From contig NZ_CP120367.1 in NCBI RefSeq assembly GCF_029892045.1, forward strand, positions 1,302,001 to 1,366,000: a stretch of 64,000 nucleotides of DNA. Direction: 5' to 3'. The position numbers were made by a program, and so were the translations under genes. Numbering within the stretch: the first letter of the stretch is position 1; every line of letters starts with the position of its first letter. Positions 1 through 64,000 of this stretch are shown here, piece after piece. The DNA comes from Sinorhizobium numidicum (lineage in GTDB: Bacteria > Pseudomonadota > Alphaproteobacteria > Rhizobiales > Rhizobiaceae). The notes below the pieces were generated by a model that was given only the letters and a program-made list of their open reading frames with translations, had not been told where the DNA came from and did not search any database.

Positions 1-2427
1 CAGCCGAAAAGTGCGATCGAGGGCATGGATACGCTCGAAATCGACCTCACCTCCGACGACAGCGTCGTCCAGACAATGGAGAAGATCCGCGCGCGTACCG
101 GCGACCGCATTGCATCGGTGATCCATCTCGCCGCTTACTACGACACAACGGGGGAAGACAATCCGAAATACGACGCGGTGACGGTACAGGGCACGCGTCG
201 GCTACTCGATGCCTTGAGGACGTTCGAAACCGAGCAGTTCGTCTTCTCTAGTACTTTGCTGGTGCACGCCCCAAGCCCGGAAAAGGGCGTCAAGATCAAC
301 GAGGATTGGCCGCTCGACCCGCCCTGGGCCTATCCCAGGTCGAAGGCGGAGACGGAAGCGCTGATCGCAGAGCGGCGGGGCGGCATCAAGACGGTGATAC
401 TGCGCCTGGCCGGCGTCTACGACGAGGACTGCCGGGCGGTATTCATAGCCCAGCAGATCGCCCGCATCTTCGAACGCCTGCCGACCGCATATCTGTTTAC
501 CGGCGACATCACTCACGGCCAGCCTTATCTGCACCTCGGCGATCTCGTCGACGCGGTCGTCCGGGTCGTGGACCGCCGCGCGGAGCTCCCTGACGAAACG
601 ACCTTTTTGATTGGTGAGGAGGAGACTGCCTCCTATCAGGAGCTGCAGGAGCATATCGGCAAACTGGTCCATGGGGAGACCTGGCGTACGCTCTCGCTGC
701 CGAAAGGGATCGTCAAACTCGGCACATGGGTTCAGGACGAGGTTTTGGGCGCAGACGCCGATATCCGTTCCTGGATGGTCGAGAATTCTGATGATCATTA
801 CGAGCTCGACATTTCGCGCGCGCGGACATTGCTCGGCTGGAAGCCGCGGCACAGCTTGAGCGGCACCTTGCCTGAGATGATAGGCAGGTTGAAGGCCGAT
901 CCGACCGCCTGGTACGCCAGGAACAAGCTTGAGCCATCGGCTGTTGCCGCCTCGGAACCGGAACTTGAAGCGGCGGAGAAGCGGCTTCGCGGTCCGCTGG
1001 AACGCAGCAAAGAGGAGGTCGACGCGGCTCTGGAGCGGCATCGGTCGTTCACGCTATGGGCGCCGCTCACCAACGCGGTTCTCGGACTTTGGCTGATAGT
1101 TTCGCCGTTTGCCTACGGCCTGTTCGATCCGGTCGCCGCGCCGGTTCCTCCGGCACTCGGTCACGAGATCGCTGCACCCGCAATTCGCGACGCGTGGATG
1201 GGCGTAAGCGAGATCGTTTCGGGCCTTCTCATCATAGTGTTCGCTCTCTGGGGAATGTACCGACGCTGGCGCTGGGCCCAGTGGCTGACGGCCGCGGTGG
1301 GCGTCTGGGTGCTGTTTGCGCCGCTCGCTTTCTGGACGACGAGCGCGGCCGCGTACGGGGCCGATACCTTGATCGGCATGCTGGTCGTCGCCTTTGCCGT
1401 CATGGTTCCGCCGACGCCGGGAATCAGCCGGCGCGCCCTGGCGGCCGACGACGACTTGCCGCTGGGGTGGAGCTACTCGCCGTCAACCTTCACCCAACGC
1501 ATACCGATCATCGCGTTGGCTTTTGTCGGGCTTTTCGTGTCGCGCTATCTCGCCGCCTTTCAGCTCGGCCATATCGATGGTTTGTGGGATCCTTTTTTTG
1601 GGCCGGGCGCGTCTCCGATGAAGAATGGCAGCGAGGCGGTGGTGACCTCATGGGTGTCGAAGGGATTCCCTATAGCGGACGCGGGATTGGGCGCGTTCGC
1701 TTACGTCCTCGATATTCTGGCGGGCGCGATCGGCGATCGCCGCCGCTGGCGCACCATGCCGTGGATGGTGCTGCTTTTCGGTTTGCTGATCATCCCGCTG
1801 GGATTGGTCAGCGTCAGTTTCATCATCATCCAGCCGCCACTGATCGGCGCGTTGTGTACGCTGTGTATCGTCCAGGCGGCGGTCACCGTCGTACTCGTGC
1901 CCTATTCGGTTGACGAGGTGCTGGCGAGTTGCCAATACCTCTATGGCGCAAAACGCGCGGGAGAGCCATTCTGGCGGACCTTCTGGCGCGGTGGCCCGTC
2001 CCTGTCGGAGGACCAGACGCCCAAACCAGATCTCGACCGTCCCGCCTCGGCCATCCTGCGCGAGTTCGTTACCGGCGGCGTCAACTTCCCCTGGACGCTC
2101 GTCGCCAGCACCGCCCTCGGCGCATTCCTGATGTTTTCGCCGCTTGTCTTCGGCACGGCGCCACCGCTCTACTTCAGCGACCATGTCCTCGGCTGTCTGG
2201 TGATCCTGGTCGCCGTCACCGCCATGGCGGAAGTCGCCCGCCCGGTGCGTTTCCTGAACGTGGTGCTCGGCGCATGGATCGCCGCATCGCCGTTCGTGCT
2301 CCAGGGCGCAACGAGCATTGGAACCGCAGGCGACGTCTTCGCCGGCCTGTTGCTGATCGGGCTCAGCCTACCGCGCGGCAAGCGCAGCGAAGAGCACTAC
2401 GGCAGTTGGGACCGGCTGATCGTGTAG
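1..2427 (+). CDS. NAD-dependent epimerase fused to SPW-repeat and VKOR-like membrane domains (5' truncated by window)
   Basis: The frame is open to base 1 and the N-terminal Rossmann GxxGxxG motif is missing, so the gene starts upstream of the window. The first ~300 visible residues are an extended-SDR/NAD-epimerase body (SSTLLVH and YPRSKAE stretches holding the catalytic Ser/Tyr/Lys region). From about residue 340 come SPW-type membrane repeats. Around 490-640 is a VKOR-like unit with the conserved pattern SWVSKGFPIADAGLGAFAY and a CTLC thiol motif near residue 610; the usual earlier Cys pair is not seen. A second SPW-like unit ends the protein. Reading: an inner-membrane protein joining a nucleotide-sugar-type dehydrogenase fold to a thiol redox domain. 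The substrate is unknown. A DCC thiol oxidoreductase lies convergent just downstream. Confidence 0.75.
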   Translation, partial: QPKSAIEGMDTLEIDLTSDDSVVQTMEKIRARTGDRIASVIHLAAYYDTTGEDNPKYDAVTVQGTRRLLDALRTFETEQFVFSSTLLVHAPSPEKGVKINEDWPLDPPWAYPRSKAETEALIAERRGGIKTVILRLAGVYDEDCRAVFIAQQIARIFERLPTAYLFTGDITHGQPYLHLGDLVDAVVRVVDRRAELPDETTFLIGEEETASYQELQEHIGKLVHGETWRTLSLPKGIVKLGTWVQDEVLGADADIRSWMVENSDDHYELDISRARTLLGWKPRHSLSGTLPEMIGRLKADPTAWYARNKLEPSAVAASEPELEAAEKRLRGPLERSKEEVDAALERHRSFTLWAPLTNAVLGLWLIVSPFAYGLFDPVAAPVPPALGHEIAAPAIRDAWMGVSEIVSGLLIIVFALWGMYRRWRWAQWLTAAVGVWVLFAPLAFWTTSAAAYGADTLIGMLVVAFAVMVPPTPGISRRALAADDDLPLGWSYSPSTFTQRIPIIALAFVGLFVSRYLAAFQLGHIDGLWDPFFGPGASPMKNGSEAVVTSWVSKGFPIADAGLGAFAYVLDILAGAIGDRRRWRTMPWMVLLFGLLIIPLGLVSVSFIIIQPPLIGALCTLCIVQAAVTVVLVPYSVDEVLASCQYLYGAKRAGEPFWRTFWRGGPSLSEDQTPKPDLDRPASAILREFVTGGVNFPWTLVASTALGAFLMFSPLVFGTAPPLYFSDHVLGCLVILVAVTAMAEVARPVRFLNVVLGAWIAASPFVLQGATSIGTAGDVFAGLLLIGLSLPRGKRSEEHYGSWDRLIV

Positions 2428-2467
2428 TTGTCTGGAGAGCCGCCGCCGGCCCCGCGGTGTGAACCCG

Positions 2468-2884
2468 CTACCGCTTGCCTGAATTCGGCAATTCGAAATC
2501 GGCAGGAATAAGCGATCGGCCGCGGAGACGCAGCGTGATACGGCGCCCGAACTTGAGCACGGGATAGATTACCCGCGCGGCCGTACTGTTCGACAGGATC
2601 GCGCGGTTGAGCCAGCCTAAAATCGAGGACGAGGAACTGAGTATAGCCAGCAGGTTGACGGCCTCGTCGCCATGATAGACGCGGTCGTCGAAAACAAAGA
2701 GCATTCCCTCGTTGAGGTCGAATCCTTGTCGCTGGAATCCGGCCACACGCGGATCTCCCGAACGCGCATCGAGCAGTTCGACGGGGCCTATGGTCTCCCG
2801 CAAACGCATGAACCGGACATAGCTCTGACAGAAGATGCAATCTCCGTCATAAACGATGAGTGCCGTTTTCGCGGGCTGTTTCAT
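2468..2884 (-). CDS. DCC-family thiol-disulfide oxidoreductase (DUF393)
   Basis: A 138-residue protein beginning MKQPAKTALIVYDGDCIFC. The YDGDCIFC motif (DxxCxxC) is the signature of the DCC/YuxK family, thioredoxin-fold-like proteins predicted to carry out thiol-disulfide exchange. Length fits the family. It is convergent with the VKOR-like fusion gene, whose stop lies 40 bases away. Because VKOR domains pass disulfides to thioredoxin-fold partners, a functional link is possible but inferred. The 126 bases between this start and the TetR stop hold no recognisable gene. Confidence 0.8.
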   Translation of the reverse strand: MKQPAKTALIVYDGDCIFCQSYVRFMRLRETIGPVELLDARSGDPRVAGFQRQGFDLNEGMLFVFDDRVYHGDEAVNLLAILSSSSSILGWLNRAILSNSTAARVIYPVLKFGRRITLRLRGRSLIPADFELPNSGKR

Positions 2885-3010
2885 TGCGTTACCGGGTCGA
2901 TGACATGTGTTGCTTCATAAGTTCCCGCAGTTTTTTCGTCGCCTTCGACAACGGCGTCGACGTCTGCTGATGCTCGCGCGTGTTCGATACGAGCACCGTT
3001 AGCCATTGCG

Positions 3011-3640
3011 TCAGTGGCCGCCGCATTTACTTCTAGCAACCATCGCAAGGATCGTTTGGAAGAGTTCGTGCTGCGCCTGTGCCGCCGTGATTTCCCCAGT
3101 CGCCGCGGCATGGGATAGGGCTTCGGCTGCGCCGAGCATGCCCCAAAGACCGGGCGATGCGATTGCATCAGCTCCGGCAAACGGACTGAGAACGACCCGG
3201 CACTTCTCGATAAACGCTACCTCGTACTCGCGCTTTATCTTTTCGAGTTCCGGTGAACCAGCCAGCGCCGCTATCACGCCAGGGATCTCGCGGCCCTGAA
3301 GGAGCACGCAATCGACGTAGGACGACGCGATCACCGCGGCTCTGCTCTCCAAGGTCGGCTCGCTCGCTTGAAGCGCTGAGTCCATGAGCTCTGTCTGGCG
3401 GGAATCGAACTCCCGATAAAGCGCCGCCAGCAGCTCTGGCCGCGCGGCGAAATGGTCGTAAACGACCGGCTTCGTAACGCCCGCATGCTCGGCGAGCCGT
3501 CCAAGCGTCAGGGCTTCCGTTCCCCCCTCTCGAATCAGCCGCCAGGCGACGTCGAGAAGCTGGCGATGTCGATCCTCCCTCGATAACCGGCGGCGCGGTT
3601 TCCCTGGGGAAGCTTCTTGTTTCGTTATGACGCTTGACAT
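3011..3640 (-). CDS. TetR-family transcriptional regulator
   Basis: 209 residues from the start MSSVITKQEASPG; an earlier in-frame ATG would put the start inside the shared operator. Residues ~18-65 form a TetR-type HTH (RRLSREDRHRQLLDVAWRL, then LGRLAEHAGVTKPVVYDHFAARPEL). The C-terminal helical ligand domain is present. Divergent from the flavodoxin-fold reductase at 3718, with a long inverted repeat centred at 3660 in the 77-base gap. By analogy with other TetR-oxidoreductase pairs it probably represses both genes and is released by an electrophile or quinone. The ligand is inference. Confidence 0.85.
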   Translation of the reverse strand: MSSVITKQEASPGKPRRRLSREDRHRQLLDVAWRLIREGGTEALTLGRLAEHAGVTKPVVYDHFAARPELLAALYREFDSRQTELMDSALQASEPTLESRAAVIASSYVDCVLLQGREIPGVIAALAGSPELEKIKREYEVAFIEKCRVVLSPFAGADAIASPGLWGMLGAAEALSHAAATGEITAAQAQHELFQTILAMVARSKCGGH

Positions 3641-3643
3641 GCT

Positions 3644-3676
3644 TATATACCAAAAGTAACTTACTAATAGTATATA
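3644..3676. promoter_or_regulatory. Probable TetR operator (nested palindrome)
   Basis: An odd-length palindrome centred on base 3660. The inner arms are AGTAA (3655-3659) and TTACT (3661-3665); the outer arms are TATATAC (3644-3650) and its exact complement GTATATA (3670-3676). Twelve of sixteen paired positions match. It sits between divergent tetR-type and reductase starts, where a shared operator is expected. Confidence 0.6.
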
Positions 3677-3717
3677 GCGTTTGCCGTTTGTGGGCAATCA
3701 TCAATAGGAGTTTCGAC

Positions 3718-4338
3718 ATGCACACGCTCATCGTTGTCGCTCATCCCGATCCCAAGTCCCTCAGCCACAGCGTCGCGGCCCATGTCGCCGAGGGTGTGTT
3801 GCTGTCCGACCCTGCCAACTCCTTCGAGATTGCAGATCTCGCGGCGGAAGCTTTCGATCCGAGATTTACTGCGGTTGATCTCGCCGTCCACCGCAGGGAG
3901 GTGCCGCCCCCAGCAGATGTTGCCGCGGAGCAGGCGCGGATTGATCGCGCAGATGCGCTTGTGCTCGTCTATCCCGTCTACTGGTGGTCGATGCCGGGCC
4001 TTCTCAAGGGCTGGATCGATCGCGTATTCGCCAACGGCTGGGCTTACGACGAAGGGCCGGACACGAAGTTGGTGAAGAAGCTGCGCCATCTTCCGGTTCA
4101 TCTAATCGCGATCGGAGGCGCAGGAGTGCGAACCTACGCGCGACACGGCTACTTCGGCGCCATGAAGACCCAGATCGATCATGGAATCTTCGACTACTGT
4201 GGCGCACGCGTCGTGACATCCGAACTCCTCCTTGAATCGGAAACGCAGGACCCGACTTCTCATCTGAATGTAGCCCACGCCATCGGCCGCGATCTGTGCA
4301 AGGCAACCAAGAACAGAGAAACGGCAGACGCGGCATGA
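3718..4338 (+). CDS. NAD(P)H:quinone oxidoreductase, flavodoxin-2 fold
   Basis: 206 residues starting MHTLIVVAHPDPKSLSHS, preceded by a GGAG ribosome-binding site (aataggagtttcgac). The HPDP/S-rich first loop binds FMN or FAD phosphate, and the block YPVYWWSMPGLLKGWIDRVF is the family hallmark shared with MdaB, KefF and NQO1 proteins. Expected role: cytosolic two-electron reduction of quinones or similar electrophiles, avoiding semiquinone radicals. Controlled in all likelihood by the divergent TetR gene. The exact substrate cannot be told from sequence. Confidence 0.85.
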   Translation: MHTLIVVAHPDPKSLSHSVAAHVAEGVLLSDPANSFEIADLAAEAFDPRFTAVDLAVHRREVPPPADVAAEQARIDRADALVLVYPVYWWSMPGLLKGWIDRVFANGWAYDEGPDTKLVKKLRHLPVHLIAIGGAGVRTYARHGYFGAMKTQIDHGIFDYCGARVVTSELLLESETQDPTSHLNVAHAIGRDLCKATKNRETADAA

Positions 4339-4357
4339 CATCGGGCGTTTCAGCTTT

Positions 4358-5146
4358 TTACCGGTTCTGGAAACCGATGCCATAACTTGGTTGGGTCTCT
4401 TTCTGCAGCCCTTTGGTATTGGGCTCGATTTCGAGCTCAACCAGAATCGGGAGATGATCGGAAGCGACCCGCGCCAACGCGCTGCTGTGCACTCTGCAGT
4501 CCCTCACATCTATCCCATCGCCCACGAACACGTGATCGATTCGCAAGAGCGGCAATCGGGATGGAAAGGTCGGCCGCGGCTTGGCATTCGATTGGAGCTG
4601 CGCATCCTTGAGATGTCCGGCCAGGAGTTTGTAGGTGGCCGAACGTGCAATCGCATTCAGGTCGCCCGCCAGGATCACGCGCGATTCCGCCTGCGCTATT
4701 CCCCCAAGCCAGCCGGGCCCCAGCAATGCCGTTGCCTGACGCACACGCTCGGACCCGCGAAGGCCAAGATGCGTGACGAGAACCTGAAGCTTGACGGCGG
4801 CGAGGTCCACCTCGACCCAAAGCGCACCGCGCGGCTCTCCTAAGGACGGCAGAACAGCCGCCTTGACTAGGCGCATCGGCAAAGCCGTCAGCACCGCGTC
4901 TCCGTACTTCTCGTCCTTGAGGTGGAGGGCCGGGTGAAAATGCGACTCCATGCGCAGATGCGTGGCGATCATATGCGCCTGGTCCATTCCCCCGCTGCGC
5001 ATGCGACCGACGTCGACTTCCTGCAGCGCAATAATGTCGGGCCGGCATTCCATGATGACCTCGGCGATACGCGCAGGATCGAGCTTTCGGTCGGTTCCGA
5101 AGCAACTGTGAACATTGTAGGTGAGGAAACGTACCGGTCGCCGCAT
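4358..5146 (-). CDS. Endonuclease/exonuclease/phosphatase-fold protein, YbhP-like
   Basis: 262 residues from MRRPVRFLTYNVHSCFG. This start leaves about 25 bases of leader from the stress-type promoter at 5176-5203, whereas an upstream in-frame ATG at 5236 would lie before the promoter. EEP motifs visible: TYNVHSC, IIALQEVDVG (metal-binding Glu), THLGLR, LAGDLNAI (catalytic Asp/Asn) and the terminal ASDHLPI (Asp-His). The family hydrolyses phosphodiesters. In E. coli the relative ybhP sits in one operon with ybhN and the cardiolipin synthase gene clsB; here the same three types are neighbours in a rearranged order, which suggests a membrane-lipid role (inference). Confidence 0.8.
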   Translation of the reverse strand: MRRPVRFLTYNVHSCFGTDRKLDPARIAEVIMECRPDIIALQEVDVGRMRSGGMDQAHMIATHLRMESHFHPALHLKDEKYGDAVLTALPMRLVKAAVLPSLGEPRGALWVEVDLAAVKLQVLVTHLGLRGSERVRQATALLGPGWLGGIAQAESRVILAGDLNAIARSATYKLLAGHLKDAQLQSNAKPRPTFPSRLPLLRIDHVFVGDGIDVRDCRVHSSALARVASDHLPILVELEIEPNTKGLQKETQPSYGIGFQNR

Positions 5147-5175
5147 GATCGTGTTTTGAGAATGGTCTCTGGTCG

Positions 5176-5203
5176 GGAACACGCGGGACCTGCTTTTCGT
5201 TCC
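5176..5203. promoter_or_regulatory. Bidirectional general-stress sigma (EcfG/RpoE2-type) promoter
   Basis: GGAAC at 5176-5180 and GTTCC at 5199-5203 are separated by 18 bases. Read on either strand this gives GGAAC-N18-GTT, the form reported for alphaproteobacterial EcfG/RpoE2 promoters. Predicted transcripts would start about 20-25 bases before the chosen starts at 5230 (+) and 5146 (-). Confidence 0.6.
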
Positions 5204-5229
5204 CGATAGGCGTGCGCAGGAACGAGCTG

Positions 5230-6168
5230 ATGCCAAAGAGAATCATTGTCAGACTATTTATATTTGCCGCCATTGGTGTCGCCGCCTGGCTGATTTACGG
5301 TACGCTTAGCCACTATACGTTCGATGAAATCGCCCGCTCGATCATGCAAATTCCCGTTGGGCACCTGCTGGCAGGCATCGGTTTCGTCTTCCTCTCCTAT
5401 TTCTGCCTGACGCTCTTCGACACGCTTGCCGTTCGTTACGTTGGGCACAAGCTTGCCTACCCGCAGGTGGCGATCGCCTCCTTCACCAGCCTCTCGATCG
5501 GCCACAATATAGGCGTCGCGGCCTTAAGCAGTGGAGCCATCCGATACCGGTTCTATTCGCGTTGGGGACTCAGCGTCGAAGACGTAGCCAAAGTGATCCT
5601 CTTCTGCGGCGTGACCGTCGGTTTGGGCCTTGTCACATTGGCTGCCCTTTGTTTTCTGATCAGACCGGAAAGCGCCGCACGGGTTATCGGGTTTTCAGAA
5701 ACGGCCGCCATATTTCTCGGCGGCGCCTGTCTTGCCGCCTCGGCCGGCTATGTGATCCTGGCGGGTCTACTACGGGGTTCTCTGCGGGTGTTCAGATGGA
5801 CTTTCGAAATGCCGTCGCTGCCAATTGCAGCCGGTCAAGTGATTGTCGGCACGGCCAATTTCCTCTGCGTCAGCGCGTGTCTGCATCAGCTAGTACTGGC
5901 GCTCGGAAGCTCGGGCTTCTTCGAAACAGCAACGGCCTATGTGAGCGCCAATTTGACTGCTATTGTCACCCATATCCCTGGCGGCATCGGCGTGCTTGAA
6001 GCAACGATTGCATTTCTCCTCGGCCGCTCGGCGACCATCGGTGCATTGATCGCCTTTCGGACCATCTATTTCTTCCTGCCGTTGCCGCTTGGCTTGGTCT
6101 CGCTCTCGATCGCCGAGTTTCTCCGTACGGACGCTGCAAAAAGCCTCGCGAGCAGGGCCAAAACCTGA
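5230..6168 (+). CDS. YbhN-like integral membrane protein (LPG synthase TM-domain family)
   Basis: 312 residues from MPKRIIVRLFIFAAIG. A GTG at 5212 is possible but would be nearly leaderless with the promoter at 5176-5203; ATG 5230 has an AGGAACGAG site. Six to eight hydrophobic segments and the blocks SLSIGHNIGVAALSSGAIRYRFYSRWG and VTHIPGGIGVLEATI match the UPF0104/lysylphosphatidylglycerol-synthase transmembrane family (YbhN, AglD-like), without the catalytic MprF domain. Likely role in inner-membrane lipid handling. Its last 103 bases overlap the end of the convergent phospholipase-D gene. Confidence 0.8.
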   Translation: MPKRIIVRLFIFAAIGVAAWLIYGTLSHYTFDEIARSIMQIPVGHLLAGIGFVFLSYFCLTLFDTLAVRYVGHKLAYPQVAIASFTSLSIGHNIGVAALSSGAIRYRFYSRWGLSVEDVAKVILFCGVTVGLGLVTLAALCFLIRPESAARVIGFSETAAIFLGGACLAASAGYVILAGLLRGSLRVFRWTFEMPSLPIAAGQVIVGTANFLCVSACLHQLVLALGSSGFFETATAYVSANLTAIVTHIPGGIGVLEATIAFLLGRSATIGALIAFRTIYFFLPLPLGLVSLSIAEFLRTDAAKSLASRAKT

Positions 6169-7646
6169 CCGCTCCAGCGCCGCAGCAGTGCGCGTATTCG
6201 ATAGAAAGGCCTAACCGGCCTTTGCGGATCCACAAAGCCCGTCCCCCAGACCAGTGCGGTTGCACCTTTGCCGTCGATACCGTCGAACGGGCGCAAGCCG
6301 CGCTGTCTCGTGTTCAGCGTGTCAACGACCGCGACAAGAGAGCCTGTTTTCCGCAACGTGCTCTCGAGTTCGCTCGGTTCGGCATCGAGATGTTCTGCCA
6401 ACAGCCCGTTGCGAATTTTGGCGATTGCCGCAGCCTGCTCGTCGCTCGCTGCTTCCACGGCGACGTCGCATTCCGTATCGAACCCTTCCGACCGGTGATT
6501 GAAGTTCGATGAGCCGACACGCAGGAACCGGTCGTCGATAACGACCACCTTCGAATGGATGATGACCTCCTGTTCGGTTCCGTCCACCTTGGGAACGACA
6601 GGATAGGCGACACGCAGCCTGCCGTAACGGTCGGTCTGCTTCAGCCCCCGAATGAGGCGGTCACGATTTTCCCCCATCACGAGTCTTTCCAGAAGGCCGT
6701 GTGAACTGCGAGTGGTGATCACCACCACCTCAGGCCCGTCGGCCTCCTGCAGCCGTTTGCAAAGCAGCTTGCTTACCATTCGCGAGGCAAAATACTGGTT
6801 CTCGATATAGATATAGCGGCGCGCGCTCCGCAAGGCGTCGAGGGTAAGCCGCAGCGCCTCTTGATGCCCTCTTTTCTTGCCGAACCCCGGTTCGGTGCGC
6901 GCGATCGCAATTTGGCAATTCTTCAAGTCGGCTACCACATCCGCAGGCCATTCAACGGTCGCTGAACGGGGCGGTCCTACTTTTTCGCCGACCGAGGACT
7001 TCCAGCGGGAGCGGCAGAGGTCTCCTATAGCTCGGCTGGCCTCCCCCTCCAGTACCACCTGGATATCATGCACCGGATCATAAGGATTCCCGTCCGGATC
7101 GCGGCGCAGGTTATTTTCGGCCGAATGGTCCGGCGTGTCCCAGCGTCGGGCAGTCAGGTCGGTGCCGCCGACGAAAGCAATACGGTCGTCGATCGAGACG
7201 AGCTTTTGGTGATGAGAGCCGCGAAGGGCGCGATGGTTCGCAAAGCGAAGTTCGATCTGCGGATGCGAAGCCCATTTCTGTTTGCGAAACAGCCGTAATG
7301 ATTTTCCCGAATAGATCGGTCCCATCGCCCATATGAGAATGCGAATCTTCAGGTTTGGCTTTTGCGCGGCCAAGCGCTCCAGCTTGGTGCCTAGCGCCTC
7401 TGCGTCCGGACGGTCCGGACGCAGCTTGATGCGTGGATCAAAATCCCAGCCGGTGATCCAGATCTGCTCTTCCGCCCTATCGAGCGTCCGCTCCAAACAG
7501 CCATAGTAGGCGGCGGCATCAATGAGGAAGGACACGCGCTCAGCAAGGGCGCTGCGCCAGACATTCTGGGCTTCTTTGATAATCCGCGGGCGTGCCCGGC
7601 GCCGTCTCTTAGGCAGGTTTTCGGCAAAGACGCTCTTCCAGACCAA
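6066..7646 (-). CDS. Phospholipase D / cardiolipin synthase-like protein
   Basis: 526 residues from a TTG start at 7646, chosen because AGGGA lies 8-9 bases upstream and a stress-type promoter (7676-7701) ends just before it. The frame stays open further upstream but would run through that promoter. Two HKD motifs are present: HHQKLVSIDDRIAFVGGTD and HSKVVVIDDRFLRVGSSNFN. This two-HKD arrangement performs phosphatidyl transfer or hydrolysis. Together with the YbhP- and YbhN-like genes it resembles the E. coli ybhP-clsB-ybhN set. A hydrophobic stretch near the C-terminus may anchor it to the membrane. Confidence 0.82.
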   Translation of the reverse strand: MVWKSVFAENLPKRRRRARPRIIKEAQNVWRSALAERVSFLIDAAAYYGCLERTLDRAEEQIWITGWDFDPRIKLRPDRPDAEALGTKLERLAAQKPNLKIRILIWAMGPIYSGKSLRLFRKQKWASHPQIELRFANHRALRGSHHQKLVSIDDRIAFVGGTDLTARRWDTPDHSAENNLRRDPDGNPYDPVHDIQVVLEGEASRAIGDLCRSRWKSSVGEKVGPPRSATVEWPADVVADLKNCQIAIARTEPGFGKKRGHQEALRLTLDALRSARRYIYIENQYFASRMVSKLLCKRLQEADGPEVVVITTRSSHGLLERLVMGENRDRLIRGLKQTDRYGRLRVAYPVVPKVDGTEQEVIIHSKVVVIDDRFLRVGSSNFNHRSEGFDTECDVAVEAASDEQAAAIAKIRNGLLAEHLDAEPSELESTLRKTGSLVAVVDTLNTRQRGLRPFDGIDGKGATALVWGTGFVDPQRPVRPFYRIRALLRRWSGQVLALLARLFAASVRRNSAIESETKPSGNGRKK

Positions 7647-7675
7647 GCTTCTTATCCCTGTGGTGGCGACTAAAA

Positions 7676-7701
7676 AACCGATTTCAATCGATATTTGTTC
7701 C
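7676..7701 (-). promoter_or_regulatory. EcfG/RpoE2-type promoter for the phospholipase-D gene
   Basis: On the minus strand: GGAAC (7701-7697), 18 bases, GTT (7678-7676). The predicted leader to the TTG start at 7646 is about 23 bases, typical for this promoter class. Confidence 0.5.
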
Positions 7702-7716
7702 CCTCGGCGTGGCTGC

Positions 7717-7742
7717 GGAACAAAGCCCGGTCCAATGGGGTT
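7717..7742 (+). promoter_or_regulatory. EcfG/RpoE2-type promoter for treY
   Basis: GGAAC at 7717-7721, 18 bases, GTT at 7740-7742. It lies about 30 bases before the treY ATG at 7773 and is divergent from the matching site for the phospholipase-D gene. Trehalose synthesis is a known target class of the general stress response in alphaproteobacteria. Confidence 0.5.
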
Positions 7743-7772
7743 GAGGCAACTGAACCTCAAAACCGATCCGCC

Positions 7773-10391
7773 ATGCGCCTGCCCACCGCAACCTACCGGC
7801 TGCAATTTCGAAACGGGATGGACTTCGCAAAAGCTGTGGAGTTGATCCCCTATCTCGTCCGGCTCGGCATATCTCACCTTTACGCCTCGCCTATATTCAC
7901 CGCCGTGCGTGGCTCTACGCATGGCTACGACGTCGTCGACTGCAACGAAATCGACCCTGTTTTGGGCGGTCGAGATGGATTTTGCGGTCTTGTCCGCGCA
8001 CTAAGAGCCAACGGGCTTGGGGTCATCCTGGACATCGTGCCGAACCATATGGCCGCAAATCTCGAGAACGAATGGTGGCACAGCGTGATCGAATGGGGCC
8101 GCGCCAGCGAATACGCCGGCCATTTCGATATCGACTGGCAGCAGCCTCTCACCCTGCCCTTCCTGGGCCAGTCTTTTGAGGAAGAGGTCGCGACCGGCAA
8201 TGTGCGGCTCGCTTTCGACCGCGAGCGCAACTGCTTGGCACTCAAATATTATGAAGCGCTGTATCCGCTTACTCCGGCTTCCTACCCGGCAGTTCTCGAG
8301 GACGCAAATCCCGCTCTTGAAACGATTGCTGCCATTGCCAGAGCAGCCGCACCTGGAGACGCCGCCCGTTTTCATTCCGAGATCGCGTCGGTGGTCGAGA
8401 CGCCCTCGGCTGCCGCGGAGCTCGACGAAGGTCTCGAAAAGCTCTCCGCCAACGAGCAGCATCTGCATCGGCTGCATCAGATGCAACCGTGGCGGCTCAC
8501 AAGCTGGAAAACCGCGCGAGACCATCTCACCTATCGCCGGTTCTTCGAGATAACCGGTCTCGTCGGCATCCGCGTCGAAAATCCGTCCGTCTTCGCGGAC
8601 ACCCATCGACTTGTTTTCGATCTCGTGGAGGAAGGTCTGATCGATGGGCTCCGGGTCGATCACATCGATGGTCTTGCTGACCCCGAAAGCTATCTTCATC
8701 GGCTGCGGCAACGCGCCGGCGACCGCATCTACGTCATCGTGGAGAAAATACTGGAGTCGAACGAAGCGCTGCCGCGGGATTGGCCGATCGACGGTACCAC
8801 GGGGTACGAGTTCATATCGGCGCTGGCCGAGCTCCTGACCGACGAGTCGTCCTCTTCCGGACTTTGGAGTGAGGCACGCGCGACGGAAAAAGCGGTCATC
8901 GAATGCAAGCTGCAGGTGCTGAGTCATAGTTTCAACACTGAAGTCATGCGGCTCGGCAGACTTGCAGCTCGCCTTGGGGGCAATGACCATCCGCCGCTGG
9001 GGAGCGACCGCCTAGCCGAAGCCATTCGCCAGCTGGTCGCAGCGCTACCTGTCTACCGGACCTATGTCAGCGACCGCGGTGCATCCGAGCGCGACAGCCA
9101 GATCCTCGATGAGATCGGATCGAAAGCGTTGGCCGCTGCACCCGCTGCCGGCGCCGAGATAGCCACCATTCTTGCCGCGCTGAGGCGGAGCGGTTCGGCG
9201 GATCAGCAACGGCAGTCGGAGTTCCGGACGCGCTTTCAACAATTGAGCGGCGCGGTCATGGCCAAGGCCGTCGAAGATACCTTCTTCTATCGAAGGGGCG
9301 ATTATCTCGCGGCGAATGAGGTGGGTGCCGCTCCATGCTGGAGGCCGGGCGGCGTCGACCGATTCCATGAGATGATGCGGGCTCGCGCGACCGACACGCC
9401 GCACGGCCTGTCGGCGACCTCTACGCATGACACCAAGCGCGGGGAGGATGCACGCGCCCGGCTCTACGTCATCAGCGAGGCGCCGGACGTCTGGGCAGCC
9501 GCGGTCGCACGCTGGCACGACATGAATGCGGAGCGCATTCGTCATCTCGCCGGCGGCGATGCGCCGGAAGCCTCCGTGGAGCAATACCTTTATCAGAGCC
9601 TGCTCGGCACCTGGCCGATCAAGCGCCTGCGCGACGAGGATATTCCCTCACTGCGCGAGCGCATTGTGAGCTTTGCCGTCAAGGCGTTGCGCGAAGCAAA
9701 GCTGCGGACGAGTTGGGACTCACCCGATGAGCAATACGAAACAGCTGTCACAACGTTTCTGGCTGATCTTCTCGATCTGCGGAACCGAGCCTTTCTCGGC
9801 GACTTCGAGAAAACGGCCGTGCCCTTCATTCAGGCCGGCCTGATCAACAGCCTCTCGCAAACCTTGGTGAAACTGACCGGGCCGGGAATTCCGGATGTTT
9901 ATCAGGGCAGCGAGCGTCTCAATCTCAGTCTGGTCGATCCGGACAATCGCCGCAGCTTTTCACCGCTGCCCTCACCGTCCAAGCTGCCGCGGACGCCGAC
10001 GATCAGCGACTTTGAAGATTGCAAGCAATCGCTGATCGGGATCTGCCTGGGCTATCATCGAAACGAGGGCTCGGATCTGCTGACGAGAGGTGAATATCTG
10101 CCCTTGGATGTTCAAGGCCCAGGCTCCCGCCACGCAGTGGCGTTTATGCGGCGCACGGAGGGCGAGCTTTCGATCACGGTGGTCCCGCGCCTCGTCTTCG
10201 GCCACATGGAGAGAGACAGGCTGTCCATCACGGCCGGCCTATGGCAGGACACCTATCTGGTGTGGCCCGAGGGCGGCGATCTCAAGCGATTGCGAAACCT
10301 GGCCAAGGGTTCGATCGTCGAGCCGCGACCCCACCTTCCCATTGCAGACGTCCTCCGCGGCTTCGCCGTTGCCTTTCTCATTCAGGAGTAG
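7773..10391 (+). CDS. treY: Malto-oligosyltrehalose synthase
   Basis: 872 residues from MRLPTATYRLQF, the usual TreY opening. It isomerises the terminal alpha-1,4 bond of malto-oligosaccharides to alpha-1,1, making maltooligosyl trehalose; TreZ then releases trehalose. GH13 blocks seen: YASPIFTAVRGSTHGYDVVD, DIVPNHMA, GLRVDHIDGLADP (nucleophile Asp), YVIVEKILE (acid/base Glu) and STHDTKRGEDARAR (stabilising Asp). Length is full. No treZ or glgX lies in the window, so the partner enzyme must be elsewhere. A stress-type promoter precedes it. Confidence 0.92.
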   Translation: MRLPTATYRLQFRNGMDFAKAVELIPYLVRLGISHLYASPIFTAVRGSTHGYDVVDCNEIDPVLGGRDGFCGLVRALRANGLGVILDIVPNHMAANLENEWWHSVIEWGRASEYAGHFDIDWQQPLTLPFLGQSFEEEVATGNVRLAFDRERNCLALKYYEALYPLTPASYPAVLEDANPALETIAAIARAAAPGDAARFHSEIASVVETPSAAAELDEGLEKLSANEQHLHRLHQMQPWRLTSWKTARDHLTYRRFFEITGLVGIRVENPSVFADTHRLVFDLVEEGLIDGLRVDHIDGLADPESYLHRLRQRAGDRIYVIVEKILESNEALPRDWPIDGTTGYEFISALAELLTDESSSSGLWSEARATEKAVIECKLQVLSHSFNTEVMRLGRLAARLGGNDHPPLGSDRLAEAIRQLVAALPVYRTYVSDRGASERDSQILDEIGSKALAAAPAAGAEIATILAALRRSGSADQQRQSEFRTRFQQLSGAVMAKAVEDTFFYRRGDYLAANEVGAAPCWRPGGVDRFHEMMRARATDTPHGLSATSTHDTKRGEDARARLYVISEAPDVWAAAVARWHDMNAERIRHLAGGDAPEASVEQYLYQSLLGTWPIKRLRDEDIPSLRERIVSFAVKALREAKLRTSWDSPDEQYETAVTTFLADLLDLRNRAFLGDFEKTAVPFIQAGLINSLSQTLVKLTGPGIPDVYQGSERLNLSLVDPDNRRSFSPLPSPSKLPRTPTISDFEDCKQSLIGICLGYHRNEGSDLLTRGEYLPLDVQGPGSRHAVAFMRRTEGELSITVVPRLVFGHMERDRLSITAGLWQDTYLVWPEGGDLKRLRNLAKGSIVEPRPHLPIADVLRGFAVAFLIQE

Positions 10392-10494
10392 TTGCGGGCT
10401 GTACTTCAGATGCCGGCGAAGCCCCGCGCGGAGCTAGGCCACGTTTGCCAGACGTGGTTCCATTCACCTGGGAATGGGCATCCGCAAAAACGCT

Positions 10495-10542
10495 GAGAAA
10501 ACCTTTTCTCGCTTGACATCCGCCTTGGTAAAAGGTTTTCTC
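10495..10542. promoter_or_regulatory. Paired operator sites and -35 box ahead of the LacI gene
   Basis: GAGAAAACCTTTTCTC (10495-10510) is repeated in inverted form as GGTAAAAGGTTTTCTC (10527-10542). Between and under them lies TTGACA (10513-10518); the match to a -10 box 17 bases on (TTTTCT) is poor. Two near-identical operator-like sites bracketing a -35 box suggest autoregulation by the LacI protein encoded immediately downstream. Confidence 0.55.
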
Positions 10543-10564
10543 ATCCTAACAGAGGGAGGGAGCG

Positions 10565-11584
10565 CTGGATACAATCCCATCCAAAAAGCGCATCACGATT
10601 CATGACGTTGCGGCGGCGGCGGGCGTCAGCATTTCGACCGCGTCGAAAGCGCTCAACAACACCGGACGCATGGGCGACGAGACACGCGAACGCGTGAAGC
10701 GGGTGGCAAGCGAGATCGGCTTTCGCCCGAATGCCCTTGCCCGAGGACTGCTCAGCAAGCGCAGCTTCACCATCGGGCTTCTGACAAACGATACCTATGG
10801 CCGCTTCACCCTGCCGGTGATGGCCGGCGTATCGGAGGCCCTCGTCGATCATGGCGTTTCGGTCTTCCTCTGTGCCATCGAGGATGATCCGGCGCTCGGG
10901 CAGATTCATGTGGAGGCGATGCTCGATAAGCAGGTGGACGGCATTATCGCGACGGGCAAGCGGCTCGACAGGCGTCTGCCGGTCGATCTCTCCAACCTGC
11001 CGGTTCCGGTGGTCTACGCCTTCACCGAGGGCACACCGAACAGCGTAACCTTCCGCTCGGACGACGCACAAGGGGCGCGGTTAGCAGTGGAATGGCTTTT
11101 GAAGATCGGGCGCCGCCGCATCCTGCATGTCACCGGGCCAATGGAGTTTTTCTCTGTGCGGGAGCGTGCCGAGGCGTACAGTGAAGTCGCCGGCGACGCA
11201 GAGCCCGTGATGTACGGCATCTGGTCCGAAAGCTGGGGCCATGACGCGATCGAAGAAATCTGGCAGAGGCCGGGCGAAAAACCGGATGCGCTCTTCTGCG
11301 GCAACGACCAGATCGCCCGTGGCGCCGTCGATGCGCTGCGAGAGCGTGGCATCAAGGTACCGCAGGATGTTTCCGTCATCGGGTTCGACAATTGGGAGAT
11401 TGTTGCGGCCCAGACGCGGCCGCCGCTGACGACGGTGGACATGGAATTGAAAGAACTCGGGCGGCAGGCGGGGTTGACCATGCTTGCGCTAGCGGAAGGA
11501 CGGCCCGTCGAACCGGGAGTGAGGAAATTGCCATGCCGACTGGTCGTCCGGCAGTCGTGCGGGGGTGACAAGCCCGGGGCTTGA
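10565..11584 (+). CDS. LacI-family regulator of the arabinoside-type cluster (probable CTG start)
   Basis: A full LacI HTH (ITIHDVAAAAGVSISTASKALNN) is encoded before the first in-frame ATG at 10670, so starting there would delete the DNA-binding domain. Between the upstream stop (10547) and the HTH there is no ATG, GTG or TTG. The best candidate is CTG at 10565, five bases after a strong GGGAGG site, giving 339 residues. The C-terminal periplasmic-binding-protein fold is complete (FCGNDQIARGAVDALRERG, VSVIGFDNWE). It heads the sugar ABC/GH127 genes and probably represses them until an L-arabinose-type sugar binds. A sequencing error at the start is the alternative. Confidence 0.78.
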   Translation: MDTIPSKKRITIHDVAAAAGVSISTASKALNNTGRMGDETRERVKRVASEIGFRPNALARGLLSKRSFTIGLLTNDTYGRFTLPVMAGVSEALVDHGVSVFLCAIEDDPALGQIHVEAMLDKQVDGIIATGKRLDRRLPVDLSNLPVPVVYAFTEGTPNSVTFRSDDAQGARLAVEWLLKIGRRRILHVTGPMEFFSVRERAEAYSEVAGDAEPVMYGIWSESWGHDAIEEIWQRPGEKPDALFCGNDQIARGAVDALRERGIKVPQDVSVIGFDNWEIVAAQTRPPLTTVDMELKELGRQAGLTMLALAEGRPVEPGVRKLPCRLVVRQSCGGDKPGA

Positions 11585-11626
11585 AGCAAACGGCGCGAGG
11601 AGAAGCGCCATATTGGGAGGAGTGTC

Positions 11627-12861
11627 ATGATCAAGCGTCTACTGGCAGCAACCAGCATCGCTACGCTGTGCCTGGTATCCGGTGCATCGGCTGCCGAAAA
11701 AGTCGAAATGTGGGTTCGCACCGGCATCGGCGATGCGTTCAAGAAGGCGGTCGAATCCTACAATTCAAGCCACGAGAACCAGGTCTCGATGACCGAAGTG
11801 CCGTTCTCCGAACTGGTGCAGAAATACGCGACTGCGATCGCGGGCGGGCAGGCCCCGGATGCGCTTTCGATGGACCTCATCTACAATCCCGCCTTTGCGG
11901 CGGCCGGCCAACTGGAAGACCTGACGGATTGGGCGAAATCCCTGCCCTATTTCAATTCGCTTTCACCATCGCACGTCAAGCTCGGCACCTATAACGGCCG
12001 CATCTACGGCCTGCCGCTCTCGGTCGAGACCTCGGTTTTCGCCTGGAACAAAGATCTCTACAAGAAAGCCGGCCTCGATCCGGAAAAGGCGCCCACCAGC
12101 TGGGATGAAATCACCGCCAATGCGGAGAAGATCCGCGCTCTGGGTGACGATATCTACGGGTTCTATTTTTCGGGCGGCGGTTGCGGCGGCTGCATGATCT
12201 TCACGTTCACCCCGCTTGTCTGGGGCTCCGGCGCCGACATCCTGTCGCCAGACAGCAAGACGGCGACGCTCGATACGCCGGAAATGCGCAAGGCGGTCGA
12301 TGTTTACCGCAACATGGTCAAGAAGGATCTGGTGCCCGCCGGTGCCGCAAGCGATACCGGCGCCAACTTCCTGACGTTCACCAACGGCAAGATCGGCCAG
12401 CAGAGCCTTGGCGCCTTCGCCATCGGCACGTTGGTGACCGAACACCCGGACATCAACTTCGGGGTGACGCTGATCCCCGGTGTCAATGGCGGGACCTCCT
12501 CCTTTGCCGGCGGCGACAACTTCGTCATCACCAAAGGAACGCCGAAGATCGACGCCGTTAAGGAATTCCTCGAATACATCTATTCCGAGGAAGGGCAGAA
12601 GGTCATGGCGAAATATGGCAGCCTGCCATCGCGCGGCGATATCGCCGACAAGGTACTGGAGGGTCTCCACGCCTGCAGGTCGGCCTGAAGGCGATTTCCG
12701 TCGCCAAGACACCCTACACGCTGCAGTTCAACGATCTGATCAACAGCGCCAACGGACCCTGGGCGAGCTTCACCAACGCCGCCATCTTCGGTGATGACGT
12801 CGACGGTGCCTTTGAAAACGCGCAGAGCGAAATGCAGTCGATTATCGACAGCGGCCAATAA
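11627..12861 (+). pseudogene. Sugar ABC transporter substrate-binding protein, frameshifted near its C-terminus
   Basis: Begins with a Sec signal (MIKRLLAATSIATLCLVSGASAAEK) after GGGAGG. The body is a family-1 extracellular solute-binding protein. The starting frame stops at 12688 after 353 residues, ending KVLEGLHACRSA. Homology-like coding then continues without a start in the -1 frame from about 12673 (LQVGLKAISVAKTPYTLQ) to TAA at 12861, giving the missing ~58 residues of a normal ~410-residue protein. So one base (mod 3) is lost between about 12655 and 12675. Either a real mutation disables the transporter or it is a sequencing error; the downstream permeases are intact. Confidence 0.8.
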
Positions 12862-12877
12862 TCTCCCAAGGCTGCTG

Positions 12878-12907
12878 TGGCCGGGAGGCGAAGCCGCCTC
12901 CCGGCCA
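12878..12907 (+). terminator. Intercistronic hairpin after the binding-protein gene
   Basis: A perfect 13-base stem (TGGCCGGGAGGCG / CGCCTCCCGGCCA) with loop AAGC, followed by GCTTTTC. It lies between the binding-protein gene and the first permease gene. Such hairpins commonly protect or attenuate the transcript so that the binding protein is made in excess. Confidence 0.6.
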
Positions 12908-12937
12908 GCTTTTCAAACAAACATGCGGAGCATTTCG

Positions 12938-13855
12938 ATGACCGGTTCCGGTTCAAGAAAGCTATCGGCAGCGCGCAAGCGCAGGCGCCGATCGGGCTGG
13001 CGTGGTCTTCTCTACATCGCGCCGGCGATGGCACTCGTCATTCTGTTCTTCGTCCTGCCGGTCATCTTCACCGGATGGATGAGCCTGCACAACTGGCCGC
13101 TGATGGGCGGCACGCGCTGGATCGGTTTCAGGAACTACGTCCGCATGTTCAACGACGCCCGCTTTATTTCGGCGCTGGAGTTCACGGCCTATTATACCGT
13201 CATCGTGACGATTGCGATTTTCGCCGTCGCCTTCCCGTTGGCAATTTTCGTCGAGAAACAACGGCGCCTCGTCAGCGCCTATCGCACCATCATCTTCCTG
13301 CCCGTCGTCGTCGGCCTGGCAACGGCCTCGCTGCTGTGGGTATGGCTTGCCAATGTCGATAGCGGTTTCATCGGACCAGCCCTGAAGGCCATGGGCCTGG
13401 TTGAGAAAAGTCCGAACCTGCTCGCCACCTTCGACAGCGCTTTCCTCACCATCATCGTCATGGTCGTCTGGAAAATCGCAGGTTTTACGATGATCATTCT
13501 CCTGACCGGGTTGCAGGCCATTCCATCCGAGTTGACGGAAGCCGCCCGGATCGACGGCGCGGGTCGCTGGCAGCGCTTCCGGCACCTGACGCTTCCTCTC
13601 ATGCGCAAGACCATCGCGCTTGCGTTGATCATCTCGGTCACGGGCTCGATCCTCGCCTTCGACCAATTCTACATCATGACCAGCGGCGGGCCGCAGAACC
13701 GGATGATCTCGGTCGTCTACTATATCTTCAACCAGTCCTTCGTGTCGTTCAATCTCGGCTACGGCGCGGCCCTCTCGATCGCCCTTCTCGCTATCCTGGT
13801 TGCGATCAGCATTGTGCAGCTCTGGCTCCTGCGGGTCGGGGAGGAGCGGCCATGA
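12938..13855 (+). CDS. Sugar ABC transporter permease (MalF/UgpA type)
   Basis: 305 residues from MTGSGSRKLSAARKRRRR, with GGAG seven bases upstream; an ATG at 12923 is less well placed. Six transmembrane segments follow a basic N-terminus, and the EAA loop is seen as EAARIDGAGRWQRFRHLTLPLMRKT. It would form the inner-membrane channel with the permease at 13852. Its end overlaps the next start (ATGA), showing translational coupling. Confidence 0.88.
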   Translation: MTGSGSRKLSAARKRRRRSGWRGLLYIAPAMALVILFFVLPVIFTGWMSLHNWPLMGGTRWIGFRNYVRMFNDARFISALEFTAYYTVIVTIAIFAVAFPLAIFVEKQRRLVSAYRTIIFLPVVVGLATASLLWVWLANVDSGFIGPALKAMGLVEKSPNLLATFDSAFLTIIVMVVWKIAGFTMIILLTGLQAIPSELTEAARIDGAGRWQRFRHLTLPLMRKTIALALIISVTGSILAFDQFYIMTSGGPQNRMISVVYYIFNQSFVSFNLGYGAALSIALLAILVAISIVQLWLLRVGEERP

Positions 13856-14715
13856 GCCTGTCGAAAGAACGCCGCGCCCGAAAAGCGTTTCGAGCCAACA
13901 CGGCCTATCACGCAGCGGGCATCGCCATCGCGCTGTTTTTCCTTGCGCCCTTTGTCATCACTTTTCTGGCCTCGCTTCGCCATGGCACCGAAGCACGCCT
14001 GCCGCCTCTGCCGCCATGGCCGACAACGGGTATCAGTCTCGACTCCTACAGATCGCTCGACAGCTTCGGCGCCGGCATCTGGCAGCACACGCTGAATTCG
14101 CTGCTCGTCTCGGTCGCCACCGTGGTTCTCACCGTCACCGTCAGCCTGCTCGCCGGTTACGGCTTCTCGCGCTACCGGTTCCCGCTGAAAAACATGCTGT
14201 TCGTCCTGGTCATCGCGACGCTGATGATCCCGTTCCAGTCGATCCTGACCCCGCTTTTCATCATTCTCGCGAAACTCGGTCTGAACAATTCGCTTCTTGG
14301 CCTCACGCTGGTTTATGTAACGCTGCAACTCCCCTTCTCGGTCTTCATGATGCGCAACGCGTTTGATGCCGTGCCGAAGGAAATCGAGGAGGCGGCCCGC
14401 ATCGATGGCGCCCGCGATCTCAGATTGCTCGTGCGCGTGCTGTTGCCGCTCGTCCTGCCGGGCGTCGCGACCGTCGCGATCTTCGCCTTCCTCAACGCCT
14501 GGAACGAGTTCCTTGCAGCGTTGATCCTGCTTTCCAGCAACGAGAAATACACCCTGCCCGTCCTGATGATGGCAGTGCGCGCCGGACGTCTCGGCGCGAT
14601 CAACTGGGGTGCCGTTCAAGCCGGCGTCGCCGTCATGACGGTCCCCTGCCTGATCGTCTTCCTTCTATTGCAACGCTATTACATGCGCGGGCTGATGGCC
14701 GGCGCGGTGAAATGA
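13852..14715 (+). CDS. Sugar ABC transporter permease (MalG/UgpE type)
   Basis: 287 residues. Hydrophobic profile with six helices; the EAA motif is EEAARIDGARDLRLLVRVLLPLVLPG and the C-terminal region (NAWNEFLAALILLSS) is typical of MalG-type permeases. Four-base overlap with the preceding permease gene and 21 bases before the GH127 gene place it inside one operon. Confidence 0.9.
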   Translation: MSLSKERRARKAFRANTAYHAAGIAIALFFLAPFVITFLASLRHGTEARLPPLPPWPTTGISLDSYRSLDSFGAGIWQHTLNSLLVSVATVVLTVTVSLLAGYGFSRYRFPLKNMLFVLVIATLMIPFQSILTPLFIILAKLGLNNSLLGLTLVYVTLQLPFSVFMMRNAFDAVPKEIEEAARIDGARDLRLLVRVLLPLVLPGVATVAIFAFLNAWNEFLAALILLSSNEKYTLPVLMMAVRAGRLGAINWGAVQAGVAVMTVPCLIVFLLLQRYYMRGLMAGAVK

Positions 14716-14736
14716 TCTCAAGAAACGGATGAATCC

Positions 14737-16665
14737 ATGAACAAGATGAAGAGAGACCGCCAGTTCCGCCCTCTGCCCGTTCCGAGTGTCGACGTGCACG
14801 GGCTATTTGGCGATCGCCAGGACGCGATCTGCGATTCCACCGCCGAAACGCTGCTCGACCGCTGCGTCGAAGCCGGCATGGTGCGTGCCATCGACACCAG
14901 CAAGCCGAGCCCGGGCGTCGTCATTCCGATCCAGCCCTGGGGCGGCACCACGCAGATGTTCTGGGATTCGGATCTCGGCAAGTCGATCGAGACGGTCGCC
15001 TATTCGCTCTACCGCAGGCCTAATCCCAAGCTCGAAGCGCGAGTCGACGAGATCATCGACATGTACGCGAAAATGCAGGACGAGGACGGTTATCTGAACG
15101 CCTGGTTCCAGCGCGTCCAGCCCGGCCGCCGCTGGACCAATCTGCGCGACCATCACGAACTCTATTGCGCCGGCCATCTGATCGAAGGGGCGGTCGCTTA
15201 TTTTCAGGCAACCGGCAAGCGCAAGCTGCTCGATGTCATGTGCCGCTTTGCCGACTACATGATCAAGGTCTTCGGTTCCGGCGAGGGGCAACTTCGCGGC
15301 TATTGCGGTCACGAGGAGATCGAGCTGGCGCTGGTGAAGCTGGCGCGTGTAACCGGTCAGAAGAAATACCTCGATCTTTCCAAATTCTTCATCGACGAAC
15401 GCGGCACCGAACCGCATTTTTTCACCGAGGAAGCGATTCGGGACGGGCGTGATCCGGCCAGTTTCATCCAGAAGACCTATGAATACAGCCAATCGCACTT
15501 GCCGGTGCGCGAACAGAAGAAGGTCGTCGGCCATGCCGTTCGCGCCATGTATCTCTATTCCGGCATGGCGGATGTCGCGACCGAATACAATGATGACAGC
15601 CTGACGACCGCCCTCGAAACGCTCTGGGACGATCTGACGACGAAGCAGATGTATGTGACCGGCGGCATCGGCCCGGCCGCGTCGAACGAGGGCTTCACCG
15701 ATTATTACGACCTGCCGAACGAAAGCGCCTATGCCGAGACCTGCGCCTCCGTCGGGCTCGTCTTCTGGGCGAGCCGCATGCTCGGCCGCAGCCCCAACCG
15801 GCGCTACGCCGATATCATGGAGCAGGCGCTCTATAATGGGGCCATGTCCGGCCTGTCGCTGGACGGCAAGACGTTCTTCTATGAAAATCCGCTCGAAAGC
15901 GCGGGCAAGCACCACCGATGGGTATGGCATCATTGCCCCTGCTGCCCACCGAATATCGCTCGACTTCTCGCCTCCATCGGCTCCTACATGTATGCAGTGG
16001 CAGACGACGAAATAGTGGTGCATCTCTATGGGGAAAGCACGGCCCGCTTCGACCTCGACGGCGCGAAGATCGAACTGTCGCAGAGGACCCGCTACCCATG
16101 GGACGGAGCGATCCGTTTCGAGCTCAAAGCAGACAAGCCGGTCCGCTTCGCCCTATCCCTTCGCATCCCCGAATGGGCTGATGGTTCGACGCTGAAGGTT
16201 AACGGTCGGGCGCTCGACCTTGCACCGGTGATGGTCGATGGCTACGCCCGCATTGAACGGGAATGGAGGACAGGCGATCACATCGATCTGGATATTCCGC
16301 TCGCTCCCCGTACGCTCTTTGCCAATCCGCTCGTGCGTCAGGACGCGGGACGCACAGCACTGATGCGCGGCCCTCTGGTCTACTGTGTCGAATCAACCGA
16401 CAACGGCGAAGGCCTGAACCGTATCGTACTCGAGGGCAAACTATCGGAGGCGAAGACGACCGAAATCGCTGAGCTCCGCGGCGCCGTAGCTCTCGATGTT
16501 CCCGTGGCGCGCGACGAGGCGGATTGGGGCAGCGCGCTTTACCGCACATCGCCGCCCAGAATCCAACGAGGAACGGCCCGATTTGTGCCTTATGCTTTCT
16601 GGGATAACCGGGCGCCGGGCGAAATGCTCGTCTGGGTCAGGGCGGGTGAACTGAGCGGTGAATGA
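14737..16665 (+). CDS. GH127-family beta-L-arabinofuranosidase-type glycoside hydrolase (DUF1680)
   Basis: 642 residues, full length for GH127. Family enzymes remove beta-L-arabinofuranose from plant-type glycans such as hydroxyproline-linked arabinan, using a Zn-bound cysteine nucleophile. Visible here are the ESAYAETCASVG stretch (metal-binding Glu/Cys) and the HHCPCCPPNIARLLASIG block (the Cys pair with nucleophile), and a beta-rich C-terminus (LRIPEWADGSTLKVNG). No signal peptide is apparent, so it probably acts on imported oligosaccharides in the cytoplasm. The operon setting with a sugar ABC importer supports this. Confidence 0.85.
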   Translation: MNKMKRDRQFRPLPVPSVDVHGLFGDRQDAICDSTAETLLDRCVEAGMVRAIDTSKPSPGVVIPIQPWGGTTQMFWDSDLGKSIETVAYSLYRRPNPKLEARVDEIIDMYAKMQDEDGYLNAWFQRVQPGRRWTNLRDHHELYCAGHLIEGAVAYFQATGKRKLLDVMCRFADYMIKVFGSGEGQLRGYCGHEEIELALVKLARVTGQKKYLDLSKFFIDERGTEPHFFTEEAIRDGRDPASFIQKTYEYSQSHLPVREQKKVVGHAVRAMYLYSGMADVATEYNDDSLTTALETLWDDLTTKQMYVTGGIGPAASNEGFTDYYDLPNESAYAETCASVGLVFWASRMLGRSPNRRYADIMEQALYNGAMSGLSLDGKTFFYENPLESAGKHHRWVWHHCPCCPPNIARLLASIGSYMYAVADDEIVVHLYGESTARFDLDGAKIELSQRTRYPWDGAIRFELKADKPVRFALSLRIPEWADGSTLKVNGRALDLAPVMVDGYARIEREWRTGDHIDLDIPLAPRTLFANPLVRQDAGRTALMRGPLVYCVESTDNGEGLNRIVLEGKLSEAKTTEIAELRGAVALDVPVARDEADWGSALYRTSPPRIQRGTARFVPYAFWDNRAPGEMLVWVRAGELSGE

Positions 16666-16666
16666 G

Positions 16667-17788
16667 ATGACCGACACCGGTGTTGTGCTGAGCGGCATTC
16701 GCAAGAGCTTCGGCAGCCTGGACGTTATTCACGGCATCGACCTGAAGATCGCGGAGGGCTCCTTCGTGGTCTTCGTCGGCCCGTCGGGCTGCGGAAAATC
16801 GACATTGCTGCGGATGATTGCGGGGCTCGAGGAAGTCACCGACGGCGAGATCGAGATCAAGGGGCGCAACGTCACCGATCTCGATCCTTCCGATCGCGGC
16901 ATTGCCATGGTCTTCCAGTCCTATGCGCTCTATCCGCATATGAGCGTGCGCGAGAATCTCGCTTTCGGGTTGAAGATGGCTCACACGGCACGCTCGGAGA
17001 TCCACTCCCGCGTCGCCGCAGCCTCGGCGATCCTGAAGATCGACCATCTGCTCGATCGCCGCCCCGGCCAGCTTTCCGGCGGCCAACGCCAGCGCGTGGC
17101 GATCGGAAGGGCAATCGTGCGCAAGCCGGATGTCTTCCTGTTCGACGAGCCGCTGTCCAATCTGGATGCGGAACTGCGCATCTCGATGCGCATTGAGATC
17201 GCCCGGCTGCATCGCGAACTCGGCAATACGATGATCTACGTCACGCATGACCAAACGGAGGCAATGACGCTCGCCGACATGATCGTTGTGCTGCGCGATG
17301 GTCGCATCGAACAGGTCGGCAGTCCGCGGGAGATCTACGAGAGACCGGCCAACCTGTTCGTCGCGGGCTTCATCGGCTCCCCGCGAATGAACCTCCTGAC
17401 CGCTGAATGGGTGGGCGATGGATCGATCCGAATAGGCTCCGACCGGATCGCCTCATGCATTTCTCCCGAGAAGCTGCGACGAGGTGAAATCTTTACCCTG
17501 GGCATAAGGCCGGAGCATTTTATCGTGTCTTCCAATAGCGCCGGAACGATCCCTGCCAAGGTGGATTTCGACGAGTATCTGGGCGGTACGCAGTATCTCT
17601 ATTGTCAATTGCAGGATGGCCAGTCAGTCATCGCCGAGTATCGATCGTCGGTCGCGATCGAAGCCGGCGATACGGTTCACCTTTCGAGCGATGGAAGCCA
17701 CCTTCACTACTTCGACACCGGGGGGCAACGATTTGACCTGGCGGGGATACTCGGCGGCCAGACTGCTCATGATCGGCTGTCGCGGTAA
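16667..17788 (+). CDS. Sugar ABC transporter ATP-binding protein (UgpC/MalK type)
   Basis: 373 residues from MTDTGVVLSGIRKSFG; a GTG at 16658 in frame is an alternative that would overlap the GH127 stop more. Walker A GPSGCGKST, Q-loop MVFQSYALYPHMS, signature LSGGQRQRVAIGRA, Walker B DVFLFDEPLSNLD, and a C-terminal regulatory OB-like domain (LGIRPEHF). Energises the importer encoded by the two permease genes. Last gene of the cluster, followed by a short hairpin. Confidence 0.92.
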   Translation: MTDTGVVLSGIRKSFGSLDVIHGIDLKIAEGSFVVFVGPSGCGKSTLLRMIAGLEEVTDGEIEIKGRNVTDLDPSDRGIAMVFQSYALYPHMSVRENLAFGLKMAHTARSEIHSRVAAASAILKIDHLLDRRPGQLSGGQRQRVAIGRAIVRKPDVFLFDEPLSNLDAELRISMRIEIARLHRELGNTMIYVTHDQTEAMTLADMIVVLRDGRIEQVGSPREIYERPANLFVAGFIGSPRMNLLTAEWVGDGSIRIGSDRIASCISPEKLRRGEIFTLGIRPEHFIVSSNSAGTIPAKVDFDEYLGGTQYLYCQLQDGQSVIAEYRSSVAIEAGDTVHLSSDGSHLHYFDTGGQRFDLAGILGGQTAHDRLSR

Positions 17789-17809
17789 GCGCGTGACGGC
17801 GGCACGCGC
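17789..17809 (+). terminator. Short hairpin just after the ABC ATPase stop
   Basis: GCGCGTG / CACGCGC with a seven-base loop, directly after the TAA at 17786-17788. There is no T-run, so intrinsic termination is uncertain; it may only stabilise the 3' end. Confidence 0.3.
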
Positions 17810-17873
17810 CGCTTCAGACCATCTGGCTGCGGTGTCCAGCGGTGATCGTCGGGCTCCGCAGACCATGCCGTCA

Positions 17874-18545
17874 TCAGGGCAACGGATAGGTCTGCGGCGA
17901 CTTCCGATATGCTTCTTCGCAACGCGGCGAACAGAACCACGGCCCCTGCGGGGCGGCCCGCCTATAGGATGAATACGGTGCATGCATCTTGCACACCGGA
18001 TCGATCCAGGCCGGGTCAGCGGACGGAGCAAGCTCGATCTCATAGAGAGGGACTTCGCCGGCTACCGATCGAAGCGCCACCGTTCCGAGATCTCGTACTA
18101 GAATGCCCCTGGCGGCAGCCGCTTCGGCAATGGGTTGAGTGGCAAGCAATTGACCGGGGGATGCGAGCGCCGCAATCCGTGCTGCTATGTTGACAGTCGA
18201 CCCAAAGAGATCGCCTGCTCTGCGGATGACCGGCCCGTGGTTCAGCCCCGTCCGAGTGAGCGGGAGGCGCGGTTCTTTCCGGCATGCCTGCAACAGCGTT
18301 CCGAGTGCCTGGATTGCTATTTCCGGCTCAGGAAACGAGAGCATTGCTTCATCACCGATCCATTTGATCGGGGGCTCATAGCCGCTAAGCGCGTCGCGGA
18401 CCATGCTCTCGAATATCTCGAGCACGGCAATCGCGGATGCGTCTCCATAAACGTCCGCAATAGCGCTGAAGCCCGCAAGATCTATGAATGCAACGGTAGC
18501 CGATGCGTTGGTGGAACTCTGCGTCTGGCTCATATCGCTCTCCAT
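17874..18545 (-). CDS. Class III adenylate/guanylate cyclase domain fused to a YHS metal-binding domain
   Basis: 223 residues. Residues ~17-165 form a compact class III nucleotidyl cyclase: FIDLAGFS (first metal Asp), IKWIGDEAM (purine-contacting Lys and second metal Asp) and STVNIAARIAALA (transition-state Asn and Arg), so the catalytic set looks complete. The tail from about 180 reads DPVCKM ... FCSPRCEEAY ... P.TY, the pattern of YHS domains, which bind metal through cysteines. No membrane segment is present. Likely a soluble cyclase whose activity may respond to metal or redox (inference). It stands alone between two sugar clusters. Confidence 0.8.
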   Translation of the reverse strand: MESDMSQTQSSTNASATVAFIDLAGFSAIADVYGDASAIAVLEIFESMVRDALSGYEPPIKWIGDEAMLSFPEPEIAIQALGTLLQACRKEPRLPLTRTGLNHGPVIRRAGDLFGSTVNIAARIAALASPGQLLATQPIAEAAAARGILVRDLGTVALRSVAGEVPLYEIELAPSADPAWIDPVCKMHAPYSSYRRAAPQGPWFCSPRCEEAYRKSPQTYPLP

Positions 18546-18664
18546 CGCGACGGTGTTTAAGCCTATCGCGCCGTTTCGCGAATCTCAAACGTGATCCCAA
18601 AACTGCAGGGACCGGCCGACTTGCAGCGCAATGTAACCGGCAGTCGACAGAGTGACGCTCATTC

Positions 18665-19579
18665 TCAGGGGACCTGGGCGCCGGTCGCGGTGACATAAAG
18701 CGAATAGAGTGAAGTCGTCGCCGCGATGAAGAGACGGTTGCGGCGGGGACCGCCGAAGGTGAGGTTCGCAACCGTCTGCGGCACGAGGATCTTGCCGATC
18801 AGTGTGCCGTCCGGCGCGAAACAGTGCACGCCGTCGCCGGCGCTCGACCAGAGATTTCCTGCCTTGTCCGTCCGGATACCGTCCGGAATGCCGTTGTCGA
18901 TCGACGCGAAGACGCGGCCATTGGCGAGCCGCCGCCCGTCGACCACGTCAAAAGCGCGAATATGGCGCGGCAGGCTGTCGTCGTGACTTGCGCCGGAATC
19001 CGCGACATAGAGGAGCTTCTCGTCCGGCGAGAAGGCGAGACCGTTCGGCTGATTGAAGTCGGTGACCACGGCATCGAGCTCGCCGGTCTGCGGATCGAGC
19101 CGGTAGACGTTGCGCGTCGCCTGTTCCGGCTCCGCCTTATAGCCCTCGTAGTCCGAAAGGATGCCGTAGCTCGGGTCGGTGAACCAGATCGTACCGTCCG
19201 ACCGGACGACGACGTCGTTGGGCGAGTTCAGCCGCTTGCCCTGATAACTTTCGGCGATGACGGTGATCGAGCCGTCGAACTCGGTACGGGTGACGCGGCG
19301 CGTGCCGTGCTCGCAAGAAACCAGGCGTCCCTGCCGGTCGCGCGTGTGGCCGTTGGCGAAATTCGAGGGCTGGCGGAAAACGGAGACGCCGCCCTCCGGC
19401 GTCCAGCGCAGCATGCGCTGGTTCGGGATGTCGCTCCACAGGAGCTGGTTCGCATCGCTGAACCAGACCGGTCCTTCCGCCCAACGGCAACCGGAATAGA
19501 GCTCCTCGAGGCGGGCGCTGCCGACGATCATGTGGATGAGACGCGGATCGTGAATTTCGTAGATAGGGTTCCTGGCCAT
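18665..19579 (-). CDS. SMP-30/gluconolactonase family protein
   Basis: 304 residues from MARNPIYEIHDPRLIHMIVG. Six-bladed propeller features: WAEGPVWF (metal-binding Glu), LNSPNDVVVRSDGTIWFTDPSYG (metal Asn) and GIPDGIRTDKAGNLW (metal Asp). Family members hydrolyse sugar lactones such as gluconolactone or xylonolactone. It lies 14 bases after the permease gene at 19594 and ends a five-gene operon with a ribose-type ABC transporter, suggesting a sugar oxidised through a lactone. Start chosen at the family N-terminus; the open frame upstream is antisense overlap with the permease. Confidence 0.87.
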   Translation of the reverse strand: MARNPIYEIHDPRLIHMIVGSARLEELYSGCRWAEGPVWFSDANQLLWSDIPNQRMLRWTPEGGVSVFRQPSNFANGHTRDRQGRLVSCEHGTRRVTRTEFDGSITVIAESYQGKRLNSPNDVVVRSDGTIWFTDPSYGILSDYEGYKAEPEQATRNVYRLDPQTGELDAVVTDFNQPNGLAFSPDEKLLYVADSGASHDDSLPRHIRAFDVVDGRRLANGRVFASIDNGIPDGIRTDKAGNLWSSAGDGVHCFAPDGTLIGKILVPQTVANLTFGGPRRNRLFIAATTSLYSLYVTATGAQVP

Positions 19580-19593
19580 GGTCGGACCTCGAA

Positions 19594-20544
19594 TTAGCGC
19601 GCGCCTGGCTGTCGGCCGCCTGCGAGCATGATGACGCTGATGATGATGAGCCCGGTCATGATCAAGCGGATGCCTGCCCCGAGTCCGTAGGTGTTGAGCA
19701 TGGAGACGACCAGGAACATGAAGAGCGAGGCGCCCCATATGCCCGGGACGTTGGAATCGCCGCCGGCGACCGCGGTGCCGCCGAGAACGACGACGGCGAT
19801 CGACATCAAGAGATATTCCGAACCCATGTTGAGCGCCGCGCCGCCGGAGAAACAGGCGAGCAGGTAGCCGGCAAGCGAGGCGAGCACGGCACAGAACACA
19901 TAGGTGACGAAGCGGCTGCCGTCGACCGGAATTCCCGCCATCTTCGCAGCCGGCATGCTCTGTCCGATCGCGGAGATCCAGCGGCCGTAGATGGTCCTTT
20001 CGAGCAGGAACCAGGCGAAAAGTGAGATGAGGAGCGCGATGATGGCGACGTTGGGCACGCCGAGCGTGCTCGATGTGGTGAAATCCGCCAGGAAGCTCGG
20101 CGGTTTGATGCGAAGCCCGCGGTTGGTCCAGATCGCCGCGGACTGGACGATGAAGCTCATCGACAGCGTCGCGATGATCGGCGGGATCCGAAGTGCCTTG
20201 ATGAGTGCGTAATTGCCCACGCCCACCGCGATCCCGATCAGGACGGCGATGAGCAGCCCCGGCAAGATCATGCCGTTCTCGACGTTCATGAGCTTCAGCG
20301 CGACTGTGCCCGCGAGCGTCATGGTCGCGGGAACGGACAGGTCGATATTGCCGGGGCCGAGCGTGATGACGAACATCTGGCCGAGGCCGACGATGATGGA
20401 GAAGGCCGCGAATGTGAGCGCGGCCTGCGATAGCCCGAGCGTGCTGGCGCCGCCCGTGACCATGATCGTGGCGAACCAGACGACGAAGGTCGCGATCCAG
20501 GACCATATCCAGGGTTTTCGCCAAAGACGGGCAAGCGCGCTCAT
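19594..20544 (-). CDS. Ribose/xylose-type ABC transporter permease (RbsC family)
   Basis: 316 residues, eight to ten hydrophobic segments, with TLGPGNIDLSVPATMTLAGTVALKLM and VVLGGTAVAGGDSNVPGI, both typical of RbsC-like BPD_transp_2 permeases. It pairs with the permease at 20541, whose stop overlaps this start by four bases. Part of an importer for a monosaccharide or polyol. Confidence 0.9.
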   Translation of the reverse strand: MSALARLWRKPWIWSWIATFVVWFATIMVTGGASTLGLSQAALTFAAFSIIVGLGQMFVITLGPGNIDLSVPATMTLAGTVALKLMNVENGMILPGLLIAVLIGIAVGVGNYALIKALRIPPIIATLSMSFIVQSAAIWTNRGLRIKPPSFLADFTTSSTLGVPNVAIIALLISLFAWFLLERTIYGRWISAIGQSMPAAKMAGIPVDGSRFVTYVFCAVLASLAGYLLACFSGGAALNMGSEYLLMSIAVVVLGGTAVAGGDSNVPGIWGASLFMFLVVSMLNTYGLGAGIRLIMTGLIIISVIMLAGGRQPGAR

Positions 20545-21488
20545 CGGCCCTTCTCCCGGGCCTCGATGCGATTGAGGAGCAGACGGAGCGCCAGGACGAT
20601 AATGAGGATCGCACCCTGAGCGCCGATCTGCCAGTCAGGCGAGATGCGCAGGAACGACAGGAACGAGCCGGCAAGCGTCAGGGTCAAGGCGCCGATAACG
20701 GCCCCGACCGGAGAGACGCGGCCGCCGATGAACTCGCCGCCGCCGAGGATCACGCCTGCGATCGAGAGCAGAGTGTAGCGAAGAGCGATGTTGGCGTCGG
20801 CCGACGTCGTGAGGCCGACGAGCGCGATGCCGGCGAGGACCGCGAAAATCCCGGCAAGGCCGTAGGCGGCGGCCCGGGCGGCAAGTACGGACCAGCCGGC
20901 GCGCTCGACCGAGCGCTGGTTGCCGCCGACGCCGCGGATCAGCACCCCGAGAGAGGAGCGCATGACGATGAGATGCGCGAGGATGGCGATAACGATGCTC
21001 GCGACGATCGCCATGGGGGCGAGGGGCGGCTTCATCGTCATCAGCGCACGCACCCAGTCCGGCGCCTGTCCGCCGGGCGCCGGCAGCAGGAGGACGGCAA
21101 GGCCCGCCCAGACAAAGCTCATCCCGAGCGATACGACGATCGACGGCAGGTTGCGAAGGTGTATGACGATGCCGAGCGCGGCATAGGCCATGACCAAGCC
21201 GGCAAGGACGAGCGCGCCGATAAGCGGTGCGTCACGGAGGAAGGTCGCCGTCACGCAGGCGACGAAGCTCACGAAGGTACCCATTGAGAGATCAAGGTCA
21301 TTGACCGACATGATGAGCATCTGGGCGATCGTCGCGAGGGCGATCGGAACGGCAAGATTGAAAAGCAGGTTGAGCCCGATGTAGCTCATCGCCCGAGGCT
21401 GTAACCAGAACACGGCGGCAAGCAGGATGGTCAGCGAAAGGGCGGGTATCGTCAGCCGGATCGCGTCGGCGGAAATCCTCAGCCTCAT
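20541..21488 (-). CDS. Ribose/xylose-type ABC transporter permease (RbsC family)
   Basis: 315 residues with the BPD_transp_2 blocks VNDLDLSMGTFVSFVACVTATFL and GVILGGGEFIGGRVSPVGAVIGAL. Its start overlaps the ATPase stop by four bases and its stop overlaps the next permease start by four, so all three are translationally coupled. The two non-identical permeases would make a heterodimeric channel. Confidence 0.9.
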   Translation of the reverse strand: MRLRISADAIRLTIPALSLTILLAAVFWLQPRAMSYIGLNLLFNLAVPIALATIAQMLIMSVNDLDLSMGTFVSFVACVTATFLRDAPLIGALVLAGLVMAYAALGIVIHLRNLPSIVVSLGMSFVWAGLAVLLLPAPGGQAPDWVRALMTMKPPLAPMAIVASIVIAILAHLIVMRSSLGVLIRGVGGNQRSVERAGWSVLAARAAAYGLAGIFAVLAGIALVGLTTSADANIALRYTLLSIAGVILGGGEFIGGRVSPVGAVIGALTLTLAGSFLSFLRISPDWQIGAQGAILIIVLALRLLLNRIEAREKGR

Positions 21489-22939
21489 GCCGCGGCTCCC
21501 TCGAAGGAGGCGGCAAGGATGTTCTGCTCGGTGACGGCATCACCGGCAAGTTCTGCGGCGATCGCGCCCTCGCGGAAGACATAGACGCGGTCGCAGAGGC
21601 AGACCTCCTCCATTTCAGTCGAGTACCAGACGAAGGTCCTGCCGGCTGCGGCCTGCTCGCGGATGATCTCGTAGACCTCCTGCTTCGTGCCGACGTCGAC
21701 GCCACGCATGGGGTCATCCATCAGGACAACCGGGGCGCGGGTCGCGAGCGCCCGCGCAAAGAGCACCTTCTGCTGATTGCCGCCCGACAGCGACAGGACG
21801 CGGTTGGCCAGATCCTGCGTCCGGATGTCGATGCGGCGTTTCCATTCCGCGCCGCGCTCCGCCTCCGCCTCCGCCTTTACGACGCCACGCTTCGCAAGAT
21901 CTCCGAGCGAGGCGATGGAGAAATTCTTCAGGATGCTCCAGAGTTCGAACACACCGTTCAGGCGGCGGTCCCCTGCGACGAACGTGACGGCCGAGTTGCG
22001 GCGCGGCAGCCAGTCACTGCTTGCCGCCGCATGCAGCCTCATCAGCATGCGCGTCTGACCATGTCCGGCGAGCCCGGCAAGACCGACGATCTCGCCGCGT
22101 TTCGCGCGGAAGGGGATGCCACGACCGCCCTGTTCGATGACGACCGGCGCGGCGGCGAGGTCCCGGAGCGTGCGGCGATGCGCCTCGCCTTTGACCACGC
22201 TGCCCATGGCCTCGACAAGGCTGTGCTCCGTCCAATCGGCGGAAGGCCGCTCCGCGACGATGCGTCCGTCCTTCATGACCACGATGCGGTCCGCCGTGAT
22301 GAGGATCTCGTGCAGGATGTGCGAGATGAAGATGACCGATCCGCCGGCGGCGACGAAGCGGCGGACATAGGCGAGCATCTGCTCCGCAAGGCTGGCGTCG
22401 AGCGACGAGGTCGGCTCGTCCAGGATGACGAGCCGAGGCGCAATGCCCGCGTCGGAGAAGGCCATGGCGATCTCGACCATCTGGCGCTCGGCGATCGTCA
22501 GTTCGCCGACGCTGCTATCGCTTTCGATGCCATGTCCGGGAAAGACCGCATCGAGGCTCCGCTCGATCACCTGCTTCGCGCGTTTGCGCCAGCCGAAGCC
22601 GCCGAGATGGCGGTGCAGGATGCGGGTGTTCTCTATGATGGTGAGATTGGGGCAGAGCGACAGCTCCTGAAAGACGCAGCGCACGCCGCGCGATCGGGCA
22701 GTATTGATGCCGTAGCGCGCGATGACTTCGCCGTCGCCGGAAACGGTACCCTCATTCGGCGTCAGTCCGCCGTTGATAACGCTGACGATCGTCGACTTGC
22801 CGGCGCCATTATGGCCGACGAGCCCCACGCATTCGCCCGGCCAGATCGCCAACCTCACGCCGTCGAGCGCCTTGACCGCACCGAAACTCACCTTGGCGTC
22901 AGCGACCTCGATCATCGCCTTCAGCGTATCACCCGTCAT
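21485..22939 (-). CDS. Tandem-domain sugar ABC ATPase (RbsA/XylG type)
   Basis: 484 residues with two nucleotide-binding halves. The first has Walker A GHNGAGKST and Walker B LVILDEPTSSLD. The second has the degenerate Walker A seen in RbsA-type proteins and keeps LSGGNQQKVLFARAL with VLMDDPMRGVDVG. Start MTGDTLKAMIEVADAKVSFG; an ATG eight codons further in (22915) is also possible as neither has an ideal Shine-Dalgarno site. Drives the permease pair downstream. Confidence 0.9.
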   Translation of the reverse strand: MTGDTLKAMIEVADAKVSFGAVKALDGVRLAIWPGECVGLVGHNGAGKSTIVSVINGGLTPNEGTVSGDGEVIARYGINTARSRGVRCVFQELSLCPNLTIIENTRILHRHLGGFGWRKRAKQVIERSLDAVFPGHGIESDSSVGELTIAERQMVEIAMAFSDAGIAPRLVILDEPTSSLDASLAEQMLAYVRRFVAAGGSVIFISHILHEILITADRIVVMKDGRIVAERPSADWTEHSLVEAMGSVVKGEAHRRTLRDLAAAPVVIEQGGRGIPFRAKRGEIVGLAGLAGHGQTRMLMRLHAAASSDWLPRRNSAVTFVAGDRRLNGVFELWSILKNFSIASLGDLAKRGVVKAEAEAERGAEWKRRIDIRTQDLANRVLSLSGGNQQKVLFARALATRAPVVLMDDPMRGVDVGTKQEVYEIIREQAAAGRTFVWYSTEMEEVCLCDRVYVFREGAIAAELAGDAVTEQNILAASFEGAAA

Positions 22940-22948
22940 CGATGCCGT

Positions 22949-22980
22949 CTTTTCTCCAGGCAGAACTGCCTTTTCTCCAG
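22949..22980. repeat. Short direct repeat in the SBP-ATPase gap
   Basis: CTTTTCTCCAG occurs at 22949-22959 and 22970-22980, a 21-base period. It lies in the leader between the binding-protein and ATPase genes. Function unknown. Confidence 0.4.
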
Positions 22981-22989
22981 TGAAAGCTG

Positions 22990-23016
22990 CCGCGCGGTTC
23001 GGACAGAACCGCGCGG
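22990..23016 (-). terminator. Intercistronic hairpin between binding-protein and ATPase genes
   Basis: Perfect 11-base stem CCGCGCGGTTC / GAACCGCGCGG with loop GGACA, just after the binding-protein stop in the direction of transcription. No strong T-run follows. As in many ABC operons it probably stabilises the upstream message and reduces read-through. Confidence 0.55.
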
Positions 23017-23029
23017 GTGGTTGGGAGGC

Positions 23030-24046
23030 TTACTTCGCGGCCTCGATGACCTTGATGGCGTCTTCCTGCGAATATTCTACGTTTGCGACACCACCGGCCT
23101 GCGTATTGGCGAGGTTCTGTTCCAGGTTGTCCTGGTCGATGCGCAGGAACGGTACCACGAGGTCCTTCTTCACTTCCTTGCCGTCGAGGATCTGCTGGGC
23201 GACCCAGAAGGCGAGCGTAGAGACTCCCGGTGCAATGGAGACCGACATGGTCTCATAACCAATGGCGTCCTTCTGCTCCTTCCACCACTTCAGCTCATCC
23301 TCGCGGTTGCCCATGATGATGACCGGCATCGGTCGCTTTGCTGCGGCAATCGCCTGCGCCGCACCGTATCCATCGCCGCCCTGCGTCACGACGCCGTGGA
23401 TCTCCGGCAGGCTCGGCAGGATACCGGCAACGGCCTTCTGAGCGACGTCCTGGGCCCAGTCGCCATGGACCGAGCCGACGATCTTGAACTGCGGGAACTG
23501 CTTGACCCCTTCGTGGATGCCGGCCGAGATCTCGTCGTCGACGAAAACGCCGGCGAGGCCGCGAATCTCGAGCAGGTTGCCACCCTGCGGCAGCTTCTTG
23601 GAGAGATATTCGACCTCGCTGCGGCCCATTTCCTTGAAATCGACGGCGATGCGCCACGCGCAGGGCTCGGTCACGATGCCGTCGAAGGAGACGACCGTGA
23701 TGCCGGCGTCGCAGGCTTCCTTGACGGCACCGTTAAGCGCCGTCGGAGACGCGGCGTTGAGGACGATCGCGTCATAGCCCTGCAGGATCATGTTCTGGAT
23801 CTGCGCCGCCTGCTCGGTCGCCTGGTTCTCGGCTGTCGTGAAGGCGTCGGCAGCGGCGACCACGCCGGCCTTGACCGCCTCGCCCGTCACCTTGTTCCAA
23901 CTCGTCAGCATGGCCTGGCGCCAGGAGTTTCCGGCATAGTTGTTGGAAAGCGCGATCTTCTTGCCGGACGTGTCGGCGAATGCGGATATGGGCATGGCGG
24001 CGCATGCAACGGCGACCGATGCCAGAAGCATCTTGCGAAATGTCAT
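23030..24046 (-). CDS. Periplasmic sugar-binding protein (type 1 PBP) of the ribose-type ABC importer
   Basis: 338 residues with a Sec signal (MTFRKMLLASVAVACAAMPISAFAD). The mature part has the Peripla_BP_4 pattern: NNYAGNSWRQAML, QIQNMILQGYDAIVLNAASPTAL and VTQGGDGYGAAQAI. It delivers the substrate to the two permeases. First gene of the minus-strand operon, 280 bases from the divergent histidine-kinase start. The ligand is not identifiable by eye. Confidence 0.9.
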   Translation of the reverse strand: MTFRKMLLASVAVACAAMPISAFADTSGKKIALSNNYAGNSWRQAMLTSWNKVTGEAVKAGVVAAADAFTTAENQATEQAAQIQNMILQGYDAIVLNAASPTALNGAVKEACDAGITVVSFDGIVTEPCAWRIAVDFKEMGRSEVEYLSKKLPQGGNLLEIRGLAGVFVDDEISAGIHEGVKQFPQFKIVGSVHGDWAQDVAQKAVAGILPSLPEIHGVVTQGGDGYGAAQAIAAAKRPMPVIIMGNREDELKWWKEQKDAIGYETMSVSIAPGVSTLAFWVAQQILDGKEVKKDLVVPFLRIDQDNLEQNLANTQAGGVANVEYSQEDAIKVIEAAK

Positions 24047-24326
24047 ATCTTCCTCCCTCGGGATCCGTCCTTCGATCGGATCGCTTCATCCCCTGCGCGT
24101 TTCCCGCAGGCGGCTGAAAATTGTTCTTGCACTGAGCTTCCTCCTCAGTAAGGGCAGGATGAGGGAGAATGGGCGGTCTGTACAGGCGCCATACGGCAAG
24201 TCGTTTGCGGGTTTTGCATCACAAGTTGCGGGTTTATGCAGGACGCGGATACGCCGTCGAGCGCTTAATGGAAGAGCGGGTCGCGGGTTCAAGGAGCACG
24301 AAGCGATCGCGGGAGGAATTGCGGAT

Positions 24327-25559
24327 ATGCTGCATATGGCGCCGACCGCATTGGTCGATCATTATCTCGGTATTTCCCGGCTGCTCGCCGGCCAGCTCGA
24401 CTTCCGTTCCGCCATCCGCGCGGTTGCGGCCGAAGTGGCGCATATCATCCCGCACGATCATCTCGACGTCTGCATTCTCATGGTCGACGGCAACTATCAC
24501 ACGGCCTACGAAACCGGCATGGACACCGCCTGGGGAAATGCCGCCTCGGCGCCCGTCGTCAACAGTCCCATTCGCTCGCTCCTCTGGGGCGAAGTGGAGT
24601 ACTTGCTAACCGACGACGCAATGAATGATGCGCGCTTCCACTTCGAGGGCGCCTTCAAGCGGCCAATCGTCGAGCAGTCATTGCGCAGCCGCCTGCATGT
24701 GCCGCTGAAGGTACAGGGCACGATCATCGCCGCCTTCAGTTGCTCATCGCAGACACCAGGCATCTACACGATGGAGGACGTCGAGCGGGCGCGCATCATC
24801 GCCGACCTGCTGGCGCCCTATTTCTTCGCCCTGCGCTCCGCCGAACAGGCGCAGCAGTCGGCGATCGTCGAGGCGGAAGCGCGGGCACGCGAGGAAGGGC
24901 TGAGGCAAGGCGCCCTGAAGTTGACCGAAGCCCTGGAGCAGGAACGGCAGCGCATCGGCATGGACCTCCACGACCAGACGCTCGCCGACCTCACCCGCCT
25001 CTCGCGCCGCATCGACCGGCTGGCCCGGTCCGGCGAGTTGACCGGCGAGGCGCTCGAGCCCGTCTCGCGTGGCCTTCAGCACTGTATGCAGGACCTGAGG
25101 CAGATCATCGAGCAGGCGAAACCCTCCGTCTTGCAGCTCTTCGGTCTCGCCCAGGCGGTGGAGAACCATCTCGACCGGTCCGTGCGCGACAGTGCCTTGC
25201 CGATCGAGTGGGCACTCATCGACGACACTGCCGGGGCGCTTGATCGCCTGGAGCCGACGGTGAGCGTCGCTCTCTTCCGCATCGCGCAGGAGGCAATCAA
25301 CAATGCGGTTCGCCACGCCCAACCAATGTCGCTCATCGTCCGGCTTCGGGTCGAGGATGGTCAGGTTTCGATCGAGGTTTCGGATGACGGAGGCGGCCTT
25401 GCCAGGACCAGAGGGCGCATCGGCGGCGGCATCGACAACATGAAGACGCGTGCGCGGCTCATATCGGCGAAGTTTGCGATCGGACCAGGGCGCAGCAATC
25501 GCGGCACGACGGTTACCGTCTTGCTGCCGCTCGATCGGCCCGGCGCAGACGCGGAATAG
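24327..25559 (+). CDS. GAF-domain sensor histidine kinase (HisKA_3/NarX class)
   Basis: 410 residues from MLHMAPTALVDHYLGISR, preceded by GGGAGGA ten bases upstream; an ATG at 24159 in frame is a longer option. Residues ~10-170 look like a GAF sensor. Then come the dimerisation box ERQRIGMDLHDQTLADLTRL with the phospho-accepting His, N-box IAQEAINNAVRHA and G-box VSDDGGGLARTRGRIGGG. No membrane helix, so a cytosolic sensor. Followed at 16 bases by its response regulator and divergent from the sugar ABC operon, which it probably controls. Confidence 0.88.
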   Translation: MLHMAPTALVDHYLGISRLLAGQLDFRSAIRAVAAEVAHIIPHDHLDVCILMVDGNYHTAYETGMDTAWGNAASAPVVNSPIRSLLWGEVEYLLTDDAMNDARFHFEGAFKRPIVEQSLRSRLHVPLKVQGTIIAAFSCSSQTPGIYTMEDVERARIIADLLAPYFFALRSAEQAQQSAIVEAEARAREEGLRQGALKLTEALEQERQRIGMDLHDQTLADLTRLSRRIDRLARSGELTGEALEPVSRGLQHCMQDLRQIIEQAKPSVLQLFGLAQAVENHLDRSVRDSALPIEWALIDDTAGALDRLEPTVSVALFRIAQEAINNAVRHAQPMSLIVRLRVEDGQVSIEVSDDGGGLARTRGRIGGGIDNMKTRARLISAKFAIGPGRSNRGTTVTVLLPLDRPGADAE

Positions 25560-25575
25560 AATGGGAGGACCGGCG

Positions 25576-26298
25576 ATGAAGGTTCTGATCGTGGAGGACG
25601 ACCCGCTGCATCGCTCATACCTGCATGAGGCGGTCTGTTCGGCCCTGCCGGAATGCGACACCGTCATCGAGGCGGAGAACGGCACCGCTGGCGAGCAGCT
25701 CGCCCGTGAGTACAAATCCGCGCACATCGTCATGGACCTGCAGATGGCGAACCGCAACGGGATCGAGGCCGCCCGCACGATCTGGAAGGAGCGCCCGGAC
25801 ACGCGCATCCTCTTCTGGTCGAACTACTCCGACGAGGCCTACGTGCGCGGCGTCTCCCGCATTGTTCCTGACGGGGCGTCCTATGGCTACGTGCTGAAGT
25901 CCGCTTCCGACGAGCGCTTGAAACTGGCGCTTCGTTCGATCTTCGTCGAGAGCCAATGCGTGATCGATCGCGAAGTACGCGGGATGCAGCAGAAAAGCAT
26001 CGGCCACGCCAACAGCTTCACCGACTCCGAATATGAAATCCTCGTCGACATCGCGCTCGGGCTTACGGACCGGGCGATTGCGAAACGCCGGAACCTGTCG
26101 CTGCGCAGCGTGCAGAACCGTCTGCAGCACCTCTACGACAAGCTGGACGTCTACCAGGCAGCGGCCGACGATCAGGTCGACGGCCGGTTCAATCTGCGCG
26201 CCCGCGCCGTCACGGTGGCATTCCTGCGCAAGCTTCTGAACTATAGTGCACTGGAGCGCGCCGAGGCGGAACTGCAGGACTGGCTGAAGGAACAGTAA
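25576..26298 (+). CDS. NarL/FixJ-type response regulator
   Basis: 240 residues from MKVLIVEDDPLHRSYLH, with GGGAGG seven bases upstream. Receiver domain: EDD acidic pair, phospho-acceptor Asp in IVMDLQMAN, conserved Ser in FWSNYSDEAY and Lys in YVLKSA. A LuxR-type HTH follows (FTDSEYEILVDIALGLTDRAIAKR, then LSLRSVQNRL), with a ~50-residue C-terminal extension. Forms a two-component system with the kinase just upstream; the likely target is the divergent ABC operon. Confidence 0.88.
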   Translation: MKVLIVEDDPLHRSYLHEAVCSALPECDTVIEAENGTAGEQLAREYKSAHIVMDLQMANRNGIEAARTIWKERPDTRILFWSNYSDEAYVRGVSRIVPDGASYGYVLKSASDERLKLALRSIFVESQCVIDREVRGMQQKSIGHANSFTDSEYEILVDIALGLTDRAIAKRRNLSLRSVQNRLQHLYDKLDVYQAAADDQVDGRFNLRARAVTVAFLRKLLNYSALERAEAELQDWLKEQ

Positions 26299-26400
26299 CG
26301 CCGCCACACGTGTCTCGTAAGTTCGGGCATTGTGAATCGCTTGCTTTGACAATTCCGCTGCTCTGGCTCCAAACTGCTGAAAAAGGAGCAACGTCAAGCG

Positions 26401-27480
26401 ATGGCGAAGAATGTTTCCGCGCGGGCAGCAACAGACGCTCCGGATCAGCTCCTGACGCCGCGGCGTTCGCGGTCCTTCGTGCTTCTGGCCGCAATCGTCG
26501 CGGGAATAGTTGTCTGCTATCTTCTCGCCGTACCTTTCCTACCCGCCCTCGCCTGGGCGCTGGTTCTGGCCGTGATGTTCCATCCGCTTCACCAGCAGAT
26601 CGAAAAGCGCGTCCGTTATCCGGAAATCGTCGCGGCCATCACCGTGGCGAGCGCCGTTTTTGTGGTCGCTGTCCCGGTGCTCTTCATTGCGGAGCGGCTG
26701 GTCGGCGAGGCGGCCAAAGGCGCGCGGTCCGTGGAAGAAATGCTGCGGTCCGGAAGCTGGGCCGAAACTCTCGCGGCCCACCCGAGAATTGCACCGATCG
26801 TCAACTGGATCGAGACGCAGCTTGATGTCGCCGGAATTGCGGGCAACGCCGCCACCTGGCTCACCAACGTCAGCGCATCCTTCGTGCGCGGCTCGGTGGC
26901 GCAGGTCATAGATCTCGTCCTCACATTCTACTTCTTGTTCTATTTCCTGCGCGACGGTCGCCAAGCGCTGGATACGATCAAGGGCTTTTCCCCGCTGACG
27001 TCAGTAGAGATGAACCGACTCTTCGGCCGGGTAAGCGACACCGTGCAAGCCATTGTCTTCGGCACCGTCGCTGTGGCTGTCATCCAGGGTACGCTTGGCG
27101 GCCTGATTTTCTGGTTCCTCGGCATGCCGACGCCATTGCTCTGGGGCCTGATCATGGGCCTGCTCGCGATCGTGCCGGTGCTCGGCGCATTTGTCATATG
27201 GATACCGGCCGCGCTCTCACTGGCGTTGAGCGGCGAGTGGGGCAGGGCATTGATCCTTATTGTGTGGGGCGCCGGCGTAGTTGCGACCGTCGACAACCTG
27301 CTCTACCCGATCCTCGTCGGAAACCGTCTGAAGCTGCACAGTCTCGCAGCGTTCATGAGCATGATCGGCGGCATCGTCGTCTTCGGACCCGCGGGGTTGG
27401 TGATCGGACCGGTTGCCTTCACGGTGACGCTGCTGCTCCTGGAGATCTGGCGCGAGCGCCACCCCGAAGGCAGTACATAG
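26401..27480 (+). CDS. AI-2E family transporter (PerM/YdiK-like membrane protein)
   Basis: 359 residues with about eight hydrophobic segments. The block FLGMPTPLLWGLIMGLLAIVPVLGAFVIWIPAAL and the C-terminal AFMSMIGGIVVFGPAGLVIGPV are characteristic of the AI-2E/UPF0118 family. Members have varied roles (TqsA signal export, Na+/H+ exchange, permease-like), so the substrate is not predicted. It stands alone, with GGAG before the ATG. Confidence 0.85.
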   Translation: MAKNVSARAATDAPDQLLTPRRSRSFVLLAAIVAGIVVCYLLAVPFLPALAWALVLAVMFHPLHQQIEKRVRYPEIVAAITVASAVFVVAVPVLFIAERLVGEAAKGARSVEEMLRSGSWAETLAAHPRIAPIVNWIETQLDVAGIAGNAATWLTNVSASFVRGSVAQVIDLVLTFYFLFYFLRDGRQALDTIKGFSPLTSVEMNRLFGRVSDTVQAIVFGTVAVAVIQGTLGGLIFWFLGMPTPLLWGLIMGLLAIVPVLGAFVIWIPAALSLALSGEWGRALILIVWGAGVVATVDNLLYPILVGNRLKLHSLAAFMSMIGGIVVFGPAGLVIGPVAFTVTLLLLEIWRERHPEGST

Positions 27481-27543
27481 ACGCGGAACGAAGGGGTATC
27501 GTCGGGGAGATGGTCCACGCCATGGCATTCAAATCGATCCGCT

Positions 27544-28284
27544 TTACGAACCAGGCCTCTTGGGCAGATCATGCTGCAATGCTGGGGCATGGTTTGCACC
27601 AGTTCGGTCTCCAAGGCTGTCAGCGACGGCGAGGATCTCTATGGCGGTCGGGAAGATGCCGATATCGTTTGGCCCGTCGCGTGCTTCGATTTGCGCCCAA
27701 CCGATGATACCGGCCGCATTGACGAGAAAGTGCCCGACAAGTTGAGTGCCGTGCTTTGCGAAGATCGCCTTGTCGGCTTCGTTGAGCTCAAAACCATCCT
27801 TGGCGTTGAGGACGCAGTTAGCCTCCATCGGCTGTAGCGGCTTATCGAGCTCACCGGTAGGATTGACGCGGGCCGCATCGAATTGCGCCATTGTTGCGCG
27901 GGATGGCCACTCCGTCCGCTCGCTGCTGTCCGAAGACAGGAAATCGACGCGCGGCACGCCGAAGTCCCGATGCGTCCGGCAATCCGGATCGCACAGAAGC
28001 ATGACCGCGGTCGGCTTGTAGCGGAAATACAGGCGGGCGCGCTCGACCGGCGTGTTGATCACCGCCATGGTCTCGACCCCTGCGGCGCGCAGCGCAGGCT
28101 GCAGGCTGGAAAGCTGTCCCAATTGCCGCCGACAGAACGGGCAATGCAACCCGCGGAAGAAACCTATCAGGAACGGGCGGCCACGCAAGCTGGCGAGAGA
28201 TACGGTTCCTTCGAGATTGGCCGCGGGAAGCGCGAAGTCGGGCGCGGGCTCTCCCGGTTGCAGCGAGCGTATCTGGTTTCCCAT
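27544..28284 (-). CDS. AhpC/TSA-type redoxin with a CPFC active site
   Basis: 246 residues from MGNQIRSLQPGEPAPDFALPA. Thioredoxin fold with GFFRGLHCPFCRRQLGQLSSL: a CxxC at the peroxidatic position, as in redoxins that reduce disulfides or peroxides. The tail of ~90 residues beyond the core fold is less typical. Cytosolic, no signal. Convergent with the AI-2E family gene (63-base gap). The next ~290 bases (28285-28572) contain no convincing gene. Confidence 0.8.
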   Translation of the reverse strand: MGNQIRSLQPGEPAPDFALPAANLEGTVSLASLRGRPFLIGFFRGLHCPFCRRQLGQLSSLQPALRAAGVETMAVINTPVERARLYFRYKPTAVMLLCDPDCRTHRDFGVPRVDFLSSDSSERTEWPSRATMAQFDAARVNPTGELDKPLQPMEANCVLNAKDGFELNEADKAIFAKHGTQLVGHFLVNAAGIIGWAQIEARDGPNDIGIFPTAIEILAVADSLGDRTGANHAPALQHDLPKRPGS

Positions 28285-28572
28285 GGTGAATTTCCTTCGT
28301 TGTGTCTTCAGGTGAGGTGATGCCACCTGACCAATCGACCAGCATCGAAGCTGACCCCGCTTTCGCCCGTCGACTTTCTCCGAACACGCCGGACGTCGCG
28401 GCGCCGTATGTAGACCTTCAGACTATACTGGAGATGGTACTTGCATACTATCCGCGCCGTCCGATCGTCGGATGCCGAAGGTCGCGGTATCCGAACGACC
28501 GTCGCGGGCCACCTACGCCGGGGTGCTCAACATCCTAGTTTGGGGGCAAGCAGGTAGGCAGCCATCAGCGGC

Positions 28573-29352
28573 CTAGCGGTTTTCACCGTTGAGGATTTGC
28601 CTGAGCGTTGCGGCATCTTCGAAAAATGCCGCCGGGTCATCATTCGCGACGAATTCCAGCATGGCAAATCGCCGCCCGGACCAGCGCGACGCCGGCATCG
28701 CGGAGAGAACGGTTCGCCAGTACTCAGACGCCGATTTCAAGGGAAAACGGTTGCGATCGGCATCCCAGGCGAAGACATGGACATGGGAGACATGCTCGCC
28801 GAGTTCTCCGACCTCAGCGAGCGCTTCGTCGAGCTCAAGTCCAGGCCGTGGCTGCCAGTAAAGATAGACATTGTCGTGGGCGATCGCCTCGATTAAGCGG
28901 CGTGCCGATTGGGTATCATCAGTCAAAGACTGCGGGTGATATTCGAGCGAGACGGTCACCCCGTGCCGAACGGCCTCCGCGCCCATATCGCGGATTGCAT
29001 CTGCAGCGGCACGTCTTTCATCGGCGTTGTAGTCTTCAGAGTCGCGCTGGCGCGTGCCGGGCCAAATGCGGATATTCGACGCACCAAGCGCGATTGCCGT
29101 ATCGAGTGCGCGCATAAATGCGGAAAGGTCATCGGTGGGCGGTGTGACGTAGGAACCATAGGAGGTCGCCAGCCCTGCCCTTTCGCAGAGCCGCGCGACA
29201 TGCCGGGCAGTCGGCCCGTCTCCAGGAGGAACATGGGTGTCGCCCGCCCATTCGATTGCCGCAAGCCGGGCGTTCACCGCCAGCCTGACGATCGCGTCTG
29301 CGGGCATTTTGCGAAACGTGACGGTGCAGAGCGCGGGTTCGAAATCGCTCAT
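28573..29352 (-). CDS. Sugar phosphate isomerase/epimerase family (xylose isomerase-like TIM barrel)
   Basis: 259 residues. AP_endonuc_2-type TIM barrel pattern with metal-ligand candidates in VSLEYHPQS and HVSHVHVFAWD and a late Glu in AMLEFVAND. Family members interconvert keto- and aldo-sugars or handle inositols. It overlaps the preceding dehydrogenase stop by four bases and ends the LacI/DUF2264 operon, pointing to a sugar-acid catabolic step. The substrate is unknown. Confidence 0.82.
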   Translation of the reverse strand: MSDFEPALCTVTFRKMPADAIVRLAVNARLAAIEWAGDTHVPPGDGPTARHVARLCERAGLATSYGSYVTPPTDDLSAFMRALDTAIALGASNIRIWPGTRQRDSEDYNADERRAAADAIRDMGAEAVRHGVTVSLEYHPQSLTDDTQSARRLIEAIAHDNVYLYWQPRPGLELDEALAEVGELGEHVSHVHVFAWDADRNRFPLKSASEYWRTVLSAMPASRWSGRRFAMLEFVANDDPAAFFEDAATLRQILNGENR

Positions 29353-30359
29353 GCCATGCGCTCCAGGTCATCCTTGCGAATCTCGAAAAGCAGCGGCCCG
29401 CCTTCGACGAACCGTGCGATTTCGTCGACCGCCATCTCGCCAAGGCGCGTCCGTTCAAGGCCGACAGCGCCGGCAATGTGCGGCGTCAGTAACACGTTCG
29501 GAAGGTCATATAGTGGCGAGGTTTTTTCAGGCACCTCGGGATGCGTGACATCGATGACGGCGTTGATCGCACCCGACTTCAGCTTTTCGATAAGGGCGGC
29601 CTCGTCGACGAGCGCGCCACGCGCCGTGTTGATCAGCGTTGCTCCGTTTTTCATGAGAGCCAAGCGACCGGCGTCGATCATGTGCCCGGTCTCGGGCAGC
29701 AAAGGCGCGTGTATCGACACGATGTCCGAGCGTGCCATCAGCGTGTCGAGGTCCACCTTCTCGACACCAAGGGCGCTCGCGGCATCCTGCCCGACCAGCG
29801 GATCGTAGAGCAGCACCTGATAATCGAAAGGCCGAAGGAGTTCGATCACCCGCCTCCCGATCCGCGACGCACCGATAATGCCGACGGTGCGGCGATAGTT
29901 TCCGATCGCCTGCGCTTGCAGCAGGTGGGTGCGCGTGCGTCCCCGGTCGACGGCATAGAGATCGCGGAACTGGAAGACCTGCTTACCCGCGAAAATAATC
30001 GCCGCCAGCGTAAACTCGGCTACGGGCACGGCATTGGCCTCGGCCGCATGGCTGACGGTAATTCCGGCGTCGAAAACGGAAGCGTCGATCAGACCCTTGA
30101 CCGTGCCGGCCGCATGCACAATGAGGCGCAGATGCGGTGAGGATGCGAGCGCGGCTGCATCGAACAGCGGAGCGCCCCAGCCGGTCACAAGGATTTCCGC
30201 TTCGGCCAGCAGGTTTTTTGCCCGATGGTCGTCGAAGCGCGTCATCGGTTCTTCATCGAGAATGCGGGCGACATTATCGATCCGCAGCAGAAGCTCCGGC
30301 GGCAGAACATGCTGCGTCCGTTCGGGTCGCATCGCAAAGGCAATCGGGGGCCGGCTCAT
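29349..30359 (-). CDS. D-2-hydroxyacid dehydrogenase family protein
   Basis: 336 residues from MSRPPIAFAMRPERTQHVLP. NAD-binding VGIIGASRIGRRVIELLRPF, catalytic Arg in LINTARGALVDEAAL and His in LTPHIAGAVG; the Glu region is HPEVPEKTSPLYDLPNV. These enzymes reduce 2-keto acids or oxidise 2-hydroxy acids with NAD(P). The ATG overlaps the DUF2264 stop by four bases. In this setting it may work on a sugar-derived acid. Confidence 0.87.
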   Translation of the reverse strand: MSRPPIAFAMRPERTQHVLPPELLLRIDNVARILDEEPMTRFDDHRAKNLLAEAEILVTGWGAPLFDAAALASSPHLRLIVHAAGTVKGLIDASVFDAGITVSHAAEANAVPVAEFTLAAIIFAGKQVFQFRDLYAVDRGRTRTHLLQAQAIGNYRRTVGIIGASRIGRRVIELLRPFDYQVLLYDPLVGQDAASALGVEKVDLDTLMARSDIVSIHAPLLPETGHMIDAGRLALMKNGATLINTARGALVDEAALIEKLKSGAINAVIDVTHPEVPEKTSPLYDLPNVLLTPHIAGAVGLERTRLGEMAVDEIARFVEGGPLLFEIRKDDLERMA

Positions 30360-32209
30360 GGAATTCGTCCCGGTGCGCCCATCGCACTCACCGTCACGCC
30401 TTGCTCTGCGAGGACGCGCAATTCGTCGAGGCTCGGTGCCACCGGCGGCCTCAACCAATCGCCCGACACGGCGGAGGCGTCGCGAATTGCCATTACCGCG
30501 CAGCGGAGAATGGTCTCCCCGGCCGGTATCGCCGCGCGCAATTGCGGCACGAGGGTTTTTGCAGCGATCAGGTTGGTGTTTGGGGGAGCCTTCAGAGCGA
30601 GACCTTCGCGCGCCACGGTCGACCCCAGATCGCAGATGCCGCTGAAATCCTCCGCGCCGATCGCATAGGCCGTGCCCGGGACCGCCGAAAGCGTGTCGGC
30701 CTCGAAGTCTCGCCTGGCGATGGCAAAGCCGCCTTCGGCTGTTTCAAGCGGCCTCGGCGTTAGGACGCGATGCACCCTGACATGCCAGGGCGAGGACGGC
30801 AGCAGCCAAGTCTCGACTACAACGTCCGGCCAGGGCGACCATCTGGAAAAGAGCACGTTGCCGGCAAGACATGCCTCTTCATTGGCCTCGCGCACCCGGT
30901 AGTGAATGCCGTCGTCGCTAAAGGCCAGCATGGAATCGAAGGCGCCGCCGCCGAAGGCTCGTTCGTCGCTCTCAACGCTGAAGGCATAGCGGGTCGAATA
31001 GGCGAATTTCGCGTATTTCTCCGAACCGAAGCGCATCTGCCGGTTTTCCTGGCCCGAGGAAAGCGCGATCACATCACCCTGGCACGGCATCGTCACCATG
31101 CCCGGATGGCGAAGGGCGACTGTCTCTGTGGACGACGCAGGCGGCATTTCTGAGCTCGTCCAGAATGGATGGTCTTGGCCGGCCGCAAGCGGCAGGAAGG
31201 CCTTGAACGCCCAATAAGGCGAGCCGGCCGAGTTATAATTTTCCGACATCAGCAAGTTCGGATAGCCGTAACCGATCGACAGCACCCCGTCCCGGTCCGC
31301 GATCGGCTTGTCCGCCCACCAGCGCAGGTGGCGAAGGCAAAAGCCCTTGATCTCGCCCCATGGCAGCGCCTCGAGATCGGCAAAAGCGAGGGCGGACCAG
31401 AAGCCAGCGCAGGCGAAACGGTAAGTCAGGCTGCGGCCAAAGGCGAGGGTCGCTCCGTCTTCGGCAAACCAGTGACGAAAATCCTGCGCAAACGCCAGCG
31501 CCCGCTCGCGGTACCGTGCCGCATAGTCGTCTTCGACTAGACGCGAATAGATCAAGCCGTAGAAGTGCATGGCAAAGGGAATGTAGTGGTCGATGCGCCG
31601 CACATTGCCGTCCCGATACCAGCCATCGGCAATATAGAAGCCTTCGAGTTCGGTCAGATATTTCTCGGTCAGGCTGCGGTCGTAGTCTACGCCAAGCCGG
31701 TCTAGCGCGACGTCGACGAGGACACGGAAGAACTTCCAGTTGTTATCGGCATAGTCGAATTCCCGAGCATGGAGGAGATAGGCGATAAGGTTCTCTCGCG
31801 CTCGGGCAGTTAGCGGATCCCAGAGTTTTTCCGGCACGAGTGCGAGCGCGAAACCCAAGGCGGCAAGCTCGACCATACGTTGGTCCCGTCCGTTGACGGC
31901 GCCCCAGTATTCCGGATGGTTCGGATCCGTGCCGTTTGCGATACCCTCGGCATACCGGTCCCAATGAGCGAAATGGCCCCCGCCAGCGCTAAACGGTGCG
32001 AGGCCCCAGAGAGGCCTTGCAAAACCTTCGAGATCGGCAGCGGCGCGATCGAAGTGGGCGGCGGCAGCGTCAAGACGAACCCGCGCATTTCCCTTGGAAA
32101 AGTGAGGCAACAGCGGATCGAAGAGATCGATCAGCGCGCGCTGCATGTCGCCGCGGGTTTGCAGCGGATTGCCGGCAAGCGGATTGGCACTGGCGGGGTC
32201 ATAGGTCAT
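30356..32209 (-). CDS. DUF2264-containing protein
   Basis: 617 residues from MTYDPASANPLAGNPLQTRGD; the open frame upstream of this is overlap with the LacI gene. The N-terminal half is an alpha-toroid-like region rich in Trp and aromatic residues (FARPLWGLAPFSAGGGHFAHWDRYAEG), the DUF2264 core, followed by a beta-rich C-terminus. The family is uncharacterised in detail but is often found with polysaccharide-use genes; its fold resembles glycan lyases and hydrolases. No signal peptide. Coupled to the LacI gene (four-base overlap) and the dehydrogenase gene. Confidence 0.82.
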   Translation of the reverse strand: MTYDPASANPLAGNPLQTRGDMQRALIDLFDPLLPHFSKGNARVRLDAAAAHFDRAAADLEGFARPLWGLAPFSAGGGHFAHWDRYAEGIANGTDPNHPEYWGAVNGRDQRMVELAALGFALALVPEKLWDPLTARARENLIAYLLHAREFDYADNNWKFFRVLVDVALDRLGVDYDRSLTEKYLTELEGFYIADGWYRDGNVRRIDHYIPFAMHFYGLIYSRLVEDDYAARYRERALAFAQDFRHWFAEDGATLAFGRSLTYRFACAGFWSALAFADLEALPWGEIKGFCLRHLRWWADKPIADRDGVLSIGYGYPNLLMSENYNSAGSPYWAFKAFLPLAAGQDHPFWTSSEMPPASSTETVALRHPGMVTMPCQGDVIALSSGQENRQMRFGSEKYAKFAYSTRYAFSVESDERAFGGGAFDSMLAFSDDGIHYRVREANEEACLAGNVLFSRWSPWPDVVVETWLLPSSPWHVRVHRVLTPRPLETAEGGFAIARRDFEADTLSAVPGTAYAIGAEDFSGICDLGSTVAREGLALKAPPNTNLIAAKTLVPQLRAAIPAGETILRCAVMAIRDASAVSGDWLRPPVAPSLDELRVLAEQGVTVSAMGAPGRIP

Positions 32210-33228
32210 GGGCGCTGTCTTTCGTCTAACGTGCCGCCTGACACGGGGATGACGGCGTGAGAGACATGTCTGGCGGGTGCTTCGCGATGATGAAAGCGGA
32301 AGTGCATCATGCCGATCGCCTCGCGGCCGAGCGCCACGCGATCGACGCGCATCGTCGCAAGGCGTGGATTGGCCATCAGGGCGCAAGGCAGGTCGTCGAA
32401 GCCGACGATCGCGAAGTCCTTGGGCACACGCAGGCCGATCTCCGTGACCGCCTCGAGCACGCCGACAGCGACAAAGTCGTTCATGCAGAAGGCAGCCGAG
32501 AAGTCGGCGTCCGCGCTGAGTGCCGCGAGCGTCGCCGCATGCGCCTCAACGCTCGAATTGACCTCAAATGGCAGGTGGACGACGCGCCCCTCGCCTCCCT
32601 CCACCGAACCGACTGCCGCCTCGAAGCCGCGTATGCGCTCTCGGATCGTCTGCCGGTGCGATCCGGTCAAGTGAAGGATGCGGCGATGACCGCCAACGAG
32701 CAAACGCCGTGTCGCCGCATAGGCACCAAAGAAGTTCGATGGCGAAACGCCGTCGAAACGCAGTTCAGGATCGGTGCCGTTGACGAGTATCACCGGCGTG
32801 TGGCTTTCCTCCAGCCATTCGCAAAGCGCATCGCCGGGATCAATGCCCACCAGGAAGAGCCCCTGTGCGCCGACGGAGTCCATTTGCTCGCGGACGGTCT
32901 CGGGCGTTGCCTTCGCCTCGCTGACAAGACGGATGTCGAACGGCATCCCCTGCTCAGCCGCTTCGGAACGTAGTCCTTCGACGATGCCCTCGTAGAAAAC
33001 GCTCAACCCCCCGGTCACGCTGTTGCTCGCGATCAGCGCCAACGTTGCCGGGCCTGTCTTTGAACCAGGCCTCGTTGGATACCCGAGGTCGTTGGCGACC
33101 TTGAGGATCTGCCGCCGGACGTCTTCGCTGATGCCAGGCTCGTTCGCGAGAACGCGGGAGACGGTGGACACCGAAACCCCGGCACGGGCGGCGATGTCGG
33201 CCTGGCGGAATCGTTTTGTATCGTTCAT
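32206..33228 (-). CDS. LacI-family regulator
   Basis: 340 residues from MNDTKRFRQADIAARAGVS; an ATG nine codons earlier exists. HTH RQADIAARAGVSVSTVSRVLANEPGIS is followed by a PBP-fold effector domain (FCMNDFVAVGVLEAVTEIGLRVPKDFAIVGFDDLP). First gene of the minus-strand operon and divergent from the binding protein at 33369, so it likely controls both through palindromes in the gap. Confidence 0.88.
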   Translation of the reverse strand: MNDTKRFRQADIAARAGVSVSTVSRVLANEPGISEDVRRQILKVANDLGYPTRPGSKTGPATLALIASNSVTGGLSVFYEGIVEGLRSEAAEQGMPFDIRLVSEAKATPETVREQMDSVGAQGLFLVGIDPGDALCEWLEESHTPVILVNGTDPELRFDGVSPSNFFGAYAATRRLLVGGHRRILHLTGSHRQTIRERIRGFEAAVGSVEGGEGRVVHLPFEVNSSVEAHAATLAALSADADFSAAFCMNDFVAVGVLEAVTEIGLRVPKDFAIVGFDDLPCALMANPRLATMRVDRVALGREAIGMMHFRFHHREAPARHVSHAVIPVSGGTLDERQRP

Positions 33229-33258
33229 CCCGCAAATATCGCGCAAACTGTGCAATTT

Positions 33259-33286
33259 TGCAATTGCAGAACAATTTCTTGCGCAA
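33259..33286. promoter_or_regulatory. Candidate LacI-type operators in the divergent gap
   Basis: TGCAATTGCA (33259-33268) and TTGCGCAA (33279-33286) are perfect palindromes 20 bases apart, centre to centre about two helical turns. The second has the central CG usual for LacI-family sites. A related half-site (CGCGCAAAC) occurs near 33239-33247. They lie between the divergent LacI and binding-protein starts. Confidence 0.5.
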
Positions 33287-33368
33287 TTTGTTTTTTTGCA
33301 TAATCTTGTCGAACTTGGTCCCGCAAGACGCTGGAGGAGCGCAGCGGGAGAACGAAGGGAGGACTCGC

Positions 33369-34664
33369 ATGTTACTCAATCGACGCACATTCATGCTCGG
33401 CTCTGCAGGCGCGGCAGCCGGTATAGCACTTGGCTCCGTAAGCTCGCGGTCGGCGCTTGCAGCAGAAAACGTGCAGTTGCGCGCCATGTGGTGGGGGTCC
33501 AATGATCGCTCGAAGCGAACGTTGAGCGTCGCCAAGCTCTTCCAGGAGAGGAATCCCGACATATCGGTCGTCGGCGAAAGCCTGAGTGGTGACGGTTACT
33601 GGACGAAACTCGCCACCCAGATGGCCGGTCGCTCCATCGCCGATATTTTTCAGCTCGAGCCCAGCACGATTTCCGATTACTCCAAGCGCGGCGCCTGCCT
33701 CGCGCTTGATCCGTTCATCCCCTCGGCCTTGAACGTCGGTGATCTCGACAAGGACGTGCTGAAGCTGACGACCGTCGATGGAAAACTTTGGGGTATCGGG
33801 CTAGGCCTCAACTCTTTCGCACTTTTCTACGATGCCGATGCCTTCGCGAAGGCGGGTATAGCACCTCCGAGCGCCGACACCACTTGGTCGGAATACGCCG
33901 AGATCGCACTCGAAATGACCAAGGCCGCCGGCAAGAAAAACGTCTGGGGCGGGCCATATGGCGCGCGCTACGCCTATGTCTTCGATGCCTGGCTCCGGCA
34001 ACGCGGCAGCAGCCTTTACAACGAGAGCGGCCTCGGATTTACCGTCGAGGAGGCCAAGGAGTGGTATGCGTATTGGGAGGATCTGCGCAAGCGCGGCGGC
34101 ACCGTCGGCGCCGATATCCAGACACTTGACCAGAATACGATCGACACCAACTGCCTGGCACTCGGCTATTCGGCCATGGGCATGGCCTATTCGAACCAGA
34201 TGGTTGGCTATCAGCTAATAATGAAAAACAAACTCGGTATCGGCATGCTGCCGCGCGCTGAGAAGGGCGGGCCCTCTGGCCATTACTACCGCCCGGCATT
34301 GATCTGGAGCATCGGCGCGACGACCGAGCATGGCGAAGAGGCCGCGCGATTCATCAGCTTCTTCGTCAATGACATCGAAGCCGGCAAGATCCTTGGCGTC
34401 GAGCGCGGCGTACCAATGTCGCCGAAAGTGCGCGAAGCGATCCTGCCGTCGCTCAATCCGACGGAAGCGGAGACGGTGAAATATATCGACTCATTGAAGG
34501 ACCAGGTGGGCAGCTATCCTTCCCCGGCACCGCTCGGATCGACGGAGTTCGACCAGCGGGTGCTTCGTCCGATTGCGGACGAACTTGCTTTCGAGCGCAT
34601 ATCGATCGCGGACGCGGCGGAGCGCTTGGTGAACGAAGGAAAGTCCACCGTCCGAGCGGGCTGA
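33369..34664 (+). CDS. Sugar ABC transporter substrate-binding protein, Tat-type signal, no adjacent permeases
   Basis: 431 residues. The N-terminus MLLNRRTFMLGSAGAAAGIALG has a twin-arginine motif with a hydrophobic stretch. The body is an extracellular solute-binding protein family 1 (AMWWGSNDRSKRT, SIADIFQLEPSTISDYSKRG, GLGLNSFALFYDADAFAKAG). Normally two permeases and an ATPase follow; here the next 196 bases (34665-34860) hold no recognisable gene and then an opposite-strand AI-2E gene begins. The transporter core must be encoded elsewhere, or has been lost. Confidence 0.87.
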   Translation: MLLNRRTFMLGSAGAAAGIALGSVSSRSALAAENVQLRAMWWGSNDRSKRTLSVAKLFQERNPDISVVGESLSGDGYWTKLATQMAGRSIADIFQLEPSTISDYSKRGACLALDPFIPSALNVGDLDKDVLKLTTVDGKLWGIGLGLNSFALFYDADAFAKAGIAPPSADTTWSEYAEIALEMTKAAGKKNVWGGPYGARYAYVFDAWLRQRGSSLYNESGLGFTVEEAKEWYAYWEDLRKRGGTVGADIQTLDQNTIDTNCLALGYSAMGMAYSNQMVGYQLIMKNKLGIGMLPRAEKGGPSGHYYRPALIWSIGATTEHGEEAARFISFFVNDIEAGKILGVERGVPMSPKVREAILPSLNPTEAETVKYIDSLKDQVGSYPSPAPLGSTEFDQRVLRPIADELAFERISIADAAERLVNEGKSTVRAG

Positions 34665-34860
34665 TCCGCAAAGTCGAATCGGCGGTCGAGAAGGCCGGAA
34701 ACATATACGGCCAGATGGCCTGGGCGAATCATGCCGGCCGCTCGCTCCGTTCCTGGCCCGCTCGATGCGGACTTGGAACGGCTGCGGCAGAAACAGAGCC
34801 AAATGGCATGCGTCAACATGCGCCTCCTTAGGCCCTGCCCAAGACGAAACTGAGAAGCCG

Positions 34861-36831
34861 CTAAGCAGGGGCTTTTTCTTGTGTTTTCTTGCCTATTCTG
34901 CGGGTGGGAGAGCGGCGGGCAATCTTCACGCGCGCCGCCTTCAACAGTCGCGGCTCCTCGTCCGAAAGGCTTTCGCAAACCGCGTCGACTATCGCAATCG
35001 CCACGAAATCCGCCTGCAACTCTTCGAGCAGTTCCATCTTTGCGCTGGACCCTGTTTCCGCATTCTCCTGCCAAAACACGATTCCAACTCGCGCCGTCGG
35101 TGCCAACCGCTTCAGTCGACGCACGATAAATTTGGCATGCTTTGCGGAGTCTTGATTGAGAAAGCCCACGATAACCGCGTTACGCCCCTCCAGCGGCAGA
35201 GCTCTGATACTGCCTGGTTTCAGATCCCCGTGGCTGGCAGACGCCGCCTCGGCGCCTTGGATCGAAATGACCTGAGCAAGCATGGAGGCCGCCACGTCGT
35301 CCAGATCGCCCCTTCCTCCGATGCAAAGTACGGACTTCCCGTCCCCCGCCGGTAACTCATATTCATCAGTTTGATCGCCTGCGCCCGTGCCGTTCGCATT
35401 AGCGTCTTCTTCTTCCTCCTCCTCCTCTTCTTCTTCTTCTTCACTGGCAATTTCCTCAAGATTGGCGACGAGCGTACGCGCACTTTGGGCAACCTGCCCC
35501 ATCTGCACATCCGTGAGAGCTCCTCGAGCGCGGTCGCGTTCTGCGAGCAGCAGCGCCGGAATGGCAACCGTGCCATAGAACTCGACGAGGTACTTTTCCT
35601 CGAGTATTTCTTCGGCATTGTCGGTAGCCTCGTCGGGGTCGCCCGCGAGCAGCCGCTGATACAGGCGTTCCTTGGGATCGAGCACCGGCTCATTCCCAAA
35701 CAGGATTTCGAGAAACTCGAACTTGGGAACATGGCGGCCGAGAACAACGAGGCAAACCGTCAGCGGCGTCGACAGCACCAGCCCGACGGGCCCCCATAGC
35801 CAAGCCCAGAAGATAGCCGCGACGATGATCGCCAGCGGAGACAGGCCGGTGCGCGAACCATAAAGCCAAGGCTCCACGACGTTGTTGCTGAGAAGTTCCA
35901 AGAGGACAAACAGAGCTGCGGTCCAAAGCAGCACGCCCCAGCCCGGAGCCGCCGCAAAAGCTAGGAACAGAGGAAGAAGCGCAGCGATGACCGGGCCAAT
36001 ATAGGGCACGAATCGCAGCACGATAGCCAGCATGCCCCACAGAATTGCGTTGGGTATGCCCAGCAGCCAGAGGCCTGCAGCCAGTGGTATGCCATAAGTA
36101 ATGTTCACCACCAGCTGCATGAGCAGATACTGGCCAACCCGTGTGCCGGCGTCCTGGAGGGCTTCCGTCGTGCGGTGCAAGTCGCCATAGCCCACAAGGC
36201 GGATGAAACGATCCCGCAGCTCTTCCCTCTCAAGAAGCATGAAGACAACGACGACGATAACGAGACCGGTCGTGGCCAAAGGGCCAACGAGCGGATCGAC
36301 AATATTCCTCAGCATTTCGATTGGGCGCTCCGGAGAAAAAATCTCCACGAGAAGCGGCGTCTGCTTGGGTTGCGGTTCGGGCGATGCTTGCGTTCGGGGC
36401 TCGGGGCGGTTGATCTCGGTTCCAATCCGTTCCACAAGGCGGCCTAGCCGATCGAGAACGCTGTTTTCCGACCCCGCCTCCTTCAAGACCCTGATCTTCT
36501 CGACAATGTTGTACTGATAAGTGGGGATGTTCTGCGCAACCTCACCTACCTGCATGGCCACGATGATGCTGAATATCGACAGGAACAGAAACGCCGCGGT
36601 TACGCTAGCGATGACGGCGACTAAGCGCGGCAAGCCGAGTTTCCGCAGCTTCCAGACGACGGGCGCAAGCGCAAAGGTGAGCAAAACGGCAACGGCCAGC
36701 GGCAAGAATACGTCCCGCGCGAAATAAAGAACGGCAACCGTGGCAGCCATTGCAGCGAGCGTTGGAAGCTTGGAGGGCTGCGCCGCGGCTATCGATCCTG
36801 ATCCGAAGTCTTTCTTATTGTCCTCGCTCAT
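34861..36831 (-). CDS. AI-2E family transporter with long acidic C-terminal extension
   Basis: 656 residues, nearly twice the usual ~350. Residues ~20-380 are the AI-2E membrane domain (IPNAILWGMLAIVLRFVPYIGPVIAALLPLFLA, GLSPLAIIVAAIFWAWLWGPVGLVLSTPLTVCL). The remaining ~270 residues are soluble: a helical part, a run of 12 Glu encoded by pure GAA/GAG repeats (35407-35442), then an alpha/beta region (KSVLCIGGRGDLDDVAASMLAQVI, GIVFWQEN) that could be a ligand-binding or regulatory domain. The C-terminus is Arg/Lys-rich. Transported substrate unknown. Confidence 0.82.
   Translation of the reverse strand: MSEDNKKDFGSGSIAAAQPSKLPTLAAMAATVAVLYFARDVFLPLAVAVLLTFALAPVVWKLRKLGLPRLVAVIASVTAAFLFLSIFSIIVAMQVGEVAQNIPTYQYNIVEKIRVLKEAGSENSVLDRLGRLVERIGTEINRPEPRTQASPEPQPKQTPLLVEIFSPERPIEMLRNIVDPLVGPLATTGLVIVVVVFMLLEREELRDRFIRLVGYGDLHRTTEALQDAGTRVGQYLLMQLVVNITYGIPLAAGLWLLGIPNAILWGMLAIVLRFVPYIGPVIAALLPLFLAFAAAPGWGVLLWTAALFVLLELLSNNVVEPWLYGSRTGLSPLAIIVAAIFWAWLWGPVGLVLSTPLTVCLVVLGRHVPKFEFLEILFGNEPVLDPKERLYQRLLAGDPDEATDNAEEILEEKYLVEFYGTVAIPALLLAERDRARGALTDVQMGQVAQSARTLVANLEEIASEEEEEEEEEEEEDANANGTGAGDQTDEYELPAGDGKSVLCIGGRGDLDDVAASMLAQVISIQGAEAASASHGDLKPGSIRALPLEGRNAVIVGFLNQDSAKHAKFIVRRLKRLAPTARVGIVFWQENAETGSSAKMELLEELQADFVAIAIVDAVCESLSDEEPRLLKAARVKIARRSPTRRIGKKTQEKAPA
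35407..35442 (-). repeat. GAA/GAG trinucleotide run coding for 12 glutamates
   Basis: Twelve consecutive Glu codons (3 GAA, 4 GAG and 5 GAA in plus-strand order) inside the AI-2E family gene. Such runs change length by slippage in steps of whole codons. Confidence 0.85.
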
Positions 36832-37107
36832 GCCTTTCCCCCGAACTCTGCCAATTGTCCTGGAACATCAGCGGCATCCATAGCGACCCGTTGCACTATC
36901 ATGTCATGTTCTATCGTCTCCCGCTGCAGGCCACATGCAGCAAGGCGACGAGACTTGGCGAAGCGCGCCCCAAACAAGCTGGGCGGAGCGGCTTCTGCTG
37001 CAGTGGTCTCCGAGTCTCGCGATTTTTCTTCGAGAAGTCCGTATCGGCGAGCGTCTTCGCTCCTTCAAAGCGACCTCGGCGCCGAGGTTCGGGAAGATGC
37101 TCAATTC

Positions 37108-37281
37108 CTAAACCACCGCGCTCCCAGCCATGAAAGCAAGGATGAGGAACACCAGGAATATGATGATAGCCAGATAGAACAGGATCCTGGCGATACCCGC
37201 GGTCGCTGCGGAAACACCGGAGAAGCCAAGAAACCCTGAGATCAGCGAAATCACGAGAAAAAAGAGAGCCCACTTCAGCAT
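37108..37281 (-). CDS. DUF1328/YtjA-type small membrane protein
   Basis: A 57-residue frame beginning [20 protein letters not shown] and ending FMAGSAVV. Two hydrophobic helices are joined by the [18 protein letters not shown] segment, the hallmark of the UPF0391/DUF1328 family (YtjA). These tiny inner-membrane proteins are widespread in proteobacteria and often stress-induced; the function is unknown. The flanking stretches 36832-37107 and 37282-37565 show no other gene. Confidence 0.85.
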
Positions 37282-37565
37282 GGCGATACCTTGATTCGAC
37301 TAGCTCCATGAAGCAGGTAGGGCGATTTTTGAATAAGCCCAGAGACGGCCAAAGCCGATCCCAAGATTGGCAGAGACCCGATGAGACGAGCGTGCCGCCA
37401 CGGATATAGGCTAATATTCCGCGTCGGATCGTGCTCATCGAACAACCAAAGCGAATGCGGTGACCGTCAATGACAGCGACAGCGGAAGGCGCCAGCCGCA
37501 TTCGGCCATGAGTGGCCGGGCATCTCCCCGCTTGAAAGGTGAGACTACCCGGCCGCAAAGCGTCC

Positions 37566-38429
37566 CTACTCGAACATCCCTTTCGGCTTCTCCCCCTTCA
37601 GGAAAGGCTCGATGAAGGCATGCAGCAGGTCGGACTGGCCGATGACGGCAGTGTGCGACGTCGCCGGCAAGACGGCAAGGCGTGAGGCGGGCAGCGGCTT
37701 GCCCATATCGCCCATGACGCCGCCGCCGAGCAGCCGGAACAGTGCGATCGAATGTTCGAGCGTTGTCACGTCGGCGTCGCCGGTGATGATCAGCACCGGG
37801 GCCTTCAGCGCCTTGACGTCCGCCTCCCAGGCCATCGGCTCGTGTTCAAGCGCGATCAGCTTCTTGACCAGCGCAGGAAAACCGTCGGGATTGGCGGCGA
37901 GCTTGCGATAGTCCTCTGCGAACGGCATGCCGACGAACATTTCCACCGTCATCCTCGGAATGAAGGCCTTGAACTCGGGCTGCCACCCCTCGGCATCGTA
38001 GGCGACGGAGGCGGCGGCGAGCTTGTTCACCTTCTCGGGGTGGCGGATGGCGAGCTGCAGGCCGACGGCAGCGCCCATGGAGTAGCCGAAGACATCGGCC
38101 TTCCCTATGCCGACAGCATCCATGAAAGCTGCGACGTCATCTGCCAGGTGGGGATAGGTGATCGGCCGGTCGATGTCGGTGGTGCGTCCGTGACCCTGCA
38201 GCTCGAGCGCATAGACCTTGTGGCTCTCTGCAAGCTTCGGAATGATCGCGCCCATCGACGGGATGTTCATATAGGCACCGTGCAGCACGATCAGCGGATC
38301 GCCTTTTCCCGAGACCTCGTAATACATCTGCATGCCGTTGACCTCGACGCGATCGCCCACCGGTTCGGATTGGGCGAATGCAGGGCCGGCGACGAGCAGG
38401 GCTGCGGCAATGAGGGCGGTGCGGAACAT
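37566..38429 (-). CDS. Exported alpha/beta hydrolase
   Basis: 287 residues with signal peptide MFRTALIAAALLVAGPAFAQSE. Catalytic triad candidates: nucleophile Ser in FGYSMGAAVG, Asp in LIITGDADVTT and His in LPATSHTAVIG; oxyanion region LHGAYMN. Periplasmic hydrolase of the 3-oxoadipate-enol-lactonase/haloperoxidase-like group by overall pattern; the substrate is not predictable. Transcribed in the same direction as, and 105 bases after, the YihY gene. Confidence 0.85.
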   Translation of the reverse strand: MFRTALIAAALLVAGPAFAQSEPVGDRVEVNGMQMYYEVSGKGDPLIVLHGAYMNIPSMGAIIPKLAESHKVYALELQGHGRTTDIDRPITYPHLADDVAAFMDAVGIGKADVFGYSMGAAVGLQLAIRHPEKVNKLAAASVAYDAEGWQPEFKAFIPRMTVEMFVGMPFAEDYRKLAANPDGFPALVKKLIALEHEPMAWEADVKALKAPVLIITGDADVTTLEHSIALFRLLGGGVMGDMGKPLPASRLAVLPATSHTAVIGQSDLLHAFIEPFLKGEKPKGMFE

Positions 38430-38534
38430 CGTGTCTCTCCTCTCTATCTGGTGCGTTTTCGTCAAAGCTGATGAAAAGACGAAAGACCCTCGCGCAGCCC
38501 GACATGGTCGGACTGATTTTGTCCGCAAACGAGC

Positions 38535-39527
38535 TCAATCAGTTGCCTTCCCGAGTGTATCGGCGACGTAAGCGCCACGTTCACCCATCGGTAGTGGTTC
38601 TCCGGTCGTAGAATCGACCGCCGTTTGGTGCTCGAGCTCAGCATTGAGGAGAGCACCTACGATCAGGATGACGACCGAGATCCATACCCACATCATGAGA
38701 CCGACCAGCGCGCCGAGAGCGCCATAGGTGGCATTGTAGTTGGCAAAGTTCTCGAGATAGAAGGAAAAGAGCCACGAGGCGGCGAGCCATAGTAATGTGC
38801 TGAACACGGCTCCCCAGTTGAGCCAACGCAGTTTCGCGCGCTCACGGCTCGGCCCAAAGCGATAGATGAGGATGGTACCAATAGTGACGAGGAGGAGAAT
38901 GGCTGGCCACCGCGCCGCTCGTGTCATGATCTCAACCCAACGGTCCAACCACAAATAGGCAAGCACTGTCGGAATAATGCCGATCGCCACGATCAGAGCG
39001 ACGGCAAACAGCAGTGCCGCAACCGTGAAGGCGAGACACAGCACCGTTCTGTATACTATCCCTCTCTTCTCCGTTTCCCCGTAGGCAACGTTCATCGCGT
39101 CGAAGAGCGAGGCGATGCCATTGGCTGCGCTCCACAAGGAGATCAGCAAGCCACCAAAAAAACCGATGCTGAGCGTGGACGTCTTTTGAGTGGTCAGAGC
39201 TTGCAGCTGATCCATGATCAGGCCGTAGGACCCAGGCGGCAAAAGCTCCTCCAGAACACCCATATGCGCGCCGATGTCGGACGGGTCCGCGATAAACCCA
39301 TAGAGCGAGACCAAGGCACCGAGTGCGGGGAACAGTGCCAGTAGAAGGTAAAAGCTTACTCCTGCCGCGATCAGAAGGACGCGCTCCGCGGCGATTTCAG
39401 TCATCACCCGCCAAAAAACGTCCCGCATCCCTTTCGCAGGTATGTCTCCCGGCGTGGCGGCATCTCGCCCCCTTCCCGGCTCTGCCGCCTGCAAGTTTTC
39501 CGCAAGATCGATTTGTTTCGTATTCAT
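38535..39527 (-). CDS. YihY/BrkB (UPF0761) family membrane protein
   Basis: 330 residues from MNTKQIDLAENLQAAEP. Six to seven hydrophobic segments; the blocks AAGVSFYLLLALFPALGALVSLYG, LISLWSAANGIASLFDAMNVAYGE and NYNATYGALGALVGLMMWVWISVVILIVGALLNAE are typical of the YihY/BrkB family, once annotated ribonuclease BN. Role unclear, linked to envelope stress. A stress-type promoter lies 81-105 bases upstream. Confidence 0.87.
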   Translation of the reverse strand: MNTKQIDLAENLQAAEPGRGRDAATPGDIPAKGMRDVFWRVMTEIAAERVLLIAAGVSFYLLLALFPALGALVSLYGFIADPSDIGAHMGVLEELLPPGSYGLIMDQLQALTTQKTSTLSIGFFGGLLISLWSAANGIASLFDAMNVAYGETEKRGIVYRTVLCLAFTVAALLFAVALIVAIGIIPTVLAYLWLDRWVEIMTRAARWPAILLLVTIGTILIYRFGPSRERAKLRWLNWGAVFSTLLWLAASWLFSFYLENFANYNATYGALGALVGLMMWVWISVVILIVGALLNAELEHQTAVDSTTGEPLPMGERGAYVADTLGKATD

Positions 39528-39607
39528 GGACCAGCGTCCGGAGAATGTTTTCTTATCCCGACATGCTGTGACCAAATCACGGTTTCTCCTCACCGCGGGC
39601 ATAAGCA

Positions 39608-39632
39608 AACGCCGGTGAAATCTGCTTGTTCC
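39608..39632 (-). promoter_or_regulatory. EcfG/RpoE2-type promoter for the YihY gene
   Basis: Minus strand GGAAC (39632-39628), 17 bases, GTT (39610-39608). The leader to the ATG at 39527 would be about 75 bases. Nothing else coding is seen in 39528-39812. Confidence 0.55.
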
Positions 39633-39812
39633 GGCGCTTCCCGGCATTTGAGCGGAGCACCTCATCGCCCGCATTCCGACGCTCGGAACAAGCCTGCGAA
39701 GTCGCGAAGGCAGGAACCGAATTGACTGATAAGTGATGCAGTTCTGCCGGATATTGAGTGGCGCGACCCGGCCCGAGATCCTAAGGTCGGCAGTGGCCTG
39801 GAGTTGGTCGGC

Positions 39813-40616
39813 ATGATTTTTGGCGCCAGAAATGGATCAGGCATGCATATCCGCCGCGATCAACTGTTCGTCGAAAGACTGAACGTGCCTCCAGGAGGAG
39901 GCACGTTCACCCTGTCGCGCCTGGCAGTCGGCATCTTCCTCGTGGACCAGCAAGGCCACCGCCTGTCCCTCGGTTCGGACCACAGGTTGGCGATACCGCT
40001 TCGAGCATCGGAAGGGTGGGTGCTTCCCGCCGGTTCCGAAGGTGTTTGCGAGTACGATGATCCGCTTTCCTACGTAAAGCTCGAAGTGTCCGACGCCCTG
40101 CTGCAAGATGTCGGGTTCGATACACCGTCCGATTTCAGGCCTGTTGTTGGGGCGCTCGATCCCTTGCTGGTGCAACTCGTCCGTTCCGCAGCCTCGAATG
40201 CCGATACCAGGCGGACCTTATATCGTCAGACGATGGACCTTGCGGTGGCGGCTCACCTTGCGCAGTTGCTTCTACCGGTCAGGACTTGGGCAGTCGCAAT
40301 CGAGGATCGACGGCTGTGGCGGGTCCTGGACTACATCCACGAGCACTTGGCCGATGATCTTTCGCTGGACGAGATGGCGTCCGAGGCCACCATGAGCCGG
40401 TTTCATTTCATGCGAAGCTTCACAAAACTGGTTGGGAAGACCCCGCTGCAATACGTGATTCAGGAGCGGATGGAACTCGCGAAGGTGCTTTTGAAGACCA
40501 CGCGAGCGTCCATCGCTTCCGTCGCCCACAACGTCGGATACGAGGACGTGTCACGTTTCGGCAAGCATTTCCGCCGGCATACTGGCGTCACCCCAGCGGT
40601 CTTCCGCCGCGGCTGA
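39813..40616 (+). CDS. AraC-family transcriptional regulator
   Basis: 267 residues from MIFGARNGSGMHIRRDQLF, with GGAG nine bases upstream. C-terminal double HTH: LSLDEMASEATMSRFHFMRSFTKLVGKTPLQYV and ASIASVAHNVGYEDVSRFGKHFRRHTGVTPAVFRR. The N-terminal ~150 residues would be the effector domain, of AraC_N type. It precedes two exported SnoaL-like genes on the same strand and may regulate them. Confidence 0.87.
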   Translation: MIFGARNGSGMHIRRDQLFVERLNVPPGGGTFTLSRLAVGIFLVDQQGHRLSLGSDHRLAIPLRASEGWVLPAGSEGVCEYDDPLSYVKLEVSDALLQDVGFDTPSDFRPVVGALDPLLVQLVRSAASNADTRRTLYRQTMDLAVAAHLAQLLLPVRTWAVAIEDRRLWRVLDYIHEHLADDLSLDEMASEATMSRFHFMRSFTKLVGKTPLQYVIQERMELAKVLLKTTRASIASVAHNVGYEDVSRFGKHFRRHTGVTPAVFRRG

Positions 40617-40747
40617 ACGCCGGCCGGATTCACAAAGGCAATAATCGCCCAATGTTCGGCAAGATTCACTGCAGCGTCGACAAGACGCCCGTGCGATCTT
40701 CGCGATTGCGGATGATACCGCACGAGCAGCGGGGGGAGAACGCCTTC

Positions 40748-41344
40748 ATGCGAAGTTTGGCCCTTTCCACGATGGCAGCGGCACTGATGACATCGACCAG
40801 CCTGGCGTTTGACGGCGTAAGGCAGCAGGTAGAAGGCCCGGCCGATGCCGCGGCAACCGATTTCAGGCGGGTCGGCAACAGCGAAACGATCGGCCCCGAT
40901 GATCGGGCTGCGATCATAGACACGATCACCGACATCGCAGCGGGTGCCGACCGGCATCAGTGGGACAGAGTGCGAGGTGCTTTCGCCGATAATGTAACGC
41001 TGGACTACACCTCTCTCTGGGGCGGCGCGCCGGCCACGCAATCCGCCGACGAGGTGGTCAAACAATGGTCCGGCCCGCTGACGGGTTTTGACCGCACGCT
41101 GCATCTCGTCACCAACCATGCAATCGTCAAAAGCGCTGGCGCGACCGCCACAGCGGAAGCCGATTTCCAGGCTGTCCATCGGATCGGCGATAAATTTTGG
41201 GTCCTGATGGGCCGCTATCGTTACGACCTCACCAAAGTCAACGCCGCGTGGAAGGTCTCGCGCCTGGTCATGACCTACACGCACGAAACCGGCGATCGCG
41301 GACTAGTGACTCTAGCTGCCAAGCGCGCCGACGAACGAGGATGA
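40748..41344 (+). CDS. Exported SnoaL/NTF2-like protein
   Basis: 198 residues from MRSLALSTMAAALMTSTSLAFD, a signal peptide, after GGGGGAG. The mature part has the NTF2-like cone pattern (RAAIIDTITDIAAGADRHQWDRVRGAFADNVTLDYTSL ... FWVLMGRYRYDLTKVNAAWKVSRLVMTYTHETGDR), similar to SnoaL_4 domains. These folds bind or turn over small hydrophobic molecules; function unknown here. A second SnoaL-like gene follows 39 bases downstream. Confidence 0.78.
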   Translation: MRSLALSTMAAALMTSTSLAFDGVRQQVEGPADAAATDFRRVGNSETIGPDDRAAIIDTITDIAAGADRHQWDRVRGAFADNVTLDYTSLWGGAPATQSADEVVKQWSGPLTGFDRTLHLVTNHAIVKSAGATATAEADFQAVHRIGDKFWVLMGRYRYDLTKVNAAWKVSRLVMTYTHETGDRGLVTLAAKRADERG

Positions 41345-41383
41345 GCGTTCGGGCAAGCGTTCTGCCGATCGGAGGAGATTATC

Positions 41384-41884
41384 ATGACCATCAAGTCCTT
41401 TGTCCGGGCCCTGACCATGTCTGCCCCCATGCTGTTGGCCACCCACGCCACGGCCGCGAGCCCGGAGGAGAACCGGCAGCTCATCGCCGACTACTATGCC
41501 GCCTATGGCAGCGGCGATATGAGCCGCGTCACTTCCTTCTTCGCCGATGACATCGAGTGGCATATACCCGGCCATCATCCACTGGCCGGAACCAAGCGCG
41601 GCAAGGAAGAGGTCGCCGCCTTCTTCCAACAGCTCGGCAGGGCGAAGTTCCGCGCCGAGCTCATCGCACTCATGGCCGACGAGAACTGGGTGATCGACCT
41701 GCATCGCGGCTGGTCCAACCGCGCAGACGGCGGTAACGTCGACACGCTCTGGGTGCTCGCCTTTCGCATCGAAAATGGCAAAATCCGTGAGGCGCGTAAC
41801 TTCTCATACGATCAGGCGGCAGCCGATATCTTCTTCTGGCAAGCCTATCCTCTCAAGCCCCTGCAAGATCGCCTGCTGGATTGA
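41384..41884 (+). CDS. Exported SnoaL/NTF2-like protein (second of a pair)
   Basis: 166 residues, with signal-like N-terminus MTIKSFVRALTMSAPMLLATHATAAS and GGAGG upstream. The SnoaL core is DYYAAYGSGDMSRVTSFFADDIEWHIPGHHPLAGTKRGKEEVAAFF, ending with a Trp/Phe-rich strand. Different in sequence from its upstream neighbour, so not a recent duplicate. The following 335 bases (41885-42219) are mostly non-coding leader for the next gene, with no convincing signal. Confidence 0.78.
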   Translation: MTIKSFVRALTMSAPMLLATHATAASPEENRQLIADYYAAYGSGDMSRVTSFFADDIEWHIPGHHPLAGTKRGKEEVAAFFQQLGRAKFRAELIALMADENWVIDLHRGWSNRADGGNVDTLWVLAFRIENGKIREARNFSYDQAAADIFFWQAYPLKPLQDRLLD

Positions 41885-42219
41885 ACGGCAATGCCCCTTC
41901 TCGGGACCCGACGACATTGCCGTGCATGATTATTGTGCAAGGCCGTCAGCGCCGGTTAATATTTAGTCACACGGTCCGCGAAACATATCCACGCGAGTGT
42001 TGATTTAGCCCTGTTTTTTCGTGGCGTGGCACATGGCACGCCATTTGCTTACTACCATCGAGCCTCTTGGCCTCACCGAAGGCGCCCAATGTCGCGCGCC
42101 GAAAGCAAAGTCGCTGAGCAGGACGCCGCGCCGATCGCTGATGGGCGCGAACCCTGGGCTATGATTTTTTTCAACATCAACGACAGAGATTGGCGCAGCC
42201 GGATGCGCCGGGAGATGGT

Positions 42220-43461
42220 ATGTCCGCTCTTCACACACCAGACTCGACTTCCGCAGCGGAGTCGGCACGCGCATTGTGGATTTCAACGGCGGCCTTCACG
42301 GTCTGCTTTGCAGTTTGGACGATCTTTTCGATCGTTGGCATACGTATCAAACAGGAGTTGGGGCTGAGCGAGGCGCAATTCGGGCTTCTGATCGGCATGC
42401 CGATCCTTACCGGTTCGCTGAGCCGTATCCTGCTCGGCGTTTGGACCAACCGCTACGGCGGAAGGCTGGTCTATACGGTCACGATGCTGGTCGCGGCAGT
42501 CGCTACCTTTCTCCTGTCGCGCGCGACGACATATCCGGAAATGCTGATCGCGGGGCTGGGTGTCGGTCTGGCCGGAGGGTCTTTCGCCGTCGGCGTTGCC
42601 TATGTCTCCCCATTCTTTCCGGCGCATAAGCAGGGCACGGCCCTCGGCATCTTCGGCGCAGGCAATGTGGGTGCTGCCGTAACCAAGTTCTTCGCTCCTT
42701 TTGTTCTCCTCGCCTTCGGGTGGGAGGCGGTCGCGGAGATATGGGCGGCAATGCTCCTGATTACCGCGGTTATCTTCTGGTTTTCCACTACCGACGATCC
42801 TGCTTTCCGCGCGCGCCGCACTCGCCGCGACAGACCCAGAGGTTTCGTTGCCGAATTGGAGCCGCTCAAGAACCTGCAGGTTTGGCGCTTCGCCCTCTAC
42901 TATTTCTTTGCATTCGGCGGTTTCGTGGCACTGTCGCTCTGGCTTCCCCGCTACCTCGTCGGTGTCTATGACTTCCGTCTCGAAACTGCTGGCATGATTG
43001 CGGCTGCCTATTCGATCCCCGGCAGCCTCTTCCGGGCCTATGGCGGTGCTCTTTCGGACAGGATCGGCGCGCGCAAGGTCATGTACGCGACTTTCGCGGT
43101 CGGTGCCGTCGCGACGCTCATCCTCTCGTTTGCAGTTCCTCCGATAGCTTTTGTGAGCGTCATCTTCGTGCTGGGCTTCTTCATGAGCCTGGGCAAGGCT
43201 GCCGTCTACAAGTACATCCCCGCCTACTACCCCGCCAATGTCGGCGCGGTCGGCGGTGTCGTCGGCATGATGGGCGGCATCGGCGGCTTCATTCTGCCAA
43301 TCACCTTCGGCTTGCTGAAGGATCTAACCGGCCTATGGTCGAGCTGCTTCATGCTCCTCTTCGTTATTGTCGCCGTTTCGCTGATCTGGATGAATGTCTC
43401 CATCCGTCAGTTCAAGCGTCGCCTCGAGGCAACCGTACCCGACGGTATCTTTGCACAATAG
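42220..43461 (+). CDS. NarK/NNP-family nitrate/nitrite transporter (MFS)
   Basis: 413 residues from MSALHTPDSTSAAES, with GGGAG six bases upstream. Twelve hydrophobic segments. NNP-family signatures GLAGGSFAVGVAYVSPFFPAHKQGTALGIFGAGNVGAAVTKFFAP and MGGIGGFILPITFGLLKDLTG mark it as a nitrate/nitrite-type porter. No nitrate or nitrite reductase gene is nearby, so it may serve genes located elsewhere. A clear rho-independent terminator follows at 43571. Confidence 0.85.
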   Translation: MSALHTPDSTSAAESARALWISTAAFTVCFAVWTIFSIVGIRIKQELGLSEAQFGLLIGMPILTGSLSRILLGVWTNRYGGRLVYTVTMLVAAVATFLLSRATTYPEMLIAGLGVGLAGGSFAVGVAYVSPFFPAHKQGTALGIFGAGNVGAAVTKFFAPFVLLAFGWEAVAEIWAAMLLITAVIFWFSTTDDPAFRARRTRRDRPRGFVAELEPLKNLQVWRFALYYFFAFGGFVALSLWLPRYLVGVYDFRLETAGMIAAAYSIPGSLFRAYGGALSDRIGARKVMYATFAVGAVATLILSFAVPPIAFVSVIFVLGFFMSLGKAAVYKYIPAYYPANVGAVGGVVGMMGGIGGFILPITFGLLKDLTGLWSSCFMLLFVIVAVSLIWMNVSIRQFKRRLEATVPDGIFAQ

Positions 43462-43570
43462 CGTCATTCAAGCTGTGGCGATGACAGCATCGGCGTCGGC
43501 AGACGGAACGGCTGAAACTCGCCGCAGGACATTCGACTTCCCCGCAGGGACAGCCAAAGCCCTGCTCACT

Positions 43571-43598
43571 GCCCGGCGCTCCGCGCCGGGCTTTTTTT
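43571..43598 (+). terminator. Rho-independent terminator after the NarK-type gene
   Basis: Stem GCCCGGCGC / GCGCCGGGC with loop TCC, followed by seven T residues (43592-43598). About 110 bases after the NarK-type stop. Confidence 0.88.
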
Positions 43599-43756
43599 CT
43601 TCGGCTGCAGTCGACGCCGTGGATGGGGGTAGGCCCCGGGGCCTCGTAGTTGCTCCTCAGCCATTTCACCGCCCGCTCGGACGGTCGCGGAAATCCGCGG
43701 CCTCGGTGCGCTGCGTATCCTTGGCCGCCCGCCGAACGTCCGCGGACGCGAAAGCA

Positions 43757-43781
43757 GGAACAGATAGGCTTGCTTGTGGTT
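43757..43781 (+). promoter_or_regulatory. EcfG/RpoE2-type promoter for the small-protein genes
   Basis: GGAAC (43757-43761), 17 bases, GTT (43779-43781). It lies 38 bases before the ATG at 43819, correct spacing for a short leader. Confidence 0.6.
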
Positions 43782-43818
43782 ACACAGTCGTTCCCAAGAG
43801 ACCGAGGAGAGTCCGGAA

Positions 43819-44007
43819 ATGACGAAGAGCGATGTCGAGCAAGCGCAAAAAAAGGCGCAAAAACAGGCCGAGAACACAAGCGGCGGCGGCCACCTGGGCG
43901 GCACCTACTATGGCCAGGAGCCAGACGCCAAAACAGCTTCTACTGTGAAAAAGAAGGGGGACAAGGCAGGACGGAACGATGTACGGAAACAGGGCGGGCG
44001 AAACTAG
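43819..44007 (+). CDS. Small hydrophilic protein, probably stress-induced
   Basis: 62 residues (MTKSDVEQAQKKAQKQAENT ...), very rich in Lys, Gln, Gly and Asn, with no hydrophobic segment; GGAGAG lies before the start. The low-complexity, highly hydrophilic make-up resembles small desiccation or stress proteins, but no family is recognised with certainty. Directly behind a stress-type promoter and 48 bases before another small gene. Confidence 0.6.
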   Translation: MTKSDVEQAQKKAQKQAENTSGGGHLGGTYYGQEPDAKTASTVKKKGDKAGRNDVRKQGGRN

Positions 44008-44055
44008 GGCCGCGGTAATGAAGGTGAGAAGCCGCGTACATTTGGAGAGATCTGC

Positions 44056-44319
44056 ATGCCTACCTACCAGCAGCTTCCCGTTAACCCGGTGCCGGGCGCG
44101 GTAATCGTCAAGCTTTACCGTTCCGGTGACGAGGTCAGAGGATATGTACGAAAGGTCACCGACGCATCCGAAGACGATACCGTCTTTTCCGGTGAGGAAA
44201 TGGAGCCCGAATCTGCGCTCAGACTGGCAAAGACCCACAGCGAGGGTACAGCGCCGATCTACGTCGAGCTTGTCGAGGGCGTTCAATGGGATCCCAATTG
44301 GGGCATCTTGGCCAGCTAA
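44056..44319 (+). CDS. Small hypothetical protein
   Basis: 87 residues (MPTYQQLPVNPVPGAVIVKLYR ...), acidic, predicted mixed alpha/beta, with GGAGAG before the ATG. No known motif. Likely in one transcript with the 62-residue gene upstream and so under the same stress promoter. The 231 bases after it (44320-44550) hold nothing recognised. Confidence 0.62.
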   Translation: MPTYQQLPVNPVPGAVIVKLYRSGDEVRGYVRKVTDASEDDTVFSGEEMEPESALRLAKTHSEGTAPIYVELVEGVQWDPNWGILAS

Positions 44320-44550
44320 CCTGATCTGTTGAGCGCGGTACCGACGGTCCCTCCAAGCACCCTAAAGTAGACGCCCGGTTTTGTGGCCCGCGTCATCCGC
44401 GCCGCCGACAGGGATCCTCGGCATGCCTGGACCTGCGATGATCGACGTCAGGGCGTCAGTTCCAGGCCGAGCACGCAGAACCACTATTCCCGAGACGTTT
44501 CGCGCACTCGGTCCCTGGCAGCGTCGTGGGCTTCCAGTGAGTGGGGCATC

Positions 44551-45462
44551 TCACGTTTTTTGCAAGAGATCCTCCGCAGTTCCGATCGCTTCATCGACCG
44601 TTGCGCTTGCCTTCGTCGCGAGGTTATCGCGCATTTGATCCGATGCCTCACCCATTGCTTCGTCCTCGGTCTCGGTGTGGGGCAGCGCAGCCCCTATTGC
44701 CGCGCCGACGGCAAATGCAAGCGCACCGCCGACCAGAGGCTGGTCACGGAAATGTTTAAGAATGGTCGCATTCAGGCTCGCGCTCTGGTCTTGCAGCGTT
44801 TTGCCAGCGGCTTGTACGCTGTCGGCAAGCGACTTGCCGGTTTCCGCAATCGAGTGAGACATGCGGCTGGCCGTGTCACTCATCTGCCGCCAAGTTCTTG
44901 ACGCCCAGCCCGAGGCTTCGTCGAACAGCGCACCGGTCTCATCACGTATGTCTCCGATCTGCTTGCCCGCTGCGTCGGCAAAGCCGCGATAAACATTGCC
45001 ACTTGGGTCGACGAAGTGGCCCGCCCGGCGACCGGCGGCGTCCGTCAAGGCCCTGAAGCGACTACCGCCTTCATCCGTGAAGTGGCTATACCGTTCGCCG
45101 AAGCTCGCCTCTACCGGACCGATTCGCCTTATGGAACCCGTCACGGTTGCGAGCGGATAATCGTCCGGTTCATCATCCTGCCCCGTCGATCCCGGTGCGC
45201 GGGATCCCGGATTGGCCATCAACCAGGCGAGACTAACTCCCATTAAAGCAACAGGAATGGGGTTCGCCTTAAGTGCCGTGCCGAGGTTGCTCACATACTC
45301 GGCTCCGCCGCTCGTCTTGGCATATTCGAGCAGCTCGTCCATCAGTTGACCAGGCGACATCCGTTCCTGGATCACGTGGAGCTTTTCTTCTATCCGCTGG
45401 CGATCGGCTTCGATCTCTCGCTGCAGCTCGGCAGCCGAGTGCATCTCGGTGGAATCGTTCAT
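44551..45462 (-). CDS. DUF3618-containing protein
   Basis: 303 residues. The N-terminus AAELQREIEADRQRIEEKLHVIQERMSPGQLMDELLEYA is the DUF3618 pattern. A hydrophobic helix near residues 65-85 is followed by a long amphipathic part with repeated Ala/Ser/Asp turns, then a second hydrophobic, Gly/Ala-rich helix (PLVGGALAFAVGAAIGAALP). Probably an inner-membrane protein. Its start overlaps the DUF1469 gene stop by four bases; third gene of a stress-type operon found in rhizobia. Confidence 0.8.
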   Translation of the reverse strand: MNDSTEMHSAAELQREIEADRQRIEEKLHVIQERMSPGQLMDELLEYAKTSGGAEYVSNLGTALKANPIPVALMGVSLAWLMANPGSRAPGSTGQDDEPDDYPLATVTGSIRRIGPVEASFGERYSHFTDEGGSRFRALTDAAGRRAGHFVDPSGNVYRGFADAAGKQIGDIRDETGALFDEASGWASRTWRQMSDTASRMSHSIAETGKSLADSVQAAGKTLQDQSASLNATILKHFRDQPLVGGALAFAVGAAIGAALPHTETEDEAMGEASDQMRDNLATKASATVDEAIGTAEDLLQKT

Positions 45463-45878
45463 TGCACCCTCCTCTTCACCACGGTGACGTCGCGCTGGAG
45501 TGAAGCTGCCGTCCTGTCGAGCCTGAGACTGCTGCCACGCAAGGTCGAGAGGCCGCGCGAGACCATGATCCAGGAGAGGAGTGCCACCACGAGGCCTACG
45601 ATCGCCGCCGACAACGTTTCGGCATTCGCCACGGTCATACCCTGAGCCACGAGAAACGCGGCCAGTCCTTTGACGACAGCACCCAAGAGCAGGCCAATCG
45701 CAGCTATAGCGAAAACCAAGCCGATAAGAAGCGTCTCGAGACTCCCTATCGCGCGGTCCAGCTTTTCGGATGCCTCGGTCTTCGCCAGATCGATTTCCTT
45801 TCGGAAGAGCCCAGAAATATCCGCCACTAGACCGGTAACGAGTTCCGATAACGGGCGTTCGTCTCGATGATTAGCCAT
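45459..45878 (-). CDS. DUF1469 / Actinobacterial holin-X-like (YqjE-type) membrane protein
   Basis: 139 residues from MANHRDERPLSELVTGLVADI. An amphipathic N-terminus with SGLFRKEIDLAKTEASEKL is followed by two transmembrane helices (LLIGLVFAIAAIGLLLGAVVKGLAAFLVAQG, then AAIVGLVVALLSWIMVSRGL). The family is often labelled phage holin, but there is no phage context here. Coupled to both neighbours by short overlaps. Confidence 0.82.
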   Translation of the reverse strand: MANHRDERPLSELVTGLVADISGLFRKEIDLAKTEASEKLDRAIGSLETLLIGLVFAIAAIGLLLGAVVKGLAAFLVAQGMTVANAETLSAAIVGLVVALLSWIMVSRGLSTLRGSSLRLDRTAASLQRDVTVVKRRVQ

Positions 45879-46461
45879 TGTGACGATCCTCCTCAGAGTG
45901 TGACCCGCCTTCCCGTAGCCGGGCACTTCCTGATGGCGGGGAGTAGGCCTGGGAGATGCGCCGCCTGGTGTGGCGCTGAGCCGAGGCTGTCAGGAACCGA
46001 CTGGCAGCCAGTCCCGCAATCGCTGCGATGCCAAGGAAGGCGAGTGGCTGCCTTCTGCCGAAGTCCTCAGCCATTGCGGCAATCTCCCCGAGCTCGCGAT
46101 GCTCGACGTCCTGCGCAAAACGCTGAAGCGAATTGCCGATCTGCCTGGCGTAGCGGCCGAGGTCTTGTTGATCCGACTGTTCAAGCTCAGTGCCGACTTT
46201 CTCGATGGCCTTTGCGATGCCGCTGAGTTGGCGTGCTGCCAGGTTCTTCTCGTCCTTAGCGGCGCGTTTGACAGCCGTTTTGGCTTGCTCCGTCTGGTCA
46301 TCGGCTAAACGTCCGACCTCATCCAGGTCTTGGCGCACCGCTTGCTGCAAGGTACGATCTGCCGCGCCCTCGGTCCCCGCACCAAGCGGACTGTCACCAC
46401 TGTGCGGCGTCGTTGCAGGCAACCCAGATTGGTCGCCGGGGCCGGTTGTTTCATCGCTCAT
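45871..46461 (-). CDS. Nutrient-deprivation-type membrane-anchored protein
   Basis: 196 residues. Charged, helix-rich body with a single hydrophobic segment (PLAFLGIAAIAGLAASRFLTASA) followed by a basic tail. Proteins of this layout, beside DUF1469 and DUF3618 genes, are annotated in rhizobia as nutrient-deprivation-induced; the function is not known. First gene of the operon, 36 bases or so after the predicted start of transcription from the stress promoter at 46504-46528. The rest of 46462-46770 shows no gene. Confidence 0.7.
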   Translation of the reverse strand: MSDETTGPGDQSGLPATTPHSGDSPLGAGTEGAADRTLQQAVRQDLDEVGRLADDQTEQAKTAVKRAAKDEKNLAARQLSGIAKAIEKVGTELEQSDQQDLGRYARQIGNSLQRFAQDVEHRELGEIAAMAEDFGRRQPLAFLGIAAIAGLAASRFLTASAQRHTRRRISQAYSPPSGSARLREGGSHSEEDRHNG

Positions 46462-46503
46462 CGTGCTCCTCCCGTCATGGAATTCGGATTTTTATCCAAT
46501 CCG

Positions 46504-46528
46504 AACAAACCCCTTGACGCTTTGTTCC
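46504..46528 (-). promoter_or_regulatory. EcfG/RpoE2-type promoter for the DUF3618/DUF1469 operon
   Basis: Minus strand GGAAC (46528-46524), 17 bases, GTT (46506-46504). Spacing to the ATG at 46461 is typical. Confidence 0.62.
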
Positions 46529-46770
46529 CTTGGAAGAGAGGCTAGGAAAACGGGATGGCCGAAGGGCGCGATGCGAGATCTGGGCAGAGCTCGGCACAAG
46601 ATTGCAGCAGCCAGCTAAGGGAAAGCCGAGCAAAGCATCCGCACCCTTTTTTGTTGAGCTTCGATGCAACCAATCGAGCCGGCGGCAAGCAAAAGCCTGC
46701 TCATTGGACGGCCAACGAAACCGGAATCGAACCGTGAAGAATGAAAATAGGACGATAGCGTCGAAAGCTC

Positions 46771-47541
46771 TTAGCCGACGTTGCTCGCATATTGTACCCG
46801 ACGCTCGAGGAGCCTGGCTCGATAGCGTTGCTGGCTGGCCGCCAGATGGGCGCGCATCGCCTCGCGCGCGGCGTCGGGATCGCCGGCGAAGATGGCGTTC
46901 ATGATTGCCAGGTGCTCTTTCTGCAATTGGGCCTGGTAATCGTGCGAAAGCACCTCTTCGGTCGCAAACGGGGACGTAACGTCGCAGGGAATCGTCCGCG
47001 CGCCGAGCGCGTCCAGAACTTCCACATAGAAGGGATTGTTGGTCGCCTCGGCGATGGCGCGATGGAAAGCGAAATCCGCCGTGCCCGTCGGCTGGCCAAG
47101 TTTCAGCAGACGGTCGAATTCGAAGAATCTTTCCTGAATCTGCGCTTCCTGCGACGAATTGCGCCGAACCGCCGCAAGGGCAGCGCTTTCCATCTCCAGC
47201 GCGATGCGGACTTCAAGGACGTTCAGCGCATGCGAGATCTTGCTGGTAATCTCCGTGGTCTTGGGCACCGAGAATCCAGACTTGGCTGGCTGTCCAAGCA
47301 CAAAGATACCGGCTCCCTGGCGCGTCTCGACCAGCCCGTCGGCGACGAGAGCCGCGATGGCCTCGCGCACCACCGTTCGGCTAACCTGGTACGCTTCGGC
47401 GAGTTGGGTTTCCGTCGGCAGCTTCTGGCCGATTGCGATTTGCCCGGACAGAAAATCCTGCCGCAAGTTAGCAGCGATGCGCTCGGACAACTTCTGCCGC
47501 CGCGATGTTTTCAGCTCCGAGGGTCCAGGTATCGTGTTCAA
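46771..47541 (-). CDS. GntR/FadR-subfamily regulator of the uronate cluster
   Basis: 256 residues. N-terminal winged HTH (IGQKLPTETQLAEAYQVSRTVVREAIAALVADGLVETRQGAGIFVL) and a C-terminal FCD domain with the metal-site pattern FHRAIAEATNNPFYVEVLDAL. Same strand and order as the TRAP transporter genes, 87 bases after dctM. FadR-type regulators commonly repress uronate or sugar-acid operons until the acid binds, fitting the TRAP and kdu genes beside it. Confidence 0.86.
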   Translation of the reverse strand: MNTIPGPSELKTSRRQKLSERIAANLRQDFLSGQIAIGQKLPTETQLAEAYQVSRTVVREAIAALVADGLVETRQGAGIFVLGQPAKSGFSVPKTTEITSKISHALNVLEVRIALEMESAALAAVRRNSSQEAQIQERFFEFDRLLKLGQPTGTADFAFHRAIAEATNNPFYVEVLDALGARTIPCDVTSPFATEEVLSHDYQAQLQKEHLAIMNAIFAGDPDAAREAMRAHLAASQQRYRARLLERRVQYASNVG

Positions 47542-47628
47542 GTTATTCGGTCTTCGTTTCAGGAGCGTAGAGCTCCGAGGATATAGCCGGCGCGGGATCT
47601 GTTCAATGATGCCGCGCCGAGATCGATT

Positions 47629-48909
47629 TCATTTGAAGAGGCTGGGAAGCCAGAGCGAGGCCGCCGGAATGTAGGTGACCAGCAACAGCACGGCAATCGC
47701 GGCGGCATAGAAGGGCCAGATCGTGCGTATTGCCGCCCAGATCGGGATCTTGCCGACGGCGCAGCCCACGAAAAGAACCGCTCCGACCGGCGGCGTGCAC
47801 AGGCCGATGCCGAGGTTCAGGATCAGGATCACGCCGAAATGCACCGGGTCCATTCCGAAGGCCGTGACAACCGGCAGGAAGATCGGCGTGGTGATGATGA
47901 TGAGCGGCGACATGTCCATGAATGTGCCGAGGAAGAGAAGCAGAATGTTGATAAGTAGGAAGATAAGGATCGGCTGATCGGTCAACGACTGCATGAACGC
48001 AATCATCGCAGTCGGTACTTTGAGATAGGCGAGCAGCCAGCCAAACCCGGCAGCCGTGCCGATGATCATCAACACCATGGCGGTCGTGCGTACGGCGCCG
48101 AGGGTAGCGTCGACGAAGGCCTCCCAGCTGAGTGATCGATAGATGACAGCGGTGACCAACGCCGCGTACACAATGGCGATGCAGGAGCTCTCCGTCGCAG
48201 TGAACACGCCGGATCGTACTCCGCCGAAAATGATCCCGATCAGCACCAGGCCTGGGATCGCCGCTACCGCCATTGCACCGATCGCCGCAAAACCGGGGAA
48301 AACTCCTGTGGGATAGCCGCGCTTGCGGGCAACGACATAGGCCGCGATCATTAGGGCGACCGCGAGCATGAGTCCCGGGAGGACACCTGCCGTGAACAGG
48401 TCCGCGATGGAAATGCGGCCGCCGCCGGAAATCGAGTAGATGATCATGTTGTGCGACGGAGGGATGAGGAGCGCGATGATCGCGCCAACGGAGGTGACGT
48501 TGACGGCATAATCGGCGTCATAGCCGCGGGCTTTCATTTGCGGGATCATCAGTCCGCCGATGGCCGAAGCATCGGCAATCGCCGAACCGGAAATGCCGCC
48601 GAACATGGTAGAGGCGACGATATTCACCTGGCCGAGGCCTCCCCGCAGATGCCCGACGAGCGAACCGGCGAGAGCGACGAGACGGGCAGCGATGCCACCG
48701 CGCACCATGAGATCACCGGCGAAAATAAAAAACGGAATGGCCATGAGCGATGAGATGGTCACGCCGGCGGTCATGCGCTGGAAAACGACGACCGGCGGCA
48801 CGCCGAGGTAGAGCACCGTCGCAAATGTGGAAACGCCGATGCAAAAGGCGATCGGTGTACCGATGGCAAGGAGCAACGCAAAGGTCAGAAAGAGAACGAG
48901 CAGTTCCAC
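47629..48909 (-). CDS. TRAP transporter large permease (DctM type)
   Basis: 426 residues, about twelve hydrophobic segments, with the DctM-family stretches MTAGVTISSLMAIPFFIFAGDLM, GGISGSAIADASAIGGLMIPQM and LFLGTFMDMSPLIIITTPIFLPV. It uses the ion gradient to import the substrate handed over by the DctP protein. Its start is two bases after the DctQ stop. Confidence 0.93.
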   Translation of the reverse strand: MELLVLFLTFALLLAIGTPIAFCIGVSTFATVLYLGVPPVVVFQRMTAGVTISSLMAIPFFIFAGDLMVRGGIAARLVALAGSLVGHLRGGLGQVNIVASTMFGGISGSAIADASAIGGLMIPQMKARGYDADYAVNVTSVGAIIALLIPPSHNMIIYSISGGGRISIADLFTAGVLPGLMLAVALMIAAYVVARKRGYPTGVFPGFAAIGAMAVAAIPGLVLIGIIFGGVRSGVFTATESSCIAIVYAALVTAVIYRSLSWEAFVDATLGAVRTTAMVLMIIGTAAGFGWLLAYLKVPTAMIAFMQSLTDQPILIFLLINILLLFLGTFMDMSPLIIITTPIFLPVVTAFGMDPVHFGVILILNLGIGLCTPPVGAVLFVGCAVGKIPIWAAIRTIWPFYAAAIAVLLLVTYIPAASLWLPSLFK

Positions 48910-48911
48910 GG

Positions 48912-49415
48912 CTATGCCTCCGAGCCTTCAAGACCGCCGAAGCGCTGCAACAGGTGCTCGAGCGTGAACAGACAAATCAACACACCGCCGGTGGTCACCG
49001 GGAGGTAGCTCATTCCACCTGGGAGATCGAGCGCCGGAATCCGCGTATTCCAGGTTCCCGCGATCAGTTGGGAACCATAGAAGACCATACCGAAACCAAA
49101 ACCGAGGACCACTAGGTCGGAGATAGTGCGCATGATACGGCTTGCGCGGGGCCCTGCATTCGCCAGCAGGACATCGAAGCCCAAATGATACCGCTCGCGC
49201 ACGCCGACTGCCGCCCCGAGAAAAATGAACCACGTCATCAGCATGGTGGCCGCAGCGTCCGTCCAGCTCGGGCTGGAGTTCATGACGTAGCGCATGAAGA
49301 CCTGATAGGCGATCGCCGCCGACATCAGCACTAGGCCGAGACCGGCGAGCCAGAGTGCGACCGAGCTGACGAGACCGAGAACGCGGGTGGTTGGAGCAAG
49401 AACGATTGCCGTCAT
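48912..49415 (-). CDS. TRAP transporter small permease (DctQ type)
   Basis: 167 residues from MTAIVLAPTTRVLGLVSSV. Four transmembrane segments with the DctQ pattern (YQVFMRYVMNSSPSWTDAAATMLMTWFIFLGAAVGVRERYHLGFD). It pairs with DctM and is encoded immediately before it. Confidence 0.9.
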   Translation of the reverse strand: MTAIVLAPTTRVLGLVSSVALWLAGLGLVLMSAAIAYQVFMRYVMNSSPSWTDAAATMLMTWFIFLGAAVGVRERYHLGFDVLLANAGPRASRIMRTISDLVVLGFGFGMVFYGSQLIAGTWNTRIPALDLPGGMSYLPVTTGGVLICLFTLEHLLQRFGGLEGSEA

Positions 49416-49469
49416 GAAAATTCCTTCCAGAATTGACGGGCGGTGCGCGCACCGCCCCGCCCTGCTCAC

Positions 49470-50447
49470 TCACTTGACGGCGACAATCCGCTCATAGAGG
49501 GCCCTGATCTCCGCATCTGCAAGGTACTTGTCGTAGACCGGCTGCATGGCATCGACAAAGGGCTTCTTGTCGACCTCCACGACCTTGCTTCCCGCAGCCT
49601 CGACGGCAGCGCGCGCGGTCTTCTCAGCGGCCTCCCACAGTGCCCGCTGCTTGGCGACGCTTTCCTTCGCAGCCTGCCGGAAGATTTCCTGGTGTTCCGG
49701 GCTCAACTTGTCCCAGGTGGCCTTCGACATAGCGAGGATCTCGGGGACGATCAGATGCTGGTCGAGGCTATAGTACTTGGCGATTTCCGCATGTTTTGAA
49801 GATTCATAGCTCGGCCAGTTGTTTTCCGCCCCGTCGATGACGCCGGTTTGCATTGCGGAATAGACCTCCCCATAAGGCATGGGCGTTGCGTTGGCGCCCA
49901 GCGCATTGACCATATCGACGAAGATGTCCGACTGGATCACGCGCAGCTTCAGTCCCTTGAGGTCCGCAGGACTCTTCACCTCTCGCTTGGTGTTGTAAAA
50001 GGAGCGGGCGCCGGCATCGTAAAAAGCCAGCGCCACAAGATTGTGCTTTTCAAAAGCCTTAAGGATCTCATCGCCGATCTCTCCATCGAGCGCCTTGCGC
50101 ATGTGCTCGGTCGAGCGGAAGACATAAGGTAGCGACGGGACAATCGTTTCGGGAACGATGTTATTGAAAGGGCCCATCGACACGCGGATCATGTCGATCA
50201 CACCGAATTGCGCCTGCTCAATGACATCCTTTTCCTCACCGAGCTGGCCAGAGTGAAAGACATCGATGGAATAGGCGCCGTTTGTGCGCTCCTTTACCAA
50301 CGCGCTCATGTACTTGACCGCCTCGACGGTCGGATAACCGTCCGGATGGGTGTCGGACGACCGCAATACGGTTTCAGCCCTTGCTGTTGATAGCAGCGCT
50401 CCGACGGCCAGCGCCACAAGCGCAACTCGCTTCAAATTCTTCAACAT
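49470..50447 (-). CDS. TRAP transporter substrate-binding protein (DctP type)
   Basis: 325 residues with signal peptide [25 protein letters not shown]. DctP features: [59 protein letters not shown] (carboxylate-binding Arg) and [22 protein letters not shown]. Given the kdu genes alongside, the ligand is probably a (unsaturated) hexuronate. First gene of the minus-strand operon; divergent from kduI across a 333-base gap (50448-50780) in which no perfect operator was recognised. Confidence 0.9.
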
Positions 50448-50780
50448 TGAAATCCTCCCTAAAGTGCCCTCTTGACCTTCCCCCTCGGACGGCAACTCCT
50501 CCAGGAACCGTCCAGGGCGCCACACCGGCAAATACGGCGCGCCGAAGGCTTGAGCAGGTAAGGGCGCAATGGATTTCTTGTCAAGCAAATTTGTCTAAAT
50601 CTTATCTGCATGTCGTCGTACAACTTGTCAGTTGCGTCTCGGACGCTGATCAACCCCTCTCAAACGCTAATCCCCGATGCAGGCCGACTTGGAGCATTTC
50701 GAAAGATTTCATTTCGAGTTCGGCTTGCCCACCAGGTGAGGATATGTATGATGACTTTCAGACAAGTTTAGGGGAGACGG

Positions 50781-51623
50781 ATGACCCATACGGATTACAC
50801 GATACGCTTCGCAGTCGATCCGAAAAGCGCTGCGCGGTACGATACCGCGGAGCTGCGTGAGCAATTTTTGTTGCCGCAGCTATTTGTACCGCAGCGAATA
50901 AAGCTCCACTATACGCACTACGACCGCATGATCGTCGGGGGAGCGATGCCGATCTCCCGGCCTCTTCAGCTCGAAACAATCAAGCCCGCGGGTACGAATG
51001 ATCTGCTGGCGCGCCGGGAGTTGGTGGCGGTAAACATAGGTGGAGCCGGCTTCGTGACGGTCGACGGAGAGCGCATACGGGCAGAGCCGCGCGACATGGT
51101 CTATGCCGGTATGGGATCTTCGGTCGTGTTCGAGTCCGCCTCTCCCGAGACGCCGGCGAAATTCTATCTGCTCAGTGCGCCCGCACACGCCCGCCTGCCC
51201 GCCAGACATATCGGCGTCGACAAGGCCAAACGCATCGATCTCGGCTCACCGGCGACGAGCAACGAACGTACGATATTCCAGTTCATCCATCCGGAAGGTG
51301 CCAGCACATGCCAGCTCGTCGTAGGGATGACCACCCTCGCAGCGGGTTCGACCTGGAACACCATGCCGTGTCACATCCATGACAGGCGAATGGAGGCCTA
51401 TCTTTATTTCGATCTCGCCGAAAACGCGCGGGTGTTTCATTTGATGGGCGAACCCCAGGAGACGCGGCATCTGATCCTCAAGAATGAAGAGGCCATTGTT
51501 TCCCCCGGGTGGTCGATCCATTCGGGCGTAGGCACGTCCAGCTACAGCTTCATCTGGGCAATGGCCGGAGATAATGTCGACTACACCGACGTCGATCTGG
51601 TCGCGATCGAAGATTTGAGATGA
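50781..51623 (+). CDS. kduI: 5-dehydro-4-deoxy-D-glucuronate isomerase
   Basis: 280 residues after GGGGAG. It converts 5-keto-4-deoxyuronate (from unsaturated galacturonate) to 2,5-diketo-3-deoxygluconate. Zn ligands are visible in MPCHIHDRRMEAYLYFD (His-x-His-x4-Glu) and PGWSIHSGVGT (His). The length matches E. coli KduI. First gene of kduI - cupin - kduD. Confidence 0.93.
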   Translation: MTHTDYTIRFAVDPKSAARYDTAELREQFLLPQLFVPQRIKLHYTHYDRMIVGGAMPISRPLQLETIKPAGTNDLLARRELVAVNIGGAGFVTVDGERIRAEPRDMVYAGMGSSVVFESASPETPAKFYLLSAPAHARLPARHIGVDKAKRIDLGSPATSNERTIFQFIHPEGASTCQLVVGMTTLAAGSTWNTMPCHIHDRRMEAYLYFDLAENARVFHLMGEPQETRHLILKNEEAIVSPGWSIHSGVGTSSYSFIWAMAGDNVDYTDVDLVAIEDLR

Positions 51624-51633
51624 GGTGACGGAG

Positions 51634-51972
51634 ATGAGTTCGAACAGTCTGTTCGTATCGGCAACCGAGGCAGAATGGACCAGCCCCGAACCGGGCGTGA
51701 CCCGGCGGGTCATGACCTACCTGCCGGAAATGATGATGGTCGAGGTCGTCTTCGAAAAGGGCGCCGTCGGACAACTCCATTCGCACCCCCACGTCCAGTC
51801 CAGCTATGTGGCGGAGGGTCGTTTCGAAGTGACCATCGACGAGAAGACCCGGGTTCTCGAACGGGGAGACAGCTTCATTGTCCCGTCCAATCTGGTCCAT
51901 GGGGTCAAGGCTTTAGAAAGCGGGCGGCTGATTGATACCTTCACCCCCTACCGGGCCGAGTTTGTGAAATAG
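51634..51972 (+). CDS. kdgF: KdgF-like cupin (unsaturated uronate linearisation)
   Basis: 112 residues from MSSNSLFVSATEAEW; a GTG three codons earlier is an alternative. Single cupin domain with metal motif GQLHSHPHVQSSYVAEGRFEV and a later His in NLVHGVKAL. KdgF proteins open the ring of 4,5-unsaturated galacturonate to the keto form used by KduI. Name given from fold, size and position between kduI and kduD. Confidence 0.78.
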   Translation: MSSNSLFVSATEAEWTSPEPGVTRRVMTYLPEMMMVEVVFEKGAVGQLHSHPHVQSSYVAEGRFEVTIDEKTRVLERGDSFIVPSNLVHGVKALESGRLIDTFTPYRAEFVK

Positions 51973-51989
51973 CGTCAAGTGGGGACCTA

Positions 51990-52745
51990 ATGACCAATCT
52001 GTTCGATCTCAGTGGTCGCGTCGCGATCGTGACCGGCGCCAACACCGGCCTCGGCCAGGCAATAGCCGTCGCCCTGGCGGGAGCCGGGGCCTCGATCGTT
52101 GCAGTGGGTCGCTCTTCCATGGATGAGACGGAAGCTGCAGTGGTGAAGGCAGGCCCCCGGTTTCATGCGATCAGGGCCGACCTTAATACCCTCGATCCCA
52201 TCGCAAGTATCGTTTCTGAGACGGTCGGCGTTTTCGGAGGGCTTGATATCCTCGTTAACAATGCCGGCATCATCCGCCGCGCCGACGCGATCGACTTTAC
52301 CGAAGCCGACTGGGACGAGGTCATGGACGTGAATCTGAAGTCCGCCTTTTTTTTCGCGCAGGCGTCCGCGCGTCACATGCTTCGAAATGGTGGCGGCAAG
52401 ATCATCAACATCGCCTCCATGCTTTCGTTCCAGGGCGGCATTCGCATCGCCTCATATACCGCTTCGAAGAGCGGACTTGCCGGCCTGACGCGACTGCTCG
52501 CCTGCGAATGGGCGGCGCACGGCATCAACGTGAACGCGATAGCGCCCGGATATTTCGTCACGAACAATACGACTGCATTGCGAGAGGATCCGGAGCGAAA
52601 CGCCAACATACTTGGCCGTATTCCCGCGGGCCGCTGGGGCGAGCCATCGGATCTCGGCGGCGCAGCGATATTTCTTTCCTCAAAGGCGTCCGACTACGTT
52701 CACGGCACCATTCTGCCGGTCGACGGCGGGTGGCTCGCCCGCTGA
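51990..52745 (+). CDS. kduD: 2-dehydro-3-deoxy-D-gluconate 5-dehydrogenase
   Basis: 251-residue classical SDR. TGANTGLGQAIAVAL cofactor loop, NNAGIIRRADAIDF, Ser in IASMLSFQGG and YTASKSG catalytic Tyr/Lys. It reduces 2,5-diketo-3-deoxygluconate to 2-keto-3-deoxygluconate (KDG) after KduI. 17 bases after the cupin gene. No KDG kinase or aldolase is in the window, so KDG must be passed to enzymes encoded elsewhere. Confidence 0.92.
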   Translation: MTNLFDLSGRVAIVTGANTGLGQAIAVALAGAGASIVAVGRSSMDETEAAVVKAGPRFHAIRADLNTLDPIASIVSETVGVFGGLDILVNNAGIIRRADAIDFTEADWDEVMDVNLKSAFFFAQASARHMLRNGGGKIINIASMLSFQGGIRIASYTASKSGLAGLTRLLACEWAAHGINVNAIAPGYFVTNNTTALREDPERNANILGRIPAGRWGEPSDLGGAAIFLSSKASDYVHGTILPVDGGWLAR

Positions 52746-52822
52746 CCGATCGTCACCATGCCGCGTGATGCGGGCGGCGATGCGCCATTCGTGCAAGCCG
52801 CTGGTCCGTGGTGCAGCGTTCC

Positions 52823-53737
52823 TTACGAGAGCTGCAGGATTTCCGCGCCTTCGATCGCATAGCGTGCATGATGGAAGTCGACGATCGTCCGAAGACCCTC
52901 GTCGGACCATTTCAGCACTATGAAATAGGACGGCTTGTCAGGCGCATCGCCGTCCAGATAGACCACCGCCGCCGGGTGTCCATCGACTAGCGCCGGAGAC
53001 AATCGCCAGCCGACCATTCTCTCGTAGTTGGTGAAGTACCGCCCGGTCTCAGGCCGATCCTTCAGCGCCACATTGGCGACGACCTCGACGCGCACTTCGG
53101 TTGCGAGCATGCTGCGGATCGCGTCGAAGTCGCGGGCGTTGAAGCGTTCCACATAGGTCAACAGACGAGCGTTTTCGATGGGCGACAAACGCGGTATCGG
53201 TCGGTCATCGTGCTCGAGCGACAGTCGTTTCAGGTGCGCGCGCCCGCGGTGGACGTTAGCCTTTACCGCAGGAATGCTGATTTGGAGAATTTCGCCGATC
53301 TCCTTCAGGGAATGACCAAGAACATCCATCAGGATCACGCAGCTTCTCTGTCGCACGGGCAGCCGCGCGAATGTCCTCAGACTGGCGGACGCAACCTCAT
53401 GCCTGTCGCCGATCAGGTCAGGATCGGGTATGGCATCCACGCTGTCTTCCATTTGAATCTCCGCAGCGCGTGCCCGAGCGCGCAACACATCAAGCGCTCT
53501 GTTATGGGCGATGCGCAGGAGCCAGGCTGCAGGATTGGCGATGTGCCCGGTGCGCGGCAGCGCTTGAATCGCTTTCAACAGCGCGTCCTGTACGACGTCC
53601 TCGCCGTCAATAACGGACCCTACCATCCGGGCGCAGTAGCGGTGCAGTCGCGGCCGCATGGTCGAGAACAACCGCTGAATGTCGAGGGGCAGCGATTCAG
53701 TGCCAGCGCTCGTCGAAGGGTCTCCGCTATCATGCAT
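52823..53737 (-). CDS. ECF sigma factor with SnoaL-like C-terminal domain
   Basis: 304 residues. Sigma-2 region RPRLHRYCARMVGSVIDGEDVVQDALLKAIQAL; sigma-4 region LPVRQRSCVILMDVLGHSLKEIGEILQISIPAVKANVHRGR. The last ~120 residues form an NTF2/SnoaL-like domain, as in ECF groups that lack a separate anti-sigma factor and control themselves with this tail. The DGGG motif typical of ECF41 was not seen, so the group is uncertain. Divergent from a small gene at 53903, with matching promoters in front of both. Confidence 0.87.
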   Translation of the reverse strand: MHDSGDPSTSAGTESLPLDIQRLFSTMRPRLHRYCARMVGSVIDGEDVVQDALLKAIQALPRTGHIANPAAWLLRIAHNRALDVLRARARAAEIQMEDSVDAIPDPDLIGDRHEVASASLRTFARLPVRQRSCVILMDVLGHSLKEIGEILQISIPAVKANVHRGRAHLKRLSLEHDDRPIPRLSPIENARLLTYVERFNARDFDAIRSMLATEVRVEVVANVALKDRPETGRYFTNYERMVGWRLSPALVDGHPAAVVYLDGDAPDKPSYFIVLKWSDEGLRTIVDFHHARYAIEGAEILQLS

Positions 53738-53779
53738 GCCGATCTACTCCAGTTCCGCAACGCAAATACCCAACATCAT

Positions 53780-53807
53780 GACGTCCGGGTGAGCAAAAAG
53801 GATTCAA
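53780..53807 (-). promoter_or_regulatory. Predicted self-recognised promoter of the ECF sigma gene
   Basis: Minus strand TTGAATCC (53807-53800), 16 bases, CGTC (53783-53780). This is the same layout as the divergent site at 53827-53854. The leader to the sigma start at 53737 is about 35 bases. Confidence 0.55.
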
Positions 53808-53826
53808 GCCTCGGCAAAGAATTTCT

Positions 53827-53854
53827 TTGAATCCTTTAGCCCTCGCCGGGCGTC
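53827..53854 (+). promoter_or_regulatory. Predicted ECF-dependent promoter of the divergent small gene
   Basis: TTGAATCC (53827-53834), 16 bases, CGTC (53851-53854), followed by AT as in the mirror copy. The CGTC -10 type is common for ECF sigma factors. Confidence 0.55.
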
Positions 53855-53902
53855 ATTTCGGTACAGATCAAATCCGTTGCCGCAGAGAACAGGAGAGATG
53901 AA

Positions 53903-54313
53903 ATGAGCGTGACGATTGTTCGCTATCGCACAAGACCGGAAATGGCCGACGAAAATGAACGGCTGATTTCCGACGTCCTTCGGGAATTGCATTTGAGCGC
54001 GCCTGACGGTTTTCGTTATCTCGCCGTCAGGCTTTCAGACAACGAGTTCGTACATTTGGCCTCCTTTGACGAAGGCGCCATGCCGATCACCGAACTCAAG
54101 ACCTTCCAGACCTTCCGGGCCGGTGGCAAGGAGCGCTGGCTCGGGTCGCCCGCATTTACTGAAGCCAGCATCATTGGCGCATATGGCGCCTGGGGCAGCA
54201 TGGCGCCGCGAGACCCGACCCGCGCCACCGCCGAGGCGGCGGGTGTCCGGACCGAAGCGTCCGAACCGGAAACACATCCGAGCGAATTTGCAGCACGGGG
54301 CGGACCCTCGTGA
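53903..54313 (+). CDS. Small protein of unknown function, probable ECF sigma target
   Basis: 136 residues from MSVTIVRYRTRPEMADENERL, with GGAGAG upstream. The first ~95 residues look like a dimeric alpha/beta-barrel (antibiotic-monooxygenase-like) small domain; the last ~40 are disordered and Thr/Ala/Glu-rich. No certain family. Divergent from the ECF sigma gene and behind a promoter matching the sigma gene's own, so probably its direct target. Confidence 0.68.
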   Translation: MSVTIVRYRTRPEMADENERLISDVLRELHLSAPDGFRYLAVRLSDNEFVHLASFDEGAMPITELKTFQTFRAGGKERWLGSPAFTEASIIGAYGAWGSMAPRDPTRATAEAAGVRTEASEPETHPSEFAARGGPS

Positions 54314-54408
54314 CAACTGGGCCGTTGCTCTCGACGCGAGCGACCACGAGTGCCGGCGACCGTCCTTACCGGGCTTGAAGCGTTCGGCATGAACCAGGCT
54401 CCCTTCGG

Positions 54409-54615
54409 CTAATAGTGAGCGCCGCCGTCCTCCATCGAGTTGTTGTATCTGGCACGCGCCTGGGCCATCGCCCTCTGGTTGCTCTCGGTCCAGTCCACCA
54501 GCGCCTGAACCGTCTGCAGGAGCGTGGCGCCAAGCGAGGTCGGCGCATAGTCGACCCCGGGCGGGACGATCGGATGGAAATCCCCACTCTGCCGACCCTC
54601 TGTAAAACACGGCAA
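54409..54615 (-). pseudogene. C-terminal remnant of an HxlR-type regulator
   Basis: The frame encodes FHPIVPPGVDYAPTSLG followed by ATLLQTVQALVDWTESNQ, the end of the HxlR winged-helix domain (family pattern VPPRVEYxLTxLGxxLxxxxxAL). The preceding ~60 residues, including the recognition helix, are missing; only about 16 unrelated residues precede the match. No functional start with a good ribosome-binding site is seen. Confidence 0.65.
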
Positions 54616-54788
54616 TAATATACATTTACCACTTTGGCGGTGCTTGCTTCATGGACGAGGGATCACGAGGCGCGTCTGCGCTCGGCTATCCGCGCCATAC
54701 GGCAGCCAAGTCGGAATGGCGGGTGAACTCGGCGCTCTCGCCGGCTCTTCTGACGCCGGTCGGGCAGAGCTTATGTAAGGAGAGATCA

Positions 54789-55526
54789 ATGCGTTTAAGC
54801 CAGTTCCACTATCTCCCGCTTTCTGCTCCATTCTTTTCCGTCTTGGTGTTGTTGTTCCTCGTTCTGGTCGTGCTGATCCAGATCAGGGCTTTACACTATG
54901 CTTATACGCGTCTCGGCATCAGCGCCCGCGCCGCGCTGCTGCTTCTGTTGAGCTCACTGCTCGGCAGCTATCTCAATCTCCCGGTGGTGGAATTGCCTGG
55001 CCAGCAAGTCCTGTCCGGACAGGTGGTCGATTACTTCGGCATGAGTTACGTCGTGCCGGTCGTGGTCGATTGGCCCGGAACCGTGATCGCCGTGAATGTC
55101 GGCGGAGCACTGATCCCCAGTTTGATGTCCCTCTACCTGCTCGCCAAGAACAAGTTGTGGGGCCGCGGCTTGTTGACTACCGCCGCCGTCGCTGCAGTGT
55201 GCCACTGGCTGGCCCAACCGGTACCTGGTCTCGGCATTGCGCTGCCGGTGTTCGTTCCGGTCATCGTCACCGGGATCGTCGCATTGCTGCTTTCCCGCGA
55301 GTATGCCGCGCCGCTGGCTTACATCGGCGGCAGCCTCGGCACACTGATCGGAGCGGATCTGCTCAACCTCGGCAGTCTGCAAGGATTGGGCGCGCCGGTC
55401 GCCTCCATCGGCGGCGCCGGGACATTCGACGGGATCTTTGTCGTTGGCATCCTTGCCGTGCTCATCGCCAGCATCTCCGGAGCATTCCGTGGCTCGCGTG
55501 CAAACCACCTATCCTCAAGCGATTAA
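54789..55526 (+). CDS. DUF1614 integral membrane protein
   Basis: 245 residues from MRLSQFHYLPLSAPFF, with AAGGAGAG upstream. Six to seven hydrophobic helices. The pattern LSSLLGSYLNLPVVELPG, WPGTVIAVNVGGALIPSLMSLYLL and PLAYIGGSLGTLIGADLLNL matches the DUF1614 family, of unknown function. Convergent with the LysR gene (73 bases). Confidence 0.82.
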   Translation: MRLSQFHYLPLSAPFFSVLVLLFLVLVVLIQIRALHYAYTRLGISARAALLLLLSSLLGSYLNLPVVELPGQQVLSGQVVDYFGMSYVVPVVVDWPGTVIAVNVGGALIPSLMSLYLLAKNKLWGRGLLTTAAVAAVCHWLAQPVPGLGIALPVFVPVIVTGIVALLLSREYAAPLAYIGGSLGTLIGADLLNLGSLQGLGAPVASIGGAGTFDGIFVVGILAVLIASISGAFRGSRANHLSSSD

Positions 55527-55599
55527 CTTTCGGCAGTGCTCTCGAGCAGGTCCTGGTGTTCTGCTGATTTCGAGATCTTGAGGTCCGTTGCGGACGCTG

Positions 55600-56541
55600 C
55601 TACCGAGCGTCGGCTTCGGCGGTGCTTTCGCGTGTCGATGAATCGGCGGGCTGCCCGGCGCAAACGGCTCGAACGCACCCGCGCAGCCAGCGATGCGCTG
55701 GATCAGCGTCCAGTCGCGGGTGCCAAAGCAAAGAAACTGTGACCTCCGGCATTAAGACCGGAAGTGAAAAAGAATGCATTCCGACGCGCAAGGCTCCGGT
55801 GTGACGTTCGGGGACACTGGCGATCAGGTCGGAGGCCCGGGCGAGAGCCAGCGCGGTCGAAAAGCCACCGACGATCGTGACGATCTCCCGTTCCAGCCCG
55901 AGCGGCTTCAAGGCCTCATCGATCGGTCCCTTGTCGAGACCCCGCCGCGAGACGCAGATGTGTCTGCCGCTCGCATAACGCGAGGGAGTGATCTCGCCCT
56001 GGCTCAGGGGGTGCCCCATTCGCACGACGCCAATGAAACGGTCCCGGAATAATGCCTGCACACGCACTTCCGGGCCAGTCGTCTCCCCGACAACGCCGGT
56101 TTCCAGATCGACGGTTCCGTCGCGAAGTGACGCGCTGTCCTTGTTTGATTTCTGCACGAAGCGCAGCCGCACGCCGGGAGCTTGCCTGCCGACGCGAACG
56201 ATGAGGTCCGGCCCGAAATTTTCGACAAAACCTTCGCTGGTGCGCAGCGTAAACGTTCGAACGAGCTGTCTGAAATTGAGCTTCTCGGCAGGACGTAAAA
56301 CGGCTTCTGCGTCCTCTACGAGCCGACGGACCCGCTCGCGGAGTTCGAGCGCACGGGGTGTGGGAACGAGACTGCGTCCGGCTCGAACCAAGAGCGGATC
56401 GCCCGTCGTTGCGCGCAATCGCGCCAGCGCCCGGCTCATCGCCGACGGGCTAAGCCGCAACCGTTCAGCCGCGCGCGCAACGCTACCTTCCGCGAGCAGT
56501 ACATCAAGGATGACAAGCAGGTTGAGATCGTGTTTCGACAT
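55600..56541 (-). CDS. LysR-family transcriptional regulator
   Basis: 313 residues. Winged HTH at the N-terminus (LNLLVILDVLLAEGSVARAAERLRLSPSAMSRALARLR), then a PBP2-fold effector domain (FTLRTSEGFVENFGPDLIVRV). Pattern close to NodD/LeuO-like subgroup members. Divergent from the DHA2 efflux gene, the normal setting for a local LysR activator; the 139-base gap should hold its site. Confidence 0.88.
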   Translation of the reverse strand: MSKHDLNLLVILDVLLAEGSVARAAERLRLSPSAMSRALARLRATTGDPLLVRAGRSLVPTPRALELRERVRRLVEDAEAVLRPAEKLNFRQLVRTFTLRTSEGFVENFGPDLIVRVGRQAPGVRLRFVQKSNKDSASLRDGTVDLETGVVGETTGPEVRVQALFRDRFIGVVRMGHPLSQGEITPSRYASGRHICVSRRGLDKGPIDEALKPLGLEREIVTIVGGFSTALALARASDLIASVPERHTGALRVGMHSFSLPVLMPEVTVSLLWHPRLDADPAHRWLRGCVRAVCAGQPADSSTRESTAEADAR

Positions 56542-56680
56542 GCGTCGACGATAGCACGGATTGGCCGTGACACGGCGTCAAACGCACGAATAACATGCAA
56601 ATCGTGCGTGTTCCGCCATATCAGGCAAAGGACTAGTTTCTGGCAGCTTCCGTTTCGGGGGCCGCCAGAAAACGGAGTTC

Positions 56681-58141
56681 GTGTTGAAGCCCACTACCGC
56701 AGAACGAGATGAGGCAGTCACCGGAAGGGCGAAACAGGCCCCTTCTGCTCGCTGGGCGCTCGCCAGCCTCTCGCTATCCATGTTGATGTCATCGCTCGGT
56801 ACCAGCATCGCCAATGTTGGCTTGCCGACGTTGGCACAAGCGTTCACCGCCTCTTTCCAGGAAGTCCAGTGGGTCATCCTCGCCTACCTCCTCGTCATCA
56901 CCAGCCTGATCGTTGGCGTCGGACGGCTCGGCGACGTTACCGGCCGACGACGGCTGCTGCTTGCCGGGATCTTTCTGTTTACAGTGGCCTCCGGATTAAG
57001 CGGCGCCGCGCCAACGCTCGGGCTGCTGATTGCCGCCCGGGCGGTGCAGGGCCTCGGAGCGGCGATCATGATGACTCTCACCATGGCGTTCGTCGGTGAG
57101 ACGGTCCCGAAGGAAAGGACCGGTAGCGCCATGGGGCTGCTCGGAACGATGTCTGCGATCGGCACCGCGATCGGTCCATCGCTCGGCGGCATTCTGATCT
57201 CCTGGCTCGGTTGGCAGGCAATTTTCCTTATCAACCTGCCGCTCGGCGTCCTCGCTCTTCTTCTCGCGCATCGCTACCTGCCCGTTGATCGCATGGCGCA
57301 GAAGTCTGACCGGATCAGTTTCGATAGGCTCGGCACACTTCTGCTGGCGCTTATGCTCGCGGCTTATGCGTTTTCCATGACGGTCGGGCGCGGCAGCTTC
57401 GGCCCGCTGAACATGGCTTTGCTGTTAGCTGCTGTCATTGGGGTCGGCCTTTTCGTGCTCGTCGAGGCGAGAGCAGCATCCCCTTTGATCCAAGTGGAGA
57501 TGTTCCGCGACCCAGTGCTGAGTGCGAGCCTCCTGGCGAGCGCGCTTGTCTCGACGGTGATGATGGCGACGTTGGTGGTCGGGCCGTTTTATCTCTCTCG
57601 TGCGCTCGGGCTCGGGGCAGCTCTTGTTGGGCTCCTCATGTCGGTCGGGCCGCTTGTCGTCGCGCTGACCGGCGTGCCGGCGGGTCGAATCGCGGACCGT
57701 CTCGGCGCACCACCCGTGATTGTCGTTGGGCTCATTGGCGTAGTGGCAGGCTGCTTCATTCTATCTCTGACGCCCGCGACGCTCGGCATTTTCGGCTACA
57801 TCGCCCCCATTGTCGTCATCACAGCCGGCTACGCGCTGTTTCAAACGGCTAACAACGCCGCCGTCATGACGGATGTCTTCCCGGAGCAGCGGGGGGTCAT
57901 TTCCGGCATCCTCAACCTGTCGCGCAATCTCGGCCTTATCACCGGCGCATCCGTCATGGGCGCCGTCTTCGCGTTCGCATCGGCGACGACCGACATAACA
58001 ACGGCGCCTCCCGAGGCCGTTGCCACCGGAATGAGGGTGACGTTCGCGGTCGCGGCGATCCTCATCGTCGTCGCGCTCGCCATTGTGGTTGGAAGCCGTA
58101 CCTTCGCAACACGCCCTTCGCTTCCTCGAGACGTATCCTGA
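56681..58141 (+). CDS. DHA2-family (EmrB/QacA) multidrug efflux MFS transporter
   Basis: 486 residues with about 14 hydrophobic segments. The motif A-like loop is GVGRLGDVTGRRRLLLAGIFLF and motif C-like GTMSAIGTAIGPSLGGILISWLGWQAIFLINLPLG, both typical of DHA2 drug/proton antiporters. The start is GTG (56681) or TTG (56684); GGAG at 56674-56677 favours the TTG. Probably induced through the divergent LysR protein. Confidence 0.88.
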   Translation: MLKPTTAERDEAVTGRAKQAPSARWALASLSLSMLMSSLGTSIANVGLPTLAQAFTASFQEVQWVILAYLLVITSLIVGVGRLGDVTGRRRLLLAGIFLFTVASGLSGAAPTLGLLIAARAVQGLGAAIMMTLTMAFVGETVPKERTGSAMGLLGTMSAIGTAIGPSLGGILISWLGWQAIFLINLPLGVLALLLAHRYLPVDRMAQKSDRISFDRLGTLLLALMLAAYAFSMTVGRGSFGPLNMALLLAAVIGVGLFVLVEARAASPLIQVEMFRDPVLSASLLASALVSTVMMATLVVGPFYLSRALGLGAALVGLLMSVGPLVVALTGVPAGRIADRLGAPPVIVVGLIGVVAGCFILSLTPATLGIFGYIAPIVVITAGYALFQTANNAAVMTDVFPEQRGVISGILNLSRNLGLITGASVMGAVFAFASATTDITTAPPEAVATGMRVTFAVAAILIVVALAIVVGSRTFATRPSLPRDVS

Positions 58142-58429
58142 ATCCGGGCGGTTTGCCGGCAGTGCATCCAGATGGTCGGGCACCGGAAACAGAGCACGTT
58201 TGCACCCAGCCGTCCTGCGGATCAACTCACGTCCGGCCTCCCGGAGCCGAAAAATCTCATTTGGCGGTCGCTGAAGCAGCCGGGCTCGGCTTTGCCGCCC
58301 ATTCCGGAACTGTCCCGGCCCCAAGGAGTGACGACACTCTCCGAGAAAGCCTCCCCACAGAATCTATGGTTGAAAACGGTAGTGCCGGCTCCAATTATCC
58401 TTTGGGGCAATCGAAATTAGGAGGTGTTC

Positions 58430-58654
58430 ATGAACAGAAACGTGCTCATCGGCATCGGCGTAATCATTCTCATTATCTTGGCGGTCATCTACCTGATGCC
58501 GGGACGCGGCGAACAAGCTGCTGAAACACCGCCGGCCGCGCCAACCACCGAAACTGCCCCGACCACTCAGCCGGAGCCGGCTACGCCGCCCGCTTCTGAG
58601 CCTGCACCATCAACGCCTGCGCCCGCGCCGACGACGCCCGCCCCAGCTCAATAG
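58430..58654 (+). CDS. Small single-span protein with Pro/Thr/Ala-rich tail
   Basis: 74 residues after a strong AGGAGG site. One N-terminal helix (VLIGIGVIILIILAVIYLMPG) and a ~45-residue tail made almost wholly of Pro, Ala, Thr, Glu and Ser. The helix would anchor it in the inner membrane with the tail outside. No family beyond this composition. The 288 bases before it (58142-58429) show no other gene. Confidence 0.7.
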   Translation: MNRNVLIGIGVIILIILAVIYLMPGRGEQAAETPPAAPTTETAPTTQPEPATPPASEPAPSTPAPAPTTPAPAQ

Positions 58655-58696
58655 TTGAGGGCGAAAGCGCTCATCGAGACAAATGAATAGATGAGT

Positions 58697-58726
58697 GGCC
58701 GGCTCCGGTGGCAAAGGGAGCCGGCC
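58697..58726 (+). terminator. Hairpin downstream of the small anchored protein
   Basis: GGCCGGCTCC / GGAGCCGGCC, ten paired bases with a ten-base loop, about 42 bases after the stop. No T-run. The rest of 58655-59085 contains nothing convincing; a short frame near 58950 resembles only the start of a signal peptide. Confidence 0.45.
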
Positions 58727-59085
58727 AGATAATGCTCGTCACAGTGGCGGAGTGCGCACAGGACGTTAGATTTAATTGCCACGATGGCCCTCGTTCTTCC
58801 CGCCACACCACACGCCAGGACGGCTGCCATCGTTCATTGTCCTGCCTGGGGACAATTTTTCTCGAAAATGCTCAATAATCACGCGAGATCAACCGGCTTA
58901 TTTTCCGATTGTCCAATTCCGGACACTTCACTCAGACCGGAGATTGAGCATGATCAAGTCCCTCGCATTTGCCGCCAGCACTGCTCTGGGGCGCGATGGC
59001 GAGGACCCTGAGCTGAAAGCAGTATGATGGTCCGGACCTCGCCGTTGCAGCATACGCACGCGTACACGTACGGCGGAGAATGCCC

Positions 59086-59862
59086 TCACTGCATCGCGGC
59101 GTCGAGCTTCGCTTTCCAGCCGCCGCTGTTTAGTTCCTTGCGCATGAAAGCATCCACAGCCGCTTTCAAGGCGGGATCCTTACGCAGCAGATAGGCATTC
59201 TGGAAATGCGTAAACGGCGCTTTGACCGTAACCGGGCATAATACGCCAGGATGCAGCTTCGATTGCAGATCAACCTCCACCCCGTCGGTCACCATCACGT
59301 CGGCCTTGCCTGCGGCAATCTGGTCGAAGATGACTTTGTTATCTGGGAAAACTTCGATTGATGCCTCGTCGAAGTGCTCATGAGCAAATTTGTCGTTGGT
59401 CCCGCCTGGATTGACGATCACCCGCACCGGGGGCTCATCGATCGCATCTAGAGTGGTGTATTTGTTCTTGTCCTCGCAGCGGGCAATCGGCCGCTTACCG
59501 TCGGTCACATTGGGCACGGAGAAGTCACCCACCTCGGCGCGCGCGGCGTTCACGGTGATGCCGCCGAGGGCGATGTCGAACTTGCCAGACTTGAAATCGT
59601 CCAGCATCGTTTTCCAGGTAGTGGTCACAAACTCCGGTTTGACGCCGAGATTGGCAGCCAGATCCTTCGCCATCGCGATGTCGGCGCCCGTGAGCATGCC
59701 ATCCGCGCCCTTGTAGCTGAAGGGCTTGTAATCGCCGGTCGTGCCGATCTTGATCACGCCGGCCTTCTGGATCTCTGCCAGAGCTCCATCCGCGGCGAAG
59801 GCCACACCCGATGTCAGACTGCAAGCCACCATGGCGGCCGCCGCAAGGTAGGTTCGTATCAT
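59086..59862 (-). CDS. Periplasmic PBP2-fold protein, PheC (cyclohexadienyl dehydratase)-like
   Basis: 258 residues with signal peptide MIRTYLAAAAMVACSLTSGVAFAAD. The Lys/Arg-type binding-protein fold starts GVIKIGTTGDYKPFSY. The block VIVNPGGTNDKFAHEHF ... FDQIAAGKADVMVTDGVEVDLQSKLHPGVLC resembles periplasmic cyclohexadienyl dehydratases (PheC), which make phenylpyruvate from prephenate. No ABC permease or ATPase lies nearby, which also fits an enzyme rather than a transporter subunit. An orphan amino-acid binding protein is the alternative. Confidence 0.75.
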   Translation of the reverse strand: MIRTYLAAAAMVACSLTSGVAFAADGALAEIQKAGVIKIGTTGDYKPFSYKGADGMLTGADIAMAKDLAANLGVKPEFVTTTWKTMLDDFKSGKFDIALGGITVNAARAEVGDFSVPNVTDGKRPIARCEDKNKYTTLDAIDEPPVRVIVNPGGTNDKFAHEHFDEASIEVFPDNKVIFDQIAAGKADVMVTDGVEVDLQSKLHPGVLCPVTVKAPFTHFQNAYLLRKDPALKAAVDAFMRKELNSGGWKAKLDAAMQ

Positions 59863-60030
59863 AGTGTCCTCTCGATAGGTTTGAACGGGGCTCGTCGCCG
59901 GCTCACGTGCAGCTTATCGATACCAACCGGGCCTGTCACTCATGGAAGGTCCGGGGTTGAGACGGCGGGGCATATCGAGCAAGCCGCCGCAACATTCGCC
60001 GCTAATTGCGATCAGGCGAAGCAGAGCAGG

Positions 60031-62325
60031 TCATCTCTCGCAGAGCCGGCGAGGACCGCTGTATGGCTGAAACGTGCAATCGGAGGGCCGAAACGAACGA
60101 TAGGCGCGTGCGCAGGCTCGGAAGTTGCATGAAGCAGAGGCTTCGCTGTCAGGCGCTGAACTATCCCCGGCAACAGCATCGGGCTCGCTTGCTGCACCGC
60201 CGTCACCCGCCGCCAACGCCGCGGTCATGAAGTTCCGCCAGATCCGTGCGGGGAGCTTGCCGCCTGTTACCTCGTTCATCGGCGTCTCGTCGTCATTGCC
60301 AACCCAAACCCCGACGATCAGCCGTTCGGTGAAGCCAACGAACCAGGCGTCGCGATGATTTTGGCTGGTGCCGGTTTTGCCTGCGGAAAGCGCTCCGAGA
60401 TCGGCCTCTCGGCCCGTCCCCCGCTCGACGACCAATCTCAGCAAACCGATGAGATCAGGCTGATAGGGACTGAGATCGGTCGTGGGTTGCTTCGGCGGGC
60501 CGACGCGGAAAGCGCGCGGCTGATCCTCTGCATGAAAGGATGCGATCCCCCATGGCTCGATCGGTGCAACGCCCGCCCGAACCGAGGCGTAGGCGCCGGT
60601 AAGATCGAGCAGGTTCACTTCCGATGAGCCGAGCGCGAGGCTTGGCGTTTCAGACAGTTTGGCATCGACACCCAGTTCCCGAGCGGCGGCGACAACCTTG
60701 TCGATCCCGACCTCCATCGCTAGAGCCACTGTCGCCGCATTCAGCGACCGCGCGAACGCCTCGGCTATGCTGACGTGGCCGCGATAGCCGCCGCCGTAGT
60801 TTTCCGGGAGCCAGCCGTTGATCTCGATTGGCGCATCCTCGACCAAGTCGAAAGGAGTAAGGCCAGCCTTCAGTGCGGCATAGTAGACAAAGAGCTTGAA
60901 GGCAGAGCCAGGCTGGCGCATGGCCGTAACTGCCCGGTTGAACGTGCTCCTTGAATAATCACGCCCGCCGACCATTGCGACCACGGCGCCTTGCGGCGTC
61001 ATTGCGACCAAAGCGGCCTGGGAGGCGTTAGCTTTTCCGCCTTCCCGTTGAAGTGATTGAGCAACGACCTTCTCGGCGATAGCCTGCAACTGCGGCACCA
61101 TCGTTGTCTTGACCTTGATCGTGCCTCGATAAGGTCCTGCAAGCTCGCGCGCCTCCTGCATCACCCAATCCGCGAACCAGCTGCCTGACCGCGTCGCTGG
61201 CTTTGCCGGGCGGAGCTCGGCGAATCCGGCAGTGGCGGTCTTTGCCTGTTCCGCAGTTATCTTTCCGCCCTTGATCATGGCGTCGAGCACGAGCTCCGCC
61301 TGCCGACGGGCAGCCTCCGGATTGCTTAACGGGTTGAGCTGCGAGGGAGCGCGGATGATGCCCGCAAGCGTCGCCGCTTCACCGATGTTGAGCTCGCCTA
61401 CCTCCTTGTTGAAATAGATACGGGCGGCCGCCGGCACGCCCGTTGCGCCTGCACCGAGATAAATGTTGTTCAGATAGCGTGTGAGTATCTCGTCCTTGCC
61501 GAGCTTGCGCTCCAGCCAAAAGGCGATCACCGCTTCCTGGATTTTCCGCTTCCAGGTACGTTCTCGCTCCAGATAGAGGATCTTGATGAGCTGCTGAGTA
61601 ATCGTACTGCCACCCTGGACGACTTCGCCTGCCCCGACATTCCTGTAGACGGCACGAAAGATGCCCTTCAGATCGATGCCGAAGTGCTCGTAAAAGCGCC
61701 GATCCTCCCTGGTGAGCACAGCATCGATGAGGTGCGGGGGAAAGTCTTCGCGCGCCGCGTAGGGTCCTTGGATCGGCCCCTGGCTCACGAGCGGCTTGCC
61801 GTCTGACGTTTCAAGCACCACTACCGGTTTTAGCGATCCATCGGCGATTTCGTCCCACGGAACATCGCGTAACGCCCAGGCAAAGAGGACAACTACAAAC
61901 ACGAGAAACGCCGCGGCCGCAACCGCCGCGCATCGTGCAAGGATAGCTCGCCGGCCGCGCTGGCTCACCGGCGTGGCGTACGCGCCTTTCGTGCCCTCGC
62001 TTCGCAAGGTCGCTAGCCTGCGAAGGGTCCCAGAGCGCGCCGCCAATTCGGCGACACTAAGCTTCGTCCACGAGAATTTCGTCCGCCGAAACCGCAACCA
62101 GCCTGCACCGGCGAGCGTGCGGAGCTTGTTGGTCATTTGACGCGCCGCAACGGGCACTTCCTCGCGCAGTGACCGGCCAAATTTCTGCAGGGCATCGCGG
62201 AGTTCGCCAAGCGCTCTGCGACTGCTTACGAATGCCGCGCCTTCGGTAGCGGGTTCGTTGCCGGACCAGGGTTCTTCTGGCCCTTGGCGCTCTGTACCAC
62301 TGTCCAGCGGGGCGGTTTCCGGCAT
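60031..62325 (-). CDS. Class A penicillin-binding protein (PBP1 family) with BA14K-like tail
   Basis: 764 residues. A long basic cytoplasmic part (~130 residues) precedes one membrane helix (LARCAAVAAAAFLVFVVVLFAWAL). The glycosyltransferase-51 domain has EDRRFYEHFGIDLKGIFRAVYRN and QGGSTITQQLIK. The transpeptidase domain has QPGSAFKLF (SxxK), RSLN (SxN) and AGKTGTS (KTG). The last ~35 residues (SCNFRACARAYRSFRPSDC ... YSGPRRLC) resemble BA14K-type segments with paired cysteines. Builds and cross-links peptidoglycan in the periplasm. Confidence 0.9.
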   Translation of the reverse strand: MPETAPLDSGTERQGPEEPWSGNEPATEGAAFVSSRRALGELRDALQKFGRSLREEVPVAARQMTNKLRTLAGAGWLRFRRTKFSWTKLSVAELAARSGTLRRLATLRSEGTKGAYATPVSQRGRRAILARCAAVAAAAFLVFVVVLFAWALRDVPWDEIADGSLKPVVVLETSDGKPLVSQGPIQGPYAAREDFPPHLIDAVLTREDRRFYEHFGIDLKGIFRAVYRNVGAGEVVQGGSTITQQLIKILYLERERTWKRKIQEAVIAFWLERKLGKDEILTRYLNNIYLGAGATGVPAAARIYFNKEVGELNIGEAATLAGIIRAPSQLNPLSNPEAARRQAELVLDAMIKGGKITAEQAKTATAGFAELRPAKPATRSGSWFADWVMQEARELAGPYRGTIKVKTTMVPQLQAIAEKVVAQSLQREGGKANASQAALVAMTPQGAVVAMVGGRDYSRSTFNRAVTAMRQPGSAFKLFVYYAALKAGLTPFDLVEDAPIEINGWLPENYGGGYRGHVSIAEAFARSLNAATVALAMEVGIDKVVAAARELGVDAKLSETPSLALGSSEVNLLDLTGAYASVRAGVAPIEPWGIASFHAEDQPRAFRVGPPKQPTTDLSPYQPDLIGLLRLVVERGTGREADLGALSAGKTGTSQNHRDAWFVGFTERLIVGVWVGNDDETPMNEVTGGKLPARIWRNFMTAALAAGDGGAASEPDAVAGDSSAPDSEASASCNFRACARAYRSFRPSDCTFQPYSGPRRLCER

Positions 62326-62467
62326 GCGTGTTCTCGATCTGCTGCTGCCGTACGGGCAGGAGAGTCCATAAGAAGGTCGTTCATTCTGCCGCGCCGATCT
62401 TATCTGACGGCAATGTCGCCGTCGATCACGCAGACCATTCGTTCTGGGGACGATGACTTGCGGCGCC

Positions 62468-62496
62468 GCACAAAGGTCGCTGTAGCACTATGAATT
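62468..62496. repeat. Partial copy of a rhizobial mosaic repeat
   Basis: The segment with GGTCGCTGTAGCACTATGAA, followed by TGCATGCAGCAG, matches the complement of the fuller copy at 63892-63929 at most positions (GATCGCTGTGGCACTATAAA). It lies between the penicillin-binding protein and antiporter genes. Bases 62326-62572 hold no gene. Confidence 0.6.
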
Positions 62497-62572
62497 GCAT
62501 GCAGCAGTTTCGGAATCTGAACCTGAACTTGCCCTGAACGACTGACCTGATACCGGTGTTCCTGCGAACTGA

Positions 62573-63832
62573 CTATGCAGCGCTCGAAGAAGATGCTGCT
62601 CTTGCCGCCCGCTTCTGGTCCAGTCGCCGCATAATCGGGGTGACCGTTGTGCCATGCGTGACAACTGAAATCAGCACGATCAGGAATACCGTCACCCAGA
62701 GCGTTCGCTCGGTCCCGAATTCGACCTGCCCCGTGGCGAAGGCGATATAATAGAAGGAGCCGACACCCCTGATGCCGAAGAAGCCGATGATCGCTTTTTC
62801 CGCAAACGGCTGCGGCAGACCACCGAGGCTTGCCCAGCCGATGATCGGCCGGATGAGGAATATCGTGAGAAGTGCGGCAAGCACGATCTTCCAAGTCAGC
62901 GCCGAGACCACCGTCCCGTCGCCGATGATCATGCCGAAGAAGACCATCAGCACCATCATCAGCAGCCGTTCGATCTGGTCGGTGAAGTTGTGCAAATTCT
63001 CATGAAACTCGTGCTGGCGCTCAACGGATCGCAGCGTCAAAGCGGCGACGAAGACCGCGACAAAGCCGTAGCCATCGGCCATTTCCGTCACGCCGTAACA
63101 GAGGAACGTGAGGCCGATGGCGACCAGCCCGTCACCTGATTTGGCGAGTTGCGTGTTCTTCGGCAGCCTGAAGGTCAAAAAGCCGAGCGCCCTTCCCGTG
63201 AGCCATCCGCAAAACAAGCCCGCGGCGATCCTCCAGATGACATCCACCGCGAACCATTCGGCAAATCGGTGGAGATCGAAGGATTGAGCGGATGCGATTG
63301 CAATCGCCAAATAGACGAATGGAAAGCTCAGGCCGTCGTTCAGACCTGCTTCCGAGGTCAGCGAGAAACGCACATCGTCCTCCTTGCCGGAGCGCGGAGG
63401 CCCGACTTGGACATCGCTGGCGAGAACCGGATCGGTAGGAGCAAGTGCCGCGCCAAGCAGGATTGCAGACGCGACAGGCAGGCCAAGAACGATCCAGCCA
63501 ACGATCGCGATCGCCGCAACGGTAAGGGGCATTGCAAAGCCCAAGAGCCGCCAGGTGGACATCCAGCCTCGCCAGCCGATCGGGCGGTCGAGCTTCAGTC
63601 CTGCTCCCATCAGTGCGACGATGACCACGAGTTCGGAAAAGCGCTCGGTGAGGTGGCGGTTGTCGAACGGGTTGGCAGTGATTGGTGAAAACGGCGACAA
63701 AGCGATGGCGACGCCGAGGACGATGCAGAAGATGGGGAGCGACAGCGGAAGCCTCCGCAGCGCCATGGGAAGCCATGCGGTCAGTAGGATGACGATCCCC
63801 AGCAGTGTCAGTATGATGATGTGAGCTTCCAC
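62573..63832 (-). CDS. CPA1/NhaP-type cation:proton antiporter
   Basis: 419 residues with 12 or so hydrophobic segments. Ion-site region LGAALAPTDPVLASDVQVGPP and VRFSLTSEAGLNDGLSFPFVYLAI, in which the conserved ND pair of the CPA1 family is present; ending with a short basic/Ser tail. Expected to exchange Na+ or K+ for H+ at the inner membrane, giving pH and salt tolerance. No TrkA-N regulatory domain. Flanked on both sides by repeat copies. Confidence 0.9.
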   Translation of the reverse strand: MEAHIIILTLLGIVILLTAWLPMALRRLPLSLPIFCIVLGVAIALSPFSPITANPFDNRHLTERFSELVVIVALMGAGLKLDRPIGWRGWMSTWRLLGFAMPLTVAAIAIVGWIVLGLPVASAILLGAALAPTDPVLASDVQVGPPRSGKEDDVRFSLTSEAGLNDGLSFPFVYLAIAIASAQSFDLHRFAEWFAVDVIWRIAAGLFCGWLTGRALGFLTFRLPKNTQLAKSGDGLVAIGLTFLCYGVTEMADGYGFVAVFVAALTLRSVERQHEFHENLHNFTDQIERLLMMVLMVFFGMIIGDGTVVSALTWKIVLAALLTIFLIRPIIGWASLGGLPQPFAEKAIIGFFGIRGVGSFYYIAFATGQVEFGTERTLWVTVFLIVLISVVTHGTTVTPIMRRLDQKRAARAASSSSAA

Positions 63833-63850
63833 GGAGCATTCCGGTGTCTA

Positions 63851-63944
63851 CTGCATGTTTCCTTAAATCGGAGCCGATCTAAGGATAAAAACATGCAGCA
63901 GTTTATAGTGCCACAGCGATCTTTGTGGGTCTGAAAAGACGCAC
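63851..63944. repeat. Mosaic palindromic intergenic repeat (RIME-like)
   Basis: Three parts. A broken palindrome CTGCATGTTTCCTTAAATCGG ... CCGATCTAAGGA ... AACATGCAG occupies 63851-63898. A spacer complementary to the copy at 62468-62496 follows. A second hairpin GTGGGTCT / AGACGCAC ends the unit at 63925-63944. Such units recur between genes in rhizobial genomes. The remainder to base 64000 shows no gene. Confidence 0.65.
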
Positions 63945-64000
63945 GGCGCTGTAGGTGGGCCTTCAGCCGCGGTCCTAGAGCCGCAAGATCGTCGCATGAT

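Follow-up and report, generated by a model that had tools for sequence, protein, structure and literature searches.

The window analysed here is a stretch of 64,000 nucleotides of Sinorhizobium numidicum, part of a 6.72-Mb genome assembled in three contigs. Two of its genes point away from each other: an ECF sigma factor gene of 304 aa, with sigma2 and sigma4 regions and a C-terminal extension (52823..53737, minus strand), and a small gene of 136 aa, hereafter the partner (53903..54313, plus strand), preceded by a likely ribosome-binding site read from the sequence (AGGAGA, 53891..53896, plus strand). The intergenic region between them (53738 to 53902) holds two outward-facing sites of 30 bases. 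A preliminary description of the window had placed the motif TTGAATCC-N16-CGTCAT on both strands between these two genes, and both the motif and its position were confirmed: exact copies lie at 53807..53778 on the minus strand, which reads TTGAATCCTTTTTGCTCACCCGGACGTCAT, and at 53827..53856 on the plus strand, which reads TTGAATCCTTTAGCCCTCGCCGGGCGTCAT. From the exact sites and the family consensus, we predict a promoter of the sigma gene at 53778..53807 (minus strand; -35 element GAATCCTTT at 53805..53797, -10 element CGTC at 53783..53780) and a mirror promoter of the partner gene at 53827..53856 (plus strand; -35 element GAATCCTTT at 53829..53837, -10 element CGTC at 53851..53854). The predicted elements are separated by 13 bases, and CGTC lies 42 bases from the start codon of the sigma gene and 48 bases from that of the partner gene. 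Further matches had been noted in the spacer: CCGG is indeed in register between the two arms, but CTC is one base out of register. In the promoter alignment of family instances, the letters of the spacer were not conserved.

The minus-strand gene encodes a sigma factor of the ECF type, which is group 4 of the sigma-70 family. Pfam recognised Sigma70_r2 (9.1e-16) and Sigma70_r4_2 (2.5e-13), both above cut-off, and no sigma3 region, and the TIGR02937 sigma70-ECF model scored 72.5 bits (cut-off 42.9). The bipartite -35/-10 motif expected upstream of autoregulated ECF genes is present and conserved, as the predicted promoter at 53778-53807. The two best NCBIfam matches, PRK08241 and SigX5 (TIGR02960), which we take to be models of SigG-like sigma factors, reached 132.7 and 120.4 bits and missed their cut-offs of 240 and 264.75. 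Among the matches listed, the closest homologues are 61-64% identical. The extension (residues 194-304; 52826..53158, minus strand) appears SnoaL-like based on a SnoaL_2 match of 20.6 bits, below the Pfam cut-off of 27, and on Foldseek, whose best match to the sigma model was the SnoaL-bearing SigG1 (7qh5) with a TM-score of only 0.28. PF12680 was found in many of the homologues among the matches listed, but is absent from the three nearest. The model has a mean pLDDT of 65.9 and is poor in the extension, so we make no claim on the fold of this part. The recognition helix of region 4 (residues 155-173; 53219..53275, minus strand), with A160 and H163, was defined from the model helix and the comparison of clades described below. 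No recognisable membrane anti-sigma gene adjoins the sigma gene.

For the partner, the model predicts a dimeric alpha-beta barrel of the ferredoxin-like type over residues ~1-93, as in antibiotic-biosynthesis-type monooxygenases (ABM), and its tail after about residue 90 has low confidence. Monooxygenases of the ABM type such as LsrG and PA0709 would share this fold, but their sequence identity to the partner is 13-15% and the partner has no Pfam ABM match; one of 16 members of its family reaches E 0.0079. No solved structure was found by sequence (best E 0.33), and a profile comparison with the ABM proteins of the sister clade of sigma factors (clade B) was unsupported, with a probability of 0.4%. 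A database search with the partner retrieved the partner itself alone (1 of 55 candidates) because the word method is limited; a profile built locally from these loci recovered the family, a member of which adjoins the sigma gene at 65 of the 109 loci. The divergent small gene had been proposed as the main target of the sigma factor. The relatives argue for its being a target, since their partners lie behind the same predicted promoter, either divergently or first in a partner-sigma order.

The stretch 52752-55635, which comprises the sigma gene, the partner and, downstream of the latter, a gene for a DUF1614 membrane protein (54651-55526, plus strand), had no DNA match in seven same-genus genomes, and the sigma gene was absent from these genomes at E 1e-40. 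Because both flanks of the stretch were found in some of them, we conclude from these comparisons that the module is accessory, and it was probably acquired. A search of plasmid records gave no match to the locus. Beside the partner, a 68-aa open reading frame resembling the C-terminal half of HxlR (54409-54615, minus strand; 17.9 bits, Pfam cut-off 20.8) is a possible gene remnant. Further along, a LysR-type regulator (minus strand) diverges from an MFS exporter gene (plus strand) at 55600-58141, both named from their open reading frames; no exact motif match of the genome lies at this MFS gene, though MFS genes are a frequent mirror target in relatives. On the other side, 49470-52745 holds a run resembling genes of sugar-acid uptake and use: a TRAP-type solute-binding protein (assigned by eye), KduI/IolB, a cupin and a short-chain dehydrogenase.

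The identical spacing on both strands had been taken to make chance unlikely. On the window alone, this constitutes only a moderate case. We simulated 30 windows with a first-order Markov model and searched for outward-facing mirror pairs with 8+6 letters identical, a spacer of 13-18 and a gap of at most 100. At least one comparable pair was present in 9 of the 30 windows, so the mirror pair is not decisive by itself. The real window has a second such pair at 20826/20900, and the pattern with three mismatches is not enriched in it (3 observed vs 5.93 expected). The case becomes clear once relatives are compared.

We compiled 110 loci with the sigma gene: 29 homologue loci of same-family genomes, the window's copy and 80 named loci (alignment-based scan). 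The set includes three duplicate records (L010/L055, L012/L054 and L016/L088), of which L054 alone was removed. GAATC-N17-CGTC occurs 82 times across these loci, compared with 3-9 occurrences at each other spacing (12-16 and 18-22), and 78 of the 82 sites lie upstream of the sigma gene, at most 1.5 kb away. Their consensus, derived from 77 instances (74 unique, L054 dropped), is cGAATC[C/T]TTT-N13-CGTCTT. Compared with the proposed motif TTGAATCC-N16-CGTCAT, the core shared by the family is rather GAATC[C/T]TTT-N13-CGTC. In a tree of 108 sigma proteins, 78 rows including the window's sigma factor, which sits on a long branch (0.78), form clade A, and the other 30 form clade B; the split has an SH-aLRT of 88 (not starred). 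A degenerate pattern searched on the sigma strand over 1010 bp upstream matched 72 of the 78 clade-A loci, six having no A-type site on that strand, while the control stretches of 1010 bp downstream of 74 loci gave four matches on both strands. A weight-matrix scan also scored some controls highly by chance: of 105 stretches downstream, five passed 12 bits, and the highest reached 21.8, the maximum being 29.8. The preliminary description had set the promoters of homologous sigma genes as a test of its motif: the motif is conserved with fixed spacing, including in the held-out loci described below.

A mirror pair is present in 35 of the 78 clade-A loci and absent from 37. The distance between the two arms, measured G to G, is 12-13 in seven loci and 20-33 in 28 loci, 26 being the commonest value. 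The locus L019 carries a nearly perfect inverted repeat at about -250 to -175 from the start of the sigma match, with a DUF1428 gene behind; it consists of two predicted GAATCTTTTT...CGTC promoters placed 13 bases apart from G to G. The genes behind the mirror promoter are diverse among relatives: MFS exporters (many Bradyrhizobium loci, L040, L048-L050 and L058), glutathione S-transferases (L016, L073, L096, L097 and L186), tautomerases (L011, L015 and L083), NmrA-like proteins (L082 and L084), glyoxalase-type proteins (L018, L108 and L116) and DUF1428 proteins (L017, L019, L022 and L028). Pfam confirmed the identity of ten representatives, including a distal MFS gene (L169) and a distal NmrA gene (L171), and the others were named by likeness.

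At the level of whole genomes, the exact pattern GAATCYTT-N14-CGTC was found 46 times in 15 genomes with the sigma gene vs 10 times in 14 genomes without it, and the backward pattern used as a control was found four times in each group. The window's genome presents four exact matches: the mirror pair and two further ones, which we rejected as targets since they are inside genes. This suggests that the credible target promoters of this genome are two, both at the sigma/partner locus. The genome scan that had been recommended, run with the pattern first proposed and two mismatches, gave 418 matches vs 184 for the backward control and is too loose to name targets. Among nine distal matches in relatives (L168-L176), all drawn from the exact sites of this comparison, three precede a plausible gene, encoding an MFS protein (L168 and L169) or an NmrA-like protein (L171); the other six overlap genes or have no called gene behind them.

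The predicted -35 element differs between the two clades. Clade-A loci have GAATC or GCATC, the latter at many Bradyrhizobium loci and at some others, whereas many members of the sister clade B have GAT[C/T]CGTTT; GATCCGTTT or GATTCGTTT was identified at 15 clade-B loci and no element was recognised at the remaining ones. The residues A160/H163 vs S160/Q163 of the recognition helix separate clade A from clade B. Among sigma factors whose promoter is of the A type, 72 of 73 have H at position 163 (window numbering; L068, with N, is the exception), and among those with the B type, 14 of 15 have Q, one being unreadable. We held out 20 loci outside the earlier set. An A-type site was found on the sigma strand for all six held-out sigma factors with A160/H163, four of these sites being within 140 bp and two being weak (L183 at -872 and L185 at -1384), and a B-type site for all four with S160/Q163. 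At L192, whose helix is not matched by the pattern, a B-type site was found together with a single A-type match that departs from the consensus, and neither promoter type was found at nine loci with other or unreadable helices. Two loci with G160/Q163 (L081 and L085) present a third -35 type, GTTTCCTTT, before CGTC, with an ABM gene behind. The link between residue and promoter corresponds to one transition in the tree, and is therefore a lead; an independence test of helix residue against promoter had two independent pairs and gave no significance.

We aligned the SigW chain 5wuq with the window's sigma factor, in which residue 171 meets residue 182 of SigW. Based on the end points of this alignment and the shared K..HRGR motif, position 163 corresponds to SigW H174 and position 160 to SigW T171. 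In the structure of SigW with DNA, H174 is packed against the bases opposite -32/-33 and T171 meets A-34, the -35 element being GAAACCT (available text of PMC6713349). On this frame, the elements read GAATCCT in clade A and GATCCGT or GATTCGT in clade B; the differences fall at -33 and -30 and, in part, at -32. By this analogy, position 163 is a plausible specificity residue for the -35 element.

Several known systems resemble the module. The ECF41 sigma factors (Ecf41 of B. licheniformis and R. sphaeroides, RpoE9 of S. meliloti and SigJ of M. tuberculosis) likewise have a sigma2-sigma4 core, and their SnoaL-like C-terminal extension would correspond to the putative one here. In the available parts of PMC3426412 and PMC6180224, they are described as having no adjoining classical anti-sigma gene and a narrow regulon that consists of a single small enzyme operon nearby, and their promoters share the -10 CGTC and a spacer of 16 +/- 1 with ours. 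Their -35 element is TGTCACA (TGTCACA-N16-CGTC; PMC3426412), vs GAATCCTTT here, and their neighbours are COE genes, vs an ABM-type partner and others here. The ECF41 linker motif WLPEP between sigma2 and sigma4 was found in none of 109 sequences, the window's included, and the distal NPDK-type motif in none of 73 sequences with an A-type promoter. With neither motif and another -35, membership of ECF41 was rejected for the window's sigma factor. The extension of ECF41 acts in place of an anti-sigma factor (PMC3426412, as available), and by analogy the extension probably sets the activity of the sigma factor here too. The ECF56 pair SigG1-RsfG of Streptomyces tsukubaensis provides the nearest solved structure (7qh5), both in sequence and in Foldseek comparison; it has a SnoaL_2 extension and a small neighbouring protein with no Pfam match, but the promoter reported for it (CCG-N17-CCCTCC; available text of PMC7730460) is absent here. 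ECF29 (RpoE8 of S. meliloti) is rhizobial and among the ECF groups with extensions (PMC8999054, in part), but its -35 GGGAAC, its -10 GCATCCAA (PMC6180224, in part) and its neighbours are not matched here. ECF294, with a representative from Herbaspirillum hiltneri, is listed among the groups with SnoaL-like extensions in the available part of PMC8999054. A Herbaspirillum locus of our set (L087) falls in clade A, and ECF294 may be the formal home of the window's sigma factor. Our literature search found no paper naming the motif, and the group-wide ECF classification, which reportedly gives promoter predictions of its own, may already list it. The accessible parts of the literature found give no inducing signal for SnoaL-bearing ECF groups.

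Other explanations of the mirror sites can be weighed against these data. A functionless chance repeat, which the frequency of pairs of equal size in simulated windows would allow, has almost no probability left: spacing, position and orientation are conserved in relatives, which argues for more than chance and refutes this explanation for the family. The inverted GGATTC...GAATCC could also be the operator of a dimeric regulator, given its symmetric half-sites in a divergent promoter region and the near-perfect mirror sequence across both arms of L019. However, the 37 clade-A loci mentioned above have a single site only, oriented along the gene; the half-site spacing ranges over 12-33, whereas the spacing to CGTC stays constant at 17, the opposite of what an operator predicts; and the sigma gene is the only regulator gene common to the examined loci. 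We consider an operator highly improbable. Only slightly less improbable is that a resident ECF sigma factor, for example of the EcfG type of the general stress response, uses these promoters, with the neighbouring sigma gene as just one target among others. CGT-type -10 and GAA-containing -35 elements are indeed common among ECF promoters (available text of PMC3426412), but the number of exact sites tracks the sigma gene (46 vs 10, as above), the seven same-genus genomes without this gene hold 0-3 sites each, and the -35 type tracks the clade of the adjacent sigma gene.

The role of the partner is less settled. Rather than being mainly a target enzyme, it could be a cytoplasmic anti-sigma factor or co-regulator. 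RsfG, a protein of 17 kDa with no Pfam domains, is co-transcribed with and bound to the SnoaL-bearing SigG1 (available text of PMC7730460), no solved relative is closer to the window's sigma factor than SigG1, and the partner adjoins the sigma gene in the majority of loci given above. We nevertheless regard this role as rather unlikely: the predicted fold is that of an ABM-type monooxygenase, Pfam assigned six of the eight scanned operon genes of clade B to ABM and one to EthD, clade-A loci such as L016, L048, L073, L096, L097 and others have the promoter but no partner, and the COE protein neighbouring ECF41 is reported to have no effect on signalling in the available part of PMC3426412.

We therefore favor, with a probability of about 0.87, the explanation that the mirror sites are promoters of the adjacent ECF sigma factor, with activation of its own gene, co-induction of the partner, control by the extension and a small-molecule signal. 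The first proposal, in which this sigma factor recognises the motif as its promoter, is supported by the conservation of the motif upstream of homologous sigma genes and by its fixed spacing; recognition by the adjacent sigma factor is very probable because the same signal precedes related sigma genes in many bacteria and often genes of the detoxification type as well. The sigma factor would recognise both GAATCCTTT-N13-CGTC sites and would thus activate its own gene through the leftward promoter. The rightward promoter would turn on the partner gene and, as one sigma factor would serve both promoters, sigma factor and partner would rise together. The activity of the sigma factor would probably be controlled by the SnoaL-like extension, as the analogy to ECF41 and SigG1 suggests. 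The second gene of the module apparently changes among relatives, from the partner to an MFS exporter, a glutathione S-transferase, a glyoxalase, a tautomerase, an NmrA-like protein or a DUF1428 protein. Since the back-to-back promoter serves a changing set of such genes, the signal to which the module responds is most likely a small molecule that is reactive or aromatic, as judged from the names of the target genes. The regulon would be small and is perhaps related to detoxification.

A bolder and more doubtful reading, which we put forward tentatively, is that the module forms a portable detoxification cassette that ignites itself and whose -35 specificity shifts between clades with one residue of the recognition helix. 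A sigma factor with a built-in sensor would drive itself from one arm of the back-to-back promoter, and the other arm would be a socket taking different protective genes. The geometry would be restricted, with roughly one turn of the helix, or roughly two and a half, between the two -35 elements, and the code would pair H163 with GAATC/GCATC and Q163 with GATCCG/GATTCG.

The promoter is known for very few SnoaL-bearing ECF groups. A firm promoter would lead to the regulon without experiment, and targets of the detoxification type hint at the signal. Our analysis supplies two sister promoter types and a candidate for the residue that decides between them, and orthogonal ECF promoter pairs are useful as parts. 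If the reading as a cassette with a code is true, it would reveal a natural -35 recognition code that is testable in a few swaps. If the ordinary part alone is true, these results would still constitute a clean promoter assignment for a widespread and apparently unstudied family of sigma factors.
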